From Williamsia herbipolensis (GTDB lineage: Bacteria > Actinomycetota > Actinomycetes > Mycobacteriales > Mycobacteriaceae), in contig NZ_JXYP01000028.1 in NCBI RefSeq assembly GCF_000964005.1, positions 62,001 to 126,000 of the forward strand: a stretch of DNA of 64,000 bases. The letters are read 5' to 3'. This document shows positions 1 to 64,000 of this stretch, one piece after another; within the stretch, counting starts at the first letter, position 1, and each line of letters starts with the position of its first letter. The notes under the pieces were generated by a model, which was not told the origin of the DNA, made no database searches, and was given only the letters and a program-made list of their open reading frames with translations. Both the position numbers and the translations under genes were made by a program.

Positions 1-990
1 GGCCGAGCCCAGCAGCAGCAGGACACGTTGCCCGGCCGGGATCGTGTACCCGCCGTACTCGACATCGGACAGCACACGGCGCAACACGATCTGCGTCGAG
101 TTGTCATAGCGCAGGGTCTCCTCGGTCCACGCCGGGGTCTCCTCCGGGTCGGCCAGCACCTTCGCGAACTCGTCGGGGTTGACGTAGCCCCAGTAGATCG
201 CGTTCGCGAGCAGCTTCGTCGTCGTCTCGTTGCCCGCGACGATCATCAGGATGAGGAACCCGATGATCTCGTCGGCGGTCAACCGCGTCGGCTCACCGGT
301 GGCCTCGTCGATGATCTCGGCGTCGATGAGGACCGAGACCATGTCGGCGCCCGGGTTCTTGCGCCGGTCCTCGATGAGGTCCGAGTAGTACTGGGCGAGG
401 GCGAAATACGCCTCGACGGCGGCCGGCGGGACGTCGTAGACCCCTTCGTCACGGTGGATCAGGTCGTCGGAGAGTTGACGTAGCCGGGCCCGGTCAGCCT
501 GCGGGACCACCAGCAGCTCCGAGACCACGTCCATCGGCAGCAGACCGGCGAAGTCCGACACGTAGTCGAAGTCGCCCTTCTCCAGGCACACATCCCAATG
601 CTGGTGCGTCAGTGCGGTGATCCGCTCGGTCAGCTGGTTCACGCGGTTCGGCGTGAACCCCTTCGACACCAACTTGCGGATACGCATGTGCTTCGGGTCG
701 TCGAGGGCCAGGAACGACATCGACATGTGCGCGTCCGGCCCGTAGGCCGCGGGATCCATCGACACACCCCAACTGTTCGACAACGCCGGGGTGTCGCGGA
801 ACGCCGCTCGGACGTCGGCGTGCTTCGACAACGCCCAGAAGTCCTTCTCCGCGTTGTAGTAGACCGGCGCCTCGCTCCGCAGCCGGGCGTAGGTCGGATA
901 CGGATCCTCGTGGAACGCATAGTCGTACGGATCGAACGGGACCCGGCTCTCCATCCCCGCGGTGTCGGTCCCGCCGGTGCCCACCGTCAC
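1..990 (-). CDS. Cytochrome P450, C-terminus beyond window (CYP123-like)
   Basis: Haem monooxygenase, 330 residues visible; the haem-cysteine loop lies beyond the window edge. Seen: the I-helix motif AGNETTT near residue 251, the K-helix EETLR (ExxR) about 40 residues later, and a PERF-region-like stretch near the edge. A GTG start at 990 overlaps the TGA of the upstream TetR gene by 4 bp, indicating translational coupling; an ATG at 954 is an alternative. Its place next to a TetR gene that diverges from an aldA/SDR/dehydrogenase/CMD operon matches M. tuberculosis Rv0766c (cyp123)-Rv0767c-Rv0768, so I infer a CYP123-type enzyme. Substrate unknown. Confidence 0.9.
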   Translation of the reverse strand, partial: MTVGTGGTDTAGMESRVPFDPYDYAFHEDPYPTYARLRSEAPVYYNAEKDFWALSKHADVRAAFRDTPALSNSWGVSMDPAAYGPDAHMSMSFLALDDPKHMRIRKLVSKGFTPNRVNQLTERITALTHQHWDVCLEKGDFDYVSDFAGLLPMDVVSELLVVPQADRARLRQLSDDLIHRDEGVYDVPPAAVEAYFALAQYYSDLIEDRRKNPGADMVSVLIDAEIIDEATGEPTRLTADEIIGFLILMIVAGNETTTKLLANAIYWGYVNPDEFAKVLADPEETPAWTEETLRYDNSTQIVLRRVLSDVEYGGYTIPAGQRVLLLLGSA

Positions 991-1595
991 GACAGGTCCT
1001 CCAGCAGCAGCTTGGCGGCGTCGCCCAACCGATCGGCCATGTCCGAGTAGGAGCCGTAGCCCATACCCGCCCGCACCAGCGCGCCGGAATAGAGCATCTC
1101 CAACAGTTCGATGCGCCGGTCGTCGGAGTCCATGGGTACACCGAGCGCGGTCGCGAGTCGCTCACGGATGAAGCCACCGACGCGCAGCCGCAGGTGTTCG
1201 ACATCGGGATCGGTGCCCAGCAACGCCACCGTCACCGCGCCGGCGAGTTGATCCTCACCGGCGACCACGAGCGCGACGCGACGCAGCACGTCGGCCGCAC
1301 GTGCCGCGGGCGGCGACGACGTGTCGGGTTCGGGCACGGAGGTGACCAACATGCGCCAGAACAGCTCGGCCACGATGTGGTTCTTCGAGCTGAAGTAGGT
1401 GTACGCGGTCGCCGGGGCGACGCCGGCGCGCTTGGCGACCGACCGGATCGTCATGCCCTCGAAACCGTCCTCGCCCAACACCTCCCGCGCCGCCTCGGTG
1501 AGCTTGGCGACGGTCTCGGCCTGCTGGTTCGTCAGCCGACGACGCGTGGACTCATGCGAACTGGGGCCGGATTCACCGAATACGGGGGTGGACAT
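987..1595 (-). CDS. TetR-family transcriptional regulator
   Basis: A 202-residue TetR repressor. The N-terminal helix-turn-helix is clear at about residues 40-75 (TIRSVAKRAGVAPATAYTYF), followed by an all-helical ligand domain. It is transcribed divergently from aldA and is translationally coupled to the downstream P450. A TAATGT -10-like hexamer lies on the minus strand (plus coordinates 1608-1613), and a GACACGTGTC palindrome sits upstream where it would block both promoters. It probably represses itself, the P450 and the aldA operon (inference). It matches the position of M. tuberculosis Rv0767c. Confidence 0.92.
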   Translation of the reverse strand: MSTPVFGESGPSSHESTRRRLTNQQAETVAKLTEAAREVLGEDGFEGMTIRSVAKRAGVAPATAYTYFSSKNHIVAELFWRMLVTSVPEPDTSSPPAARAADVLRRVALVVAGEDQLAGAVTVALLGTDPDVEHLRLRVGGFIRERLATALGVPMDSDDRRIELLEMLYSGALVRAGMGYGSYSDMADRLGDAAKLLLEDLS

Positions 1596-1630
1596 GTCGG
1601 CAACGCTACATTAGCTTTGAACGCGAGTCC

Positions 1631-1645
1631 AGACACGTGTCCAGA
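1631..1645 (+). promoter_or_regulatory. Candidate TetR operator between tetR and aldA
   Basis: AGACACGTGTCCAGA contains the perfect palindrome GACACGTGTC (1632-1641), lying 15 bp before the aldA start codon and over the likely tetR -35 region. The same pattern, AGACNNGTGTCCAGA, recurs on the minus strand at 9989-10003 ahead of the luciferase-like gene, which supports a real binding site. Which protein binds is inferred from position only. Confidence 0.6.
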
Positions 1646-1659
1646 TAGGAGTTCGGCCC

Positions 1660-3150
1660 ATGGTGCAGCCCGACGTCGCCGTACGGAACCTCCGCCCGGC
1701 GGTGAGCTCGGACCTCCTCATCGACGGGGAACTCCGCCCCGGTTCGGGCGGGACGTTCGAGATCGTCAACCCGGCGACGGAAGAGGTCATCGGCCTCGCC
1801 GCCGACGGCACCGCCGACGACATGGACGCCGCGATCGCCGCCGCCCGCACCGCGTTCGACACCACCTCGTGGTCCCGCGACCACGCCTTCCGCGCCCGCT
1901 GCCTGCGTCAGCTGCGGGATGCGTTGCAGGGCCACATCGAGGAGCTGCGCGAGATCACCATCGCCGAGGTCGGCGCGCCGGCGTTCCTCACCTCCGGCCC
2001 CCAACTCGAGGGGCCCATCAACGACCTCGGGTACTGCGCCGACCTCGCCGAGAACTTCGCGTGGGAGACCGATCTCGGGCGCGCCGAACCGATGGGCATC
2101 CCCAACAGCCGGGTCATCAAACGTGAGGCCGTCGGCGTCGTCGGCGCGATCACGCCGTGGAACTTCCCGCACCAGATCAACTTCGCGAAGATCGGGCCCG
2201 CCCTGGCCGCGGGCTGCACGGTCGTGCTGAAACCCGCGCCCGACACCCCCTGGTGTGCGGCCTTGGTGGGTACGGTCATCGCGACCGAGACCGACATCCC
2301 CGCGGGCGTGATCAACATCCTCACCTCCAGCGACCACGAGGTCGGGGCGCAGCTGTCCACCGATCCCCGTGTCGACATCGTCTCGTTCACCGGCTCGACG
2401 GCCACCGGCAAGGCCGTGATGACCGCCGCCGCGGCCAGTTTGAAGAAGGTCTTCCTCGAGCTCGGCGGCAAGTCCGCGTTCATCGTGCTCGACGACGCCG
2501 ACCTGAAGGCGGCGTGCTCGATGGCCGGGTTCAGCGTGGTCACCCACGCCGGGCAGGGCTGCGCCATCACCACGCGGCTACTGGTGCCGCGCGAGCGCCA
2601 CGACGACGCCATCCGGTACACCCGCGAGGCCATGGCCGGCCTCGAGGCCGGTGACCCCACCGAACCGGGCACCATCTGCGGCCCGGTCATCTCGGCAGTG
2701 CAGCGCGATCGGGTGGAGTCCTACATCGCACTCGCGAAGGACGAGGGCGGCACCGTCGAGATCGGTGGCGGCCGACCGGAGAAGCAGCCGAAGGGGTTCT
2801 TCGTCGAACCCACCCTCATCTCCGGTCTGGACAACTCCGCGCGCGCGGCGCAGGAGGAGATCTTCGGTCCCGTGCTGGTGATCATCCCGCACGACGGCGA
2901 CGAGGACGCGATCCGCATCGCCAACGACTCCCCCTACGGGCTGTCCGGCGCGGTGTGGGGAACCGACCCCGACCGGATCGCGCACGTCGTCGACGGCGTC
3001 CGCACCGGGACCATGAGCGTCAACGGCGGCATCTGGTACAGCGCCGACGTCCCCTTCGGCGGCTACAAGCAGTCCGGTATCGGACGGGAGATGGGTGCAC
3101 TGGGCTTCGAGGAGTACCTCGAGACCAAGGCCGTCGCCACCCCCGCCTGA
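1660..3150 (+). CDS. aldA: NAD(P)-dependent aldehyde dehydrogenase
   Basis: A 496-residue aldehyde dehydrogenase that oxidises an aldehyde to the acid. Family hallmarks are visible: the catalytic glutamate in LELGGKSA (E267), the nucleophilic cysteine in GQGC (C301), the cofactor-binding FTGSTATGK, and the C-terminal EEIFGPVL block. An AGGAG ribosome site ends about 9 bp before the ATG. It is the first gene of a six-gene operon in which the later genes overlap by 4 bp. Gene order follows M. tuberculosis Rv0768 (aldA). The actual substrate cannot be read from sequence; partnership with P450s, an SDR and a thioesterase suggests stepwise oxidation of a lipid or cyclic alcohol. Confidence 0.93.
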   Translation: MVQPDVAVRNLRPAVSSDLLIDGELRPGSGGTFEIVNPATEEVIGLAADGTADDMDAAIAAARTAFDTTSWSRDHAFRARCLRQLRDALQGHIEELREITIAEVGAPAFLTSGPQLEGPINDLGYCADLAENFAWETDLGRAEPMGIPNSRVIKREAVGVVGAITPWNFPHQINFAKIGPALAAGCTVVLKPAPDTPWCAALVGTVIATETDIPAGVINILTSSDHEVGAQLSTDPRVDIVSFTGSTATGKAVMTAAAASLKKVFLELGGKSAFIVLDDADLKAACSMAGFSVVTHAGQGCAITTRLLVPRERHDDAIRYTREAMAGLEAGDPTEPGTICGPVISAVQRDRVESYIALAKDEGGTVEIGGGRPEKQPKGFFVEPTLISGLDNSARAAQEEIFGPVLVIIPHDGDEDAIRIANDSPYGLSGAVWGTDPDRIAHVVDGVRTGTMSVNGGIWYSADVPFGGYKQSGIGREMGALGFEEYLETKAVATPA

Positions 3151-3192
3151 CCGTCACCGGAGCATGACCATCCCCACGAGACAGGACATTTC

Positions 3193-3921
3193 ATGAGGTT
3201 CGAAGGAAAGACCGCCATCGTCACCGGAGCCGCCGGCGGCATCGGTGAGGGCTACGCACGAGCACTCGCCGCCGAGGGAGCCCACGTCGTGATCGCCGAT
3301 CTCTCCGACGAGGCGGGCGAGAAGGTCGCCGCCGACATCGGCGGGCACTACGTCCACACCGACGTCGCCGACGAGGCGTCGGCGCAGGCGCTGGCGCAGG
3401 CCACCCTCGACGAGTACGGCCAGATCGACTACCTGATCAACAACGCCGCCATCTACGGCGGCATGCAGCTCGACTTCCTCATCACCGTGCCGTGGGACTA
3501 CTACAAGAAGTTCATGAGCGTGAACCTCGACGGCGCACTCAACGTGACCCGCGCGGTCTACGGCCACATGAAGCCCGGCAGCGCCATCGTCAACCAGTCC
3601 TCCACCGCCGCATGGCTCTACAGCGGCTTCTACGGTCTGGCGAAGGTCGGGATCAACGGCCTCACCCAGCAGCTCGCGACCGAGCTGGGTGGATCCGGGA
3701 TCCGGGTCAACGCCATCGCACCCGGGCCCATCGACACCGAGGCCACCCGCTCCACCACGCCGGGCAAGATGGTCGCCGACATCGTGAAGAAGCTGCCGCT
3801 GTCGCGGATGGGCACCCCGAAGGACCTCGAGGGCACGTGCCTGTTCCTGCTCTCCGACGAGGCCTCCTGGATCACCGGGCAGATCTTCAATGTCGATGGC
3901 GGACAGATCATCCGGTCATGA
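3193..3921 (+). CDS. Short-chain dehydrogenase/reductase
   Basis: A 242-residue classical SDR. The N-terminal glycine-rich NAD(P) loop TGAAGGIG (residues 11-18), the NNAA motif, a serine in NQSS and the YGLAK active site (Y147, K151) are all present. The C-terminal ITGQIFNVDGGQ is typical. It lies 42 bp after aldA, and its stop overlaps the next start (ATGA, 3918-3921). It probably oxidises a secondary or primary alcohol that feeds the neighbouring aldehyde dehydrogenase (inference). It corresponds in position to M. tuberculosis Rv0769. Confidence 0.93.
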   Translation: MRFEGKTAIVTGAAGGIGEGYARALAAEGAHVVIADLSDEAGEKVAADIGGHYVHTDVADEASAQALAQATLDEYGQIDYLINNAAIYGGMQLDFLITVPWDYYKKFMSVNLDGALNVTRAVYGHMKPGSAIVNQSSTAAWLYSGFYGLAKVGINGLTQQLATELGGSGIRVNAIAPGPIDTEATRSTTPGKMVADIVKKLPLSRMGTPKDLEGTCLFLLSDEASWITGQIFNVDGGQIIRS

Positions 3922-4820
3922 CCACACCCGACACCGCGTTCGGGGTCGGGTTCATCGGCCTGGGCAACATGGGCGCCCCCATCGCGCAGCGGTTCGTCGC
4001 GTGGCCCGGCGGGCTCACCGTCTGTGACGCACGCCCCGAGGCGACCGAGAAGGTCGTCGCGGCCGGGGCGAGCGCGGTCGCCACCGCCGCCGAGGTCGCC
4101 GAGCGAGCCCGCGTCATCTCCATCACCGTCCTCGACGACGCCCAGGTGCGGTCAGTCGTCACCGGCCCCGGCGGCATCCTGGAGACCGCGACACCGGGGA
4201 CGGTCGTCGCGGTGCACTCGACGATCGCCCCCGACACCGCCGTCGAGCTCGGCGAGATCTGCGCCGCCCGCGGTGTCGATCTCGTCGACGCACCCGTCTC
4301 CGGTGGCGCCTCCGGAGCCGAGCAGGGGCGGCTGGCGATCATGGTCGGTGGTCCCCGCGCCGCCTACGAGAAGGTCAAGCCGGTGTTCGCACTCGCGTCC
4401 GACATGACCATCCACGCAGGTGATGTCGGTGCGGGTACGCGGATGAAGTTGGCGCGCAACCTGCTCCACTTCATCTCCTTCACCGCGGCCACGGAGGCCA
4501 GTCGGCTCGCCGAGGCCGCGGGTGTCGACATCGTCAAGCTCGGCAAGGTCGTCCGACACACCGATGCGATCACCGGTGGAGCCGGCGCCATCATGTTGCG
4601 TGACACCACCGCACCCATCGCCGACGACGACTTCTGGCATTCGGTCTTCACACACGTCCGCGGTCTCGGCGAGAAGGACGTCGCGCTCGCCCTCGAGCTC
4701 GCCGCCGACCTCGACGTCGACCTCCCCCTGGGGCGCATCGCCCTCGAGCGACTCGGCGACGGTCTCGGCGTCGGTCCCGGCGAGATCGCCGCCTCCCACC
4801 CGAACGGAGTCACCCGATGA
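3918..4820 (+). CDS. NAD-dependent beta-hydroxyacid dehydrogenase family protein
   Basis: A 300-residue member of the 3-hydroxyisobutyrate/tartronate-semialdehyde reductase family. The Rossmann loop GFIGLGNMG is at the N-terminus, the substrate-binding DAPVSGG follows, and the catalytic lysine is K177 in the MKLARN motif. The start was chosen at the ATGA overlap with the SDR stop, which puts the Rossmann loop at residue 10 or so as in the family. A second, distinct homologue (mmsB) sits in the valine operon at 35823, so this one probably acts on another substrate. Positional counterpart of Rv0770. Confidence 0.9.
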   Translation: MTTPDTAFGVGFIGLGNMGAPIAQRFVAWPGGLTVCDARPEATEKVVAAGASAVATAAEVAERARVISITVLDDAQVRSVVTGPGGILETATPGTVVAVHSTIAPDTAVELGEICAARGVDLVDAPVSGGASGAEQGRLAIMVGGPRAAYEKVKPVFALASDMTIHAGDVGAGTRMKLARNLLHFISFTAATEASRLAEAAGVDIVKLGKVVRHTDAITGGAGAIMLRDTTAPIADDDFWHSVFTHVRGLGEKDVALALELAADLDVDLPLGRIALERLGDGLGVGPGEIAASHPNGVTR

Positions 4821-5185
4821 CCGAGATGAGCGAACAACGCCGCAAGGGCCTGGCCAAGATGGCGGAGGTGTACGGCTTCGATCTGTCCGACGGGCCCGGG
4901 GACTACTTCGCCCACACCGCCGACCACCTGTTCGGCGAGGTGTGGACGCGCGAGGGACTCACCGTCCGCGACCGGCGTCTGCTGCTGCTCGGCGCACTCG
5001 CCGCGTCGGGCCTCGACGACGTCGCCGAGATCCAGGCCGGGGCCGCGTTGGGCAACGGCGAACTCGAGCCCGATCAACTGCGCGAGATCGCCCTGTTCCT
5101 CTGCTACTACATCGGATGGCCGTTGGGCACGAAGCTCAACTTCACCTTCGGCAGGGTCATCGACAACTTCGAGAAGAATCGTTGA
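4817..5185 (+). CDS. Carboxymuconolactone decarboxylase-like protein
   Basis: A 122-residue all-helical protein of the carboxymuconolactone decarboxylase fold, with the conserved segment around LTVRDRRLLLLGALAASG. It lacks the CxxC pair of AhpD-type peroxidases; the only cysteine visible is in LCYYIGWP, so a redox role is unlikely. It begins in an ATGA overlap with the previous gene and its stop overlaps the TTG start of the next. Counterpart in position of M. tuberculosis Rv0771. The reaction is unknown. Confidence 0.88.
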   Translation: MTEMSEQRRKGLAKMAEVYGFDLSDGPGDYFAHTADHLFGEVWTREGLTVRDRRLLLLGALAASGLDDVAEIQAGAALGNGELEPDQLREIALFLCYYIGWPLGTKLNFTFGRVIDNFEKNR

Positions 5186-5805
5186 GGCAGTTCGTCTTCG
5201 AGGACATCACCGCCGACGAGGTCGCCCGGCGCGCAGAGCTGTACACGCCGCTCACGAACTCGGTGCGTGAGCTGGTCGACGCCACCATCCGCACCGAGGT
5301 CGATCCCGACACCATCGGTGCGGCGCGGGAGCTGATCGATCGGGCCACCGCTCTGCTCCGTGCACAGCAGTGCGACGGTCCGCACGGGGTGCGCTACACC
5401 GCCGACGGGACCGGGATGCCCTGGGGCAACCCGGCGATCGGGATCCGCAACGCCATGGCGCCCCCGATGGTGGTGAACCGCGACGGCGATCACCGGCGCG
5501 TCGCCGACGTCGTCCTGGGCGCGGCGTACGAGGGACCGCCCGGGCTCGTGCACGGCGGGATCTGCGCCCTGCTGCTCGACCACATCCTGGGCGAGGCCGC
5601 GAGCGCCATGACCGGCACCCTGACACTGCGGTTCGAGCGGGCGACCCCGCTGGGGCCGGTTCATCTCGAAGCGGCGGTCACCGGGACGGACGGCCGCAAG
5701 AAGACCGTTCACGGTTCGCTGTCGGACGCCGACGGCATCACCGTCACCGCCGAGGGCATCTTCATCATGCCCCGGACATTCGACGACCCGGAAGGATCTC
5801 CATGA
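5182..5805 (+). CDS. Hotdog-fold (PaaI-type) thioesterase family protein
   Basis: A 207-residue protein whose C-terminal half carries the hotdog signature (YEGPPGLVHGGICALLLDH, then LTLRFERATPLGPV). The reading frame is open well upstream, so the start is inferred: a TTG at 5182 forms a TTGA overlap with the preceding stop, as elsewhere in this operon. Its own stop overlaps the ATG of the P450. It probably hydrolyses an acyl-CoA made in the pathway. The N-terminal 90 residues are helical and without recognised motif. Confidence 0.82.
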   Translation: MRQFVFEDITADEVARRAELYTPLTNSVRELVDATIRTEVDPDTIGAARELIDRATALLRAQQCDGPHGVRYTADGTGMPWGNPAIGIRNAMAPPMVVNRDGDHRRVADVVLGAAYEGPPGLVHGGICALLLDHILGEAASAMTGTLTLRFERATPLGPVHLEAAVTGTDGRKKTVHGSLSDADGITVTAEGIFIMPRTFDDPEGSP

Positions 5806-7049
5806 CCACCGATCTGCCCACCCGCTGTCCGTTCGGGGCCGGCTGGGACCTCACCGATCCCGCCCTGCTCGAGAACGGCATGCCCCATGCCGAATTCGCG
5901 CAGATGCGGCAGACGCGACGCATCTTCTGGATCGACCAGGATCCCGAGGTCGGGCCGTTCCGGGACAGCGGGTACTGGGTCGTCACCCGACACGCCGACA
6001 TCCGCGCCATCTCGAAGAACTCGGTCGACTTCTCCAGCAACACCCAGGGTGCGGTCATGCGGCTGCCGGACATGATGACGCCCGAACTGCTCGAGTACAC
6101 CAAGGCGATGTTGATCAACCACGATCCGCCGGAGCACACACGTCTGCGCAAGGTGGTGTCGCGGCTGTTCACCCCGCGCGCGGTCAACGCCCTGCACGAG
6201 GTGCTCGACGCCCGCGCCCGCGAGATCGTCTCCGCCGCGATCGCCGGTGGCACCGGCAATTTCGTGGACGATGTCGCCGTGGACCTCCCGCTCTCGGCCA
6301 TCGCCGATCTCATCGGGGTACCCGCCGAGGACCGGGAGAAGTTGTTCACCTGGACCAACGCCGTGATGAACACCGACGACCCCGACTACGGCGACATGGA
6401 CGCCGCCGAGGCCAACGCGCAGCTACTGGGCTACGCCTACGCGATGGCCGAGGACCGCCGGAAGAACCCGGCCGAGGACATCATCACCACGCTGGTCAAC
6501 GCCGACGTCGACGGGGAGGCACTCGACGAGGCCGAGTTCGGCTTCTTCGTCATCCTCATCGCGGTGGCGGGCAACGAGACCACCCGCAACGCGATCACCC
6601 ACGGCATGAACGCGTTCCTCGACCACCCCGAGCAGTGGGAACTGTTCAAGCGCGAGCGCCCCGCGACCGCCGCCGACGAGGTCATCCGCTGGGCCACACC
6701 GGTGCACTGCTTCCAACGCACCGCCATCAACGATGTGACGCTCGGCGACGTCACCGTCCGCGCCGGCGAACGGGTCGGGATGTTCTACAGCTCGGCGAAT
6801 TTCGACCCCGAGGTCTTCGACGACCCGCGAACGTTCGACATCACCCGGAATCCCAATCCGCACCTGGCGTTCGGGGGCAGCGGCGCGCACTACTGCGTGG
6901 GCGCGAACCTGGCCCGGATGGAGGTCGACATCATGTTCAACGCCATCGCCGACCTCGCGCCCGACATCACCAAACTGGCCGACCCCACACGACTGCGTTC
7001 CGGGTGGATCAACGGTGTGAAGGCACTTCCGGTCGACTACCGCGGTTGA
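5802..7049 (+). CDS. Cytochrome P450 (CYP124/125/126/142-like)
   Basis: A complete 415-residue P450. AGNETT of the I helix is at residues 256-261, the ExxR motif is in ADEVIRW, and the haem ligand is C365 in FGGSGAHYCVGANLARME. That haem loop is of the type in actinobacterial steroid/fatty-acid CYP124, 125, 126 and 142; I cannot pick one. It is the last gene of the aldA operon (ATGA overlap at 5802). Its final 13 bp overlap the end of the convergent DUF2277 gene. Substrate unknown. With the dehydrogenases upstream it could start the oxidation series. Confidence 0.92.
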   Translation: MTTDLPTRCPFGAGWDLTDPALLENGMPHAEFAQMRQTRRIFWIDQDPEVGPFRDSGYWVVTRHADIRAISKNSVDFSSNTQGAVMRLPDMMTPELLEYTKAMLINHDPPEHTRLRKVVSRLFTPRAVNALHEVLDARAREIVSAAIAGGTGNFVDDVAVDLPLSAIADLIGVPAEDREKLFTWTNAVMNTDDPDYGDMDAAEANAQLLGYAYAMAEDRRKNPAEDIITTLVNADVDGEALDEAEFGFFVILIAVAGNETTRNAITHGMNAFLDHPEQWELFKRERPATAADEVIRWATPVHCFQRTAINDVTLGDVTVRAGERVGMFYSSANFDPEVFDDPRTFDITRNPNPHLAFGGSGAHYCVGANLARMEVDIMFNAIADLAPDITKLADPTRLRSGWINGVKALPVDYRG

Positions 7050-7321
7050 CCGGCCGCGCGGGCCGCGATGCGCGCCTGCACCTCCGGCCGGCGCAGGGGC
7101 GGCACCGTGCGGGGCGGCTGGCGTCGGGCCGGCAGCGCGTCGAGAAGTGCGGTGGTCGCCGCGGTCACGGTCGCCACCGCCGTCTCGAAGGCCTCGGCGT
7201 TGGCCGGGGAGGTCTTGGCGATCCCGCTGACCTTGCGCACGTACTGCCGTGCCGCGGCCTCGATCTCGACCGACGTCGCCGGTGGCTCGAGCCCGCGGAG
7301 CTCGGTGATGTTGCGACACAT
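7037..7321 (-). CDS. DUF2277 family protein
   Basis: A 94-residue protein matching DUF2277: it opens with MCRNI, continues ELRGLEPPATSVEIEAAARQ and then has the VRKVSG segment. The family is small, conserved in actinobacteria and proteobacteria, and of unknown function. GGAG is positioned 5 nt before the ATG. It lies 29 bp downstream of the quinone oxidoreductase on the same strand, so the two are probably co-transcribed. The 3' end overlaps the convergent P450 by 13 bp. Confidence 0.85.
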   Translation of the reverse strand: MCRNITELRGLEPPATSVEIEAAARQYVRKVSGIAKTSPANAEAFETAVATVTAATTALLDALPARRQPPRTVPPLRRPEVQARIAARAAGQPR

Positions 7322-7350
7322 GATGTCTCCTGCCCCACTGAGAGATGTGA

Positions 7351-8322
7351 CTAGTCGGCGATGTGGATGACCGCCTTGCCGAGGATCTGCCCGTTCTCGA
7401 GGTCCGAGAGTGCCTGCGGCAGTTCGGCGAGCGGGTAGGTCCGGTTGACCGGCGGGCGCATACCGTCGGCGATCATGGTGGTCAGCTGCTCGTGCAGCTC
7501 GGTCGGCAGGTTCGGGTGGGTACGCAGGTACTCACCCCAGGCCGCGCCGACGACCGCGATGTTGCGGAACAGCACGCGGTTCAGCTTCACCTGCGGGATA
7601 CCGCCGGCGGCGAACCCGATGACGACGAACCGGCCGTCGGTGGCCACCTGCCGCAACGCCTCGTCGAACACCTCGCCGCCCACGGGGTCGATCAGCACGT
7701 CGACCCCGGCACCACCGGTGAGCTCCTTGACGCGGTCACCCCACCCGTCGGTGAGGGACACGACCTCGTCGGCCCCGGTGGCCCGCAACATCTCCTCGGC
7801 ACCGTTGCGGTGCACGATCGCGATGACCCGCGCACCGAGTGCCTTGGCGACGGCGATGGTCGCCACGCCCACGCCGCCGGCGCTGCCCAGAACACCGACG
7901 GTCTCACCGGGCTGCAGGTGCGCACGTGTCTGCAACGCGAACAGGGCGGTCTGGAAATTGATGCCGAGCGCTGCGCCCTCGTCGAACGTCAGCCCCTCGG
8001 GGATCGGCAGGAGTTGCGCGGGTGCCGCGGCGACCTTCTCGGCGAAGCCACCGACCACCGACATGACCAGCACCCGGTCACCCACCGCGTACCCCGATCC
8101 CTCGGGCGCCTCGGCGACGACGCCGGCCACCTCGGTACCGGGTGTGAACGGTGTGGGCAGGCGGAGCTGGTATTTGCCCTGCGACATCAGCAGGTCGGGG
8201 AAACACACCCCGCAGGATTTGATGTCGACGAGGACCTGCCCGTCGGCGGGTGTCGGATCGTCGACGTCGGTCATCGCCAGCCCGCCCGGGCCGGTCTCGG
8301 AGTTGAGCACCTGTGCCTTCAT
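7351..8322 (-). CDS. Zinc-free MDR-family NADPH:quinone oxidoreductase
   Basis: A 323-residue medium-chain reductase. It has the GroES-like N-terminal domain (SCGVCFPDLLMSQGKY, then TPGTEVAGVV) and an NADP-binding loop (GVLGSAGGVGVATIAVAKALG). The catalytic zinc ligands of alcohol dehydrogenases are not apparent, which fits the quinone oxidoreductase/enoyl reductase branch. It diverges from the methyltransferase at 8363 across a 40-bp gap and precedes DUF2277. The natural electron acceptor is unknown. Confidence 0.9.
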   Translation of the reverse strand: MKAQVLNSETGPGGLAMTDVDDPTPADGQVLVDIKSCGVCFPDLLMSQGKYQLRLPTPFTPGTEVAGVVAEAPEGSGYAVGDRVLVMSVVGGFAEKVAAAPAQLLPIPEGLTFDEGAALGINFQTALFALQTRAHLQPGETVGVLGSAGGVGVATIAVAKALGARVIAIVHRNGAEEMLRATGADEVVSLTDGWGDRVKELTGGAGVDVLIDPVGGEVFDEALRQVATDGRFVVIGFAAGGIPQVKLNRVLFRNIAVVGAAWGEYLRTHPNLPTELHEQLTTMIADGMRPPVNRTYPLAELPQALSDLENGQILGKAVIHIAD

Positions 8323-8350
8323 GCGGGTAACCCTACGCGGGCTCCGCCGA

Positions 8351-8356
8351 TAGGAT
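8351..8356 (+). promoter_or_regulatory. -10 hexamer of a leaderless gene
   Basis: TAGGAT lies 6 nt before the ATG at 8363, the spacing expected if transcription begins at the start codon. No ribosome site is visible, consistent with a leaderless mRNA. Confidence 0.55.
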
Positions 8357-8362
8357 CAGCGC

Positions 8363-9028
8363 ATGACCACACCCCGTGTCGACGCCGGCGTCGCACCCAC
8401 CGAAGCCCAGATCACCGCCGCCGACGCCGCCCCCGGCTTCATGCCCGCCGACGAGGCGATGGCCCTGTACGACGTTGCACGACAGTATCTGTCGAACGAT
8501 GACGCGGTGGGCATCGGCGTCGAGATCGGCACCTACTGCGGCAAGTCGACGGTGTACCTCGGCGCCGCGGCGCAACCCCTCGACGCCACCGTGGTCACCA
8601 TCGATCACCATCGCGGATCCGAGGAGCACCAGCCAGGGTGGGAGTACCACGACACCGCGCTGGTCGACCCGCACACGGGCACACTCGACACCTCGGCGCG
8701 GTTCCGCCGCACCATGTTCGACGCCGGTCTCGAGGAGACGGTGATCGGCATGCTGACGCGGTCGACCACCGCCGCACGGGTGTGGGGTCGGCCTGCGGAC
8801 TTCGTGTTCATCGACGGCGGCCACAGCAGCGAGGCCGCCCAGGGCGATCTCGCCGCGTGGTCACCCTGGGTACGCCTCGGTGGCGCCCTGCTCATCCACG
8901 ACGTGTTCCCCGATCCCGCCGACGGCGGTCGACCGCCGTTCGAGATCTACGAGAAGGCCCTGGCCTCGGGCGATTTCACCGAGGTCGGTGTCCACGGCTC
9001 ACTGCGCGTGCTCGAACGGATCCGCTGA
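8363..9028 (+). CDS. Class I SAM-dependent methyltransferase (Methyltransf_24-like)
   Basis: A 221-residue protein with a SAM-binding glycine-rich motif (GVEIGTYCGKST), the acidic residue of motif II (VVTIDHH) and the FVFIDGGHSS strand characteristic of the class I family whose members act on small molecules or glycans. Its substrate cannot be deduced. It appears to be a single-gene unit: leaderless promoter in front, strong hairpin behind (9028-9092), and a convergent luciferase-like gene beyond. Confidence 0.85.
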   Translation: MTTPRVDAGVAPTEAQITAADAAPGFMPADEAMALYDVARQYLSNDDAVGIGVEIGTYCGKSTVYLGAAAQPLDATVVTIDHHRGSEEHQPGWEYHDTALVDPHTGTLDTSARFRRTMFDAGLEETVIGMLTRSTTAARVWGRPADFVFIDGGHSSEAAQGDLAAWSPWVRLGGALLIHDVFPDPADGGRPPFEIYEKALASGDFTEVGVHGSLRVLERIR

Positions 9029-9092
9029 CATCGTCCGACCAGGGGCCCGCCGTGGTCGATATGTCCACGGCGGCCTGCTCCTCGGACGATGT
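9028..9092. terminator. Bidirectional hairpin terminator
   Basis: A long imperfect inverted repeat: ACATCGTCCGA and GCCGTGG on the left (9028-9055) pair with CCACGGC and TCGGACGATGT on the right (9065-9092) around a loop of about 9 nt. It fills the whole gap between two convergent genes, so it probably terminates both. There is no long U tract, as is common in high-GC actinobacteria. Confidence 0.75.
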
Positions 9093-9101
9093 CCGTCGAG
9101 A

Positions 9102-9950
9102 TCAGCCGAGGCCGAGCTGACCCGCGCGCTTCGCCAGATATGCACGGGCGGTGTCGACGTCCTGGTCGGGGACGCCGTACAGCGCGAGGGTGACCCCGAG
9201 ATCGTCCCAGCGGGCGAGCTTCTCGGGGTCGGGCCTGCCGTCGAGCGCGACGATCTGCGGCGTCCCGGTCCGCCCGTGATCGGCCCAGATCTTGTGGAGC
9301 AGGCGCACCGAGTCGTCGATGTCGGTGTCGGTGGGGGTGGTGAGCCAGCCGTCGGCGTTCTTGGCGATCCAGGTGAAGTTCTTCTCGGTGGCACCGGCGC
9401 CGACGATGACCGGGACACCGGGCTGTTGAGCGGTCTTGGGCCACGCCCAACTCGGCCCGAACTGCACGAACTCCCCGGAGTACTCGGCCTCCTCCTGCGA
9501 CCACAGCGCACGCATCGCCTCGAGGTACTCGCGCAGCATCGTGCGGCGCCGACCGGCGGGCACATGGTGGTCGCCGAGCTCGTCGAGGTTCCACCCGAAT
9601 CCGACACCGAGGGTGACCCGGCCGTCGGAGAGGTGGTCGAGGGTGGCGATCTGCTTGGCGAGGGTGAGCGGATCGGACTGCACGGGCAGCGCGACCGCGG
9701 TGCCGAGACGGATCCGCGTGGTCACCGCGGCGGCCGCGCCGAGCGACACCCACGGGTCGAGGGTGCGCATGTAGCGATCGTCGGGCAGCGAGGCGTCACC
9801 GGTCTGCGGGTGGGCCGCGTCGCGGCGCGTCGGGATGTGGCTGTGCTCGGGCACGAAATACGCGGCGAATCCCGCGTCCTCCACGAGCGGGGCCAGAACC
9901 GCGGGGCGCAGACCGCGATCGCTCGTGAACTGCACGATTCCGTATTCCAT
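9102..9950 (-). CDS. Luciferase-like (LLM) F420- or flavin-dependent oxidoreductase
   Basis: A 282-residue TIM-barrel protein of the luciferase-like monooxygenase family. Typical segments are YFVPEHSHIP near the N-terminus, DPWVSLGAAAAVTTRIRLGT, and LGVGFGWNLDEL in the middle; most actinobacterial members of this subgroup use F420. The reaction is unknown. An operator-like motif shared with the aldA promoter lies 39 bp upstream (9989-10003), hinting at common control. The 3' end faces the hairpin at 9028-9092. Confidence 0.88.
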   Translation of the reverse strand: MEYGIVQFTSDRGLRPAVLAPLVEDAGFAAYFVPEHSHIPTRRDAAHPQTGDASLPDDRYMRTLDPWVSLGAAAAVTTRIRLGTAVALPVQSDPLTLAKQIATLDHLSDGRVTLGVGFGWNLDELGDHHVPAGRRRTMLREYLEAMRALWSQEEAEYSGEFVQFGPSWAWPKTAQQPGVPVIVGAGATEKNFTWIAKNADGWLTTPTDTDIDDSVRLLHKIWADHGRTGTPQIVALDGRPDPEKLARWDDLGVTLALYGVPDQDVDTARAYLAKRAGQLGLG

Positions 9951-9988
9951 CGGTCCTCCGGAGTCCGCACCCGTCAGCTTGACGCGCG

Positions 9989-10003
9989 TCTGGACACCAG
10001 TCT
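9989..10003 (-). promoter_or_regulatory. Second copy of the tetR/aldA operator-like motif
   Basis: Read on the minus strand this is AGACTGGTGTCCAGA. It matches AGACACGTGTCCAGA at 1631-1645 at 13 of 15 bases, differing only at the two positions after AGAC. It lies 39 bp upstream of the luciferase-like gene and overlaps the stop codon of the preceding gene. A shared regulator is inferred, not shown. Confidence 0.5.
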
Positions 10004-11114
10004 AGGCAATTGTGCAGTCGCAGGAAAGCCCGGGCACGTCGCCGGCCGAAACGGTGACGTCGCGCAGTGGATCGGCGTCGCGGAAGATGCCGTTCGCCGC
10101 CGATGTACGGCTCAGCGCGTCGGCGGCGAGCACCACCGCCGCCGAGGTCCAGCAGCTCTTCTCCACCGGCCAGCGCTTGCCGTCGGAGAACACCAGACCC
10201 GTCCAATAGGAACCATCGGGGTCGCGCAGGTGCTGCATGTCAGCGAACAACCGGCAGGCGTCGGCGTCGTCGCCCAGACAGTTCATCGCCAACACCAGCT
10301 CGCACGTCTCCGCGCCGGTCACCCACGGACGGTGGTCGACGCACCGGATACCGAGACCGTCGACGACGAACTCGTCCCACCTCTGTGCGATCAGCTCCTG
10401 ACCTGCCCGCCCGCGCACCGCGCCCCCGAGCACCGGGTAGTACCAGTCCATGGAGTGATCCGACGGCGGCAGGAAATGACCGGTGTGCCGGCGCAGCGCA
10501 TGCCCGAGTCGCATCTGGGCATCGCGCCAGGCCGGGGCCGGCTGACCGACCGCCTCGGCGATGAGCGCCGCGCATCCGAGCGCCTGGTGGATGCTGGCGC
10601 TGCCGGTGAGCATCGCCGACTCGAACACGCCGTCGGCGAGACCGAACTGCCCGCCGGTGTGCGGCAGGGGATGCCCGCCACCCCAGTACATCTGGCCACT
10701 CGGCGCCTGGAATCGCAGCACCAGTTCGATCGCCGCCCACACCGTCGGCCACATGTGGTCGAGGAACGCCCGATCACCGGTGATGAGGTGGTGATGCCAC
10801 ACCCCGACGGCGATGTAGGCGCAGAAGTTCGCGTCGGTGTTGGGATCGGCGACGCGACCGTTCACGAACTTGATGGGCCACGACCCGTCAGGGCGCTGGG
10901 TGCGCCGCGACCACTCGTAGGCCTTCTCGGCCTCGGCGAGCATTCCCGTCACCGACAGCGCCATCGCCGACTCGATGTGATCCCAGGGGTCGGTCTGGCC
11001 GCCGGGAAACCACGGCAGTGCACCCGACGGCTCCTGCATCGCCGCGATCGCGGCGCCGGTCTCGAGGCACTGTTCGGAGGTCAGGACGCCCGGTACCGAA
11101 GGTGTCCGGGCCAT
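10002..11114 (-). CDS. Alpha/alpha-barrel protein (often labelled prenyltransferase)
   Basis: A 370-residue protein with repeating helical hairpins and tryptophan/glycine-rich turns (DPWDHIES, RPDGSWPI, EKSCWTSA) of an (alpha/alpha)6 toroid, the fold of glycoside hydrolases, terpene cyclases and prenyltransferase beta subunits. Automated labels of prenyltransferase rest on that fold alone. No Zn site or DXDD motif is evident. It follows the methyltransferase by 3 bp in a three-gene minus-strand unit with a GT4 glycosyltransferase, so a role in trimming or modifying a glycan is the better guess (inference). Confidence 0.75.
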   Translation of the reverse strand: MARTPSVPGVLTSEQCLETGAAIAAMQEPSGALPWFPGGQTDPWDHIESAMALSVTGMLAEAEKAYEWSRRTQRPDGSWPIKFVNGRVADPNTDANFCAYIAVGVWHHHLITGDRAFLDHMWPTVWAAIELVLRFQAPSGQMYWGGGHPLPHTGGQFGLADGVFESAMLTGSASIHQALGCAALIAEAVGQPAPAWRDAQMRLGHALRRHTGHFLPPSDHSMDWYYPVLGGAVRGRAGQELIAQRWDEFVVDGLGIRCVDHRPWVTGAETCELVLAMNCLGDDADACRLFADMQHLRDPDGSYWTGLVFSDGKRWPVEKSCWTSAAVVLAADALSRTSAANGIFRDADPLRDVTVSAGDVPGLSCDCTIA

Positions 11115-11117
11115 ACC

Positions 11118-11831
11118 TCAGGCGGGTTTCGTGAGGTACAGGACGACGGACTTGCCGACCAGGGGGTTGAGCGCACGCTCGGCGACCCGCGTGAGCGCCG
11201 GGGCACTCATCATGTCCCACACCAGCATCCGGTGATAACCCTTGACCAGCGGGTTGTCGTTGTTCTCCACCCCGACGGCACATTTGAGCCACCAGTACGG
11301 CGCGTGCAACGCGTGACGGTGGTCGGTGCCGGTCACCTGCAGGCCGGCGGCGCTGAGCTTGTCGGCGAGTTCGGAGGCGCGGTAGATGCGCACGTGCCCG
11401 CCCTCCACCTCGTGGTAGGCGTCGGAGAACGCCCAGCAGATCTTCTCCGGCCAGTACCGGGGCACGGTCACCGCGGCACGCCCGCCGGGCTTGAGGATGC
11501 GCACCATCTCGGCCACGGCCTCGGTGTCGGCGGGTACGTGCTCGAGGATCTCCGACATGAGCACGACGTCGAAGCTGTTGTCGGCGTACGGGAGATGCAG
11601 CGCGTCACCGACCTCGGTGCGCGCCTTGGCCGATGCCGGGACCTGCTTCTCGGCGATCATGGCGTCGAACATCTCCGACACCTCACCCATGTCCGACTCG
11701 GACTGGTCGAAGGCGATGACGTCGGCTCCGCGCCGGAACATCTCGTAGGAGTGCCGTCCCTGGCCGGCACCGATGTCGATCGCCGTGGTTCCCGACGTCA
11801 CGCCGAGGCGATCGAAATCAACTGTCAGCAC
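11118..11831 (-). CDS. Class I SAM methyltransferase of the GT4 cluster
   Basis: A 237-residue methyltransferase: AIDIGAGQGRHSYEMFRRG is the SAM loop, DVVLMSEILEHV the motif II/III region, and LKPGGRAAVTVPRYWP the following strand. I chose the GTG at 11831 because AGGAG at 11838-11842 sits 6 nt before it; the ATG at 11837 would directly abut that site. The gene overlaps the glycosyltransferase end by 14 bp and is followed after 3 bp by the barrel protein. It most likely methylates a sugar or lipid intermediate made by its neighbour (inference). Confidence 0.85.
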   Translation of the reverse strand: MLTVDFDRLGVTSGTTAIDIGAGQGRHSYEMFRRGADVIAFDQSESDMGEVSEMFDAMIAEKQVPASAKARTEVGDALHLPYADNSFDVVLMSEILEHVPADTEAVAEMVRILKPGGRAAVTVPRYWPEKICWAFSDAYHEVEGGHVRIYRASELADKLSAAGLQVTGTDHRHALHAPYWWLKCAVGVENNDNPLVKGYHRMLVWDMMSAPALTRVAERALNPLVGKSVVLYLTKPA

Positions 11832-13083
11832 GAGCATCTCCTGTTGTCTTCGCGGCTATCGCACGCGTGTAGTGGGCGGCGGTCCGCGCGGCGACGGCGG
11901 ACCAGCTGTAGCGCGACTGCACCCGGGCGCGCCCTCCGGCGCCGAGCCGGGTCCGCAGGGCGGGATCGTCGAGCAGTCGTCCGATCGCCGACGCGAGGGC
12001 GCCGGAGTCCATGGGCGGCACGTGCAGTGAGGCCTCGCCGTCGGCGCCGGCGACCTCGGGGATCGCGCCCGCGGTGGTGACCACCAACGGCGTGCCGCAG
12101 CTCATCGCCTCGATGACCGGCAGGGAGAACCCCTCGTAGAGCGACGGCACGCAGGCGACCTCGGCCGACGAGATCAGTTCGCCCAGTTCGGCGTCGGTCA
12201 GTCCCGACACCACCGACACGCGATCGGCGATCGCCAGATCGTTGATCATCCGCGCGCTCGGGCCCTCGGGATCGAGCTTGGAGACCAGCACCAGTTCGAC
12301 GGGGCGCTCGGCCCCGAGCTTGGCGACCGCCTCGAGCAGGTACGACACCCCCTTGAGCGGGGCATCGGCGCTCGCGACACACACCACGCGACCGGCGACG
12401 CGCTCTCCGCGCGGCCGGAAGATCTCGGTGTCGACGCCGAGCGGGATCGTCTCGATGACACCGGGTTCGATGTCGAAGGCCTTGCGGATGTCGACCTCGC
12501 TGCTCTTCGACACCGTGAGCAACGCGGGGATCCTCCGCGAGACGCTGCCCTGCATGCGGGCGAAGGCATGCCAGCGGATCGCGGTCAGCTTCCGCCATCC
12601 GCGCGCGGCCTTCACCGCGAGCGTGCGGTCACGCGTGATCGGGTGGTGGATGGTCGCGACGACGGGCAGCCCGCGACGCTGGATGTCCAGCAGACCCCAA
12701 CCGAGACACTGGTTGTCGTGCACGACGTCGAAATCGTCGCGGCGCGCCTTGAGGATTCGCGCCATCCGCAGGCTGAACGTGAGCGGCTCGGGGAAACCGG
12801 CGGTCCACATCGTCGCCACCTCGAGCACGTCGATCCAGTCGCGGATCTCGCGCGGGCGCGGGGTACGGAACGGGTTCGGCTCGCCGTAGAGGTCGAGGCT
12901 GGGCACCTTCGTCAGGCGCACACCGTGGTCGAGCGCGACCTCGTCGAGGTCGGGGTAGGGCTGACCGGAGAACACCTCCACGCTGTGGCCGAGGACGGCG
13001 AGTTCACGCGCGAGATGGCGGACGTAGACGCCCTGGCCACCGCAGTGGGGTTTGCTCCGGTAGGACAGCAGAGCGATGCGCAC
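11818..13083 (-). CDS. GT4-family glycosyltransferase
   Basis: A 421-residue GT-B enzyme of family GT4. The N-terminal acceptor domain contains the CGGQGVYVRHLARELAVLGH segment, and the C-terminal nucleotide-sugar domain has the E-x7-E motif EGFSLPVIE preceded by ACVPSLY. GAGGG stands ahead of the ATG. It is the first gene of a unit with the methyltransferase (14-bp overlap) and barrel protein. Donor and acceptor are unknown; mycobacterial relatives make methylated polysaccharides, phosphatidylinositol mannosides or mycothiol precursors. Confidence 0.88.
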   Translation of the reverse strand: MRIALLSYRSKPHCGGQGVYVRHLARELAVLGHSVEVFSGQPYPDLDEVALDHGVRLTKVPSLDLYGEPNPFRTPRPREIRDWIDVLEVATMWTAGFPEPLTFSLRMARILKARRDDFDVVHDNQCLGWGLLDIQRRGLPVVATIHHPITRDRTLAVKAARGWRKLTAIRWHAFARMQGSVSRRIPALLTVSKSSEVDIRKAFDIEPGVIETIPLGVDTEIFRPRGERVAGRVVCVASADAPLKGVSYLLEAVAKLGAERPVELVLVSKLDPEGPSARMINDLAIADRVSVVSGLTDAELGELISSAEVACVPSLYEGFSLPVIEAMSCGTPLVVTTAGAIPEVAGADGEASLHVPPMDSGALASAIGRLLDDPALRTRLGAGGRARVQSRYSWSAVAARTAAHYTRAIAAKTTGDARADS

Positions 13084-13133
13084 GCACGACCCTCTTTCTG
13101 GTGGAAGTCTTTCTCGGATGGGGGGCAGTGAGA

Positions 13134-14843
13134 TCAGCCTGCCGCGGCGCCCTCGAGTTCGTGGACCCGGACCAGTTTCACCCGACGGCGACCCGCCTCA
13201 CGGCCCGCGGACTTCTCCGCGGCGTCGATGCTCTTCCATCCACTGCCGTCGATGCGGTTCGCACCACGACCGGAGACCAGCTCGGCGATCTTCTCACGCG
13301 GCGACGACGGCTCGGCCAACACACCCTCGGTGAAATCGGCGAGCACCGCGAGCGCGGTCTGCTGACCGTCGAGGCGGTTCATGCCGATACCGCCGGTCGC
13401 GCCGCGCTTGATCCACCCGGTGACATACACCCCGGGCAACACGTCCCCGTCGACCTCGGCGAGCACGCGTCCCGCGGCGTTGGGCACCACACCATGCGCA
13501 TCGTCGAACGGCAGATCGGTGACCGGGACCCCGCGATATCCGATGGCGCGCATCACGATCGATGTCTCGATGTCGAAGGTCTCCTCGGTCGGGGTGACCC
13601 CGACACGCTCGCCGTCCACCAGTGCGTTGCGCACGCAGACCAGCTTCGAGACCGCACCCGCCTCGCCCTCGGCGCCGTCGGCGCTGAGCTCGGTCGGCGA
13701 CACCAGGTATCGGAACACCACCCGCTTGGCCGCACCGGTCTCACCACGCTGTGACACCGCATTCTCGCTTCGCTCGGAGAACTCCCGGGCGATGCGGATC
13801 TTGGCCGCGATGGTGGAGTCGAGCGACCCGTCGGACAGGCCCGCCTCCGACGCGGCGTCGAGGGTGAGCTCGGCCGGATCGATGACGACATCGACGCCGG
13901 GCAGGTCACCCATCGCCAGGAACTCGGCGTTGGTGTAGGCCGCCTGCGCGATGCCGCGGCGACCCAGCAGCACGACTTCGGTGACGTTGCTCGACCGCAT
14001 ACGCTCGATCGCGTGGTCGGCGATGTCGGTCGTCGCCAGGGTGTCGGGGTCGGTCAGCAGGATGCGTGCGACGTCGAGGGCGACGTTGCCGTTGCCGACG
14101 ACCACCGCACGTTCACTCGACAGGTCGAAGTCGAGATCGGCGTAGTCGGGGTGGCCGTTGTACCAGGCCACGAACTCCGTCGCCGGGATCGACCCGGGCA
14201 GGTCCTCGCCGGGGACACCCAGCTTCTTGTCGGTGGAGGCGCCGACGGCGTAGATGACCGCCGAGTAGTGCGCGAGAAGCTCGTCGTGGGTGACGTGGGT
14301 ACCGACCTCGACGTTGAGGAAGTACTCGAAGGTCTTCTTGTTGGCCGTCGCCGCGAACTGCTTCTCGACACCCTTGGTCGACGGGTGATCGGGCGCGACA
14401 CCGGCGCGCACCAGTCCGTACGGGGTGGGAAGACGGTCGAACATGTCGACACGGACCGCGGAGTGACGCACCAGTTCCTCGGCGGCGTAGAACGCCGCGG
14501 GACCGGCGCCGATGATCGCGACGTGGAGCTCCTTGCCCTGCGGCAGCGGTGGCTGCTTGCGCGGGGGCACCAGGCCGCCGGACACGTCGTGATCGGTGTA
14601 GTAGTCCGCGTTGATCTGCAGGTAGCGCTCACCCTTGGTGTCGAGCTGGTCGTCGGGGAAGATCGCCTCCACCGGGCACTCGTCGATGCACGCACCGCAG
14701 TCGATGCAGGTGTCGGGATCGATGTAGAGCATCTCGGCGGTGACGAACTCCGGTTCGTCGGGTGTCGGGTGGATGCAGTTCACCGGACACACGGAGATGC
14801 AGCTCGCATCGTTGCAGCACGGCTGTGTGATCACATGCGCCAT
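13134..14843 (-). CDS. fprB: Ferredoxin-ferredoxin/NADP reductase fusion (FprB type)
   Basis: A 569-residue fusion. Residues 1-100 form a bacterial 7Fe/8Fe-type ferredoxin (cysteines in CCNDASCISVCPVNC and CIDCGACIDECP), followed by an adrenodoxin-reductase-like flavoprotein with FAD loop IIGAGPAAFYAAEELV and NADP loop VVGNGNVALDVAR. The length and layout match M. tuberculosis FprB (Rv0886). It passes electrons from NADPH to P450s or other iron-sulphur acceptors. The ATG at 14843 was chosen because it starts the ferredoxin domain directly. A KstR-type box 43 bp upstream suggests cholesterol-linked control. Confidence 0.93.
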   Translation of the reverse strand: MAHVITQPCCNDASCISVCPVNCIHPTPDEPEFVTAEMLYIDPDTCIDCGACIDECPVEAIFPDDQLDTKGERYLQINADYYTDHDVSGGLVPPRKQPPLPQGKELHVAIIGAGPAAFYAAEELVRHSAVRVDMFDRLPTPYGLVRAGVAPDHPSTKGVEKQFAATANKKTFEYFLNVEVGTHVTHDELLAHYSAVIYAVGASTDKKLGVPGEDLPGSIPATEFVAWYNGHPDYADLDFDLSSERAVVVGNGNVALDVARILLTDPDTLATTDIADHAIERMRSSNVTEVVLLGRRGIAQAAYTNAEFLAMGDLPGVDVVIDPAELTLDAASEAGLSDGSLDSTIAAKIRIAREFSERSENAVSQRGETGAAKRVVFRYLVSPTELSADGAEGEAGAVSKLVCVRNALVDGERVGVTPTEETFDIETSIVMRAIGYRGVPVTDLPFDDAHGVVPNAAGRVLAEVDGDVLPGVYVTGWIKRGATGGIGMNRLDGQQTALAVLADFTEGVLAEPSSPREKIAELVSGRGANRIDGSGWKSIDAAEKSAGREAGRRRVKLVRVHELEGAAAG

Positions 14844-14885
14844 GAGAGTCTCGACCTCGGCTCGCTCGGACGCGCCCACACGAGG

Positions 14886-14899
14886 TGGAACGTGTTCTA
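14886..14899 (-). promoter_or_regulatory. KstR-like operator ahead of fprB
   Basis: TGGAACGTGTTCTA fits the published KstR consensus TNNAACNNGTTNNA at every fixed position. It sits 43 bp before the fprB ATG, in the 218-bp gap shared with the divergent thioesterase. KstR represses cholesterol catabolism genes in mycobacteria and rhodococci. That it acts here is an inference from the motif. Confidence 0.6.
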
Positions 14900-15061
14900 G
14901 TTGTATGCGTTTTGTCCACTGTAACCGGGGCCTGCAAGCAGGCCTGAACACCGGTCCGTGTCCTCGCTGAGCCTATGCTCCGAAGGTCCAGTCGGGCGTG
15001 CCGAGGGTCACAAGACACTCGTGGCCACGCCCATCCCCCAGCGGTGAAGAAGGTGTTCTGC

Positions 15062-15892
15062 GTGACCGAGGCCCCCCACGTCCCCGCGAATGCCGCCACC
15101 GGATCGGGATATCCGTTCGATCCCGAACTGGCCGATCGACTGGCCAAGGCGCAGTACTTCGAGGCCTCCTACCGCGTCCGGACCGGCGACGTCGACCAGG
15201 AGATGCGTGTGCGTCTCGACGGCACCGCGCGCTACCTGCAGGACATCGCCAACGACAACATCGAGGCCACCGACTTCCACGACTCCGATCCGTTCTGGAT
15301 CGTGCGTCGCACGGTGATCGACGTGATCGAGCCCGTCACCTGGCCCGCCACGGTGACGCTGCAGCGCTGGTGCGGCGCGTTGTCGACCCGGTGGACCAAC
15401 ATGCGGGTGCGGATCACCGCCGAGCACGAGACCAACCGGTTCAACCCCGAGATGCGTCCGCCGGGGCTGATCGAGACGCAGGCGTTCTGGATCAACGTCA
15501 ACGATCAGGGGATGCCGTCCCGCATCACCGACGAGGCGTTCGAGAAGCTCGCCGAGATGACCGACGAGCACCGGCTGCGGTGGAAGACGATGCACCCGGC
15601 CCCGCTGCCCGACGACGACGGCACCGACCGCGTCCACGTGCTCCGCAGCACCGATTTCGATCCGTTCAAGCACCTGAACAACGCGGCCTACTGGGAGGCG
15701 GTGGAGGACGAGTTGATCGATCACCCCGACCTCGTCGGGCGACGCCACCGCGCGATCATCGAGTACCTGCGTCCGGTGACGCCGGGCGCGCAGATGACGC
15801 TGCGACGTCGTCGTGTCGGCGACGAGTTGCTGATGTGGCTCATCGTCGACGACCAGGTCGCGGCGACGGTGAGCGTCACCGCGGCGGTGTGA
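15062..15892 (+). CDS. Acyl-ACP thioesterase family protein (double hotdog)
   Basis: A 276-residue protein with two hotdog halves of the acyl-ACP thioesterase family (PF01643-like). The first contains RTGDVDQEMRVRLDGTARYLQD, with DIANDN just after, and the second RSTDFDPFKHLNNAAYW, in which the Asn/His pair and acidic residues of the active site can be seen. GTG at 15062 is the most likely start; GTGs upstream in frame are possible. Mycobacterial homologues are common and uncharacterised. It diverges from fprB and ends 14 bp from the convergent lipoprotein gene. Confidence 0.85.
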   Translation: MTEAPHVPANAATGSGYPFDPELADRLAKAQYFEASYRVRTGDVDQEMRVRLDGTARYLQDIANDNIEATDFHDSDPFWIVRRTVIDVIEPVTWPATVTLQRWCGALSTRWTNMRVRITAEHETNRFNPEMRPPGLIETQAFWINVNDQGMPSRITDEAFEKLAEMTDEHRLRWKTMHPAPLPDDDGTDRVHVLRSTDFDPFKHLNNAAYWEAVEDELIDHPDLVGRRHRAIIEYLRPVTPGAQMTLRRRRVGDELLMWLIVDDQVAATVSVTAAV

Positions 15893-15906
15893 ACTGTGTC
15901 AGGTGA

Positions 15907-16464
15907 TCACTGACCGCCGGTGAGCACCAGCTCCATCAGCTTGGTCGGCGCAGCACAGGGGTCGGCGGCCGCGGCGGTCGTGCGCGGTTCCACCCACCAC
16001 GTGTAGACCCCGCGCGCCGGCGAGTTCGCGGTCACGCCGCACGCGGCGGGGCGCCGGGGATCGCGCTGGGTGAACGCGGCGGTGCTCGCGATCCGCACGT
16101 TCTCGGTCTCGTAACCGAGCTTCTTCGCGGTCTCCTTCTCGACCGAGACGGTGCCGGTCTCGAACCAGTTGAACGTGACGCCGGTGACGACCGCGCCGGT
16201 GACGACCCATCGGCAGATCGCGCCGTTGAAGGTCGACTCCGCGGTGGTGCCGCCGACGGTGGTCGCGATCTGGTCGAGGCTCAACAACCGGGTGCACTCC
16301 AGGGTCAGCCCGTCGTACTTGTCGGTGTCGACCGATCCGGGATCGGTCCCCGACCCGCCGCCCAGCGGAACCGCCGTGCCGTCGACCGACCGGCTGCATC
16401 CGGTGAACACCAGCAGGCACACACCGAGCAGCGCGATCATCACCGCGACGGTCCGCCGCGTCAC
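15907..16464 (-). CDS. DUF3558-type lipoprotein
   Basis: A 185-residue secreted lipoprotein: N-terminal TRR, hydrophobic core, then a lipobox at LVFTGC. The mature part has the paired cysteines (LECTRLL, CRWVV, ACGVTAN, DPCAAP) and Trp/Phe-rich strands of the DUF3558 family, cell-envelope lipoproteins of mycolata with unknown role. The GTG start at 16464 overlaps the TGA of the upstream paralogue (GTGA). It is the last gene of an S4-lipoprotein-lipoprotein operon. The two lipoproteins look like diverged duplicates. Confidence 0.85.
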   Translation of the reverse strand: MTRRTVAVMIALLGVCLLVFTGCSRSVDGTAVPLGGGSGTDPGSVDTDKYDGLTLECTRLLSLDQIATTVGGTTAESTFNGAICRWVVTGAVVTGVTFNWFETGTVSVEKETAKKLGYETENVRIASTAAFTQRDPRRPAACGVTANSPARGVYTWWVEPRTTAAAADPCAAPTKLMELVLTGGQ

Positions 16465-17057
16465 TTCGCACGCTCGATCGACATCGTGGACAGCTGCTTG
16501 GCCGCGCCGCACACCTGATCGGTGGAGCGCGAGGTCTCACCGGGTGCGGGCAGACCGTAGCTGACCGACCACTCGAAGAAGTCGCCGCCGAACTCCATGC
16601 CGATCTCGCAGATGCCGACGTCGGAGGCGATGAAACCCTTGGCGCCCTTGATGGTCAGGTCGGAGACGGATTCACGGGAGAGCTGTTCGGTGGCGCGTTC
16701 GCGACCGATCGGACTGCCGCGATACCAGTTGAACGAGAACTGAGGCCCGAGCTGATCGGCGCTGGTGACCCATTCACATCCCGAGGAGTTGTTCGTGGTG
16801 TTGGTGAGTCCTGCGATGCCCACGATCTGCGACACCTCCGCGGTGGTGACCCCACCGCACTCGCCGAAGAAGGGGCCCGTCCCGGCCGCGGTGGCCGCGC
16901 TCGCCGACGCCGGCGAGGAGCCTCCGTCGCCGGAGTCCGAACACCCGGCCAGCAGCGCCACCGCGGCGATCACCACGGCCACGATCGCGACGAGCGACCG
17001 CGGGTCTGCTGGGGGTCGGTGCACACCGCCGAGTGTAGGGCCGCCGCCTGCGATCAC
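16461..17057 (-). CDS. DUF3558-type lipoprotein, paralogue
   Basis: A 198-residue lipoprotein with lipobox LLAGC at about residues 35-39, a Ser/Ala/Gly-rich linker and a DUF3558-like domain (FFGECGGVTTAEVSQIVG, SGCEWV, QFSFNWYRG, QVCGAAKQL). The GTG at 17057 overlaps the stop of the S4 gene (GTGA); a GTG at 17024 would give a more usual signal peptide and cannot be excluded. It heads the pair of lipoproteins. The equivalent QFSFNWYRG and TFNWFETG strands in both proteins support duplication. Confidence 0.83.
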   Translation of the reverse strand: MIAGGGPTLGGVHRPPADPRSLVAIVAVVIAAVALLAGCSDSGDGGSSPASASAATAAGTGPFFGECGGVTTAEVSQIVGIAGLTNTTNNSSGCEWVTSADQLGPQFSFNWYRGSPIGRERATEQLSRESVSDLTIKGAKGFIASDVGICEIGMEFGGDFFEWSVSYGLPAPGETSRSTDQVCGAAKQLSTMSIERAK

Positions 17058-17440
17058 GGAGAGTTCTCGCGTCCGCGCAGACGGTCGGTGTCGCGGCGTT
17101 CGCGTTTGGTGGGACGACCCGCACCCCGCTCGCGCAACGGGATCGACGCCAGGACCTCCCGCGGCGGCGGCGGCGGGCTGCGGTCGATCATCGCCGCCGC
17201 GGCCACCGGGGGTCCCACGCGCTTGGACAGCACGGTCACGACCTCGACGATGCGGTCGCGGCCACCGACCCGCAGCCGCACCTCGTCGCCGGGGGCGACG
17301 TGCTGGGCGGGTTTCGCGGGCGTGCCGTTGACCTTCACGTGCCCGCCACGACAGGCCGATGCGGCCTGCGATCGCGTCTTGGTCAGCCGCACCGCCCAGA
17401 TCCAGCTGTCGACACGCGTACTCGGGGGCGGGCCGGACAT
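17054..17440 (-). CDS. S4-domain RNA-binding protein (Hsp15-like)
   Basis: A 128-residue protein. Its first half is an S4 RNA-binding domain (RVDSWIWAVRLTKTRSQA, then GGHVKVNG), and the C-terminal tail is basic and proline/arginine-rich (RPTKRERRDTDRLRGRE). This is the Hsp15/ribosome-associated heat-shock layout, and in E. coli Hsp15 binds 50S subunits carrying nascent chains. The ATG at 17440 begins directly ahead of the S4 domain. It diverges from a TetR gene, and its stop overlaps the next lipoprotein gene, an unexpected partner. Confidence 0.88.
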   Translation of the reverse strand: MSGPPPSTRVDSWIWAVRLTKTRSQAASACRGGHVKVNGTPAKPAQHVAPGDEVRLRVGGRDRIVEVVTVLSKRVGPPVAAAAMIDRSPPPPPREVLASIPLRERGAGRPTKRERRDTDRLRGRENSP

Positions 17441-17492
17441 GACTCCCACGATAATGCTCGCGCGATCGGTCACCGTCGGTTACGGTTCACGG

Positions 17493-17516
17493 CAACTGGG
17501 TCACTTGACCCACTTG
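17493..17516. promoter_or_regulatory. 24-bp palindrome at the TetR gene start
   Basis: Two 11-bp arms, CAACTGGGTCA and TGACCCACTTG, flank CT; 10 of 11 positions are symmetrical, and the inner TGGGTCA/TGACCCA is perfect. It covers the proposed TTG start region of the TetR gene and lies 53 bp from the divergent S4 gene. Size and symmetry are those of a TetR-dimer operator. Autoregulation is inferred. Confidence 0.7.
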
Positions 17517-18167
17517 CTTGCGCGTCAGGAGCCGATCATCGCCCGCGTACCCGTCGACGAACGTCGCGACCGCCTCGTGGCGGCCGCGTTCCGGGTGGTC
17601 GCCGAGCACAGTGTCGACGCCGCGACGACCCGACGCATCTGCGCCGAGGCCGGGATGTCGCTGGCGAGCTTCCACTACGCGTTCGATTCGCGGGCGGCGT
17701 TGCTCGAGGCGTTGGTGGTCGCCGGGTTGTCGAGCGAGGACACCGCGGTCCACGCCGTGCTCACCACGCCCGACGGCGCGCCGAGCGCCGACCCGACCGA
17801 CCGACCCGACATCGACGACCTCCTGCGCGGCGGCCTGACCGGATACCTCGACAGCCTCGTCGCCGACCCGGCACGCGAACAGGCCATGATGGCGCTGGCC
17901 CGGTACGCGCGGCGCACACCGGGCCTCGAGGCGTTGGCCGCGCGGACCTACGAGCGCTACTACCAGCTCGCCGCCCGCGCGCTGACCGCCGCGACCGAGG
18001 TGTCCGGGCGACGGTGGCGCACCCCGCCCGAGGAACTCGCCCCCATCGTGGTCGCGGCCACCGACGGCCTCACCGTCGCCTACCTCACCACCGGCGATCT
18101 CGTGAACGCCCGTCGGATCGTCGACGCCTGTGTGACGGTGCTGCTCACCCACCTGGAACCGGCGTGA
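17514..18167 (+). CDS. TetR-family regulator of the MFS operon
   Basis: A TetR protein of about 217 residues: ERRDRLVAAAFRVVAEH leads into the helix-turn-helix TTRRICAEAGMSLASFHYAF, then a helical ligand domain. The start is uncertain: no ATG or GTG lies at the right distance, so I take a TTG at 17514 (17505 is possible). The start overlaps the palindrome, which would allow tight autorepression. Its stop overlaps the MFS start by 4 bp, making it the first gene of a five-gene operon that runs to the ceramidase. Confidence 0.8.
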   Translation: MLARQEPIIARVPVDERRDRLVAAAFRVVAEHSVDAATTRRICAEAGMSLASFHYAFDSRAALLEALVVAGLSSEDTAVHAVLTTPDGAPSADPTDRPDIDDLLRGGLTGYLDSLVADPAREQAMMALARYARRTPGLEALAARTYERYYQLAARALTAATEVSGRRWRTPPEELAPIVVAATDGLTVAYLTTGDLVNARRIVDACVTVLLTHLEPA

Positions 18168-19426
18168 CCCGGCCCGACACAGCGACACCGACCCGTGTCG
18201 ACGCGCGGTGGATCGGACTGTTCGCCGTCGCCTGGCTGGGGATCTGGATGGCGCAACTGACCCCGTTCCAGCTCACCCTGCCCGAGCAGATCAACGACCG
18301 ACTCGGTATCGGCGACACGATCACCGACGACACCTGGCAGCACAGCGTCACCACCTTCGGTGTCGTGTCGGGTATCTCTGCGGTCTTCGCACTGATCGCG
18401 TTCCCGCTGACCGGCGCGCTGTCGGATCGCACCAGGAGCCGCTTCGGCCGCCGCCGTCCGTGGATCGTGGGCGGGGTGCTCCTGTTCGCCGGCGCCCTGG
18501 CGATCCTCGGCACACGACACGGCCTGGTGGGCATCACCGTCTGCTGGTGTGTGGCCATCGTGGGCTTCAGCACCGCGTCGGCGGCATTGACCGCCCTGAT
18601 CGGCGATCGGGTGCCGGTGGCGCAGCGCGGGGTGGTCTCGAGCTGGGTGTCGGCACCGCAGGCGATCGGCGTCATCGTCGGCATCGGACTGATCTCCGCG
18701 CTCGGGCTATCCACCGGCGCAGGCTCTCTCGTGGTCGCCGCCCTGCTGGTCGTGTGCGTGCTCCCCTTCGTGATCACCGTCGACGATCCCCCGCACCCGG
18801 CCCGGGATCGCGAGCGCCTCACTGTCGCCGGTGTCGTCGCCGAACTGTGGGTGTCGCCGCGCGAGCACCCCGACTTCGGGTGGACACTGCTCGGTCGGAT
18901 CCTCGTCAACGTCGGCAACGCGCTGGGCACCTCGCTGCTCCTCTACTACCTGCAGTTCGGGCTCCGGGTCGACGACGCGCAGGGTGATCTGTTGCTGCTC
19001 ACCGCGATCTACATGGTGTTCGTGATCTCGGCCGCCATCGGGTCGGGCATCCTCAGCGACCGGATCGGACGCCGGAAGCCGTTCGTGCTGGCCGCGGGTG
19101 CGCTGCAGGGCCTCGCCGCCGCGGCCATTGCGATCTCGGCCGGCGTCCCCACCACGATGGTGGCCGCAGCCCTGCTCGGAGCGGGGTTCGGCAGCTTCCT
19201 GGGCGTCGACCAGGCGCTGGCCACCCAGGTACTCCCCTCCGCCGATCACACCGGAAAGGACCTCGGCATCATGAACATCGCCATGGCCGTACCCCAGGCG
19301 CTCGGCCCCCTCCTCGGCGCCGGGATCGTCGCCGCGACAGGCGGATTCGTCGCCCTGTTCACCGTGTCGGCGATCCTCGGCATCGCAGGCGGACTGTCGG
19401 TCCTGCGCGTCCGGTCGGACCGATGA
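18164..19426 (+). CDS. MFS transporter
   Basis: A 420-residue membrane protein with about 12 hydrophobic segments. The GALSDRTRSRFGRRRPWI loop between helices 2 and 3 is the MFS signature, and it recurs in the second half (GILSDRIGRRKPF). That RFGRRRPWI type is shared with the sugar:cation (GPH) branch. The GTG start overlaps the TetR stop (GTGA). Cargo is unknown; the operon partners suggest a sugar-derived or amino-acid-like compound. Confidence 0.87.
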   Translation: MTRPDTATPTRVDARWIGLFAVAWLGIWMAQLTPFQLTLPEQINDRLGIGDTITDDTWQHSVTTFGVVSGISAVFALIAFPLTGALSDRTRSRFGRRRPWIVGGVLLFAGALAILGTRHGLVGITVCWCVAIVGFSTASAALTALIGDRVPVAQRGVVSSWVSAPQAIGVIVGIGLISALGLSTGAGSLVVAALLVVCVLPFVITVDDPPHPARDRERLTVAGVVAELWVSPREHPDFGWTLLGRILVNVGNALGTSLLLYYLQFGLRVDDAQGDLLLLTAIYMVFVISAAIGSGILSDRIGRRKPFVLAAGALQGLAAAAIAISAGVPTTMVAAALLGAGFGSFLGVDQALATQVLPSADHTGKDLGIMNIAMAVPQALGPLLGAGIVAATGGFVALFTVSAILGIAGGLSVLRVRSDR

Positions 19427-20646
19427 CCACCGCCGCCACCCACATCGATCAGTGGGACCGGATCGACCGCGCCACCGCACACCTCGACGGTCCGGTCGTC
19501 GCACTCGACCGCGCCGCGTTCGAGGCGAACCTCGTCGACCTGCGTCGCCGTGCCGGCGGTATGCCGATCCGGGTCGCGTCGAAGTCCCTGCGGGTGCGGT
19601 CGGTGATCGATGACATCCTCGCGCGCGACGGCTTCGCCGGGGTGTTGGCCTACGACATCGACGAGGCCATCTGGTTGGCGACACGATCCGGCGTGACCGA
19701 TGTGCTCATGGGGTATCCGACCGCGCGGCGCGCCTCGATCGCGGCCCTGGCCGCCGACGAGGTCGCCGCGTCGCGGGTGACGTTGCTCGTCGACTCGACC
19801 GACCACCTCGACCTCATCGATGCCGCCGCACCCGTTCGTGCACATCCGATCCGGGTCGCCATCGACCTCGACGCCTCGCTGGATGCGCCCCTCGTCGGTC
19901 ACATCGGTGTCCACCGCTCCCCCGTCCACAGCGTCGACGACGCGGTCGCGTTGGCCAGGGCGATCGTGGCCCGTCCCGGGGTGACCCTGGTCGGCGTGAT
20001 GTCGTACGAGGCCCAGATCGCCGGGGTCGGCGATGCCGCGCCCGGTGGCCTGGGAAGCGGCGCACCTCTGCGCAATCGGTTGATCCGCACGATGCAGACG
20101 GCGTCGATGGCCGAACTGCGTCGCCGCCGCGGTGCCGCCGTCGCCGCGATCGGCGAACTCTGCGACCTCGAGTTCGTCAACGCAGGTGGCACGGGATCGC
20201 TCGAGGTGACCGCAGCCGACCCTTCGGTGACCGACATCGCCGCGGGCAGTGGGTTCTTCGGCGGGCACCTGTTCGACACCTACTCGCATTTCCGGCCCGC
20301 ACCCGCACTCGGGTTCGGGCTGCAGGTGGTGCGCCGGCCGCGCCAGGACATGGTCACCTGTCACGGGGGTGGGTGGATCGCATCGGGTCCACCGGCGCCC
20401 GACCGACTCCCCCTGCCCGTGTGGCCGCCGGGTCTGGCCTACATCGACCGCGAGGCGGCCGGCGAGGTGCAGACCCCTCTGTGCGGCGACGCCGCCGACG
20501 CGCTCGCAATCGGTGACCGGGTCTGGTTCCGCCACACCAAGTCCGGCGAACCCGCCGAACACTGCGCAGCGATCGTGATCGTCGACGACGACGAGGTCGT
20601 CGACACCGTGCCGACCTACCGAGGTGAGGGGAAGTGTTTCCTGTGA
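19423..20646 (+). CDS. PLP-dependent amino acid deaminase/aldolase-like (fold III)
   Basis: A 407-residue protein of the alanine racemase/D-threonine aldolase fold. The PLP lysine is probably the K in RVASKSLR (residue 54 region). The C-terminal domain carries HGGGWI and DRVWFRHTKSGEPAEH with the metal-type His/Cys residues of D-threonine aldolase relatives. It starts in an ATGA overlap with the MFS gene. A neighbouring aldonolactone oxidase is a recurrent partner in actinobacteria, but the joint reaction is not known to me. Confidence 0.82.
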   Translation: MTTAATHIDQWDRIDRATAHLDGPVVALDRAAFEANLVDLRRRAGGMPIRVASKSLRVRSVIDDILARDGFAGVLAYDIDEAIWLATRSGVTDVLMGYPTARRASIAALAADEVAASRVTLLVDSTDHLDLIDAAAPVRAHPIRVAIDLDASLDAPLVGHIGVHRSPVHSVDDAVALARAIVARPGVTLVGVMSYEAQIAGVGDAAPGGLGSGAPLRNRLIRTMQTASMAELRRRRGAAVAAIGELCDLEFVNAGGTGSLEVTAADPSVTDIAAGSGFFGGHLFDTYSHFRPAPALGFGLQVVRRPRQDMVTCHGGGWIASGPPAPDRLPLPVWPPGLAYIDREAAGEVQTPLCGDAADALAIGDRVWFRHTKSGEPAEHCAAIVIVDDDEVVDTVPTYRGEGKCFL

Positions 20647-21953
20647 CGACGACGACTGTGCCGTGGACGAACTGGGGTCGCACGCAGGCGGTGACACCCC
20701 GCGAGGTGGTCCCCGTGACCGACGCCGACGAGGTCGCGGCGGTGGTGCGTCGCGCACGCTCGGAGGGGGCCACCGTGAAGGCGGTCGGATCCGGACACAG
20801 CTTCAGCGGTCTCGCCGTCGCGCGCGACATCCAGATCGACACGACCGCGATGAGCGGGATCGTCCACGCCGACCCCGCCACCCGCCGAGTCACCGTGCGC
20901 GCGGGCACTCGGTTGCACGACATGCCGGCTCTACTCGAACCGCTGGGCCTGGCGATGCCCAATCTCGGTGACATCGACGCACAGAGCATCTCCGGTGCGA
21001 CCTCGACCGGAACACACGGCACCGGGAGGAACTTCGGTGGCCTCGCCACCCAGATCCTCGGACTGACGTTGGTCACCGGCACCGGCGAGACGGTCACCGT
21101 GACCGACGACGACCGGGCGACCCTGCAGGCCGCCGCCCTCGGCCTCGGCGCACTCGGCATCCTCACCGACATCACCCTCGCGTGCGTCCCCGCGTTCGCC
21201 CTCGAGGCGGTGGAACGACCCGTGCACGTCGACGACGCCATCGGCGGCTTCCTCGACGCCGTCGCGACCAACGACCACCACGAGTTCTACTGGTTCCCGC
21301 ACACCGACGTCGCGCTCACCAAGACCAATCGACGGCTACCGGCCGACACCCCGGCGCACGGCCCCGGCAAGGTCCGCCGCTACCTCGACGACCAACTGCT
21401 CAGCAACGGGGTGTTCGGGGCGATGTGTTCGGCCGGGGCCCGCATGCCCTCGCTCACACCACGATTGGCGCGGATAGCCGGTAGGGCCCTGTCGGCGCGG
21501 CGGTTCGTCGACGCCTCGCACGAGGTGTTCGTCTCCGACCGGCGGGTGCGGTTCCGTGAGATGGAATACGCGATCCCCCTCGCCGAGATCCCCGAGGCCG
21601 TCGCCGAGATCCGGCACCTCATCGGGACACGGGGATGGAAGGTGTCGTTCCCGATCGAGGTGCGGGCCGCCGCGGCCGACGAGTTGATGCTGTCGACGGC
21701 GTCGGGCCGCACCACCGGGTACATCGCGATGCACCGGTTCCACGGCGACCGCCCCGACGACTACTTCACCGAGGTCGAGAAGATCCTCTTCGCCCGCGAC
21801 GGGCGACCGCACTGGGGCAAGATGCACACACGCACCGCCGACGACCTGCGCACGGTGTACCCCCGTTTCGACGAATTCCTCGCCGTGCGTGACATGTTCG
21901 ATCCCGACCGCGTCTTCGCCAACGATCACCTGACAGGAGTTCTGGGCCGATGA
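20643..21953 (+). CDS. FAD-linked aldonolactone (gulono/arabinono-1,4-lactone) oxidase
   Basis: A 436-residue flavoprotein of the VAO superfamily. GSGHSFSG has the histidine (H52) that usually carries covalent FAD, GATSTGTHGTG is the second FAD loop, and HWGKMH near the C-terminus is the ALO-domain signature. The family oxidises L-gulono- or D-arabinono-lactone; M. tuberculosis Rv1771 is a dehydrogenase on gulonolactone. The GTG at 20643 gives a GTGA overlap and proper spacing from GAGGGGAA; an upstream GTG at 20634 would abut that site. Confidence 0.88.
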   Translation: MTTTTVPWTNWGRTQAVTPREVVPVTDADEVAAVVRRARSEGATVKAVGSGHSFSGLAVARDIQIDTTAMSGIVHADPATRRVTVRAGTRLHDMPALLEPLGLAMPNLGDIDAQSISGATSTGTHGTGRNFGGLATQILGLTLVTGTGETVTVTDDDRATLQAAALGLGALGILTDITLACVPAFALEAVERPVHVDDAIGGFLDAVATNDHHEFYWFPHTDVALTKTNRRLPADTPAHGPGKVRRYLDDQLLSNGVFGAMCSAGARMPSLTPRLARIAGRALSARRFVDASHEVFVSDRRVRFREMEYAIPLAEIPEAVAEIRHLIGTRGWKVSFPIEVRAAAADELMLSTASGRTTGYIAMHRFHGDRPDDYFTEVEKILFARDGRPHWGKMHTRTADDLRTVYPRFDEFLAVRDMFDPDRVFANDHLTGVLGR

Positions 21954-23974
21954 CCCCCGAGATGAGCGCCGGCGAGACCTCGTCGACCGGGATCCGACGC
22001 AGGACCGTTCTGGGTGGCCTCGCCGCGGGCGCCGCGATCGGCGCCGCCGGCTCGGTGGCCGGCCGCGCTGCCGCGACGCCGGTGACCGGGCTGCTCGTCG
22101 GGGCCGGGAAGGCCGACGTCACCGGCGCCGTCGCCGGTCAGGGGATGATGGGGTACTCCGAGCAGGAGCAGGTGTCGACCGGGCTGCTGTCGCGGTGCTG
22201 GGCGCGGGCGTACATCGTGGTCGACCGCGCCACCGGTGAGCGGATCGCGTTCGTCAACGTCGACATCGCGTGCCTGTTCCAGTCGGTGCACATCGGCGTG
22301 ATCGCCGCGCTGCGAACGCGTCTCGGCGGCGTCTACACCGAGCGCAACGTGAACCTCAACGCGACGCACAACCACAATTCGTGCGGCGGGACGGCCTGGG
22401 ACTACGCCTACACGCTTGCCGCATACGGCTTCAAGCAGCGGTCGTACCGCGCCGAGGTCGACGGCATCGTCACCGCGATCGAGCGGGCCCACGCCGCCCT
22501 CGCGCCCGGCTCGATCACGCTGGGCCGCACCGAACTCGGCGATGCGAGCGCCAACCGGTCGCGGATCGCGTTCGACCGCAACCCCGCCTCCGATCGACGC
22601 GTCTTCCCCCGTGCCATCGACCCGGCCGTCACCTCGCTACGTCTGCGCCGCGACGACGGCACCGACATCGGGCACATCACCTGGTTCGCCACCCACGGCA
22701 CCTCGCTGACCGACCGCAACACCCTCATCTCCGGCGACAACAAGGGATACGCCAGCTACCGCGCCGAGACCGAGAACCCCGGTGTGATCGCATCGTTCCC
22801 GCAGACCAACGCCGGTGACATGACACCCAACCTGTGGGTGCGTCCGTTGCGACCGGGCGGTCCGACGGCCGACAACCGCACGAACTGCCTCATCATCGGA
22901 GATCGGCAACACCGCGCCGGCGCGACGGCCCTCGGCGGCGCCCGCACGATGTCGCGCAGCGGTGTCGCCTCGGCCGTCACCTACGTCGATCTCGCCGCGG
23001 TCGCGATCGACGGTCGCTACACACCCGACGGCCGACCGGCGCGGACCGGTGCGGCGTGTATGGGTGCCGCCGCGTTCGGGACCAGTCGCGAGGACAACTG
23101 GAATCTGCCCGTGCCGCTGTTCGACGAGGGCCAGAGGACACCGATCCCGCCGTCGTTGCGCGACATCCAGGCCCCGAAGCTGATCGTGGCGCCGTTGGGG
23201 CTGCTGCCGCCGTGGCCGTGGATCCCGCAGATCCTGCCCATCCAGCTCATGCGCATCGGTGATCTCGTGCTGGCCTGCGCTGCAGCGGAGTTCACGATCG
23301 TCGCCGGGCTACGGGTGCGGCGCACCGTCGCGACCGCCCTGGGCGTCGACGTCGACGACGTGCTCCTGCAGGGCTACGCCAACGGCTACAGCCAGTACGT
23401 CACGACGCCCGAGGAGTACGACGCCCAGCAGTACGAGGGCGGCGAGACCCAGTTCGGCCGGTGGACGTTGTCGGCCTACCTGCAGGAGTTCGACCGCCTG
23501 GCGCGATCGATGGCCTCGGGGTCGGCGATCGGCCGGGGTCCGGCACCGCTGGACAAGTCCTCGATCCAACCCGATCTGCTGCCCGCCGTCCCACCGGACA
23601 CCGCCGTCACGGGCCGTCGGTTCGGCGACGTGCTGACCGCGCCGCGGGCGTCGTACTCCCCCGGGTCGACGGTGGTGACCGACTTCGTCGGCGCGCACCC
23701 GACCAACGACTTCCGCACCGACGACACCTACCTCGCGATCGAGCGATCCGTCGACGGTCGGTGGACGCGGGTGTTCGACGACGACGACTGGTGCACCGAG
23801 TTCCACTGGCGGCGACCCGCCGGATCGGCGACGGCATCGGTGGTGAGTGTGCGATGGACGGTTCCCCAGGGCACGCGGGGACGGTTCCGCGTCCGCTACT
23901 TCGGGAACCGCAGGGCCGCGAGCGGCGCGGTCACACCGATCACCGGGACGAGCAGGGAGTTCACCGTTGCGTGA
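21950..23974 (+). CDS. Secreted neutral ceramidase-like amidase
   Basis: A 674-residue neutral/alkaline ceramidase homologue. A Tat-type signal (RRRTVLGGLAAGAA) ends near AAA at about residue 45. Zn-binding histidines are in NATHNHNSCGG and WFATHGTSL, and a C-terminal immunoglobulin-like domain follows. Oddity: the loop with the catalytic serine in known ceramidases (xGDxSPN or GNLSPN) reads NAGDMTPNL here, with Thr292 in its place. M. tuberculosis Rv0669c is a ceramidase beside rpoC; here the homologue lies 33 kb away, in a TetR-MFS operon (ATGA overlap). Confidence 0.88.
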   Translation: MTPEMSAGETSSTGIRRRTVLGGLAAGAAIGAAGSVAGRAAATPVTGLLVGAGKADVTGAVAGQGMMGYSEQEQVSTGLLSRCWARAYIVVDRATGERIAFVNVDIACLFQSVHIGVIAALRTRLGGVYTERNVNLNATHNHNSCGGTAWDYAYTLAAYGFKQRSYRAEVDGIVTAIERAHAALAPGSITLGRTELGDASANRSRIAFDRNPASDRRVFPRAIDPAVTSLRLRRDDGTDIGHITWFATHGTSLTDRNTLISGDNKGYASYRAETENPGVIASFPQTNAGDMTPNLWVRPLRPGGPTADNRTNCLIIGDRQHRAGATALGGARTMSRSGVASAVTYVDLAAVAIDGRYTPDGRPARTGAACMGAAAFGTSREDNWNLPVPLFDEGQRTPIPPSLRDIQAPKLIVAPLGLLPPWPWIPQILPIQLMRIGDLVLACAAAEFTIVAGLRVRRTVATALGVDVDDVLLQGYANGYSQYVTTPEEYDAQQYEGGETQFGRWTLSAYLQEFDRLARSMASGSAIGRGPAPLDKSSIQPDLLPAVPPDTAVTGRRFGDVLTAPRASYSPGSTVVTDFVGAHPTNDFRTDDTYLAIERSVDGRWTRVFDDDDWCTEFHWRRPAGSATASVVSVRWTVPQGTRGRFRVRYFGNRRAASGAVTPITGTSREFTVA

Positions 23975-23996
23975 CCTCCCGTTCGCTGACCGCCGC

Positions 23997-24002
23997 TAAT
24001 GT
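23997..24002 (+). promoter_or_regulatory. -10 hexamer of a leaderless gene
   Basis: TAATGT stands 7 nt before the ATG at 24010. This suggests that the secreted phosphatase-fold gene has its own start just after the ceramidase operon and is translated without a leader. Confidence 0.5.
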
Positions 24003-24009
24003 TCGCCGG

Positions 24010-25200
24010 ATGCGTATGCGTACCGCCCTCCTGGCCGCGCTCGTCGTCGCTCTCGGCACCGTGACGGCAACCCCGGCCGTGGCCGCACCCGGGTTCGGAT
24101 CGTCCGGGGAGGCGTCCACGGTGCGCGTCGCGACGTACAACGCGAGCCTCAACCGCGGCTCGGCAGGCGCCCTGCTGACCGACCTCCGATCGGGGACCAA
24201 CGCCCAGGCGAAGGTCATCGCGCAGATCGTCCAGATCAACCATCCGGACATCCTGCTGCTCAACGAGTTCGACTACTACCCGGGCCTCGAGGCCGCCAAG
24301 GCGTTCACCACGAACTACCTCCAGCGGTCGCAGAACGGGCACACACCCGTCGACTATCCCTTCATGTACACCGCGCCGGTCAACACCGGCGTGCCGACCG
24401 GCCGTGATCTCAACGGCGACGGTCGCACCGACGGCCCCGACGACGCCTACGGGTTCGGGGCCTTCCCCGGCCAGTACGGGATGCTCGTGCTCTCGAAATT
24501 CCCCATCGACACCGCGAAGGTGCGCACGTTCCGGAACTTCCTCTGGAAAGACCAGCCGGGCAACCTCATCCCACGCGATTACTACGGCGCAAATGCCGGC
24601 ATCCTGCGGTTGTCGAGCAAGTCGCACTGGGATCTGCCCATCGACGTCCACGGTCGCCGGATACACCTGCTGGCGTCGCATCCCACTCCCCCGAGCTTCG
24701 ACGGTCCCGAGGACCGCAACGGACGTCGCAACCACGACGAGGTGCGGTTCTCCGCCGACTACATCGCCGGAGGTGCACGCGCGCAGTACATCCGCGACGA
24801 CGCCGGCCGCCGTGGCGGTCTCGAATCCGGCGCCTCGTTCGTGATGGTCGGCGACCAGAACAGTGACCCCGCCGACGGTGGGCCGCCCGGACCCGGTGTC
24901 GGGGCGATCGGCCAGGTGTTGTCGTTGCCGCGGGTGCACGACCCGTTGCCCACCTCGGCCGGTGCCGTGGTCGCCTCGGTCGGCGAGACCGGTCACCGCA
25001 CGCCGCCCCAGCTGCGGACCGCGGACTTCTCCGACCCGGTTCCCGGCAACCTGCGGGTCGATTACGTCCTGCCGTCGAGGGATCTCCCGGTGGCCGGTGC
25101 CGCGGTCTTCTGGCCCGCTCCCGGGCAGCCCGGCGCAGAACTGATGCCGCCGACCGTCAGCAGCGATCACCGGTTGGTGTGGGTCGACCTACGGATCTAG
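24010..25200 (+). CDS. Secreted endonuclease/exonuclease/phosphatase-fold protein
   Basis: A 396-residue exported protein. A Sec signal (MRMRTALLAALVVALGTVTA, cut near AVAA) precedes an EEP domain with VRVATYNASLNRGS, the metal-binding glutamate in LLLNEFDY, HLLASHPTPP, VMVGDQNSDP and the final SSDHRLVWVDL. The fold serves nucleases, sphingomyelinases and phosphatases. Position right behind a ceramidase makes a phosphodiesterase acting on lipids an attractive guess, but the sequence alone does not decide. DLNGDGRTDGPDD resembles a calcium-binding loop. Confidence 0.85.
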   Translation: MRMRTALLAALVVALGTVTATPAVAAPGFGSSGEASTVRVATYNASLNRGSAGALLTDLRSGTNAQAKVIAQIVQINHPDILLLNEFDYYPGLEAAKAFTTNYLQRSQNGHTPVDYPFMYTAPVNTGVPTGRDLNGDGRTDGPDDAYGFGAFPGQYGMLVLSKFPIDTAKVRTFRNFLWKDQPGNLIPRDYYGANAGILRLSSKSHWDLPIDVHGRRIHLLASHPTPPSFDGPEDRNGRRNHDEVRFSADYIAGGARAQYIRDDAGRRGGLESGASFVMVGDQNSDPADGGPPGPGVGAIGQVLSLPRVHDPLPTSAGAVVASVGETGHRTPPQLRTADFSDPVPGNLRVDYVLPSRDLPVAGAAVFWPAPGQPGAELMPPTVSSDHRLVWVDLRI

Positions 25201-25247
25201 ATCGCAGGGTCGGCGTCGATGTCCGATGAGGCTGCCACGATGGCGCG

Positions 25248-25775
25248 ATGACCACACCGGGACCCTCCACCGACCCGATCCTGGATCGGATCACCGCCGC
25301 GGTCGGAGCGCATCGCGTCGACGGCGACCCCCGCCACCGCGACACCCTCGTCGACCTGTGGGCGGAGATCACCTCCGGTGGTGACCCGTTCCACCGGTGC
25401 GTGCTCGCCCACTACATCGCGGACATGGTCGACGATCCGGCGCAGGCGCTCATGTGGGATGTACGTGCGCTCGACGCCGCCGACGTCCTCGACGACTCGC
25501 GCGCGCAGGCGCACCACGTGAGCCTGCAGGTGGCGGCGTTCTATCCGTCGCTGCACCTCAACATCGCCGACAATCTCCGGCGGCTCGGATCGTTCGATGC
25601 CGCGGCCGATCACCTCGACGCCGCGCGGGCGCGCGCCGGTGCGCTCGCCGGTGCGCTCGCCGATCTCGGGCCGGAGCAGTCCGGCTACGTCGAGATGATG
25701 ACGACGCTCATCGACGACATCGGCGTGCTGATCCGGGACCGTTCCTCGGAGGCACGCTCGACGCACCCTGCCTGA
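25248..25775 (+). CDS. Hypothetical helical (TPR-like) protein
   Basis: I do not recognise a named family with certainty. The 175 residues are almost all amphipathic helix, with TPR-like pairs (HRCVLAHYIADMVDDPAQAL, LNIADNLRRLGSFDAAADHL), as in small actinobacterial scaffold or regulatory proteins. There is no signal peptide or membrane segment. It stands alone on the plus strand between the phosphatase-fold gene and a convergent membrane protein (15-bp gap). Confidence 0.7.
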   Translation: MTTPGPSTDPILDRITAAVGAHRVDGDPRHRDTLVDLWAEITSGGDPFHRCVLAHYIADMVDDPAQALMWDVRALDAADVLDDSRAQAHHVSLQVAAFYPSLHLNIADNLRRLGSFDAAADHLDAARARAGALAGALADLGPEQSGYVEMMTTLIDDIGVLIRDRSSEARSTHPA

Positions 25776-25790
25776 TCGGACCGGCGTCGG

Positions 25791-26357
25791 TCACTGCGTG
25801 CGTGTGTGGCGGATGGCACGGACGAAGGCGCCGGGGTCGGCGGCCGTCACGTCGAGGCGGTCGACACCCACGCCTGCGATCTCGAGGCTCCGTAGGTGCA
25901 GGCGCACCGTCGCGTCGCCGTGGCGCAGGGTCGCGGTCCGCGCGTCCTCGTCGACCTCGACGCCGGAGAACCCGGAGCCGTCGACACGGCACACCTCGAC
26001 GGTCTCGATCGCCGACACCGGTATGTCGAGACCGGAGAAGACACTGTTGCGCAGCCTGATCCGTCCGTCACCGATCTCGTGGGGTCTGGTGCGCAACGAG
26101 GCGACGATGCCGAGCAACCAGCACAGTGCATACACGTGGATGGCCGCGGCGACGATGGTCGCTGTCACCGAGTCGGTGAACAGTCCGATCAGGAAGTCGA
26201 TGACGACACCCTCCACGATCGCCAGGGCGGCGACGGCGTAGAGAAGCGGCCGCACCTGACGTCCGTATCCGAACGTCCGCACACCGTCAGGCCGATCCGC
26301 GCGCGCCCAACCGAACAGCGACCGCCACATCCGGCCCTCGGCGCGGAGAACGGTCAC
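25791..26357 (-). CDS. Small membrane protein with two TM segments
   Basis: A protein of about 188 residues: a short basic N-terminus, two hydrophobic helices (LLYAVAALAIVEGVVIDFLI and TIVAAAIHVYALCWLLGIVA) and a beta-rich cytoplasmic C-terminal domain. The GTG start at 26357 overlaps the stop of the amino-acid permease gene (GTGA). No family recognised with confidence; the PH-like C-terminal part is a guess. Co-transcription with the permease and HTH-citrate synthase gene is likely. Confidence 0.72.
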   Translation of the reverse strand: MTVLRAEGRMWRSLFGWARADRPDGVRTFGYGRQVRPLLYAVAALAIVEGVVIDFLIGLFTDSVTATIVAAAIHVYALCWLLGIVASLRTRPHEIGDGRIRLRNSVFSGLDIPVSAIETVEVCRVDGSGFSGVEVDEDARTATLRHGDATVRLHLRSLEIAGVGVDRLDVTAADPGAFVRAIRHTRTQ

Positions 26358-27741
26358 GCCGCGGTGCGTGCGCCTCGGCGGGTGGAGATCACATAGCCCA
26401 CGGTGACCCCGGCGAACCAGATCGCGCCGACGACGACCGCGATACGGCCCGAGTCGCTGAAGAACAGCAGCACGACCACCATGGCGAAGAACGCCAGCGC
26501 GATGACGGTGCTGACGGGCGCCCAGGGCAGGCGGTAGTCCGACGCCTCGACCGTTCCCGCCGCCACCCGTGAGCGATAGACCATGTGGCTGATCAGGATC
26601 GAGCTCCACACGAAGATGATGCCGACGGTGGAGACCGACGTGATGTAGGCGAACGCGCGATCGGGGCTGATGACGTTCACGATCACGCCGATCACCATCA
26701 CACCGGCCGACAGGACGATGCCGCCGATCGGTACCTGGCGGCTCGACATCACCGACAGCTTCTCCGGCGCCTCACCCCGTTGCGACAGGCTGCGCAGCAT
26801 GCGTCCGGTCGAGTAGATGCCGGAGTTGCACGACGACAGGGCAGCGGTCAGCAGGATGAAGTTGACGATGCCCGCGGCGCCGGGGATGCCGATGTAGCCG
26901 AACACCTCGACGAACGGGCTGTTGCCGTCGGAGAACTCGCGCCATCCGCGCACCGACAAGATGACCACGAGCGCACCGACGTAGAACAGGCCGATGCGGA
27001 ACGGCAGCGTGTTGATCGCCTTGCGCAGGGTGACCTTCGGGTTGGCGGCCTCGCCCGCGGTGACGCCGACGAGTTCGACTCCCACGTAGGCGAACACGAC
27101 GATCTGCAGGCTCAGGAGCGCCGACCCGAACCCGGTCGCGAAGAAGCCGCCGTCGTTGTAGAGATTGGTCAGTGAGGGTCCCGTCTCGGGGCCGATCCCC
27201 GCGATGGGGAGCAGCACCAGCGTGCCGATGCCGATCATCGCGATGATGGCGGCGACCTTGATCATGGAGAACCAGAACTCGGCCTCGCCGAACACCTTGA
27301 CCGAGATGAGGTTCGCCGCGAACAGCGCGATGAGCACGACGAGAGCGGTCACCCACACCGGGATCGACGGGAACCAGTAGTTGACGTACTTGCCCGCGAC
27401 GGTGATCTCGGCCATGCAGGTGGTGGTCCACACCGCCCAGTAGGTCCACCCGTTGGTGAAACCCAGATACCGGCCGAGGAATTCGTGGGCGTATTCCGAG
27501 ATGGACCCGGCGACCGGTCGGTAGATGAGGAGCTCACCGAGGCGCGCATGACGACGAAGATCGCGAGTCCGGCCACGAGGTAGGCCAGGATGAGCGCCGG
27601 GCCGGCGTCCTCGATCGCGCCGCCGGCGCCGTAGAACAGGCCCGTCCCGATGGCGCCACCGAGGGCGATCATCTGCACGGTGCGGGCCGAGAGGCCGCGC
27701 TGGTAGCCGTCGTCGATCTCGTCGACCGTGTTCGAGGTCAT
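26354..27741 (-). pseudogene. AAT-family amino acid permease, frameshifted
   Basis: An amino-acid/polyamine permease of the AnsP/CycA/GabP type (about 460 residues if intact). The first 67 residues (GLSARTVQMIALGGAIGTGL through FVVMRA) are in one frame. The rest, from LGELLIYRPVAGSISEY on, is in another. Both halves are fully conserved and meet at 27541. One extra C in the coding strand (GCGCC-CTCGGT) would restore FVVMRALGELLIY. It is either a one-base deletion in a G/C run or a sequencing error. It lies 30 bp after the HTH-citrate synthase gene on the same strand. Confidence 0.88.
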
Positions 27742-27771
27742 TTTGCAAGGGTAACGGCGCGGTGATGCGCG

Positions 27772-29001
27772 TCACGTCGCGGGTCGGACGCCCGTGTAGA
27801 CACCTTCGGGCCGGAATCGCAGCCGCGGTGCGCGGTACTCCTCGATGGCGTGGGCGACCCAGCCCGCGATACGAGCGATGGCGAAGATCGTCTCGGCGGC
27901 GTCGGGCACCATGCGGTATCGCAGCGTGAACGCGGCCAGCGCGAGATCGGAGTTGACGAAGCCCCGGGGGCGCCCGGTGACGCCCGCGCGCACCGCATCG
28001 ACGGCCGCCACCACGTCGCGGCGACCACCCTCGGCCTCCAGTGCTCGCAGTAGTGCGTCGGCGCGCGGATCGTGCGTGCGATAGACGATGTGTCCGCATC
28101 CGGGGGGCAAGTCGTGACCCCGCAGGTACTCCGCGACCCGATGCTCGGGCCCGTCGGCATCGGCGAGCACCGAGGCGAGGAAGTCGTAGGCCAGGGTGGT
28201 CGCTCCGCCGTGCAGGGGCCCGTCGAACGCACCCAGTCCGGCCGAGATGACCGCGTAGATGCTGCCGCGTGCACTGGCCGCGACACGGGCCGCGACCGTG
28301 CCCGCGGCGAGGTCGTGATCGGCGAGCAGGATCAGCGCGGCGTTGAGCAGCCGGATCCGTGGGGCCGTCGGCGCCATGGGCGACAGCCGACACCACAAGC
28401 GTTGTGCCACCGTCGAACCCCCAGCTGTCTCGGCCACCATCGGCAGGGTGTCCACGACGGCGTCGATGACGCCCCTTGCCTTGTGGGCCACGTCGTCGGC
28501 ACCGATGCGGCCACGGGATCCGTCGGCGGCTCCCAGGAGGTCGACGGTGACCCGGATCCGGTCCAGTCGCCGACCGGCTCCGGGCAGGGTCGGAAGGGTG
28601 ACGGCCTGCGCCGCCGGACGACCGAACCCGGTCGTCGTCGTGCCCCAGAGGAGGTCGACGACCTCGAGGAAGTCCGTGGTGAAGGCGAGTTCGGTGGCGT
28701 CGTGCCCGCGGTAGTAGAGGCGGTCGTCGGCGAGCAGGGTGATCTCGGTGCGGATCCGTTCCACGACCCCGGCCGGGGGCCGTTGCTGGGTGCGGCGGCG
28801 CAGGGCCTCGACCTCGCCGACAGCGAACAGGCTGCCGCGGATGCCCGCGATGCGGACACTCTCGAGCTGCCCGCGACTGACGTACGCGTACACCGACGCA
28901 GGTTTGATCCCCAGCGCGCGGGCCACCTGAGCGGTGGTCAGGTAGTCGCGGCCGTCATGTCGCATGGCCGTGGGCCACCGGTGTGGATGGCGTCGTGCCA
29001 C
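27772..29001 (-). CDS. Citrate synthase-like protein with N-terminal helix-turn-helix
   Basis: A 409-residue fusion. Residues about 12-60 form an excisionase/MerR-like helix-turn-helix (YLTTAQVARALGIKPASVYA, then YVSRGQLESVRI). The rest is a citrate synthase fold with FDGPLHGGA, GHIVYRTHDPRAD and NSDLALAAFT, so the two histidines and one aspartate of the usual triad are apparently kept. GTG at 29001 is preceded by GGAGG at 7 nt. It diverges from a second citrate synthase homologue across a perfect palindrome. Streptomyces carries similar pairs. Dual role as enzyme and DNA-binding regulator is inferred. Confidence 0.85.
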   Translation of the reverse strand: MARRHPHRWPTAMRHDGRDYLTTAQVARALGIKPASVYAYVSRGQLESVRIAGIRGSLFAVGEVEALRRRTQQRPPAGVVERIRTEITLLADDRLYYRGHDATELAFTTDFLEVVDLLWGTTTTGFGRPAAQAVTLPTLPGAGRRLDRIRVTVDLLGAADGSRGRIGADDVAHKARGVIDAVVDTLPMVAETAGGSTVAQRLWCRLSPMAPTAPRIRLLNAALILLADHDLAAGTVAARVAASARGSIYAVISAGLGAFDGPLHGGATTLAYDFLASVLADADGPEHRVAEYLRGHDLPPGCGHIVYRTHDPRADALLRALEAEGGRRDVVAAVDAVRAGVTGRPRGFVNSDLALAAFTLRYRMVPDAAETIFAIARIAGWVAHAIEEYRAPRLRFRPEGVYTGVRPAT

Positions 29002-29008
29002 GGTCGGA

Positions 29009-29013
29009 CCTCC
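29009..29013 (-). promoter_or_regulatory. Ribosome binding site fixing the HTH-citrate synthase start
   Basis: GGAGG on the minus strand lies 7 nt before the GTG at 29001. The frame is open further upstream to an ATG at 29049, but that start would place the palindrome at 29021-29039 inside the coding region and has no ribosome site, so GTG is preferred. Confidence 0.7.
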
Positions 29014-29020
29014 TTCGTCG

Positions 29021-29039
29021 ATGTTGATCCGATCAACAT
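29021..29039. promoter_or_regulatory. Perfect 9-1-9 palindrome between two citrate synthase genes
   Basis: ATGTTGATC-C-GATCAACAT, with no mismatch in either arm, lies in the 107-bp gap between the divergent starts at 29001 and 29109. It is much richer in A/T than its surroundings. It is a likely operator controlling both genes; the obvious candidate binder is the helix-turn-helix domain encoded 20 bp away. Confidence 0.75.
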
Positions 29040-29108
29040 TGACCGGCATGCCTCGTGCGTCGAATGTAGGGCCAGAATGCCTGAGCAGTCGAGGAGAAAC
29101 GAGAGATC

Positions 29109-30254
29109 ATGAGCGTCATCGTGGCCGAACCGGGTCTGTCCAATGTGTCGGTGGCACACACCGAGATCGGGGATGTGCGCGGCGAGGAGGGCTTCTACCA
29201 GTACCGGCAGTACAACGCCGTCTCCCTCGCGCGGTACCGCACGTTCGAGGAGGTGTGGTTCCTGTTCGTCCACGGTCGCCTCCCTGAGGCCTACGAGCTC
29301 GACCGTTTCGTGAACGAGGTGCGGTCCCTGCGCACGATCGGCGACGACCTGATGTCGGTGATCCGAGTGGTCGCCGCCACCGGTGGCGGTCGTCGGCCGC
29401 TGATCGGCCTGCGTACCGTGCTGTCGTCGCTCGCCGAGCTCGAGGGGATGGCACCGCTGTGGGACGCCGATCCGGACACGCGCGTCCGGCATGCCCTGCG
29501 GGTCTGCGCGGTGACACCGACCATTTTGGCTGCCCTGCACCGCATCTCGAACGGCGACGAACCGGTGCCGGCCCGCGACGATCTCGACACCGCCGCCCAC
29601 TGGCTGCACACGATCACCGGCGAGGTGCCCACACCCGAACACGCCCGGGCCGTCGAGCAGTACCTGATCGCGACCATCGACCACGGTTTCAACGCGTCGA
29701 CCTTCACCGCCCGCGTGATCGCCTCGACCGGTGCAGATCTGGTGTCCGCTGTCTGCGGCGCCGTTGGCGCGTTCTCCGGGCCGCTGCACGGCGGCGCACC
29801 CGACCGCGCACTCGACTCCCTCGACGAGATCGCGCTGACCGGTGGCGCCGAGGCGGCCACCGAATGGGCCCGTGGGCAGATGGCGGCGGGTGCACGGATC
29901 ATGGGTTTCGGTCATGCGGTGTACCGCACCGTCGATCCCCGTTCGGAGTTGCTGCGGGACATCGCGATCGGCCTCGGCGGCGACACGGTCGACCTGGCCG
30001 TCGAGGTGGAGCGCGCGGTGGTGTCGGAGTTGGCCCGATCGCATCCCGACCGTCCGCTGTACGCCAACGTCGAGTTCTACGCGGGCGTGGTGATGGACCG
30101 CTGCGGGATACCGCGGACCATGTTCACACCGACCTTCACCATGAGCCGGGTGGTCGGTTGGTGCGCCAACATCCTCGAGCAGGCCCAGAGCCGCAAGATC
30201 ATCCGACCCCGCGCGACGTACGTGGGACCGGAGGTGGTGGAGCTCGTGAGCTGA
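29109..30254 (+). CDS. Citrate/2-methylcitrate synthase homologue
   Basis: A 381-residue citrate synthase family member that would join an acyl-CoA to oxaloacetate. FSGPLHGGAPDRAL and MGFGHAVYRTVDPRS contain the two catalytic histidines. The block usually NVDFYSG, whose aspartate is the catalytic base, reads NVEFYAG, a Glu in place of Asp. A GAGGAG ribosome site precedes the ATG. It diverges from the HTH-fused homologue. Because of the substitution and partnership I regard it as a paralogue and not the housekeeping gltA. Confidence 0.88.
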   Translation: MSVIVAEPGLSNVSVAHTEIGDVRGEEGFYQYRQYNAVSLARYRTFEEVWFLFVHGRLPEAYELDRFVNEVRSLRTIGDDLMSVIRVVAATGGGRRPLIGLRTVLSSLAELEGMAPLWDADPDTRVRHALRVCAVTPTILAALHRISNGDEPVPARDDLDTAAHWLHTITGEVPTPEHARAVEQYLIATIDHGFNASTFTARVIASTGADLVSAVCGAVGAFSGPLHGGAPDRALDSLDEIALTGGAEAATEWARGQMAAGARIMGFGHAVYRTVDPRSELLRDIAIGLGGDTVDLAVEVERAVVSELARSHPDRPLYANVEFYAGVVMDRCGIPRTMFTPTFTMSRVVGWCANILEQAQSRKIIRPRATYVGPEVVELVS

Positions 30255-30264
30255 CCGACATCGA

Positions 30265-30270
30265 TACGAT
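30265..30270 (+). promoter_or_regulatory. -10 hexamer of the HAD pseudogene
   Basis: TACGAT lies 6 nt ahead of the ATG at 30277. This leaderless-type promoter is still intact although the gene behind it is broken. Confidence 0.45.
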
Positions 30271-30276
30271 GCGGCC

Positions 30277-30730
30277 ATGACGTTGCCACCGCGGGTGAGC
30301 GCGATCGTGTTCGACTGCGATGGTCTGCTTCTCGACACCGAGAGCTGCTGGTCACGTGCCGAGGCAGCCTTGTTCGCCGAGCACGGCCACGAATTCGGGC
30401 CGGCCGAGAAGGACATGCTCATCGGACGATCGGTCCCCGCCGCACCTCGACAGCTACGTCGAGGTCTCGATGACCGCCGACGACGTCGCCCACGCCAAAC
30501 CTCATCCCGAGCCCTACCTTGTGGCGTTCGAGCGGCTCGGCGCTCGACCGTCGGACGGTGTGGCCCTCGAGGATTCGTCGACGGGTGTGGTTGCGGCGCA
30601 GACGGCGGGGGCCTTCGTGATCGCGGTGCCCTCACAGGCGGGGAAGGCACTGTCCGCGGACTTCGTCACCCACGCGCTGACCGACCCGGAGATCGTGGCG
30701 TGGGGAAGGACTGTGCGGGAACTCGAATGA
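30277..30730 (+). pseudogene. HAD-superfamily phosphatase, internally deleted and frameshifted
   Basis: A beta-phosphoglucomutase-like HAD hydrolase remnant. The start (IVFDCDGLLLDTE, motif I with both aspartates, to LIGRSVPAA) is in one frame; the end (HAKPHPEPYL with the motif III lysine, then VALEDSSTGV, motif IV) is in a second. The junction is near 30437. The cap domain and motif II, some 70-90 residues, are missing, so this cannot be a functional enzyme. A hairpin at 30732-30767 follows. Confidence 0.85.
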
Positions 30731-30731
30731 G

Positions 30732-30767
30732 GTGGAAGTGGATCGGCGGCGTGACGCCTCCTTCCAC
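30732..30767 (+). terminator. Hairpin after the HAD remnant
   Basis: GTGGAAG at 30732-30738 pairs with CTTCCAC at 30761-30767, enclosing an inner GGCGT-G-ACGCC stem. It begins right after the HAD stop codon and lies just before the helR promoter, so it would keep read-through out of helR. Confidence 0.6.
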
Positions 30768-30788
30768 TCTCAAGATATAGCGCAGTGG

Positions 30789-30807
30789 GGGTCTTGCCGC
30801 AAGACCC
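30789..30807. promoter_or_regulatory. Rifamycin-associated element (RAE)
   Basis: GGGTCTTGC-C-GCAAGACCC is a perfect 9-1-9 inverted repeat matching the known rifamycin-associated element (consensus about GGGGCTTGCGGCAAGGCCC), found before rifamycin-inactivating and helR genes in actinomycetes. It overlaps a TTGCCG -35-like hexamer (30795-30800), which is 18 bp from CATACT (30819-30824), a plausible -10. The helR GTG is 40 bp downstream. Confidence 0.85.
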
Positions 30808-30846
30808 TGTGCTCGTTGCATACTCGCTGGCCACACCGCCGATCGA

Positions 30847-33057
30847 GTGAATCGAGACCCTCACGTGCCTTCGCCGACCCTGTCCGCGTTCGCCCTCCCC
30901 GACAGCCGCGCCGCGAAGGCCGATCCGTGTCTCATCCGCGGCGACGAGCAGCACTTCGCGGACATAGCGGCCACGCTGGACGCGTCGATCACCGAGCTCA
31001 CAGGTCGGCTCGCGGTCCTGCGGTCGAGTCCGGGTGGTACCGGACGCGCGGCGATGGATCGCGACATGGAGATCCATCGCCTCACCGCGCGCGTGCGGAC
31101 TCTGCGTCGCTACGGCATCGATCTGTGTCTCGGCCATATGGTTGCCGAGGACGATCCGCAGCCGGTCTACATCGGCCGACTCGGACTGACCGACGAGTCG
31201 GGGCGGACCCTGTTGCTCGATTGGCGCGCACCCGCCGCCGAACCGTTCTCCGGTGCCACCCATGCCCGGCCGATGGGGCTGGCGCGACGGCGTCGATTCC
31301 GATGGGAGTTGGGGCGGGTCACCGACTACTGGGACGAGGTGTTCCTCGCCGACGGTGCGGAGCGTGGTCACCCGGAGCCGACGCTCGACGATCAGTCCGC
31401 GTTCATCGCGAGTCTCGGCGCGGACCGATCACCGCGGATGCGCGACGTGCTGGGCACGATCGCTGCCGATCAGGACGCGATCATCCGCGCGGGGTCGCGC
31501 GGTGCACTCGTCGTCGACGGTGGGCCGGGCACCGGCAAGACCGTGGTGGCGCTGCATCGCACCGCGTATCTCCTCTACTCCGATCCACGGCTCGGCCACC
31601 ACCGTGGCGGGGTGCTCTTCATCGGTCCCCACGATCCGTATCTCGCGTACATCGGTGATGTCCTGCCCAGCCTCGGCGAGGAAGGGGTGCAGACCGCGAC
31701 GCTGCGCGATCTGGTCGCCGAGGGCGCCGAAGCCGAGGTCGAGGCCGATCCCGTTGCGGTCGGGGTGAAGTCGTCGCTGTCGATGCTCGACGCCGTCGAA
31801 TCCGCGGTGGCGTTCTACGAGGATCCACCCACCGTGGGCATGACGGTCGAGACCGAGTGGGGCGATGTCCGATTGCGTCCGTCGGACTGGGCGGCCGCGT
31901 TCGACGCCGTGGAGCGGGGCACACCGCACAACGAGGCGCACGAGAGCATCTGGGATGCACTGGTCGACATCGTCGGGGCCACTGTCGACGACGTGCCGCC
32001 GGCGGAGCTACGGAAGTCGTTGCAGCGCAACCGTGACCTGACCTCGACGCTCGTGCGGGCGTGGCCGATGATCGAAGCGGCCGATCTCGTCGGCGATCTG
32101 TGGTCGGTGCCGGCATACCTCCGTGCGTGCGCTCCGTGGCTCGGCGCGCAGGAACTCGCCGCGGTGCGCCGAACGGCCGGCGGGCCGTGGACCGACGCCG
32201 ATCTCCCCCTGCTGGACGCCGCGCGGCGTCGACTCGGCGATCCCGAGGCGTCACGGCGTCGGTCGTCACAACGCGGCGCGATCGAGGCCGAACGCGCGCG
32301 CAGGGCCGCCGTGGTCGACGACCTCATCGCCGCCGACAGCGCGGACACCAACGGCGGGGACTCCGACGGCGACGGTGACAGCACGAGTCTGGTGACGATG
32401 CTGCGCGGTGGTCATCTCCACGAGGTCCTCATCGACGAGGCCGCCCGCCCGACGGCCGACCCCGACCGGTTGGCGGGCCCGTTCGCGCACATCGTGGTCG
32501 ACGAGGCGCAAGAACTGACCGACGCCCAGTGGCGGATGCTCGTCTCCCGCTGTCCGTCGAGGAGTTTCACGATCGTCGGGGATCGGGCACAGGCTCGCGG
32601 CGGGTTCGCCGAGAGCTGGCGGCAGCGCCTCGGACGGATAGGTCTCGATCGCGTCGAGTCGGCGTCGCTGCGCATCAACTACCGCACCCCGGGCGAGGTG
32701 ATGGACCTCGCCGCGCCCGCGATCCGCGCAGCGCTGCCCGACGCGAACGTCCCGACCTCCATCCGCCGCAACGGCATCGCGGTGGATCACCGGCCGCGTC
32801 GAGAGCTGCACCTGATCGTCGAGGCATGGCTGGCCGAGCACGAGACGGGTGTCGCCTGCGTCATCGGCGACCCGGCGTTCCCAGGGACCGCGAGGGTCCG
32901 GTCGTTGCCGCCGGAGCTGGTCAAGGGTCTGGAGTTCGACCTGGTGGTGCTCGTCGAACCCGAGTCGTTCGGCGACGGCATCGGCGGCGCGGTCGACCGC
33001 TACGTGTCGATGACCCGGGCGACGCAGCGGTTGGTCATCCTGAGCGACGAACCCTGA
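30847..33057 (+). CDS. helR: HelR/HelD-type RNA polymerase-associated helicase
   Basis: A 736-residue superfamily-1 helicase-like protein of the HelD family. A helical N-terminal arm (residues 30-100) precedes Walker A GGPGTGKT (225-232), Walker B IVVDEAQEL (about 549-557), and the C-terminal ELVKGLEFDLVVLVEP and YVSMTRATQRL motifs. HelD proteins remove RNA polymerase from stalled complexes. Streptomyces HelR also dislodges rifamycin from the polymerase and is induced through an RAE. The perfect RAE 40 bp upstream makes the HelR assignment strong. Confidence 0.9.
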   Translation: MNRDPHVPSPTLSAFALPDSRAAKADPCLIRGDEQHFADIAATLDASITELTGRLAVLRSSPGGTGRAAMDRDMEIHRLTARVRTLRRYGIDLCLGHMVAEDDPQPVYIGRLGLTDESGRTLLLDWRAPAAEPFSGATHARPMGLARRRRFRWELGRVTDYWDEVFLADGAERGHPEPTLDDQSAFIASLGADRSPRMRDVLGTIAADQDAIIRAGSRGALVVDGGPGTGKTVVALHRTAYLLYSDPRLGHHRGGVLFIGPHDPYLAYIGDVLPSLGEEGVQTATLRDLVAEGAEAEVEADPVAVGVKSSLSMLDAVESAVAFYEDPPTVGMTVETEWGDVRLRPSDWAAAFDAVERGTPHNEAHESIWDALVDIVGATVDDVPPAELRKSLQRNRDLTSTLVRAWPMIEAADLVGDLWSVPAYLRACAPWLGAQELAAVRRTAGGPWTDADLPLLDAARRRLGDPEASRRRSSQRGAIEAERARRAAVVDDLIAADSADTNGGDSDGDGDSTSLVTMLRGGHLHEVLIDEAARPTADPDRLAGPFAHIVVDEAQELTDAQWRMLVSRCPSRSFTIVGDRAQARGGFAESWRQRLGRIGLDRVESASLRINYRTPGEVMDLAAPAIRAALPDANVPTSIRRNGIAVDHRPRRELHLIVEAWLAEHETGVACVIGDPAFPGTARVRSLPPELVKGLEFDLVVLVEPESFGDGIGGAVDRYVSMTRATQRLVILSDEP

Positions 33058-33075
33058 GGGTGCTGCCGCGCGGCG

Positions 33076-33081
33076 TAGCGT
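33076..33081 (+). promoter_or_regulatory. -10 hexamer of udgB
   Basis: TAGCGT lies 6 nt before the GTG at 33088 with no ribosome site, implying a leaderless transcript separate from helR. Confidence 0.5.
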
Positions 33082-33087
33082 CGGGGT

Positions 33088-33795
33088 GTGACTCGTTTCC
33101 GCGACCTCGCCGCCCTTGATGCGGCCGTCACGCAGTGTCGGGCGTGCCCGCGGTTGGTCGAATGGCGTGAGCGCGTCGCCCGCGAGAAGCGACGCGCTTT
33201 CGCCGACGAGACCTATTGGGGCCGGCCGGTACCCGGCATCGGACCAGCCGACGCCGCGTTCCTCATCATCGGGCTCGCACCGGCGGCGCACGGCGCCAAT
33301 CGCACGGGTCGGATGTTCACCGGCGACCGCAGCGGGGATGTCCTGTTCGCGGCGCTGCACGCGGTGGGCCTCGCCAACCAACCGACGTCGGTCTCCGCCG
33401 ACGACGGACTGACCCTGCGCGGCACCCGGATCACCGCGCCGGTGCACTGCGCTCCCCCGGCGAACAAGCCGACGCCCGCCGAACGCGACGAGTGTTCGCA
33501 CTGGCTGCACTCGGAACTGACGTTGCTCGCCCCGACGGTGCGATCGGTGATGTCGCTCGGCGCCTTCGGATGGCGGGCCGCTCTCACCGTGCTGGGCGAG
33601 CACGGTTACGCGATACCCGTACCGCGGCCGGTGTTCGGTCACGGCGTGTCGGTCGACCTCGCCGGCGACGGCCTGCCCCCGCTCCGTCTGTTCGGCAGCT
33701 ATCACGTGAGCCAGCAGAACACCTTCACCGGTCGGCTCACGCCGGCGATGCTCGAGGCCGTGTTACGCGAGGCAGCCGATTACGCCGGGTTGTGA
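33088..33795 (+). CDS. udgB: Family 5 uracil-DNA glycosylase
   Basis: A 235-residue iron-sulphur uracil-DNA glycosylase (UdgB). Motif A is [19 protein letters not shown], which lacks the polar catalytic Asp/Asn of other UDG families, as is normal in family 5. Motif B is [16 protein letters not shown]. Cluster cysteines are in [22 protein letters not shown] and DECSHWL. It excises uracil and other deaminated bases, a fitting task in a high-GC genome prone to cytosine deamination. M. tuberculosis Rv1259 is the counterpart. Confidence 0.93.
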
Positions 33796-33827
33796 CGCCG
33801 GAGGGCGCCGTCGGGGAGAATGACGAC

Positions 33828-34331
33828 ATGTCCCCCGACGGCCCCACCTTCGACCCGATCGCGAAGGCGCGCGACAACTGGTCGAACGCCGGATGGGGCG
33901 ACGTCGCCGACGGGATGGTCGCCGTCACGTCGGTGATGCGCGCCCACCAGATACTGCTCGCGCGCGTCGAGGCCGCGTTGCGCCCGTTCGATCTGAGCTT
34001 CTCCCGCTTCGAACTGCTGCGACTGCTCGCCTTCAGCCGCACCGGCGCACTGCCCATCACCAAAGCCAGTGTGCGGCTGCAGGTGCACGTCACCAGCGTC
34101 ACGCACGCCATCCGGCGTCTCGAATCGGCAGGCCTCGTCGAGCGCATCCCCCACCCCACCGACGGCCGAACCACCCTCGTGCGCATCACCGACATCGGGC
34201 GCTCCACCGTCGAAGAGGCCACGAACACCCTCAACGACGACGTCTTCGCCGACATCGGGCTCCCCGCCGACCAGTCGCGCGCCCTGGTCGACGCCATCGA
34301 GACGCTCCGCCGCTCGGCCGGCGATTTCTGA
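33828..34331 (+). CDS. MarR-family transcriptional regulator
   Basis: A 167-residue MarR protein. The winged helix spans about residues 55-125: SRFELLRLLAFSRTGALPIT, then VTSVTHAIRRLESAGLVERI, with the wing at HPTDGRTTLVRIT. The ATG at 33828 has GGGGAG upstream. It starts 33 bp after udgB on the same strand. Its target is not evident; the 266-bp region behind it leads to the HNH pseudogene. Confidence 0.9.
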   Translation: MSPDGPTFDPIAKARDNWSNAGWGDVADGMVAVTSVMRAHQILLARVEAALRPFDLSFSRFELLRLLAFSRTGALPITKASVRLQVHVTSVTHAIRRLESAGLVERIPHPTDGRTTLVRITDIGRSTVEEATNTLNDDVFADIGLPADQSRALVDAIETLRRSAGDF

Positions 34332-34574
34332 TCCCGTTGACCGACTGACTCGTTCGGCACCACCAGCACGGTCCGTCGAACGTGCACTCATCGGCATCGA
34401 CCGGGCAGGTATTCGCATCGATCGGGCCGATGTCCTGCGCAGCCTGTGGATGACGCGGTACTGACTCCCGATTCGTGTCGGTGCCGTGCGGTAGCGTGAT
34501 GATCAGGGGCGTCGACCACACTCAATCCGATTGTCTGTCAACCTGATTCGCTGACTCCACCCTTGCGCTCCTGT

Positions 34575-34590
34575 TCGAACGTATGTACGC
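34575..34590 (+). promoter_or_regulatory. LexA-box-like sequence before the HNH pseudogene
   Basis: TCGAACGTATGTACGC resembles the actinobacterial SOS box TCGAAC-N4-GTTCGA: the left half is exact, and four of six bases fit on the right. It ends 7 bp before the ATG. DNA-damage control is a weak inference. Confidence 0.35.
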
Positions 34591-34597
34591 TTGACGC

Positions 34598-35726
34598 ATG
34601 ACCGGGGGATCATTCATCGAATTCGCCGACCGATTGGTCGACGAGTTCGGTTCACAAGGAACAGTTGTCGCCGACGTCGACCGCGAGATCGTCGCCGCCA
34701 TCCGTGGCGCCGTCGCTCTCCGGGCGGTGGTCGATGGGGTGTTGGCGCGGTTGACGTCACAGGCCGAGCGTGTCGGGGTTGCGACACACTGTGGGATGTC
34801 GTTGCGAGAACTGTTGGCCGCCAACGGTGTCGCGCCGGCCGTGGCGTCACGATTGATCCGCCTCGGACGGGCCGCGGAGGTCCTACCGGTGCTCGATCGA
34901 CACTCGCGTGACGGTGGCCTGTCGGCCGAACATCTCGATGCGGTCGCCCGCGGGATCGATCATGTCGCGCGTCGCACCGGAGATACCGGTCGCCGAGAAC
35001 CCAGAGTCGAACGAGTTGAGCTACAGCCAGGGCGACGACGGCAGGCTCCGCGGTGAGTTCGACCTCGACGTCGCCACCGGCGAACGGCTCATCACCGCCC
35101 TCGACAGAGCCTCACGACCCCGACCGAGCCCCGACGGAAGCCCCGACGTACGAACCGCCGCGCGGCGGCGAGCCGACAGCTTCGCTCAACTCGTGGAACT
35201 CGCGACCCGCAACCTCGCACCCGATGCGCTGTCCGGGGCGCCCGCGACCGAACTCGTCGTCACCGTCCCTCTCGACCGGCCCGACCCGGCACGACTGAAC
35301 TGGCTCGGACCCATCAGCGACCTGACGACCAAACTCCTCGCCTGCGACGCGACACTCCTGGGCATCGGGGTCGACCTCAACGGTGCCCCGGTGTCCGTCG
35401 CCGCCGACAAACGACTGTTCACCGGCCACGCCCGAAAAGTCGTTCTCGCCCGCGACCGAGGCTGCGTGAAGTGTGGGGCACCCGCGGCGTGGTGCGACGT
35501 CCACCACATCGCTCACCACGCCGACGGCGGGAAGACGGTCGTGGACAACGGATGCCTGCTCTGCCGGTCGTGCCACACCGCCGTCCACACCGCCGGCTGG
35601 GACATCGTCATGGGCCACGACCGACACCCCTGGCTCATCCCACCGACCAGCGTCGACCCACGCCGAACCCCGCTACCCGCATACAACAGAAGAACTTTGA
35701 CCATCATGGAACCGATGGCGGCCTAG
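34598..35726 (+). pseudogene. 13E12/DUF222 HNH endonuclease, deleted and frameshifted
   Basis: The N-terminal DUF222 part (MTGGSFIEFADRLVDEFG to AEHLDAVARGIDHVARRTG) is in one frame. The remainder (PVAENPESNELSYSQ onward) is in another and ends with an HNH nuclease domain (CVKCGAPAAWCDVHHIAHH, LLCRSCHTAVH). The junction is at about 34975-34990. Compared with the family about 80 residues around the middle are absent, so this is an internal deletion as well as a frame change. 13E12-type repeat proteins are numerous in mycolata, often decayed. Confidence 0.85.
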
Positions 35727-35822
35727 CGGCGTCATAAGACCGACGCCCCGCCCACCCGCGGGAGCGCTACGAACATTGACAACTCCACAGTGTGAACCGC
35801 GGGCCCGCTCGTTGCGCAGCGG

Positions 35823-36692
35823 TCAGCGCAGGGTCTCGATGATGGCGCTGAAGTCCTTGCTGCCGTTGCTCTCCGCAAATGCGGCATAGATCTCGGCGGC
35901 ATGGGTGCCCAGCGGTGCGGTGGCACCGGTGGAGCTGACTGCGTCCATGGCCAGACCGAGGTCCTTGTGCATGAGGGCGGTCGCGAAACCCGGGCGGAAG
36001 TCGTTGTTCGCGGGCGACGTCGGGACCGGGCCGGGTACCGGACAGTTGGTGTGCACCGACCAGCAGTTGCCGGTGGCGCCGGTGATCACGTCGAACAGCG
36101 ATTCCGCCGACAGGCCGAGTTTCTCGGCCAGCACGAACGCCTCGCCGACGACGATCTGCTGCACGGCGAGCACCATGTTGTTGCACACCTTCGCCGCCTG
36201 GCCGCTTCCGGGGCCGCCGCAGTGGATCACCTTGCCCGCCATGGGTTCGAGCACGGGTGAGGCGGCCGCGAACGCGTCGTCGATGCCGCCGACCATGAAC
36301 GCGAGGGTTCCGGCCACCGCGCCTTTCACGCCGCCGGAGACCGGGGCGTCGACCTGGGCGAAGCCGAATTCGGCGGCGAGGGTGTTCATGTCACGGGCGT
36401 CGTCGACGGAGATGGTGGAGCTGTCGATGAAGACCGCCCCGTCCTGGGCGACGGGGAGGATCTCCGCGTACGCCGATCGCACCAGTGCACCGCTGGGCAG
36501 CATCGTGATCACCACCGCCGCGCGTTCGACGGCCTGGACGGCGGTCTCGGCGAGCAGGACACCGTTCTCGGCGGCGGCGGCCGCCGCCGCGGGCACCGGG
36601 TCGTATCCGGCGACGGTGTGCCCTGCGGCGACGAGATTGGCGGCCATGGGTCCACCCATGTTGCCCAGTCCGAGGAACGCGATGGTGGTCAT
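35823..36692 (-). CDS. mmsB: 3-hydroxyisobutyrate dehydrogenase
   Basis: A 289-residue enzyme of valine breakdown that oxidises 3-hydroxyisobutyrate to methylmalonate semialdehyde with NAD. The Rossmann loop FLGLGNMGGPMA, the substrate loop DAPVSGGVKGA, the catalytic lysine in GQAAKVCNN and the C-terminal MHKDLGLAMD are typical. It begins in an ATGA overlap with the acyl-CoA dehydrogenase and ends the mmsA-acd-mmsB operon, which runs in pathway order on the minus strand. Confidence 0.94.
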   Translation of the reverse strand: MTTIAFLGLGNMGGPMAANLVAAGHTVAGYDPVPAAAAAAAENGVLLAETAVQAVERAAVVITMLPSGALVRSAYAEILPVAQDGAVFIDSSTISVDDARDMNTLAAEFGFAQVDAPVSGGVKGAVAGTLAFMVGGIDDAFAAASPVLEPMAGKVIHCGGPGSGQAAKVCNNMVLAVQQIVVGEAFVLAEKLGLSAESLFDVITGATGNCWSVHTNCPVPGPVPTSPANNDFRPGFATALMHKDLGLAMDAVSSTGATAPLGTHAAEIYAAFAESNGSKDFSAIIETLR

Positions 36693-37852
36693 GGGTTCTC
36701 CTTGGCGATGGCACGGCCTATGACCATGCGCATGATCTCGTTGGTTCCCTCGAGGATTCGGTTGACCCGCAGATCGCGGACGATCTTCTCCAGCCCGTAG
36801 TCGTGCAGGTAGCCGTAGCCGCCGTGGAGCTGCAACGCCTGGTCGGCGACGGAGAAACACCGCTCGGTGACGAAGCGTTTCGCCATCGCGCAGCTCGTCA
36901 CCTTGTCGGGGTGGTCGGCGTCGAGGGCTGCCGCGGCGTTCCACAGCATCAGCCGTGATGCCTCGAGGTCGATCGCCATGTCGGCCAGAGCGAAACGGAT
37001 GGTGGGTTCGTCGATGAGACTGCCCCCGAACGCCTCCCGCTCACGCAGATACCGGCGCGTACGGGCCATCGCATCCTGCGCTCCGCCGAGCGAACACGCC
37101 GCGATGTTGATGCGGCCGCCGTTGAGACCGTTCATCGCGATACGGAAGCCCGTTCCCTCACCGGCATCGCCGCCGACCATGTTGGCCGCGGGGACGCGGA
37201 CGTCGTCGAACACGACCGCAGCGGTCGGCTGGGCATGCCAGCCCATCTTCTTCTCCTGCGCGCCGAAGGACAGCCCGGGTGTGCCGTTCTCGACGATGAA
37301 GGTGGAGATGCCCTTCGGGCCGTCGCCACCGGTGCGGGCCATCACGATGTAGACATCGGATGTGCCTGCACCGGAGATGAACTGCTTGACACCGTTGAGG
37401 ACGAAATCGTCGCCGTCACGGTCGGCGCGGGTCCGCAGGGCTGCCGCATCCGATCCCGCGGACGGCTCGGTGAGGCAGTAGCTGGCGATGCACTCCATGC
37501 TCGCCATCCGCGGAACCCACGTCGCCCGCTGCTCGGCCGTCCCGTAGCAGTCGACCATCCAGGTCGCCATGTTGTGGATCGACAGGAACGCCGCGGTGGT
37601 CGGGTCGGCGGCGGCGAGCTCGGTGAAGATCCGCACGCCGTCGAGGCGCGTCAACCCGCTGCCACCGAACTCCTCGGAGCAGTAGATCGCCGCCATCCCC
37701 AGTTCCGCCGCCTCGCGGAGTTCCTCGGCGGGAAAGTGTTTCTCGGCATCCCAGGCGAGCGCGTGCGGGGCGATCCGCTTCGCGGCGAACGCCGCAGCGG
37801 TGTCGGCGATCACGCGGTCGTCGGCCGACAGCGTCGCGTCGAGGACGCTCAC
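36689..37852 (-). CDS. Acyl-CoA dehydrogenase (isobutyryl-CoA type)
   Basis: A 387-residue FAD enzyme. YCLTEPSAGSDAAALRT is the first ACAD signature, HGGYGYLHDYGLEKIVRD the second, and ILEGTNEIMRMV holds the catalytic glutamate as in isobutyryl-CoA dehydrogenases. Placement between mmsA and mmsB supports isobutyryl-CoA as substrate. The GTG at 37852 overlaps the mmsA stop (GTGA). Confidence 0.92.
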   Translation of the reverse strand: MSVLDATLSADDRVIADTAAAFAAKRIAPHALAWDAEKHFPAEELREAAELGMAAIYCSEEFGGSGLTRLDGVRIFTELAAADPTTAAFLSIHNMATWMVDCYGTAEQRATWVPRMASMECIASYCLTEPSAGSDAAALRTRADRDGDDFVLNGVKQFISGAGTSDVYIVMARTGGDGPKGISTFIVENGTPGLSFGAQEKKMGWHAQPTAAVVFDDVRVPAANMVGGDAGEGTGFRIAMNGLNGGRINIAACSLGGAQDAMARTRRYLREREAFGGSLIDEPTIRFALADMAIDLEASRLMLWNAAAALDADHPDKVTSCAMAKRFVTERCFSVADQALQLHGGYGYLHDYGLEKIVRDLRVNRILEGTNEIMRMVIGRAIAKENP

Positions 37853-39369
37853 TGCATCGTGGGGATGGAGAACTCGGCCCCGTCCTTGATGCCCGACGGC
37901 CACCTGGTCGTGATGGTCTTGACCTTGGTGTAGAACTGGATCGCCGCCGGCCCGTGCTGGTTCAGGTCACCGAATCCGGAACGCTTCCAGCCACCGAAGG
38001 TGTGGTACGCCACCGGAACCGGGATCGGGACGTTCACGCCCACCATGCCGACCTGGACCCGCGCGCAGAAGTCGCGGGCGGCGTCGCCGTCCTGGGTGAA
38101 GATCGCGACACCGTTGCCGTACTGGTGATCCGACGCCAGCGCGAGCGCCTCCTCGTAGTCACCGGCCCGCACGATGCACAGCACCGGGCCGAAGATCTCG
38201 TCGGTGTAGATCGACATCTCCTTGGTGACGTGGTCGAACAGGGTGGGTCCGATGAAGTAACCGGCCTCGAGCTGCTCGTCTCCGAAGGTGAGGTCGTCGC
38301 TGGCGCGGTCGCGTCCGTCGACGACGAGGTCGGCGCCGGCGTCGACGCCCTGACCGATGTAGTCGCGCACGCGCTCGAGCGCGGCGCCGCTGACCAGCGG
38401 GCCGTAGTCGGCCTTCGGGTCGTGGCTGTGACCGACGCGCAGCGCGGTCACCCGGTCGATCAGCCTGTCGCGCAGGCGGTTCGCGGTCTCCTCGCCGACG
38501 GGGACGGCGACACTGATCGCCATGCACCGTTCGCCGGCGCTGCCGTAACCGGCGCCGATCAACGCGTCGACGGCCTGATCGAGGTCGGCGTCGGGAAGGA
38601 TGATCATGTGGTTCTTGGCACCGCCGAAGCACTGCGACCGCTTGCCGTTCGCCGCGGCGGTCTCGTAGATGTACTGCGCGATGTCCGACGACCCGACGAA
38701 GCCCAGCGCCTGGACATCGGGGTGGGTCAGCAACGCGTCGACGGCGACCTTGTCACCGTGCACCACCTGGAAGACCCCGGCGGGCAGACCGGCCTCGAGA
38801 AACAGCTCGGCCAGCCGCAGCGGGACCGACGGGTCGCGCTCGCTCGGCTTGAGGATGAAGGCGTTGCCACACGCCAACGCCGGGCCGGCCTTCCACAGCG
38901 GGATCATCGCGGGGAAGTTGAACGGCGTGATGCCGGCGACCACGCCGAGCGGCTGGCGGACCGAGTGCACGTCGATGCCCGTGCCGGCCCCCTCGGTGAA
39001 CTCGCCCTTGAGCAGGTGCGGGATCCCGATGGCGAATTCGATGACCTCGACACCACGCTGGATGTCGCCGTGGGCGTCGGCGATGGTCTTGCCGTGCTCG
39101 ATCGACAGCAGCTCGGCGAGCTCGTCGGCGTTCTGGTTGACCAGGTCGACGAAACGCATCATCACTCGCGCCCGCTTCTGCGGGTTCCATGCGGCCCACA
39201 CCCGCTGGGCGGCGACCGACGACGCGACGACCTCGTTGACCTCCTCGACCGAGGCGAGCGGGACCGTGGCCTGCACCGCCCCGGTGGACGGGTTCATCAC
39301 GTCGGCGCTTCGTCCGGACGTACCCGGCCGGCGCGCACCGTCGACGAAATGCGGGATCTCTGAGGTCAT
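37849..39369 (-). CDS. mmsA: Methylmalonate-semialdehyde dehydrogenase (acylating)
   Basis: A 506-residue CoA-acylating aldehyde dehydrogenase that converts methylmalonate semialdehyde to propionyl-CoA. GERCMAIS contains the nucleophile (C282); the glutamate that in hydrolytic ALDHs activates water is replaced in FGGAKNHMI, the hallmark of this CoA-dependent class. First gene of the valine operon. A frame extension to 39435 lacks conservation, so the ATG at 39369 is used. It diverges from an acyl-CoA synthetase over 127 bp. Confidence 0.95.
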   Translation of the reverse strand: MTSEIPHFVDGARRPGTSGRSADVMNPSTGAVQATVPLASVEEVNEVVASSVAAQRVWAAWNPQKRARVMMRFVDLVNQNADELAELLSIEHGKTIADAHGDIQRGVEVIEFAIGIPHLLKGEFTEGAGTGIDVHSVRQPLGVVAGITPFNFPAMIPLWKAGPALACGNAFILKPSERDPSVPLRLAELFLEAGLPAGVFQVVHGDKVAVDALLTHPDVQALGFVGSSDIAQYIYETAAANGKRSQCFGGAKNHMIILPDADLDQAVDALIGAGYGSAGERCMAISVAVPVGEETANRLRDRLIDRVTALRVGHSHDPKADYGPLVSGAALERVRDYIGQGVDAGADLVVDGRDRASDDLTFGDEQLEAGYFIGPTLFDHVTKEMSIYTDEIFGPVLCIVRAGDYEEALALASDHQYGNGVAIFTQDGDAARDFCARVQVGMVGVNVPIPVPVAYHTFGGWKRSGFGDLNQHGPAAIQFYTKVKTITTRWPSGIKDGAEFSIPTMQ

Positions 39370-39496
39370 GGTGTGTCTCCGACTCGATGTGGTGAGAGTG
39401 GGCGGGGTGTGTCCCCGATCACGGTATACTTGCATATCCTAGTGTTTGCCCGCCAGGTGTCCAACCCGGCCGGGAATCCGACTCCAGAGGTGGCCC
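39370..39496. promoter_or_regulatory. Divergent promoter region of mmsA and acyl-CoA synthetase
   Basis: The 127-bp gap contains one A/T-rich patch (about 39422-39443, GTATACTTGCATATCCTAG) that offers -10-like hexamers for both directions: TATCCT on plus, TATACC on minus. No clear operator symmetry was found. An AGAGG ribosome site stands before the GTG at 39497. Confidence 0.45.
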
Positions 39497-41224
39497 GTGT
39501 CCCATTCGCAGGAATCCAGAACCGAGACCTTCCGTTCGGCGCGCGACCTCCTGGTGCGCCACGCCGACGACTACGAGACCGCGGTCGCCGAGTTCCGGTG
39601 GCCGCAGTTCGACGAGTGGAACTGGGCGCTCGACTGGTTCGACGCGATTGCCCGCAACGCCGACGGGTCGCCGAACGACGCACCGGCGCTGTGGATCGTC
39701 GAGGAGGACGGTAGCGAATCGATCCACAGCTTCGCCGACATGAGTGCCCGCTCGACGCGGGTCGCGGGGTGGCTCGACGGACTCGGCGTCGCGGCCGGTG
39801 ACCGCATCCTGCTGATGCTGGCCAACCAGGTCGAACTCTGGCAGGTGATGCTCGCCGCGATGAAGATCGGCGCCGTCGTCATCCCCGCGACCACGTTGCT
39901 CTCCGAGGCCGACATCGCCGACCGCATCGACCGCGGCGGCGTCGCCCACGTGATCGCGCGCAGCGAACTCGCCCCCACCTTCGACGCGGTCGGTGCGCGG
40001 CACACCCGGATCGCGGTCGGCGACGTCGTCGACGGCTGGACCTCCTACGCCGACTCCGCCGACGCCCCGCTCGAGTTCACGCCGAGCCACACCACCCGCG
40101 CCGACGACACGCTGCTGCTGTACTTCACCTCCGGCACCACCTCGAAGCCGAAGCTGGTGGAGCACACCCACGTCTCGTATCCGGTGGGCCACCTGTCGAC
40201 GATGTACTGGATCGGTCTGCGGCCCGGCGACATCCACCTCAACGTCAGCTCCCCGGGTTGGGCGAAGCACGCGTGGTCGAACGTCTTCGCGCCGTGGAAC
40301 GCGCAGGCGTGCGTGTTCATCTACAACTACGCCCGCTTCGACGCGAAGGCGCTGATGGATCAGATGCAGCGCTGCGGCGTGACCAGCTTCTGCGCCCCAC
40401 CGACGGTGTGGCGCATGCTGATCCAGTCCGACCTGTCGCGCCTCACGACCCCGCCGCGGGTGGCGGTCGGCGCCGGTGAGCCGCTCAACCCCGAGGTCAT
40501 CGACCGCGTGCGCCGGGCGTGGGGGGTCACGATCCGCGACGGCTTCGGACAGACCGAGACCACGGTGCAGATCGCGAACTCGCCGGGACAACCGCTCAAG
40601 GACGGGTCGATGGGCCGCCCGTGCCCCGGCTACCGGATCACCCTCGTCGACCCCGCCACCGGGACGCCGGGCGTCGACGAGGGTGAGATCTGCATAGACC
40701 TTGCGCACCGGCCGCTCGGACTCATGGTCGGCTACCACGGCGACCCCGAACGGACCGCGACGGCGATGGCCGGCGGCTACTACCACTCCGGTGACGTCGG
40801 CAGTCGCGACGCCGACGGCTACATCACCTACGTCGGCCGCACCGACGACGTCTTCAAGTCCAGCGACTACCGGATCAGTCCGTTCGAGCTGGAATCGGTT
40901 CTGCTCGAACACGATGCCGTCGCCGAGGCCGCCGTCGTCCCCGCCCCCGACGAACTCCGCCTGTCGGTGCCGAAGGCGTACATCGTGCTGGCCCCGGGCC
41001 ACGGACCCACCGAGGAGACGGCCAATGCGATCTTCGCCCACAGTCGCGCCCAGCTCGCCGGCTACAAGAGGGTCCGCCGAATCACCTTCGCCGAGCTGCC
41101 CAAGACCATCAGCGGCAAGATCCGTCGCGTCGAACTGCGTGGGCTCGAGACGGGAGGCGGCGACAATGCACTCGTCGAATTCCGCGAACCCTCGTCGGCG
41201 ACGATCGATAGCGTGGGGTCATGA
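39497..41224 (+). CDS. AMP-binding acyl-CoA synthetase (medium-chain/propionate type)
   Basis: A 575-residue adenylate-forming ligase. The P-loop-like LLYFTSGTTSKPKLVEHTH, GFGQTETTVQI, GYYHSGDVGSRDADGYI and the C-terminal PKTISGKIRR lysine are all present. The overall pattern (SSPGWAKHAW, YRISPFELES) is that of the medium-chain acyl-CoA/acetyl-CoA synthetase subgroup. It activates a short or medium carboxylate. It diverges from the valine operon, so branched-chain acids are possible substrates. Its stop overlaps the next start (ATGA). Confidence 0.91.
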   Translation: MSHSQESRTETFRSARDLLVRHADDYETAVAEFRWPQFDEWNWALDWFDAIARNADGSPNDAPALWIVEEDGSESIHSFADMSARSTRVAGWLDGLGVAAGDRILLMLANQVELWQVMLAAMKIGAVVIPATTLLSEADIADRIDRGGVAHVIARSELAPTFDAVGARHTRIAVGDVVDGWTSYADSADAPLEFTPSHTTRADDTLLLYFTSGTTSKPKLVEHTHVSYPVGHLSTMYWIGLRPGDIHLNVSSPGWAKHAWSNVFAPWNAQACVFIYNYARFDAKALMDQMQRCGVTSFCAPPTVWRMLIQSDLSRLTTPPRVAVGAGEPLNPEVIDRVRRAWGVTIRDGFGQTETTVQIANSPGQPLKDGSMGRPCPGYRITLVDPATGTPGVDEGEICIDLAHRPLGLMVGYHGDPERTATAMAGGYYHSGDVGSRDADGYITYVGRTDDVFKSSDYRISPFELESVLLEHDAVAEAAVVPAPDELRLSVPKAYIVLAPGHGPTEETANAIFAHSRAQLAGYKRVRRITFAELPKTISGKIRRVELRGLETGGGDNALVEFREPSSATIDSVGS

Positions 41225-42591
41225 CGCGCACACTCGCCCTCGACGATCTCATCGCGGCGCTCCCCGAGGGGATGGTCGTCACCGATCCGGACATCTGCGG
41301 CGGGTACCGACAGGACCGCGCACTCGACCCCGACGCGGCGATCCCATTGGCCGTGGTGCGCGCGGAGTCGACCGATCACGTCGTCGCGGCCGTGCGATGG
41401 TGCGCGGCGAACCGTGTCGCGATCGTGCCCCGCGGCGCGGGCACCGGACTCTCGGGTGGGTCGGGCGGCGTCAACGGGGCGATCACCATCTCCACCGAAC
41501 GGATGCGCGCCATCGAGATCGACACCGTGATGCGGGTGGCCGTCGTCCAGCCCGGGCTCCTGAACGGCGAGGTGAAAGCCGCTGCCGCACAGCACGGCCT
41601 GTGGTATCCGCCCGATCCGTCGTCGTTCGAGATCTGCTCGATCGGCGGCAACGCGGCAACGAACGCCGGTGGGTTGTGCTGCGTGAAGTACGGCGTGACG
41701 ACCGATTACGTGCTGGGCATGCAGGTCGTGCTCGCCGACGGTCGCGCCGTACGGCTCGGCGGTCCGCGCCTGAAGGACTCCGCCGGGTTGTCGTTGACGA
41801 AACTGTTCGTCGGCAGCGAGGGCACCCTCGGCATCATCACCGAGGTCACGCTGCGACTGCTGCCGCCGCAGCCGGCCGCGTCGACGGTGGTCGGCAGCTT
41901 CGCCAGCGTCCACGACGCCACCGAGGCGGTGCTGGCGATCACCGATCGGATCCGTCCGGCGATGCTCGAGTTCATGGACTCCGTCGCCATCAACGCCGTC
42001 GAGGATCACCTCAAGATGGGCCTCGACCGCTCGGCAGGCGCGATGCTCGTCGCCCAGAGCGACTCCCCCGGTGCTGCGGCCGCCGAGGAGATCGCCGTCA
42101 TCACAGCGGCATTCGAGGCGAACAACGCCACCGAGGTGTTCGCCACCGACGATGTCGCCGAGGGTGAGGCGTTCACCGTGGCCCGACGCATGGCCATCCC
42201 CGCGGTGGAGAAGCTCGGTTCACTGTTACTCGAGGACGTCGGGGTGCCGCTGCCGACACTGCCCGACCTCGTCGACGGGATCGCGGCGATCGCCGCCCAA
42301 CGCGAGGTGATGATCTCGGTCATCGCCCACGCCGGCGACGGGAACACCCACCCGCTCATCGTGTTCGACCCCGACGACACCGACCAGGCCGCCCGCGCGC
42401 AACTCGCGTTCGGCGAGGTCATGGATCTCGCGATCGGGCTCGGCGGCACCATCACCGGCGAGCACGGCGTGGGTCGACTGAAGAAGCCGTGGCTGCCCGA
42501 TCAGGTCGGCGCCGACGTCATGGACATCAGTCGTCGCATCAAGGACGCCCTCGACCCTGACCACCTGATGAACCCCGGCACCATGTTCTGA
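41221..42591 (+). CDS. FAD-linked 2-hydroxyacid oxidase (GlcD/D-lactate dehydrogenase type)
   Basis: A 456-residue flavoprotein of the GlcD/DLD family. The FAD loop PRGAGTGLSGGS, the SIGGNAATNAGGLCCVKYG segment, VGSEGTLGIIT, the metal-binding histidines in HAGDGNTHP and GEHGVGRLKKPW are diagnostic. It oxidises D-lactate, glycolate or a related 2-hydroxyacid, delivering electrons to quinone or cytochrome. Coupled to the acyl-CoA synthetase by ATGA; together they could channel a hydroxyacid into central metabolism. Confidence 0.92.
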   Translation: MTRTLALDDLIAALPEGMVVTDPDICGGYRQDRALDPDAAIPLAVVRAESTDHVVAAVRWCAANRVAIVPRGAGTGLSGGSGGVNGAITISTERMRAIEIDTVMRVAVVQPGLLNGEVKAAAAQHGLWYPPDPSSFEICSIGGNAATNAGGLCCVKYGVTTDYVLGMQVVLADGRAVRLGGPRLKDSAGLSLTKLFVGSEGTLGIITEVTLRLLPPQPAASTVVGSFASVHDATEAVLAITDRIRPAMLEFMDSVAINAVEDHLKMGLDRSAGAMLVAQSDSPGAAAAEEIAVITAAFEANNATEVFATDDVAEGEAFTVARRMAIPAVEKLGSLLLEDVGVPLPTLPDLVDGIAAIAAQREVMISVIAHAGDGNTHPLIVFDPDDTDQAARAQLAFGEVMDLAIGLGGTITGEHGVGRLKKPWLPDQVGADVMDISRRIKDALDPDHLMNPGTMF

Positions 42592-42614
42592 CCGGCCGGG
42601 TCGGTCGTTCACAC

Positions 42615-44027
42615 CTAGTAGCCGAAGTACTTCTCCAGCAGTCGAAGCCAGATCTCACTGCCCGTCGGGTACGACGGGACGGCGTGCCAGAGATCGTCGA
42701 CGGTGACCTTCCCGACGATGGCGATGGTGGCCGCGTGGATGAGCTCGCCGACCTCGGGGCCGACGAACGTGGCGCCCACCAGCGTGCGTGTCTTGTCGTC
42801 GACGACGATCTGCGCGGTGCCGGTCGCGTCGTCGCGCAGCAGTCCGATGCCCGATGCGGCCGTGATCGGCTGGCTCACCACGGTCACCGGCCGTCCACGC
42901 TCGCGCGCGTCGCGGGCGGTGAGCCCGGTGCTGCCGACCTGCGGATCGGTGAACACCGCCTGCGGCACCGGCACGTCGCCGCGGACCGGCGGCGGCGTGC
43001 GGCCCTCGGCGCGGGCGGCGATACGCGCACCGACGACACGCGCCTGGTACTTGCCCCAGTGGGTCAGCATCGGCCCGAACGACACGTCGCCCACGGCGTA
43101 CAGCCAGTCGTGGCCGCCCGGGTCGACCGCGGACAGATCGGACGGATCGTCGATGCCGACCGAGTCGAGACCCAGTCCGTCGGTGGCGGGCGTGCGGCCC
43201 GCGGCGACGAGGATCTCGGCGGCGGTGAGGTCCTCACCGTCGACGGCCACGGTGACCGGACCGCCGTGGGAGACACCCACCGACGAGCCGTCACCGGCAT
43301 CGGGGGTCACGTCGTCGCGCCGGGGGTCGGAGATGCTGACACCGGTGCGCACCTCGACGCCCGCCGCGCGCAGCCCTTCGATCACCGCCTCACCGACGAA
43401 GTCGTCGAGGGCGCCGAGCACCTGCCCGCGGACGAGCATCGTCACCGCGGTGCCCAGTGCGCTCATCCACGTCGCCGCCTCGCAGGCCACCACGCCGCCG
43501 CCGATCACGATGAGCGACTCCGGTACCTCGCGAACGCCGGTCGCGTCGCGCGACGTCCACGGGTGCAGGTCGGCGAACACGCCGGGGACGCTCGCGGTGC
43601 TCCCCGTTCCGAGGACCACCGCCTGCCGCGCGGTCAGGGTGCGTTCGCCGTCGTCGGTGGTGACGCGGACGGTGCGGTCGCCGACGAGTGCTCCGCGGCC
43701 GGAGATGACGTCGATGCCGGCACCCTGGGCCCAGGACCGCTGCCCGGAGTCGTCGTAGCCGCTGACCCAGGTGTCGCGCCGTGCGAGCAGGGCGGCGGTG
43801 TCGAGATCACCGACCGACACACCGTCGAGGTGTCGACCCGCGGCGACCACCTCCACCGGCCGTAAGAGCGCCTTGCTCGGCATACACGCCCAGTAGGAGC
43901 ACTCACCGCCCAGGAGATCGGCCTCCACGATGGCGGCGGTGCGATCGGATCCGGCGATGGCGAACTGGGCGGCCACCTCACCGGCGGGCCCACCGCCGAT
44001 GACGATGACGTCGTAGGTGTCGTTCAT
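42615..44027 (-). CDS. Pyridine nucleotide-disulphide oxidoreductase (class I)
   Basis: A 470-residue homodimeric flavoprotein related to dihydrolipoamide dehydrogenase and mercuric reductase. FAD loop VIVIGGGPAGEVAA, redox pair in GGECSYWACMPSKALL (Cys-x4-Cys), NAD loop VIGGGVVACEAATWMSALG, second FAD site YAVGDV. The C-terminal catalytic block HAVPSYPTGSE departs from the HxHPTxxE of true lipoamide dehydrogenases, so the substrate is another disulphide or quinone. Convergent with the previous gene (23-bp gap). Confidence 0.88.
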   Translation of the reverse strand: MNDTYDVIVIGGGPAGEVAAQFAIAGSDRTAAIVEADLLGGECSYWACMPSKALLRPVEVVAAGRHLDGVSVGDLDTAALLARRDTWVSGYDDSGQRSWAQGAGIDVISGRGALVGDRTVRVTTDDGERTLTARQAVVLGTGSTASVPGVFADLHPWTSRDATGVREVPESLIVIGGGVVACEAATWMSALGTAVTMLVRGQVLGALDDFVGEAVIEGLRAAGVEVRTGVSISDPRRDDVTPDAGDGSSVGVSHGGPVTVAVDGEDLTAAEILVAAGRTPATDGLGLDSVGIDDPSDLSAVDPGGHDWLYAVGDVSFGPMLTHWGKYQARVVGARIAARAEGRTPPPVRGDVPVPQAVFTDPQVGSTGLTARDARERGRPVTVVSQPITAASGIGLLRDDATGTAQIVVDDKTRTLVGATFVGPEVGELIHAATIAIVGKVTVDDLWHAVPSYPTGSEIWLRLLEKYFGY

Positions 44028-44039
44028 CGACCCAGCCTG

Positions 44040-44900
44040 CTACGCGATGAGCTCGCTGTCACGGGGGGCCGTCGACGCGGGCGTGTCGACACCCCGCACC
44101 GCCGAGAGGGTGGCGAGGGTGATGACCGCGCGGACCATCACGACGAGCACGATCACCATCACGGTGGTCTGCCACCAGCCGACGACGACCGCCTCGCCCA
44201 GCAGTGTCACGCCGAGCGCCATCGACACCGCGGGTTCCATCACCGTCATCGCCGGGAACGAGGTCTGCAGTTCACCGGCGACGAAGCTGCGCTGCTGGGC
44301 GACGACGCCGCCGATCGCCACGACGACGAACAGATAGACCTCGGGGCGCGCGTAGAGGTTGAGCGGATCGTGCAGCGCCACGTAGACGACGGTCTTGATG
44401 AGCAGTGCGCCGATACCGAACAGTGTGCCGGCGACCAGGCCGTAGAACAGGGCGCGGTTGTGGTCGCTGGATCGTTCGGCGATCACGACCAACACGATCA
44501 GCAGCGCGATGATGGCGGCGATCGTGGCGACGATCAGGGCGTGGTCGGGTCGGCGATCGACCTCGCGCGGGTCGGCGATGAGCAGGAAGATGCCGACGCA
44601 GGCGACGAGCGCGCCACCCCATGCCCACTCGTAGCGGCTGGGGTGCCGGTGATCGAGCCACGCCTCGAGCGGCAACGCGAACAACACCGCGAGGACCACC
44701 AGCGGCTGCACGAGCAGGATCGATCCGAGGCCCAGCGCCGCCGCGTGCAGGCCGAACCCGCCGAGCGCGATGCCCGCGCCGAGACACCACACGAGCGTGA
44801 TCGCGCCGCCCTCGCACGAGGCGCGTTGACGCAGCACGGTTCCCGCCGCGATCAGCGCTGCCGCGCCGACCGCCAGCAGCGCGGGGAGCCAGGTGTGCAC
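44040..44900 (-). CDS. DMT-superfamily membrane transporter, copy 2
   Basis: A 286-residue polytopic membrane protein with about nine to ten hydrophobic helices. It shares with the next gene the blocks LLVQPLVVLAVLFALPLEA, LDHRHPS and SFPAMTVMEPAVSMALGV at matching places, so the two arose by tandem duplication. Members of this DMT/EamA group are of unknown cargo. GTG at 44900 is the likely start, 10 bp after its paralogue's stop. Confidence 0.82.
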   Translation of the reverse strand: MHTWLPALLAVGAAALIAAGTVLRQRASCEGGAITLVWCLGAGIALGGFGLHAAALGLGSILLVQPLVVLAVLFALPLEAWLDHRHPSRYEWAWGGALVACVGIFLLIADPREVDRRPDHALIVATIAAIIALLIVLVVIAERSSDHNRALFYGLVAGTLFGIGALLIKTVVYVALHDPLNLYARPEVYLFVVVAIGGVVAQQRSFVAGELQTSFPAMTVMEPAVSMALGVTLLGEAVVVGWWQTTVMVIVLVVMVRAVITLATLSAVRGVDTPASTAPRDSELIA

Positions 44901-44910
44901 GTGTTCGAGG

Positions 44911-45804
44911 TTAGTGGCCGGCCCGGGATGTGCCACCCAGGGAAACGCCCGTGGCGTTCGCGGACACGAGTTCCGGAGGCGCCTCGAACTCCGTTTCGCG
45001 AGCTGCGGCGTGCTTGGCCAGCACCACCACCGCGTAGAACATGAGGATCAACACACCACCGGCGAACACGCCCTCGACGACGTCGACGTCGGCGCGCTCA
45101 CCGAGCAGCAGCACGCCCAGCGCCATGGCGACCGCGGGTTCCATGACGGTCATGGCCGGGAACGACGTCTGCAGGTCGTGGGCGGCGAAGGCGAGCTGTT
45201 GCGCCCACACCGACCCGCCAGCGACGACGATGATCAGGTAGAGCTCGGGGTGGACGAAGATGTGCGCGATCCCGTCCCCCATCTGGTTCGTGACGCCCTT
45301 GACGAGGAACGACTGCACGCCGGTCAACAGCCCCGACGCCGAACCGAAGAGCAGCGCCCGGTAGTGCAGCGACACGAACTTCGCGCCCACCACCAGTCCG
45401 GCGAGGACGACGAGGACCGCGACGACGGTGCCGACGAACACCCACGGGCCCGGGGAGGACTCCGACGGTGTCGGCATGGCGATCAGCACGAACGCGGCGA
45501 TGCACAGGGTGAGGACGATGCCCCACTTCCACTCCTGGAACGTGAGCCGCCGATGGTCGAGGTAGGCCTCCATCGGCAACGCGAACAACACCGACAGCAC
45601 GATGAGCGGCTGCACCAACAGCAGGGTGCCCAGCCCCAGGGCGACGGCCTGCAGCGCGAACCCGCCCGCGGCGATGAGCACGCCCAGCCACCAGCGCCGG
45701 GTGATGCCACCGGTCGGCGTCGACGACCGCTGCCGCACCAGAGTTCCCGTCGCGACCAGCAACGCCGACAGCACGGCGAGCGTCGCGGGCAGGAACAGGT
45801 GCAT
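44911..45804 (-). CDS. DMT-superfamily membrane transporter, copy 1
   Basis: A 297-residue paralogue of the downstream gene (LLVQPLIVLSVLFALPMEAY, SFPAMTVMEPAVAMALGVLL). About ten membrane helices with a polar C-terminal tail. A TAGCGT hexamer on the minus strand (45812-45817) lies 7 nt before the ATG, so transcription is probably leaderless and the pair forms one operon. Substrate unknown; an obligate heterodimer, as in paired SMR/DMT transporters, is possible. Confidence 0.82.
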   Translation of the reverse strand: MHLFLPATLAVLSALLVATGTLVRQRSSTPTGGITRRWWLGVLIAAGGFALQAVALGLGTLLLVQPLIVLSVLFALPMEAYLDHRRLTFQEWKWGIVLTLCIAAFVLIAMPTPSESSPGPWVFVGTVVAVLVVLAGLVVGAKFVSLHYRALLFGSASGLLTGVQSFLVKGVTNQMGDGIAHIFVHPELYLIIVVAGGSVWAQQLAFAAHDLQTSFPAMTVMEPAVAMALGVLLLGERADVDVVEGVFAGGVLILMFYAVVVLAKHAAARETEFEAPPELVSANATGVSLGGTSRAGH

Positions 45805-45910
45805 CGCGCCCACGCTACTGGCCCACACGGGGCGCCGCGCCGTCCTCGGGGGCCTGGGAGCGGATTCTCAACGAAGTCTTATCGAGCACCCCGGACAGGT
45901 GTGCGACCGA

Positions 45911-46867
45911 TCACCCGACGATCGGCAGGACCGGCAGGCACGGCACGGATCGCGGGTGTGCGGGATCGAGTGCGTTGAGGACGTAGGTCGCCGCCCGGCG
46001 CGAGGCGGCGACGGCGACATGGTCACTGTGGTCGGCCGAACACCCGTTCTGCACAACGAAGTTGGTGACGTCGTCGCCGGGCCGCCCCGCCACCTGACCG
46101 GAGGTGTACGGGATGACCGCTTCGTCGTACATGGTGGAGATGTTCGTGTACGCGATTCCCGGGACGTAGGGACCGCCGCCGGCGTTGACCTCCGCCAGCA
46201 GCGCCGACCCGGTCTGCATCTGGCCGCACGCCGCGCACACGGGCAATCCGGTCTCGGTGATGCCGAGACGCCGCGCCACCACGCCCGCCTGCGCTCCCAC
46301 CGCACCGCCGGTGCCGTTCCACAGCGGCGCGAGCGACACGTACCGACCGACCGAGGACGCACCGTCGAGGTATCGGACGAACCAGGTCGGCATCAGGGTG
46401 CCCTGCGAGTGGCCGACGATGTCGACCTTGGCCGCTCCGGTGGCCTGACGGACGCGGTCGACGAAGGTGCGCAGCTGCGCGGCGCTGGTCTCGATGCGCC
46501 CCATGCCCCCGACCTGGTCGAACGGCGCGATCGACGTCACCGTGCCGTAGGTGAGGGCGAACACGCAGTAGCCCTCGTTGCGGAGCAGCGGGACGTAGGT
46601 GCCCCAGTTGGTCATGCTGCCGCCGCCGGTGCCGTGGACCAGGACCACCGGATTTGGGTGTTCGGCCGTCGGTCGGCACCGGAAGTCGTTCGATCCGGGC
46701 AGCGATCCACCGGGGTGGCCCAGCGCGTAGGGGATGCCGGAGAAGAAGTTGTACGACACCGGGAGCGGGGCCGCGCTCGCCGGCACGACCGACGCGGTGA
46801 CCGCGCCCGCCGCGAGCAGCAGACCGACGAGCGTCCGCACCACCACCGAAGTAGAACGTGTTCTCAT
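45911..46867 (-). CDS. Secreted alpha/beta-hydrolase lipase
   Basis: A 318-residue exported lipase. Signal peptide: RTRSTSVVVRTLVGLLLAAG, cleaved near ASAA. VVLVHGTGGGS forms the oxyanion hole, and the nucleophile is in VDIVGHSQGT; likely acid and histidine lie in MYDEAVIP and NGCSADHSDHVAVA. Paired cysteines (FRC with GYC, VCAAC, NGC with VPC) suggest disulphides. This is the class of actinobacterial triacylglycerol lipases. It diverges from the 46990 gene. Confidence 0.9.
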   Translation of the reverse strand: MRTRSTSVVVRTLVGLLLAAGAVTASVVPASAAPLPVSYNFFSGIPYALGHPGGSLPGSNDFRCRPTAEHPNPVVLVHGTGGGSMTNWGTYVPLLRNEGYCVFALTYGTVTSIAPFDQVGGMGRIETSAAQLRTFVDRVRQATGAAKVDIVGHSQGTLMPTWFVRYLDGASSVGRYVSLAPLWNGTGGAVGAQAGVVARRLGITETGLPVCAACGQMQTGSALLAEVNAGGGPYVPGIAYTNISTMYDEAVIPYTSGQVAGRPGDDVTNFVVQNGCSADHSDHVAVAASRRAATYVLNALDPAHPRSVPCLPVLPIVG

Positions 46868-46989
46868 GAGCGGAACGTAACACCTCGTCAGCCGGGGATG
46901 GCGTCGTTCGAGCGAGCGACATCGCGACGACTTCGCCACGCCGCAGGAGGTGTTTCGCCGATGTCGGTCATCGGATCTACCGTCATCGG

Positions 46990-47301
46990 GTGGCATCACG
47001 CAGGACGGGGACTCCCAGGACGGGGACTCGCGGGATCTCCGACGAGTTGGAGCAACTCCTCACCCTGTCGCGCGCGCAGATCGACAGCGCGTTGACCGAC
47101 GACGGTGCCCGTGACGACCTGATCGAACTCAGTCTCGACGAGGATCTCGAACTCCGTGAGGCCGCGGCCGCGGCGCTCGATCGCGGCGACGACGAGCACG
47201 CCCGGGCCTACGAGCAGGAGGCGTCGGCGTGGCGACACACCGCGCGGCTGCTGCGTGGGGAAACCGGTTCGGATCGTTCGGCGCGGTCGCGCAGCGCATG
47301 A
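46990..47301 (+). CDS. Small hypothetical helical protein upstream of sixA
   Basis: A 103-residue protein with a basic N-terminal tail, then an acidic, fully helical body (DELEQLLTLSRAQIDSALTD, LREAAAAALDRGDDEHARAY). No recognised domain; no signal or membrane helix. GTG at 46990 is the only reasonable start. It ends in an ATGA overlap with sixA, so it may act with that phosphatase. Confidence 0.65.
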   Translation: MASRRTGTPRTGTRGISDELEQLLTLSRAQIDSALTDDGARDDLIELSLDEDLELREAAAAALDRGDDEHARAYEQEASAWRHTARLLRGETGSDRSARSRSA

Positions 47302-47786
47302 CGCGCACGCTGATCCTCATGCGCCACGGCAAGTCGGGATACCCCAAGGGCGTCGGCGACCACGAACGTCCGCTCGCCGAACGCGGCATCGCGCAGGCGA
47401 CACTCGCGGGCGAATGGTTCGCGCGTGACGGCCTCACCGTCGACGCCGTCGTCTGCTCGACCGCGACCCGCACCCGCCAGACGCTGCAGTGCACGGGCGT
47501 CGACGCCGCCTCGGTCGATTTCGTCGACGACGTGTACGGCGGCATGCCCGAACACATCCTCGCCGCCATCCGCGACCACGTGCCCGCCGACGCCGAGACG
47601 GTGTTGGTGGTCGGCCACGAACCGGGGATGCCCGCGACCGCCATCACGCTCGACCCGTCGGCCGACATCGACGGGTTCCCGACCTCGGCCTACGCGGTGC
47701 TGCGGATCGCGGTCCCGTGGGATCAGATCGGTGCGGCCGCCGGATCCGACACCGCGACACTGGTGTCGATGAACATCCCCCGCTAG
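47298..47786 (+). CDS. sixA: SixA-like phosphohistidine phosphatase
   Basis: A 162-residue histidine phosphatase of the SixA branch. The catalytic LMRHGKSGYP (RHG) is at residue 9 onward, ERPLAERGIAQA follows, and the second histidine is in VVGHEPGMP. E. coli SixA removes phosphate from PtsN/NPr or ArcB-type phosphohistidine. The start overlaps the preceding stop; convergent with the next gene at 6 bp. Confidence 0.87.
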   Translation: MTRTLILMRHGKSGYPKGVGDHERPLAERGIAQATLAGEWFARDGLTVDAVVCSTATRTRQTLQCTGVDAASVDFVDDVYGGMPEHILAAIRDHVPADAETVLVVGHEPGMPATAITLDPSADIDGFPTSAYAVLRIAVPWDQIGAAAGSDTATLVSMNIPR

Positions 47787-47792
47787 GTCAAC

Positions 47793-48740
47793 TCAGGCGT
47801 CGCGGCGCGCGATGATCGCGGCCGCGAGATCGGTACCCGACCGCCACGCACTCTCGACCCGCGGCGACCCCTCCGGGCACCACTGGTCTCCCGCGAGACC
47901 GACGAGCCGACCGTCGATCTGCTGCAGGGAGTGGGTGGCGTCGTGGGCGCCGGTCGGCTTGGCGAAGGTCCAGCGGTGCGCGTGGGTCCACTCGATCGCC
48001 GACCGGCCGATCCCGAGCAGCTCGGTCACCGCGTCCTCCACCTCTCCGATCACCTCGGCGGGATCGTCGAGGTGGGCGGCCGCGAGGTCGGGCGTGGTGT
48101 GGGCGACGAGCACGGCGGCACCGTCGCCGCGGCGCGAGCCGTCGTCGGCGATGAACGACACCGACGGGTGGTCGTTGACGAACGCGGCGTGGGTGAACGG
48201 CAGGTCCCGCATCGACTCCGGCTCGAATCCGACGGCGACCGCGATGACCGGGTCGTAGCCGACCGACTCGTCGATCTCGGTCAACCGCGCGGCCTGCGGA
48301 TCGGGCATCGCGATCACGACGTCACCGTCGGGCAGCGCGTCGAGGTCGGCGGTGGTGACCTCGATGTCGCCGAGGACGTCGCGGACGAGTGATCGCAGGC
48401 CGCCGGGGGTCGCCCACCGCATCGGGCCGGTCGAGGTCGAGGGCGGCGCGTCGGCGGCCAGCACCCCGAAGGTGTCGGTCCACTCGCGGGCCAGGCCGCG
48501 ACCACGCCACTCCCCGACCACCGCCTGGAAACCGTTGTCGCGCACGGTGAAATACCCGGCCCCGACATCGACCCGGCGGCCGTGCAGCTCAGGTGAGGCC
48601 ATCCGTCCCCCGGGGGCGCGCCCGCGGTCGAGCACGCGCACCGGCACGCCCGCGGCGACCAGCGCGGCGGCACACGCCGCGCCCGCCATCCCCGCCCCGA
48701 CGACGGTCACCGGCGTGCCCACGGTGTGTTCGGTGCTCAT
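47793..48740 (-). CDS. FAD-dependent amine-oxidase-like protein (renalase type)
   Basis: A 315-residue flavoprotein: the FAD loop VTVVGAGMAGAACAAAL, then RGRAPGGRMAS (the GGR motif), VDVGAGYFTV and the C-terminal LAGDQWCPEGSPRVESAW that closes the FAD site. This short layout matches renalase-type NAD(P)H/amine oxidases. It follows the alpha/beta hydrolase by 4 bp, sharing an operon. Substrate unknown. Confidence 0.85.
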   Translation of the reverse strand: MSTEHTVGTPVTVVGAGMAGAACAAALVAAGVPVRVLDRGRAPGGRMASPELHGRRVDVGAGYFTVRDNGFQAVVGEWRGRGLAREWTDTFGVLAADAPPSTSTGPMRWATPGGLRSLVRDVLGDIEVTTADLDALPDGDVVIAMPDPQAARLTEIDESVGYDPVIAVAVGFEPESMRDLPFTHAAFVNDHPSVSFIADDGSRRGDGAAVLVAHTTPDLAAAHLDDPAEVIGEVEDAVTELLGIGRSAIEWTHAHRWTFAKPTGAHDATHSLQQIDGRLVGLAGDQWCPEGSPRVESAWRSGTDLAAAIIARRDA

Positions 48741-48744
48741 TAAT

Positions 48745-49638
48745 TCACCGTACGTGCTCGGGCCAGGGGTTCTCGCCGTCGACCAGCCAGCGCACCGAGT
48801 CGGCCCAGAAGTCGTCGCGATGGCGGCTGTGGAACAGCCCGAAATGGCCGATGGAGCTGTGGCCGAGCGCATCCGGTGACAGCTGGACGAACTCGTGTGA
48901 CGTGGCGGGCAGGTAGGCGAGCACCCGCCGGACGGCCGCGGGCGTGGCGTACTCGTCGTCGGTGGTCGCGACGGCGAGGACGGGTGCGGTCAGGGCTGCG
49001 GCGACGGCCACGACGTCGGCGCGTTCGGCGCGGGGGTAGTTGTCCTCCATGCGCGGGCGACGGCGCGCGCACTCCATCGCGACGCCGCGCGGCAGATCCT
49101 CCATCCAGCCGAGACGCCGCGCCGGGAAATACCCGCACACGAGGGTCAGCAGCGGACCCACCACGCGCCAACGCCAGATCAGCCGACGCCGTGCCCATGG
49201 CGCGAAGTCACCGCGCCACGCGTACTGGCCACCGACGCTGAGCACGCGCACGATCTCGGTGTTGCGCGGCGCCCACAGCGGGACCACCCCACCGACGCTG
49301 TGTCCGACGACGGAGACCGGCGCGCCGGGCCATCGGCGCCCGGCCTCACCGAGCACGGCGTCGAGGTCCTTCCGGCCCCAGTCCTGCCAGCGACATCGCA
49401 TGCCGCGCAGGCGGCTCGGCCGCGAGTCCCCGATACCGCGGTAGTCGAAGGTGACCACGTCGAACCCGGCGTCGGCGAGGAACGCCGCATAGCGGTGGTA
49501 GTAGCGGGCGAGCACGCCCGTCGCGGCGGTGATGACGGCGACCCCGGGGCGTCGCGGGGCGGTCGCGGAGGCGGGCCAGTGGTGCCCGTGCAGCACGAAC
49601 CCGTCGGCGCAGGTGATCTCGATGGGGACGGCGGTCAT
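48745..49638 (-). CDS. Alpha/beta-hydrolase
   Basis: A 297-residue cytoplasmic hydrolase: VTFDYRGIGDSRPS follows strand 4, the nucleophile sits in VSVVGHSVGGVVP, the acid in VATTDDEYATP, and the histidine near IGHFGLFHSRH. The layout with an RGIGDS block and C-terminal GHFGLF matches a group often called YheT-like or serine aminopeptidase-like. No signal peptide. First gene of the pair with the renalase-like enzyme. Confidence 0.87.
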   Translation of the reverse strand: MTAVPIEITCADGFVLHGHHWPASATAPRRPGVAVITAATGVLARYYHRYAAFLADAGFDVVTFDYRGIGDSRPSRLRGMRCRWQDWGRKDLDAVLGEAGRRWPGAPVSVVGHSVGGVVPLWAPRNTEIVRVLSVGGQYAWRGDFAPWARRRLIWRWRVVGPLLTLVCGYFPARRLGWMEDLPRGVAMECARRRPRMEDNYPRAERADVVAVAAALTAPVLAVATTDDEYATPAAVRRVLAYLPATSHEFVQLSPDALGHSSIGHFGLFHSRHRDDFWADSVRWLVDGENPWPEHVR

Positions 49639-49716
49639 GCGCGCGAGGACGCCGGTCGGTCTCTCGCGGTGGTCACCGGTTCAGCGTATCCGCGGCCGGT
49701 GTCGCGTCGGGCTCCC

Positions 49717-49722
49717 TAGGAT
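49717..49722 (+). promoter_or_regulatory. -10 hexamer of a leaderless gene
   Basis: TAGGAT is placed 6 nt before the ATG at 49729, identical in sequence and spacing to the element at 8351-8356. Confidence 0.55.
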
Positions 49723-49728
49723 CGCGGC

Positions 49729-50169
49729 ATGACGATCACCCCCTCCGCCGTTGACACCGTGACGAAGAAGCTGTCCCGGAAGTCCCGATCCACCGACCGC
49801 GCCAAGACGGCGCTCCCCCTGGTCCTCGGCGGTGGCCGTGCCGCGCTGGGGCTGTCGATGCTGCTGGCACCGGCCAAGACCAACGCACTGCTCGCCGGCG
49901 CCGACGCGAAGCTGCCGATGATGAAGGTGACCACGAGGCTGTTCGCCGCGCGCGAGGTCTTCGTCGGCGGCGGCGTGGTGGCGGCGACGTCGGCGAGTCC
50001 GGCGGTGCTCACCTCCACGATCGAGGCCGGCGTCGCGCTCGACGCCGTCGACGCCGTGTCGTTCGCCGTCACCAAGGGGGTGCCGCTGACCACCCGTCTG
50101 CTGACCGTCACCGCGGCGGTCGGTTACGCCGCACTCGGGATCTACACGCTGCTGGTCCTCGAGGACTGA
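49729..50169 (+). CDS. Small membrane protein (DUF4267-like)
   Basis: A 146-residue protein with a basic N-terminus (KKLSRKSRSTDRAK) and three to four hydrophobic segments (ALGLSMLLAPAKT, VFVGGGVVAATSASPAVL, LTVTAAVGYAALGIYTLLVL). The arrangement resembles DUF4267/DoxX-like membrane proteins of unknown role. Leaderless promoter. Followed on the same strand by a glutamine amidotransferase 38 bp on. Confidence 0.7.
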   Translation: MTITPSAVDTVTKKLSRKSRSTDRAKTALPLVLGGGRAALGLSMLLAPAKTNALLAGADAKLPMMKVTTRLFAAREVFVGGGVVAATSASPAVLTSTIEAGVALDAVDAVSFAVTKGVPLTTRLLTVTAAVGYAALGIYTLLVLED

Positions 50170-50207
50170 ACCCTGCCCGTCGCGGGTGGTGCTGCGAGGA
50201 TGGGGCG

Positions 50208-50888
50208 GTGACCACCGCACTGTTCCTCGCCCACGAAGACGACCGTGAACGCGGACGCGTCGAGGCCGGATCACTGGCCGACAACACCCGCGCCCGCGGC
50301 TACGACGTCGTCGTGGCCCATCCCGGCGACGACCTCCCCGACCCGACGAGCATCGATTTCGTGACGGTGCTCGGATCCGCGCACGCCGCCGACGACGACT
50401 CCCTGCCGTGGCTGGCGCCCGAACGCGCCTACGTGGCCGCCGTCCTCGACGCCGGCACCCCGGTGCTCGGGGTGTGTTTCGGCGGTCAGCTGCTCAGCCG
50501 CGTGCTCGGTGGTGTCGTCACGCGGTCACCGCACCCGGAGGTCGGGTTCGCGACGGTCGAATCGACCCGCGACTTCATCGATTCCGGGCCGTGGATGCAG
50601 TGGCACTTCGATCACTTCACCGTGCCGCCGGGCGCCGAACTGATCGCCCACAACCCCAACGGCGCACAGGCATTCGTCTCCGGCCGCAACCTGGGCCTGC
50701 AATTCCACCCCGAGATCTCCGCGGGGTCGTTCGCGGCGTGGCGCCTGGGCTGGACCCGCGAGTCCGAGATCGAGGTCGAACGCGACTTCGGCATCGACGT
50801 CGACGACCTCGCCGACCGCATCGCCCGCGACGCGGCGAACCTCAGCTCCCGGTGCGGGCGACTGCTCGACGGGTTCCTCGCGCTGTAG
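50208..50888 (+). CDS. Class I glutamine amidotransferase-like protein
   Basis: A 226-residue stand-alone GATase1 domain. The nucleophile is in GVCFGGQLLSRVLGG, and the histidine/glutamate pair is in LQFHPEISAG. Such free domains hydrolyse glutamine or gamma-glutamyl compounds (compare GuaA-type and YfeJ-like proteins). No synthetase partner is adjacent. Convergent with uppP (9-bp gap). Confidence 0.87.
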   Translation: MTTALFLAHEDDRERGRVEAGSLADNTRARGYDVVVAHPGDDLPDPTSIDFVTVLGSAHAADDDSLPWLAPERAYVAAVLDAGTPVLGVCFGGQLLSRVLGGVVTRSPHPEVGFATVESTRDFIDSGPWMQWHFDHFTVPPGAELIAHNPNGAQAFVSGRNLGLQFHPEISAGSFAAWRLGWTRESEIEVERDFGIDVDDLADRIARDAANLSSRCGRLLDGFLAL

Positions 50889-50897
50889 ATCGGGGCC

Positions 50898-51812
50898 TCA
50901 GGCGAACAGCGCGATGCTGATCCCGCCCGCGACGAGGCAGTAGGCGACGAACGGGTAGAGCGTGCGCGTGCGGAAGAACCGCGCGAGGAACGCGACGGCG
51001 GCGAGGGCGGCGACGAACGCGCACACCGACCCGACCATCACCTGCCCGCCGATGCCGTCGCCGGCCGGCCCGAACAGCTCCGGGATCTTCAGCACGCCGG
51101 CGGCCAGGATGACCGGCGTGGCGAGCAGGAAGGCGAACCGCGCGGAGTCCTCGTGGTCGAGTCCGCGCAGGATGCCGCCGGAGATCGTGGCGCCCGACCG
51201 CGAGATGCCCGGCAGCAGTGCGAGGATCTGGAACGCGCCGATCAGCGCGCCGTCGGGATAGGTCAGATCGGTGACGTCGTCCTTCGCATGTCCGGACCGG
51301 CCGGCGCCCGAGGTGGCGTGTCTGCCCGAGCTCGCCGATGTCCGGCGGCGCAGCACCTCGGCGGCGAGCAGCACCAGGCCGTTGAGGAAGAGGAAGACCG
51401 CAGCGATCAACGGCGTCGCGAACACCTCGCGCAGCGGCTTCTCGGCGACGAGTCCCACGACGCCGACCGGGATCGTCGCGATCACGATCAGCCATCCGAG
51501 CTTCGCCTCGGGAGTGTCCACCGAGCGGGTTCGCAGCGAGCCGATGAGTCCACCGATGATCGCGACCCAGTCGCGACGGTAGAACACGATCAGCGCGAGC
51601 GCGGTCGCCACGTGCAACGCGACGAGGAACGCGAGGAACGGGGTGTGCCCCGGGCTGTTCGACTCGGTGACGAGCTTCTCCCAGCTACCGCCGATCCAGG
51701 CCGGGACGATCAGCGAGTGCCCCAGGCTCGACACCGGGAACAGCTCGGTGACGCCCTGGAGGAGCCCCATGACGACGGACTGGGTGTAGGTCAGCGTGCT
51801 CACGGGAGTCAT
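50898..51812 (-). CDS. uppP: Undecaprenyl-diphosphatase (bacitracin resistance)
   Basis: A 304-residue integral membrane phosphatase (BacA/UppP). LLQGVTELFPVSSLGHS is the first signature, and LLPGISRSGATISGG the second, with the catalytic Glu, Ser, His and Arg. About eight helices, and a hydrophilic loop around residues 165-190 somewhat longer than usual. It regenerates undecaprenyl phosphate for peptidoglycan and arabinogalactan synthesis at the membrane. Confidence 0.95.
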   Translation of the reverse strand: MTPVSTLTYTQSVVMGLLQGVTELFPVSSLGHSLIVPAWIGGSWEKLVTESNSPGHTPFLAFLVALHVATALALIVFYRRDWVAIIGGLIGSLRTRSVDTPEAKLGWLIVIATIPVGVVGLVAEKPLREVFATPLIAAVFLFLNGLVLLAAEVLRRRTSASSGRHATSGAGRSGHAKDDVTDLTYPDGALIGAFQILALLPGISRSGATISGGILRGLDHEDSARFAFLLATPVILAAGVLKIPELFGPAGDGIGGQVMVGSVCAFVAALAAVAFLARFFRTRTLYPFVAYCLVAGGISIALFA

Positions 51813-51872
51813 CGTGGACTCCGGCCCGCGTCGATGTCATATCGCCGGGGCGACTTGTCGCGAAGGTCGCGA

Positions 51873-52979
51873 TCAGGTGTCCGGATCGGTCAGTTCGAGT
51901 CGCACACCGAGCAGTCGGACGGGTCGGTCGAGATCGAATTTGTCGAGCAGGACGTGCACGGCGGGAGAGATGTCGGCGAGCGACGTCGTCGGCGCGGGGA
52001 GCTTGCGCGACTTCGTGCGCGTGAAGAAGGTCGTGGTGCGCACGGTGACGGCGACGCGGAACACGACGCGCCCCTCGCCGACGATCTCGGCGAGCAGGCT
52101 CTCGGTGAGCTCGGCGAGCCGGTCGTGCATCTGCGCGACATCGGTCAGGTCCGTCGGGAACGTCTGCACCTTCGAGTGCGACCGTGCCGGTTCGGGTTCG
52201 GTGGTGATCGTGGCGTCGCCGCCACCGCGCGCGAGCACGTGGAGCCAGGTGCCCTGGTGCGGACCGAACATGTCGATCAACGTCTGCCGAGGTGTGGCCG
52301 CGAGGTCGTCGACGGTGTCGACGCCCGCGGCGGCGAGCTTCGCCGCGGTCTTCGGTCCGACGCTGTGGAGGTCGCGGGTGGGGCGCTCACCCATCTCGGC
52401 CCTCCAGTTCTCGCCGGTCAGCACGAACACCCTCGCCGCGGGGTCGCCGTCGACGGGGCGCTTCTTCGCGATGTTGGTGGCCATCTTCGCGCGCTGCTTG
52501 TTGTCGCTGATCCCCACCGCGCTGCGCAGCCCGGTGACCGCGGCGACCGTCTCGCGGATCGCCGCGGCGACCGGCACCGGATCGTCGGCGTCGACACCGA
52601 CATAGGCCTCGTCCCATCCCCAGACCTCCACCGGGTGCCCGAGGGACGCGATCGCCTCCATCACCCTCGCCGACGCGGCGTCGTAGGTGGCGTGGTCGGT
52701 GGGCAGGAACACCGCGTCGGGTGATCGCTTCAGCGCCGCCCGCATCGGCATCCCTGCGCGCACCCCCTGCTCACGGGCCTCGTACGACGCGCAGGTCACC
52801 ACCGTCCGGGGTTGTTCCGGGTCGCCCGAGCCGCCCACGATCACCGCGACCCCCACGAGTTCGGGGTCGCGGATGCGCTCCACGGACACCTGGAACTGGT
52901 CGAGATCGACGTGCAGGATCCAGCGGTGACGTGACGCGGCGGGGGACGACGGACTCCCTGTGACATCGGGGACCTGCAC
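51873..52979 (-). CDS. dinB: Y-family DNA polymerase IV (DinB type)
   Basis: A 368-residue translesion polymerase. ILHVDLDQFQVSVE carries the first metal aspartate, ASYEAREQGVRAGMPMR the fingers, WGWDEAYVGV the DE pair (usually SIDEAYLD), AVGISDNKQRAKMATNIAK the template/primer site, and a helix-hairpin-helix GPKTAAKLAAAGV follows. The variant DEAY context points to the DinB2/Rv3056-like branch. GTG at 52979 has GGGGGA ahead. No LexA box was found near it, unlike many dinB genes. Confidence 0.9.
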   Translation of the reverse strand: MQVPDVTGSPSSPAASRHRWILHVDLDQFQVSVERIRDPELVGVAVIVGGSGDPEQPRTVVTCASYEAREQGVRAGMPMRAALKRSPDAVFLPTDHATYDAASARVMEAIASLGHPVEVWGWDEAYVGVDADDPVPVAAAIRETVAAVTGLRSAVGISDNKQRAKMATNIAKKRPVDGDPAARVFVLTGENWRAEMGERPTRDLHSVGPKTAAKLAAAGVDTVDDLAATPRQTLIDMFGPHQGTWLHVLARGGGDATITTEPEPARSHSKVQTFPTDLTDVAQMHDRLAELTESLLAEIVGEGRVVFRVAVTVRTTTFFTRTKSRKLPAPTTSLADISPAVHVLLDKFDLDRPVRLLGVRLELTDPDT

Positions 52980-53097
52980 GGCCCGATTGTCCCCCGTATG
53001 CGACCCTTCACGGGGAAGTCCGTACGGGTGGAGATGCACGAACGCGGACGCATCGTGGAAAAATCGACCTGCGAATCGAACAGGAGTGGTGTGTGTG

Positions 53098-54093
53098 ATG
53101 ACGTCTGAGGGTGGTCGAACGATGAAGCCAACCGGTGTGATGACCCGACCGCGGCCGGTCGTCGGCCTGATCGTGTCGCTGCTGCTGGCCGTCGGCATGC
53201 TCGTCGTCGGAACCGGCACCGCCTCGGCGTGGGGCCCGAACCCCGCTCCCACCTTCCGCGCCGCGAAGATCAACGGCTACGGCATGGGCGACCCGGTCAT
53301 CCGCACCTGGGCCTCGACCACCACGAAGCCGTCGGCCGCACCGACCATCATCTTCCTCGACGGTCTGCGTGCCACCAATGACGTCAACGGCTGGGAGAAG
53401 GAGACGAACGTCGCCTACCTCAGCCAGCGCGGATACAACGTCGTCATGCCCGTCGGCGGCCAGTCGAGCTTCTACGCCGACTGGGACAACCCGAGCCCGA
53501 GCGCGGGCCAGACGCGTCCCTACCGCTGGAACAGCGTGCTCACCGGCAGCCTGCCCGCGTACATGGACTCCCTGGGATTCTCGCGCAACCGCACGCTGGT
53601 CGGCCTGTCGATGGCGGCCAGCCCGGCGATCATGCTCGCGACCACCCGCCCCGACCTCTACTCGCGCGCCGCGTCGATCTCGGGCTTCCCGCACCCGACC
53701 GCGCCGGGCATGCAGACCATGCTCCGTGCGGCGGCGTTCGATTCGGGTCGCTTCGACCTCAACGACATGTGGGGCATCTTCCCCAACGTGCGCGCCTTCC
53801 AGAACGATCCGTGGCTGAACCTCGGCGCGATGCGCGGCAAGCATCTCTGGGTCTACGCCGCCGCGGGCGTCTGGAACGGGCCGCCCACCAGCGTCGCCAC
53901 CTTCGGAACCGGTCTGTCCGGCTCGGCGCTCGAGGTGGTCTCCATGGAGCAGTCGCAGACCTTCGCCCTCGCCGCCCGCGCGGCCGGCGCGAACGTGCGC
54001 AGCAGCTTCTGGCCCGTCGGCATCCACGCCTGGCAGTTCTGGCAGACCGAGATCGGTCGGATCGAGCGCGCCGGCTGGTTCCGCAACGGCTGA
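53098..54093 (+). CDS. Antigen 85-like secreted esterase/mycolyltransferase
   Basis: A 331-residue exported alpha/beta hydrolase. The signal peptide has the core VVGLIVSLLLAVGMLVVGTG, cut after ASA. IIFLDGLRATNDVNGWEKET matches the LDGLRAQDDYNGW block of antigen 85. The nucleophile is in LVGLSMAASPA, and the histidine in GIHAWQFWQTE. Ag85 proteins transfer mycolates onto trehalose and arabinogalactan, so the gene itself argues for a mycolata host. An ATG at 53122 is an alternative start. Confidence 0.9.
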   Translation: MTSEGGRTMKPTGVMTRPRPVVGLIVSLLLAVGMLVVGTGTASAWGPNPAPTFRAAKINGYGMGDPVIRTWASTTTKPSAAPTIIFLDGLRATNDVNGWEKETNVAYLSQRGYNVVMPVGGQSSFYADWDNPSPSAGQTRPYRWNSVLTGSLPAYMDSLGFSRNRTLVGLSMAASPAIMLATTRPDLYSRAASISGFPHPTAPGMQTMLRAAAFDSGRFDLNDMWGIFPNVRAFQNDPWLNLGAMRGKHLWVYAAAGVWNGPPTSVATFGTGLSGSALEVVSMEQSQTFALAARAAGANVRSSFWPVGIHAWQFWQTEIGRIERAGWFRNG

Positions 54094-54190
54094 TCCGGGC
54101 ACGTCTCGAGATCGAGTTCATCGAGGACCGTCACTGTCCTCGATCGCCGAGAGACTGGTCACACCAGTTCAGCGACGAGAGGACCCGATC

Positions 54191-54638
54191 ATGACCAGCA
54201 GTGTCGACAGCCCGATGAATGCACCTACGATCCCCGGCGGCCCCTGGACGCTCGAGGTGATCACGCTGCCCGTGTCCGACGTCGACCGGGCCAAGGACTT
54301 CTACGCCCGGGTCGGCTTCACCGCCGACCACGATCAGGTGGTCGCCGCCGGCTCCCCGGGCAACGCCGGTGACACCGACATCCGGTTCGTGCAGATGACG
54401 CCGCCCGGTTCCGGCTGCTCGATCACGTTCGGTGTCGGGCTCGTCGACGGCGAGCCGGGATCGGTCAAGGGTCTGATGAATGTGCGTGACCGACATCGAG
54501 GCCGTTCGCACCCATCTGCTCGACGCCGGCGTCGACGTCAGCGAGATCGCGATCGAGCCGTGGGGCCACTTCGTCCACTTCGCCGATCCCGACGGCAACG
54601 CGTGGTCGGTGCAGTATCTCCCCTACAGACACGGCTGA
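54191..54638 (+). pseudogene. VOC (glyoxalase/bleomycin resistance) protein, frameshifted
   Basis: The first half (WTLEVITLPVSDVDRAKDFY, then CSITFGVGL) and the second (VTDIEAVRTHLLDAGVDVSE, then HFADPDGNAWSVQYLPY) of a single VOC domain are in different frames. Removing one C at about 54485 (AATGTG-C-GTGACC) joins them as GLMNVVTDIEAV, the expected family sequence. It is therefore a recent one-base insertion or a sequencing error. It precedes the glutamine-synthetase-like gene by 18 bp. Confidence 0.87.
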
Positions 54639-54656
54639 GCGGGCAGACTGTGGCCC

Positions 54657-56003
54657 ATGGCATCCACCACTGATGACGCCCTGGGCCGACTCCGCAGCGC
54701 CGGAACGCAGTTCCTCGTCGGGACGGTGGTGAACCCGGCCGGACTCGTCCACGCCAAGACCGTCCACATCGACCGCGCCGAGGGTTTCGCCGCGACCGGT
54801 CTCGGCGTCAGCCCGGTGTGGCATGTGTTCACCACCGATCGCGTCGGTATCGCCTACACCGATCGCTTCGGCGCCGTCGGTGACGAACGCATCCGCGTCG
54901 ATCTCGGGGCCGCACGCGTGATCGGCGACGGGATGGCCTGGGCACCGGCCGATTTCGTGGACCAGGACCTCGCGCCGGTCGCCGCGTGCGCGCGAACCAC
55001 GCTGCGGCGCATCACCGATCGTCTCGCCGAGCGCGGGCTGACGGCCCTGGTGGGTCACGAACTGGAGTTCGGGTTGTTCGGCCCCGACGCCGAGCCGATC
55101 CCGGCGACGATGTGGGCGCAGTACGGCCTGGCCGGGGTGCTCGAACACGAGGGCTTCGTGCGCGACGTCCTCGCCGCCGCTCGCGACGCCGACATCGAGA
55201 TCGCGCAGCTGCACCCCGAATACGGCGGCAACCAGTTCGAGGTGTCGCTCGCCCCGCTGCCGCCGGTCGCCGCGGCCGACCAGCTCATCGCGGCCCGACT
55301 CGTCATCGGTCGGGTCGCCCGGCAGCACGGACTGCGCGCGTGCTTCTCGCCCAAGCCGATCGCCGACGGCGTCGGCAACGGCGCGCACCAACATTTCTCG
55401 ATCGCCGGCTCCGACGGTCCGCTGTTCTCCGGGGGCGACGGTCCGCACGGTCTCACCGACACCGGCGCCGCGGCCATCGGCGGTGTCGTGGCCGGACTGC
55501 CCGACATTCAGGGCATCCTGTGCGGCTCGATCGTGTCGGTGTTGCGGATGCTGCCGGGCTACTGGGCCGGGGCCTACGCCTGCTGGGGCACCGAGAATCG
55601 CGAGGCCGCGGTGCGGTTCATCGAGGCCCGCCCGGCGAACCCCCACGGGGCGAACGTCGAGGTGAAGATCGTCGACCCGTCGTCGAACCCCTATCTCGCG
55701 ACCGCGGCGATCCTCGGGACGGCGCTCGACGGCATCGACCGTGGTCTCGCCCTGCCCCCGGAGACGCTCGTCGACCCGGCGTCGCAGACCGACGCGCAAC
55801 GGGACTCGGCGGGGACCGTGCTGCTGCCGGTCGATCAGGGCGCCATCATCGACGCTCTCGACGCGTCGAATGTGGCCCGTGCCGTCCTCGGTGACGACGT
55901 CGTCGACGCCACGGTCGCGGTGCGACGGTACGAGACCGAGAACTTCGGGCACCTCTCCCCCGGCGAGATCGCCGAGACATTCCGGATGACCTGGAGCGTC
56001 TGA
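54657..56003 (+). CDS. Glutamine synthetase-like gamma-glutamyl ligase
   Basis: A 448-residue type I GS homologue. Active-site landmarks: GHELEFGLF, HPEYGGNQFEVSLA, NGAHQHFSI (ammonia/ATP-site His), ACWGTENREAAVRF, and NVEVKIVDPSSNPYLATAA. The last block normally reads R-x-E-x-R, and lysine replaces the arginine that contacts glutamate/ATP, so it probably glutamylates an amine other than ammonia, like GlnA3/GlnA4 or PuuA. The next gene is an amidohydrolase (TGATG, 1-bp overlap), the other half of FluG-type proteins. Confidence 0.88.
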   Translation: MASTTDDALGRLRSAGTQFLVGTVVNPAGLVHAKTVHIDRAEGFAATGLGVSPVWHVFTTDRVGIAYTDRFGAVGDERIRVDLGAARVIGDGMAWAPADFVDQDLAPVAACARTTLRRITDRLAERGLTALVGHELEFGLFGPDAEPIPATMWAQYGLAGVLEHEGFVRDVLAAARDADIEIAQLHPEYGGNQFEVSLAPLPPVAAADQLIAARLVIGRVARQHGLRACFSPKPIADGVGNGAHQHFSIAGSDGPLFSGGDGPHGLTDTGAAAIGGVVAGLPDIQGILCGSIVSVLRMLPGYWAGAYACWGTENREAAVRFIEARPANPHGANVEVKIVDPSSNPYLATAAILGTALDGIDRGLALPPETLVDPASQTDAQRDSAGTVLLPVDQGAIIDALDASNVARAVLGDDVVDATVAVRRYETENFGHLSPGEIAETFRMTWSV

Positions 56004-57124
56004 TGGGTGCGATCGCCGAGCACGCCGCGGCGGTGTCGCTGATCGACCACCACGTGCACGGGTTCTGGGCCTCCGCCGCCCCCGGTGATCCCGATGCCTC
56101 CGACATCCGGTTCGCCTCGGCGCTCCTCGAGGCCGACACCGCCGGAGTGCGGTCGATCGACGACGGCTTCGACACCCAGGCGGGTTTCGCGGTCCGTGCA
56201 CACTGCGCACCGCTGCTGGGCCTGGAGCGTCACTGCTCTCCGGTCGACTACCTGCGCCGCCGCCGCGAGGTGGGCGAGACCGGTGTCGCGCGCACACTGC
56301 TCCCCGCCGCCGGCGTCGCACAGTGGCTGGTGGACACCGGCTTCGACATCGGCCTGGTGTCGCCCGACGAGCTCGCGGCGGCCGGCGGCGGTGTCGCACA
56401 CGAGGTGGTGCGCCTGGAACAGATCGCCGAGGAGGCCGCAGCCGGTGCCGGTGGCTACGCCGACGAGTTCGTCGAGATCCTGCACCGCCGGGCCGCGGGC
56501 GCCGTCGCCACGAAGTCGATCCTCGCCTACCGGGGCGGGTTCGGCGGCGACCTCTCCGACCCACCGCCCGCGCTGGTGGAACTCGCCGCCCGGCGCTGGC
56601 GCGACGAGGGCGGGCGACGGGTCACCGACCGGATCCTGCTGCGGTTCGGGCTGCATCGCGCACTCGAACTCGGGTTGCCGCTGCAGTTCCACATCGGCTT
56701 CGGTGACCGCGACGCCGACCTCGCGACCTCGAATCCGTTGCTGCTGACCGACTTCCTCCGCGGCAGCGGCACCACACCGATCATGCTGCTGCACTGCTAT
56801 CCCTTCGAACGCGAGGCAGGGTATCTCGCGCAGGCGTTCGGCAACGTGTATCTCGACGGCGGCCTCGCCATCCACCATCTCGGTGCACGGTCGGGGGCGT
56901 TCATCACTCGTCTGCTGGAGATGGCGCCGTTCTCGAAGCTGCTCTACTCGTCCGACGGCTGCGGCCCGGCGGAGTTCCACCACCTCGGCGCGGTGTTGTG
57001 GCGGTCCGGGATCGCCCGCGCGGTGCAGGGTTTCGTCGACGCCGACGAGTGGTCTGCCACCGACGCGACACGCGTGATCGACATGATCGCCCACACCAAC
57101 GCCAGGCGCGTCTACCGCCTCTAG
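56003..57124 (+). CDS. Amidohydrolase-2 family protein (FluG N-terminal-like)
   Basis: A 373-residue TIM-barrel hydrolase. LIDHHVHGFW is the N-terminal metal pair, LPLQFHIGFGD the strand-5 histidine, MLLHCYPF the next, and LLYSSDGCG the final aspartate. The same order occurs in the amidohydrolase half of fungal FluG and plant nodulin-like GS fusions. It probably hydrolyses an amide related to the gamma-glutamyl product of the upstream ligase (inference). It ends 3 bp from the repeat block. Confidence 0.87.
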   Translation: MGAIAEHAAAVSLIDHHVHGFWASAAPGDPDASDIRFASALLEADTAGVRSIDDGFDTQAGFAVRAHCAPLLGLERHCSPVDYLRRRREVGETGVARTLLPAAGVAQWLVDTGFDIGLVSPDELAAAGGGVAHEVVRLEQIAEEAAAGAGGYADEFVEILHRRAAGAVATKSILAYRGGFGGDLSDPPPALVELAARRWRDEGGRRVTDRILLRFGLHRALELGLPLQFHIGFGDRDADLATSNPLLLTDFLRGSGTTPIMLLHCYPFEREAGYLAQAFGNVYLDGGLAIHHLGARSGAFITRLLEMAPFSKLLYSSDGCGPAEFHHLGAVLWRSGIARAVQGFVDADEWSATDATRVIDMIAHTNARRVYRL

Positions 57125-57126
57125 CC

Positions 57127-57271
57127 CCCAGTTGGGCACGTAACGACCCCAGTTGGGCACGTAACGACGCCAGTTGGGCACAGGCGGGTGATTCACTGCT
57201 CCACCGAGGTGGTGACGTGCCCAACTGCGGGCGTTTGGTGCCCAACTGCGGGCGTTACGTGCCCAACTGCG
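57127..57271. repeat. Six-copy 21-bp repeat forming a large inverted repeat
   Basis: CAGTTGGGCAC occurs at 57129, 57150 and 57171, exactly 21 bp apart, joined by GTAACGAC. Its complement GTGCCCAACTG occurs at 57217, 57238 and 57259, again 21 bp apart. The two triplets form about 55-bp arms of an imperfect hairpin with a loop of about 35 nt. It lies between the convergent amidohydrolase and rpoC genes. No open frame or known element fits. Confidence 0.9.
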
Positions 57272-57291
57272 GCGGTGACGGGCGGCGAATG

Positions 57292-57327
57292 CAGAACGAC
57301 CCCCACCCGGAGGTGAGGGTCGTTCTG
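57292..57327 (-). terminator. rpoC hairpin terminator
   Basis: CAGAACGACCC-C-CACC pairs with GGTG-A-GGGTCGTTCTG around CGGA, a 15-bp stem with one mismatch, 16 bp beyond the rpoC stop. No U run follows, as usual in this group. It would also stop plus-strand transcription from the amidohydrolase. Confidence 0.85.
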
Positions 57328-57343
57328 GTCAGATCTCTACCGA

Positions 57344-61300
<3,957 letters not shown>

Positions 61301-61307
61301 GTTGTAA

Positions 61308-61314
61308 CCTTCCT
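61308..61314 (-). promoter_or_regulatory. Ribosome binding site of rpoC deciding a TTG start
   Basis: AGGAAGG on the minus strand sits 7 nt upstream of TTG at 61298-61300. The encoded protein then begins LDVNFFDEL at the place where mycobacterial RpoC begins, so the rare TTG is accepted. Confidence 0.8.
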
Positions 61315-61333
61315 AGCTCTTAATCAGAGGTGA

Positions 61334-64000
<2,667 letters not shown>

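Follow-up and report, generated by a model that had tools for sequence, protein, structure and literature searches.

One-component regulators with enzyme-derived sensors include MocR/PdxR (GntR-type helix-turn-helix (HTH) plus aminotransferase), ROK/NagC (HTH plus sugar kinase) and BirA. In these proteins, an N-terminal HTH is joined to a complete metabolic-enzyme fold, and the regulator often controls a neighbouring metabolic gene. The same architecture is found in a protein of Williamsia herbipolensis encoded in the 64,000-nucleotide stretch of DNA analysed here (the window). Unlike in the systems above, a citrate synthase (CS) domain would serve as sensor, the HTH is of the excisionase/MerR-like HTH_17 type, and the protein appears to have an operator of its own. 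We refer to it as HTH-CS. To our knowledge, a citrate synthase sensor combined with HTH_17 and its own operator has not been described, and we found no paper on an HTH-citrate synthase regulator in the open-access PMC literature.

A dedicated regulator next to a minor citrate synthase is known from Bacillus subtilis, where the gene for the LysR regulator CitR is divergent from citA. The present locus resembles this arrangement in pairing a candidate regulator with a divergent CitA-type CS that has Glu at the position of the catalytic Asp, as in B. subtilis CitA (2C6X); unlike the LysR-type CitR, HTH-CS is itself a citrate synthase homologue. Mycobacterium tuberculosis CitA (8GM9, 6WGY group) is a relative of the partner CS and has the same NVEF motif, again with Glu. 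Among 61 relatives of the window's genome, those with only CitA-type genes of the M. tuberculosis CitA lineage yielded neither an HTH-CS partner nor the operator. In Streptomyces coelicolor, sco5831 (citA3) and sco5832 (citA4) have been described as two putative citrate synthases sharing an intergenic region with an MtrA site; MtrA binds this region in vitro, and an mtrA mutant de-represses both genes, with expression rising late (PMC12323332). We infer that citA3/citA4 is very probably an HTH-CS/CS locus. In contrast to the present case, the regulator studied there is MtrA, and the passages considered here mention neither an HTH domain in either protein nor a palindrome. Since MtrA binds there and its mutant de-represses both genes, another regulator acts at citA3/citA4, which counts against the account given below.

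The HTH-CS gene and its divergent partner

The initial annotation had read this locus as a citrate synthase fused to an N-terminal HTH and separated from a second, divergent citrate synthase by a perfect 9-1-9 palindrome, and all three components were recovered (Table 1). Profile searches placed both domains of HTH-CS above their cut-offs, with 154.5 bits against 27 for Citrate_synt (PF00285; E = 5e-45, residues 83-398) and 29.4 bits against 27 for HTH_17 (PF12728; residues 20-52). The partner is a complete citrate synthase (E 1e-104) that shares about 31% identity with HTH-CS across 204 aligned residues; its closest PDB relative is B. subtilis CitA, followed by 2IBP and M. tuberculosis CitA. 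An AlphaFold2 model of HTH-CS of modest confidence (pLDDT 80.6) shows an HTH, a wing and a helix at residues 23-72 and an all-helical CS body, and methylcitrate and citrate synthases appear as its best PDB neighbours. We rejected assignment to the MerR family (MerR HTH profile, 16.5 bits against a cut-off of 28.2) and to the BldC family (NCBIfam HTH_BldC, 13.8 against 77 bits).

Table 1 Features of the HTH-CS/CS locus (coordinates refer to the window).
Feature	Coordinates	Strand	Remarks
HTH-citrate synthase fusion (HTH-CS), P0001, 409 aa	27772-29001	-	HTH_17 about 20-72, CS domain about 83-409
Ribosome-binding site GAAGGAGGTCC of HTH-CS	29008-29018	-	Supports GTG start at 29001
Conserved putative operator GTCAATGTTGATCGGATCAACAT	29021-29043	-	Three TCAA/TTGA half-sites; includes perfect palindrome 29021-29039
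Predicted HTH-CS promoter TTCGAC-N17-CAATGT	29037-29065	-	-10 box within operator; prediction
Predicted CS promoter TTGACC-N17-GAATGT	29039-29067	+	-35 box is outer operator half-site; prediction
CitA-like citrate synthase, P0002, 381 aa, divergent from HTH-CS	29109-30254	+	Glu322 replaces catalytic Asp

The longest reading frame of HTH-CS opens at ATG 29049 and would take in the palindrome. Inspection of the sequence showed that the GTG at 29001 sits behind AAGGAGGT, with GAAGGAGGTCC at proper spacing, and because of this preceding ribosome-binding site the GTG rather than the ATG is the likely start.

In an alignment of 128 HTH-CS proteins, the catalytic His/His/Asp positions are retained almost throughout (H264 in 126/128, H304 and D352 in 128/128), as are the oxaloacetate Arg positions (R313 and R377 in 128/128, R397 in 127/128); for the roles of these pocket residues we rely on established citrate synthase enzymology. 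A catalytically dead CS domain serving as sensor was rejected, the active-site residues being intact, and because they are intact, sensing of acyl-CoA or oxaloacetate is plausible. Within the HTH, residues Y38, S42 and R43 are invariant in all 128 proteins. In all 105 legible partner CS sequences, drawn from two phyla, Glu stands where the catalytic Asp would be, a replacement also present in the B. subtilis and M. tuberculosis CitA proteins. In a tree built with a quick method, the HTH-CS proteins all form a single clade (SH-aLRT 100) that excludes the partner CSs and other citrate synthases, and the branching of HTH-CS and of partner CS broadly matches.

The suggestion that the downstream permease is under the same control found no general support. 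An amino-acid permease-like gene (26354-27741, -) lies next to HTH-CS only in the congeners G001, G004 and G007, and in the window it is frameshifted near 27540 relative to G001 and G004, where the open frame spans 467 aa; the permease was therefore rejected as part of a conserved unit. On the other side of the locus, downstream of CS, a HAD-like hydrolase gene (30277-30780, +) is apparently frameshifted with its middle part missing; G001 and G007 have a matching N-terminus in the corresponding position.

A three-half-site element between the two genes

The palindrome ATGTTGATCCGATCAACAT reads ATGTTGATC-C-GATCAACAT and lies 19 bp upstream from the start of HTH-CS (taken as GTG 29001) and 69 bp from that of CS. 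Its symmetry alone proves little, because the window (69% GC) contains five perfect 9-1-9 palindromes where composition predicts 0.8. This particular sequence has no second place in the window at up to three mismatches, and the rest of the 4.7-Mb genome holds one single three-mismatch place. A conserved GTCAA abuts the palindrome on the CS side, so that the element is larger than the palindrome and comprises the three half-sites GTCAAYRTTGATYNRATCAAYRT.

From a scan of a species-level genome collection we assembled 80 named actinobacterial loci (Gordonia, Streptomyces, Lentzea, Kribbella, Actinoplanes, Amycolatopsis and others), 78 of which have CS immediately divergent from HTH-CS. When 9-17 kb of each locus was scored, the best motif copy lay upstream of HTH-CS in one fixed orientation in 79 of 80, a count that does not describe a random sample, most loci having been picked by similarity to HTH-CS; the next-best sites within the loci score far lower. 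Because the HTH-CS proteins of these loci are only 41-59% identical to that of the window, such conservation of the site amounts to strong footprinting. The site of locus L084 is 507 bp upstream of HTH-CS, yet between both genes, an insertion at L076 makes the intergenic copy second best, and L090 and L110, without a divergent CS, have weaker motifs. Among nine close relatives, only two blocks of the otherwise diverged intergenic DNA, TTCGRC and GTCAAYGTTGATCNRATCAAYRT, are conserved. The initial annotation had proposed a search for the palindrome before other actinobacterial HTH-CS genes and had named its non-conservation as counter-evidence; we found the three-half-site element kept.

Twenty further loci from distant actinobacterial families have CS upstream in 16 cases, and elements related to the operator, for example GTCAACGTTGATAATATAATCAATGT and AGTCAATATTGATCTAATTATCAATAT, are present in most of the loci inspected. 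The gap between the second and third half-sites is 5 nt in most actinomycetes and 7-9 nt elsewhere, so the binding geometry of the operator is not fixed, a point against the repressor account given below. Owing to this variable position of the third half-site, plain palindrome scoring did not reach significance in several distant loci; there, the half-site pattern revealed the element. In the Streptomyces loci L050-L115, further conserved half-sites (GTCAA and ATCAA) border the CS promoter, 10-33 bp past the operator on the CS side, and are perhaps additional binding sites.

The outer half-site GTCAA reads TTGAC towards CS, and in this direction TTGAC is followed by 17-18 bp and nAnnnT. In the window's group the pattern is TTGACN-N17-GAAnnT towards CS and TTCGRC-N17-CAAYGT the opposite way, while Streptomyces usually have TTGACA and, after 18 bp, GACAGT. 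The two predicted promoters overlap, with the result that the operator would cover the CS -35 box and, in the window's genus, the HTH-CS -10 box; this overlap predicts repression of CS together with autoregulation. Placement as in MerR-type operators, inside an over-long spacer of 19-20 bp, was rejected: the operator overlaps a -35 or -10 box, and the predicted spacers measure 17-18 bp.

Distribution of the element and of HTH-CS

Among the 61 relatives, 13 genomes contain the motif (up to two mismatches), and each of them also encodes HTH-CS; a reversed-pattern control gave no match in the same set. With the 16 HTH-CS carriers defined as the clear matches plus G053 and the diverged G036, this corresponds to 13/16 genomes with HTH-CS against 0/45 without it (Fisher p about 9e-11). 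G036 carries diverged copies of both gene and site, and in G008 the site and CS lie about 10 kb away from HTH-CS. Orthologs of the partner CS (at least 50% identity) were found in 14 of the 61 genomes, with HTH-CS near in every case. Because the site is absent apart from HTH-CS loci, it is not the site of a general regulator.

A plasmid collection added HTH-CS carriers from Agrobacterium, Ensifer, Chelatococcus, Niveispirillum, Comamonas, Burkholderia, Paraburkholderia and Caballeronia. The element, here GTCAATnTTGAT-N-ATCAAYR, is present in all 13 of the loci examined from this collection, which are mostly proteobacterial, and eight of the 13 have no adjacent CS; the divergent CS is kept in Agrobacterium pTi and Chelatococcus. 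In three comamonads, HTH-CS is divergent from an operon encoding a 2-hydroxyacid dehydrogenase, a fumarylacetoacetate hydrolase, an SDR and a tripartite transporter, with the site before the operon in Comamonas. The Burkholderia site stands at the head of an SDR-MFS-VOC-HTH-CS operon, whose last gene is HTH-CS. The site thus follows the regulator, since it is present with HTH-CS even where there is no second CS and the neighbour is a catabolic operon. Judged from gene order, the position of HTH-CS in catabolic clusters looks like that of a regulator rather than of a TCA cycle enzyme. In Actinoplanes, the partner CS stems from another CS lineage and the site is retained.

In a few Streptomyces, HTH-CS is accompanied by neither a CS nor a good operator, which counts against the account given below. 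Operators are lost or degraded at L139 and L141 (Streptomyces G083 and G251), L090 and L110, where HTH-CS has no neighbouring CS, which suggests decay of the system once its target was lost. A wide regulon was mostly rejected, with one site per genome and Streptomyces sp. WM6386 as the single exception. This strain has a second strong operator copy (L242, 5830-5872) that overlaps the start of a gene (ORF 4527-5837, -) resembling, by eye, a CaiB/BaiF-type CoA transferase, a possible extra target.

A proposed repressor and its alternatives

Taken from the initial annotation, the idea of an autoregulator acting on divergent promoters is strongly supported by these comparisons, the site being conserved across phyla and tracking the HTH-CS gene. 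We consider it likely that HTH-CS is a one-component regulator with a CS sensor domain that binds the intergenic operator, represses CS and its own gene, and is released by ligand. As the conservation suggests, HTH-CS would bind GTCAAYRTTGATYNRATCAAYRT as a dimer or higher oligomer; a dimer would carry two HTHs and so offer a natural switch. On the predicted layout, the bound protein would cover the CS -35 box and, in the window's genus, its own -10 box, repressing both genes. The CS domain may bind a 2-oxo-dicarboxylate (oxaloacetate or a relative) and/or acyl-CoA or citrate, as its intact residues and knowledge of the family indicate. The CS fold closes on oxaloacetate, and this open-to-closed movement would alter the spacing of the paired HTHs and release the DNA, so that the auxiliary citrate synthase would be made when its substrate accumulates. 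A more tentative version, which we regard as possible and on balance doubtful, has HTH-CS act both as an active (or half-active) citrate synthase and as a repressor, its catalytic state (oxaloacetate-closed, citryl-CoA- or citrate-bound) gating DNA binding. If this is true, HTH-CS reads flux and not just concentration, and sets the expression of the Glu-variant second citrate synthase.

The sign of the regulation could be reversed, with HTH-CS binding the operator and activating CS. The operator lies upstream of and touches the -35 box, a position also used by class II activators, and a divergent layout with one site is common for LysR-type activators such as CitR of B. subtilis; but occlusion is favoured by the CS -35 box, which belongs to the operator itself and comes near the consensus (in most loci it reads TTGACA), and in the window's genus the operator also covers the -10 box of the HTH-CS promoter. 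We consider activation unlikely. A distinctly unlikely reading makes the partner CS the true sensor, which would switch the DNA-binding HTH-CS through hetero-oligomers in a trigger-enzyme arrangement. It would fit the strong co-inheritance (every relative with a partner-CS ortholog has HTH-CS nearby), the completion of CS active sites by a neighbouring subunit, and the fixation across phyla of D in HTH-CS and E in the partner; however, HTH-CS and the operator occur without adjacent CS in loci of Comamonas, Burkholderia, Paraburkholderia, Caballeronia and Nonomuraea, and the partner has been swapped in Actinoplanes.

A role of HTH-CS as a plain citrate or methylcitrate synthase with a vestigial or anchoring HTH, the palindrome being read by another factor, agrees with its annotation as citrate synthase and with the retention of all catalytic residues. 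We regard this as highly improbable, however, given that the HTH residues belong to the best-conserved positions of the protein and that genomes lacking HTH-CS also lack the motif. The five perfect palindromes of the window could speak for a transcription terminator or chance repeat; the position between two divergent start codons and the lack of a T-run argue against this reading, and conservation across phyla as a three-half-site element refutes it. With a site that is shared by actinobacteria and proteobacteria, the sequence comparisons point to an undescribed family of metabolite-sensing switches. The operator is defined sharply enough for target prediction from sequence, and a natural sensor of oxaloacetate or acyl-CoA would be useful as a biosensor. 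The proposal would account for a protein that in very many bacteria has no annotation beyond 'citrate synthase family protein' and, if true, would place citrate synthase, through which carbon enters the TCA cycle, among the few metabolic enzymes turned transcription factors.

Follow-up and report, generated by a model that had tools for sequence, protein, structure and literature searches.

A rifamycin-associated palindrome upstream of helR in Williamsia herbipolensis, a predicted core of a two-way promoter module

Organization of the helR locus

The window, that is, the whole stretch of DNA analysed here, comprises 64,000 nucleotides of contig NZ_JXYP01000028.1 of Williamsia herbipolensis. 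Near its middle lies helR, a gene of the HelD family, preceded by a palindrome of the type known as the rifamycin-associated element (RAE). The features of the locus are as follows.

29109..30254, + strand: citrate synthase family gene, the left neighbour (PF00285, synteny)
30277..30731, + strand: decayed HAD-family phosphatase gene, with an internal deletion and frame change, outside the switch
30728..30772, no strand assigned: hairpin upstream of the palindrome, counterpart of a conserved covarying hairpin
30772..30777, - strand: predicted reverse -10, TATCTT (TAnnnT), with a 19-base spacer
30774..30779, - strand: overlapping alternative reverse -10, TATATC, with a 17-base spacer
30789..30807, no strand assigned: RAE, a perfect 9-1-9 palindrome of 19 bp, GGGTCTTGCCGCAAGACCC
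30794..30799, + strand: gene-strand -35-like TTGCCG, inside the RAE
30797..30802, - strand: reverse-strand -35-like TTGCGG, inside the RAE
30819..30824, + strand: predicted -10 of the helR promoter, CATACT, with a 19-base spacer
30865..33057, + strand: helR, likeliest start GTG 30865 (730 aa), alternative start GTG 30847 (736 aa)
32359..32379, + strand: acidic tip of the primary-channel loop, D-S-D-G-D-G-D, residues 505-511 in the 736-aa numbering (alignments)
33088..33795, + strand: uracil-DNA glycosylase (UDG) superfamily gene, the right neighbour (PF03167, synteny)
63500..63580 (approximate), - strand: rifampicin resistance-determining region of rpoB, wild-type sequence

The original prediction placed helR beside a wild-type rpoB. 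The resistance-determining region is indeed wild type, with what we take to be the susceptible sequence, but 'beside' is generous for a gene that lies about 30 kb from helR and is cut by the window end. The decay of the HAD gene was correctly recognized: an open counterpart is present in two congeners (225 aa in L054), and the copy in the window has lost an estimated 70 codons internally, with a change of frame.

As helR is found in only two of the eight congeners, and its identity to the congener (70%) is close to that with other orders (up to 71%), horizontal gain within the genus was suspected. It was dropped as the leading idea because the two congeners group together at 100/99 and both carry helR in the interval between the citrate synthase and UDG genes. 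Loss fits the absence of the gene from the other congeners.

The HelR protein

The assignment to the HelD family is borne out by the NCBIfam model motor_HelR (NF041254), with a score of 1154.8 bits over a cut-off of 750. The start at GTG 30865 fits the relatives better than that at 30847, as seen in the alignment of HelR starts and in the homologous start of the congener G120. Walker A (GGPGTGKT, 225-232), Walker B (DEAQE, 552-556) and the DWR motif (125-127) are all intact. The original prediction depended on a loop that reaches the rifamycin site, and such a loop is present: by sequence alignment only, the acidic primary-channel loop corresponds to that of M. smegmatis HelD, the limits and role of which are described in excerpts of PMC7749160. 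The acidic tip of the window protein is the longest among 14 aligned HelR proteins, the 13 relatives having shorter ones.

In a tree of 62 rows, which had no HelD outgroup and unsettled bootstrap values, the window protein sits with that of G120, on a long branch, and the starred clade around them holds 11 members of the family. A structure predicted from 26 HelR sequences was too poor to use (mean pLDDT 55.6, pTM 0.42). The same genome holds a second HelD/HelR-type match, which could serve the housekeeping role. The earlier interpretation stands in part: the protein is a HelR, a loop-bearing member of class II HelD, its gene is preceded by a rifamycin-associated element, and the rpoB of the genome is susceptible in sequence.

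Distribution of the palindrome

The RAE reportedly originates with Spanogiannopoulos 2014. Against its published consensus, the palindrome shows two mismatches on one strand and three on the other (shuffles average 0.02). A reading of the letters upholds the perfect 9-1-9 symmetry at 30789-30807 and the overlap with a -35: TTGCCG lies inside the palindrome with CATACT 19 bases on, both promoter-like by sequence only. The element in the window is a 19-bp palindrome, upstream of a predicted rifamycin-resistance gene and over a -35-like sequence.

Across the order, the exact GGGNCTTGCNGCAAGNCCC occurs in 225 of 397 genomes and the backwards pattern in two (G181 and G238; counted by eye). Among the 75 RAE sites in the order-wide matches listed, 74 could be assigned, every one to a gene of rifamycin type: 53 to helR and four to arr (tblastn), ten to rox or rox-like genes, four to rph, one to rgt and two to helR remnants. 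No candidate regulator was the first gene on the gene side in these 74 sites; each had a resistance gene or a remnant there. Within the genus, all 11 sites lie upstream of arr (nine) or helR (two). A search allowing one mismatch found the RAE in seven of the eight genomes of the genus and the backwards control in three; since the control also matches, the genus result rests on which genes follow the sites.

RAE-bearing helR loci number 138 in all. As 53 of these were found through their RAE, the fair count is that of loci chosen by protein, where the element is present in 85 of 110 helR loci, along with 14 of 20 HelD-type loci (typed by identity only). The remaining 25 helR loci have no RAE in the stretch searched, four of them with an RAE core farther upstream (one degenerate).

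An identical 19-mer stands before an arr gene (rifampin ADP-ribosyltransferase) in the same genome, which leads us to predict drug inactivation too. The arr gene is thereby the predicted second member of the same switch, and the picture of HelR as protection on its own is not supported. The locus presents helR and arr joined by one 19-mer in a single genome.

Some candidates were set aside. The genome itself has two weak sites with two mismatches, fewer than the three that the backwards control gives, and neither matched the 53-base pattern described below within three mismatches. A phage-borne RAE was considered, as three viral contigs carry the 19-mer; tblastn gave no match to arr or helR in the stretches covered, the printed flanks lack the module, and these look like chance matches. 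An extended dyad beyond the palindrome was dropped, for the flanks do not correspond base by base (consensus read by eye).

A two-way module around the palindrome

The conserved sequence extends beyond the palindrome. Across unrelated genes, related sites show nAnnnT on the gene strand in 183/183 cases and TAnnnT at a fixed place on the opposite strand in 179/183; these 183 sites share ancestry, and the counts are not those of independent events. Each -10-like hexamer is separated by 19 bases from a TTGC hexamer within the palindrome. All 99 RAE-bearing loci chosen by protein (85 helR and 14 HelD-type) have both -10-like elements, and the full 53-base pattern occurs in 98 of 200 genomes of the order, with none for the backwards control. 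A first pattern searched in the phylum matched 13 of 396 genomes and missed the window itself; it was too strict to show the distribution.

These observations suggest a module of about 53 bases built around the RAE, with a -10-like hexamer to either side on opposite strands, in which two predicted promoters stand back to back with the palindrome as their common -35. An arrangement like that of MerR was considered in view of the 19-bp spacers. A MerR-like operator is expected within the spacer, and the centre of the palindrome lies at an estimated -33, outside it; the idea was dropped.

The hairpin upstream of the palindrome

In the window, the hairpin folds as + strand RNA at -22.9 kcal/mol (z -2.5; 6 of 200 shuffles equally stable) and as - strand RNA at -21.4 kcal/mol (z -2.8), and the stem is kept at seven of ten places in a fixed-arm test. 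Over the 183 sites, an arm-permutation test gives a covariation z of 12.8, uncorrected for the base composition of lineages; it supersedes an earlier stem comparison with single-base shuffles (20.7 vs 17.0). The covarying hairpin is found before helR, helD, rox and rph. The arr sites are without it (5.38 own vs 5.88 cross in the same test).

The threshold for a strong stem is reached by 72 sites, while 111 stay below. In the 72, a T-rich tail faces away from the gene, with values of 0.68 and 0.71 at the first two positions, compared with 0.18, although these bases could in part be an extension of the stem. Such a tail would suit a short terminated antisense RNA; in the window, the away-facing, minus-strand tail is not T-rich. 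On the gene strand, the tail holds only about three T. With its stem reaching into the end of the HAD remnant, and with no T-rich tail facing away, the hairpin of the window may act as a local terminator.

A proposed mechanism and its alternatives

The explanation preferred here, with a probability of roughly 0.6 for the whole, is that the locus is an inducible rifamycin-defence gene under the control of the RAE module, with back-to-back promoters repressed by a dimer and arr in the same switch. By homology with proteins studied in the literature, HelR would insert its N-terminal arm and acidic loop into RNA polymerase, clear the stalled complex and expel the rifamycin; by homology again, the RAE would control helR expression. 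In the reading held most likely, a putative rifamycin-responsive protein dimer occupies the palindrome and would block both promoters. The drug or its effect would free the dimer, upon which the gene-side promoter would make helR mRNA and the reverse promoter only a tiny RNA of an estimated 40 nt, stopped at the hairpin. Outside arr, the module would include this hairpin, whose T-rich tail in the strong-stem sites points away from the gene.

The more general statement is put forward tentatively, at somewhat less than even odds: the RAE would be more than a 19-bp operator, forming the -35 core that both directions of a two-way promoter share upstream of helR, helD, rox, rph, rgt and arr. The reverse promoter would send a tiny RNA in the direction away from the gene, ended in most cases at the hairpin, and either competition or joint repression at the core would be how actinomycetes turn contact with rifamycin into expression of a resistance gene.

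It is rather unlikely that the conserved TATA sequence and the hairpin serve instead as a second site for protein binding, or belong to a gene-strand promoter lying upstream, with only the RAE and the gene-side -10 of importance. A gene-strand promoter upstream of the RAE has been reported for M. smegmatis (PMC10719064), TAnnnT is short, and its conservation is in itself no proof of transcription. However, the gene-strand TATAGC does not end in T (98% of the 169 non-arr sites have C there), and no conserved -35 is seen upstream in the consensus. The reverse reading, on the other hand, keeps its spacing fixed in 179 of the 183 sites and has the terminator-like tail on the proper side in the strong-stem sites.

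Quite improbable is a switch with no regulator protein, in which drug sensing would reside in the pair of back-to-back promoters. The reverse one would normally take most of the polymerase and make a short terminated RNA, until rifamycin-bound polymerase shifts the competition to the gene side. The reverse -35 is nearer the consensus (3.88 vs 3.13 of 6), as is the reverse -10 when a 17-base spacer is taken (4.06 vs 3.71), and the terminator-like tail of the strong-stem sites faces the reverse promoter. In B. subtilis, rifampicin is sensed at helD by means of a promoter on the opposite strand that yields a short terminated RNA (PMC12802891, in excerpt). With the 19-base spacer, however, the reverse -10 is weaker than that of the gene side (3.27 vs 3.71). 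The promoters of B. subtilis are convergent, and overlap abolished induction, whereas those predicted here overlap and point apart. Further, a polymerase stalled on the reverse promoter would block the gene side as well, and the palindrome is fixed at 16 places, beyond the need of two -35 hexamers.

The original prediction saw in the hairpin an isolator of the promoter from the decayed HAD gene, as an ordinary terminator would be. The hairpin is stable on both strands and overlaps the end of that gene, and the window has no T-rich reverse tail. This role is nevertheless highly doubtful, for a covarying counterpart stands before helR, helD, rox and rph alike, the T-rich tail of the strong-stem sites is on the reverse strand, against about three T on the gene strand, and G120, in which no HAD match was found beside helR, still keeps both flank and stem. 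That the gene is a constitutive housekeeping HelD with no special role towards rifamycins is most improbable: HelD proteins do recycle stalled polymerase in the absence of drug (PMC7749160, in excerpt), but the HelR score is far above that for HelD_MYCSM, the RAE stands upstream, and the second HelD/HelR-type protein could fill that role.

The sensing of rifamycins by the RAE and its regulator are left open in excerpts of a 2022 review and a 2026 paper (PMC10719064, PMC12802891). The comparison of about 180 related sites bears on how bacteria sense these drugs. Should the RAE prove to lie at the core of a two-way promoter, changing single bases outside the palindrome would make for clean tests, and a sensor based on the polymerase could be told apart from a regulator protein within a single genetic background.

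Comparison with known systems

HelR of Streptomyces venezuelae (SVEN_6029) and of Mycobacterium abscessus (MAB_3189c) belong to the same family by NCBIfam name, with the RAE upstream and the loop. The window protein, likened to them by family name, differs from its 13 relatives in the longer acidic tip and stands on a long branch. In S. venezuelae, the RAE stands before rox as well as helR. Induction of arr accompanies that of HelR in M. abscessus (PMC10719064, in excerpt), which is what the common 19-mer predicts for the genome studied here.

M. smegmatis HelD (PDB 6YXU, 6YYS) has the same class II architecture, aligned over residues 12-709. The window protein nevertheless falls below the cut-off of the HelD_MYCSM model (378 bits, cut-off 1051), while the HelR model gives it 1154.8. 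The same RAE module is carried by 14 of 20 upstream regions of HelD-type genes, as typed by identity only.

The RAE is described, in excerpts of PMC10719064 and PMC12802891, as a palindrome of 19 bp that covers the -35 of a rifamycin-resistance gene and overlaps the downstream member of a pair of sense promoters. In M. smegmatis, a gene-strand promoter starts about 20 bp upstream of the RAE, according to part of the review (PMC10719064); it is not explained by the reading proposed here. In contrast to the element as described, the palindrome of the window lies at the middle of a longer module, which adds a -10-like element on the opposite strand and a hairpin.

The dual-promoter alarm of B. 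subtilis helD likewise has an opposite-strand promoter with a 19-bp spacer near the helD promoter, and a short terminated RNA. Its promoters converge, their start sites lying 39 bp from each other, and when they were made to overlap, induction was abolished (all from excerpts of PMC12802891). The predicted reverse promoter of the window points away from the gene; unlike in the B. subtilis alarm, the predicted pair stands back to back and holds the -35 region in common.

The palindrome before helR and before arr

The rifamycin-associated element (RAE) before helR is the 19-bp palindrome GGGTCTTGCCGCAAGACCC. As the sequence reads, the TTGCCG inside it forms a plausible promoter with CATACT 19 bases on; the RAE was indeed predicted to lie over the -35 of this gene. 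When the window was searched with the RAE consensus, allowing up to three mismatches, this palindrome was the only match in the 64 kb (shuffles, 0.02). The features concerned are as follows.

30277-30731: HAD-family phosphatase gene, decayed (frame changed, about 70 codons lost to an internal deletion)
30789-30807: palindrome (RAE)
30865-33057, plus strand: helR
L002:1008-1519 (own genome, contig 49): arr gene, preceded by the identical 19-mer and, in the corresponding position, by CACCAT as a -10-like hexamer

The ORF behind the second 19-mer is scored as a rifampin ADP-ribosyltransferase by both Pfam Arr-ms (152.6 bits against a cut-off of 25) and NCBIfam rifampin_ARR (187.1 against 130). 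In this genome, arr is a second member of helR's switch. Among eight species of the genus, seven have an RAE (one mismatch allowed) and two have HelR (E <= 1e-100); by tblastn, arr lies downstream of nine of the 11 genus sites and helR of the other two. As the backwards control, with one mismatch, also matches in 3/8 genomes, the genus result rests on the genes behind the sites. RAE-arr is therefore widespread in the genus, and helR only scattered. A 2022 review reports that, in M. abscessus exposed to rifampicin, no other mRNAs rise as strongly as those of helD/helR and arr (PMC10719064).

A two-sided module around the palindrome

The palindrome belongs to a longer conserved module, which keeps company with rifamycin genes at the assigned sites. 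Two kinds of loci were gathered. The first were picked from their protein with no regard to the RAE, which was then called at 14 or more of 16 fixed places. It was present in 85 of 110 helR loci (two sets, 30 and 80) and in 14/20 regions upstream of HelD-type genes (type assigned at 37-41% identity). The stretch searched held none in the other 25 helR loci, four of which have an RAE core farther upstream, one of them degenerate. The second kind were chosen by the RAE itself, namely 75 exact sites among the matches listed, none of the window's own family, along with the genus sites. Of these 75, 74 were assigned to a gene: 53 to helR and four to arr by tblastn, ten to rox or rox-like genes, four to rph, one to rgt and two to helR remnants. 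The remaining one, L195, ran off its contig. In the remnants (L148, by eye; L176, by profile), an exact RAE is followed only by a C-terminal piece of helR. Four of the ten rox sites exceed the cut-off for that label; a related monooxygenase model accepts L159, L204 and L206, the relationship is weaker for L172 and L200, and L147 is fragmentary. For the four rph stretches, cut by locus ends, and for rgt, the best match is the rifamycin model, below its cut-off. Three exact 19-mer matches also occur on viral contigs (L235, L236, L237), where the flanks are absent and tblastn found neither arr nor helR in the stretches searched; these are probably chance.

Sites by class, and those with TAnnnT on the opposite strand
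Class; sites; TAnnnT
helR; 138; 137/138
helD; 14; 14/14
arr; 13; 13/13
rox or rox-like; 10; 9/10
rph; 4; 4/4
rgt; 1; 1/1
others (two helR remnants and L195); 3; 1/3
all; 183; 179/183

The consensus before helR reads ctCCcttCCacTtTCAAC.TATAGCGCACcgG, then GGGGCTTGCGGCAAGaCCC, then cGGtcgtGcCGCAgAaTCGCcggCC; rox and rph are preceded by close variants of it, and arr by a looser one. On the gene strand, the A and T of a -10-like nAnnnT occur in 183/183 sites, 19 bases from the TTGC hexamer. The opposite-strand TAnnnT is likewise 19 bases from the palindrome's reverse TTGC hexamer, and in 161/183 sites it overlaps a TATA whose spacer is 17 bases. Both -10-like elements are present in all 99 protein-chosen sites bearing an RAE. 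Both helR remnants have kept the palindrome and lost the reverse -10. The 53-base two-sided pattern was found in 98/200 genomes of the order, against 0/200 for the backwards control; these are 98 of the 102 RAE-bearing genomes in that sample (tables compared by eye). Out of six consensus positions, the -35 matches 3.88 in reverse and 3.13 on the gene side, and the gene-side -10 matches 3.71; the reverse -10 scores 4.06 with the 17-base spacer or 3.27 with the 19-base one, so these values give no ranking of promoter strength.

A covarying hairpin upstream of the palindrome

Across the 183 sites, the 3' arm of a hairpin stands at a fixed distance from the RAE. It pairs with its own upstream stretch at 6.91/10 places, and the figure drops to 6.10 if arms are shuffled among sites (z 12.8 over 2000 permutations, a value that takes no account of lineage composition). 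The means for helR (7.06), rox (7.3), rph (7.75) and helD (6.64) all exceed their cross values, and that for arr (5.38) falls below its own (5.88). Where the stem reaches 8/10 pairs or more (72 sites), the reverse strand is T-rich past the hairpin, with T fractions of 0.68 and 0.71 at places one and two and of 0.28-0.54 over the following six (background 0.18), part of which could be stem extension; the gene-strand side has about three T only. The hairpin of these strong-stem sites is best read as a putative terminator that would stop transcripts running from the RAE in the direction opposite to the gene. The window's own hairpin keeps its stem (7/10 pairs), and its reverse tail is not T-rich. 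The original prediction of a shield from the HAD gene is unlikely as worded, since the arms covary across helR, rox, rph and helD sites and the T-rich tail of strong-stem sites faces away from the gene; in the window, where the stem overlaps the end of the HAD remnant, the hairpin may still act as a local terminator.

The HelR protein and its neighbourhood

The NCBIfam motor_HelR model bears out the identification of helR, with 1154.8 bits against a cut-off of 750; the ORF stays under cut-off with motor_HelR_2 (421.8 vs 1100) and HelD_MYCSM (378 vs 1051). GTG 30865 is the likelier start, because the preceding residues have little counterpart in 13 aligned relatives and helR of the congener G120 starts at the same place. 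Walker A, DEAQE and DWR are all intact. Among chains of known structure, the nearest in sequence is that of M. smegmatis HelD (6YXU and seven more entries; E 2.2e-98), whose residues 12-709 align with 32-732 here. According to PMC7749160 and PMC11464796, its loop tip, 482-DDED-485, extends as far as the magnesium of the active site, and rifampicin would be in steric conflict with D485. The stretch aligned to this tip carries D505, D507, D509 and D511. The tip shows an acidic, glycine-rich lengthening (window 32338-32379) and is the longest among 14 aligned HelR proteins, with a shorter version in G120. The predicted structure model was too poor for use; by alignment the rifamycin-side loop is present, with a putative role in expelling the drug, and on this sequence evidence the loopless HelD class raised as a counter-case does not apply.

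The rpoB fragment, on the minus strand, ends at the window edge. Its resistance-determining region is wild type, in agreement with the predicted susceptible rpoB; this is the common state and calls for no explanation.

In the window, the HAD gene with its internal deletion is followed by helR and immediately afterwards by the uracil-DNA glycosylase (UDG) gene. As had been proposed, the HAD gene is decayed in comparison with the open copies of two congeners (225 aa in one). Congeners G107 and G079 have the open HAD gene and other ORFs between citrate synthase and UDG; G120 has helR in that interval, where no HAD match was found. The two HelR proteins group at 100/99 (62-row tree; bootstrap had not settled) and share one interval, as would fit inheritance of helR and its loss from other species. 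The branch leading to the window HelR is long, at 0.56 changes per column vs 0.31 for the congener, so this protein may be fast-changing. The genome holds a second HelD/HelR-type match. By eye, the interval in the congener loci L052-L054 has a protein resembling a DUF222/HNH endonuclease, and in L052 and L053 also one resembling an AAC(3)-type acetyltransferase; neither lies between helR and UDG in the window.

Possible regulation and comparison with known systems

We infer that both -10 elements would be used and that the palindrome would bind a regulator. A dimeric repressor sitting over both promoters is favoured, as the 16 fixed places of the palindrome exceed the needs of two -35 hexamers. 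The alternative, by analogy with B. subtilis, is direct drug sensing by the polymerase. There the promoters converge and forced overlap abolished induction (PMC12802891), so that model is not simply transferable. Both models leave unexplained the gene-strand promoter that the 2022 review places some 20 bp ahead of the RAE in M. smegmatis; in the M. abscessus case of that review, the -35 was removed as well (PMC10719064). According to PMC10719064 and PMC12802891, the RAE has no known regulator. The available portions of the literature found under RAE names make no mention of the opposite-strand -10 and covarying hairpin, and the founding papers may say more. Earlier work already covers HelR and the RAE, the link between the two, and the pairing of arr with helR; the helR locus described here is a further member.
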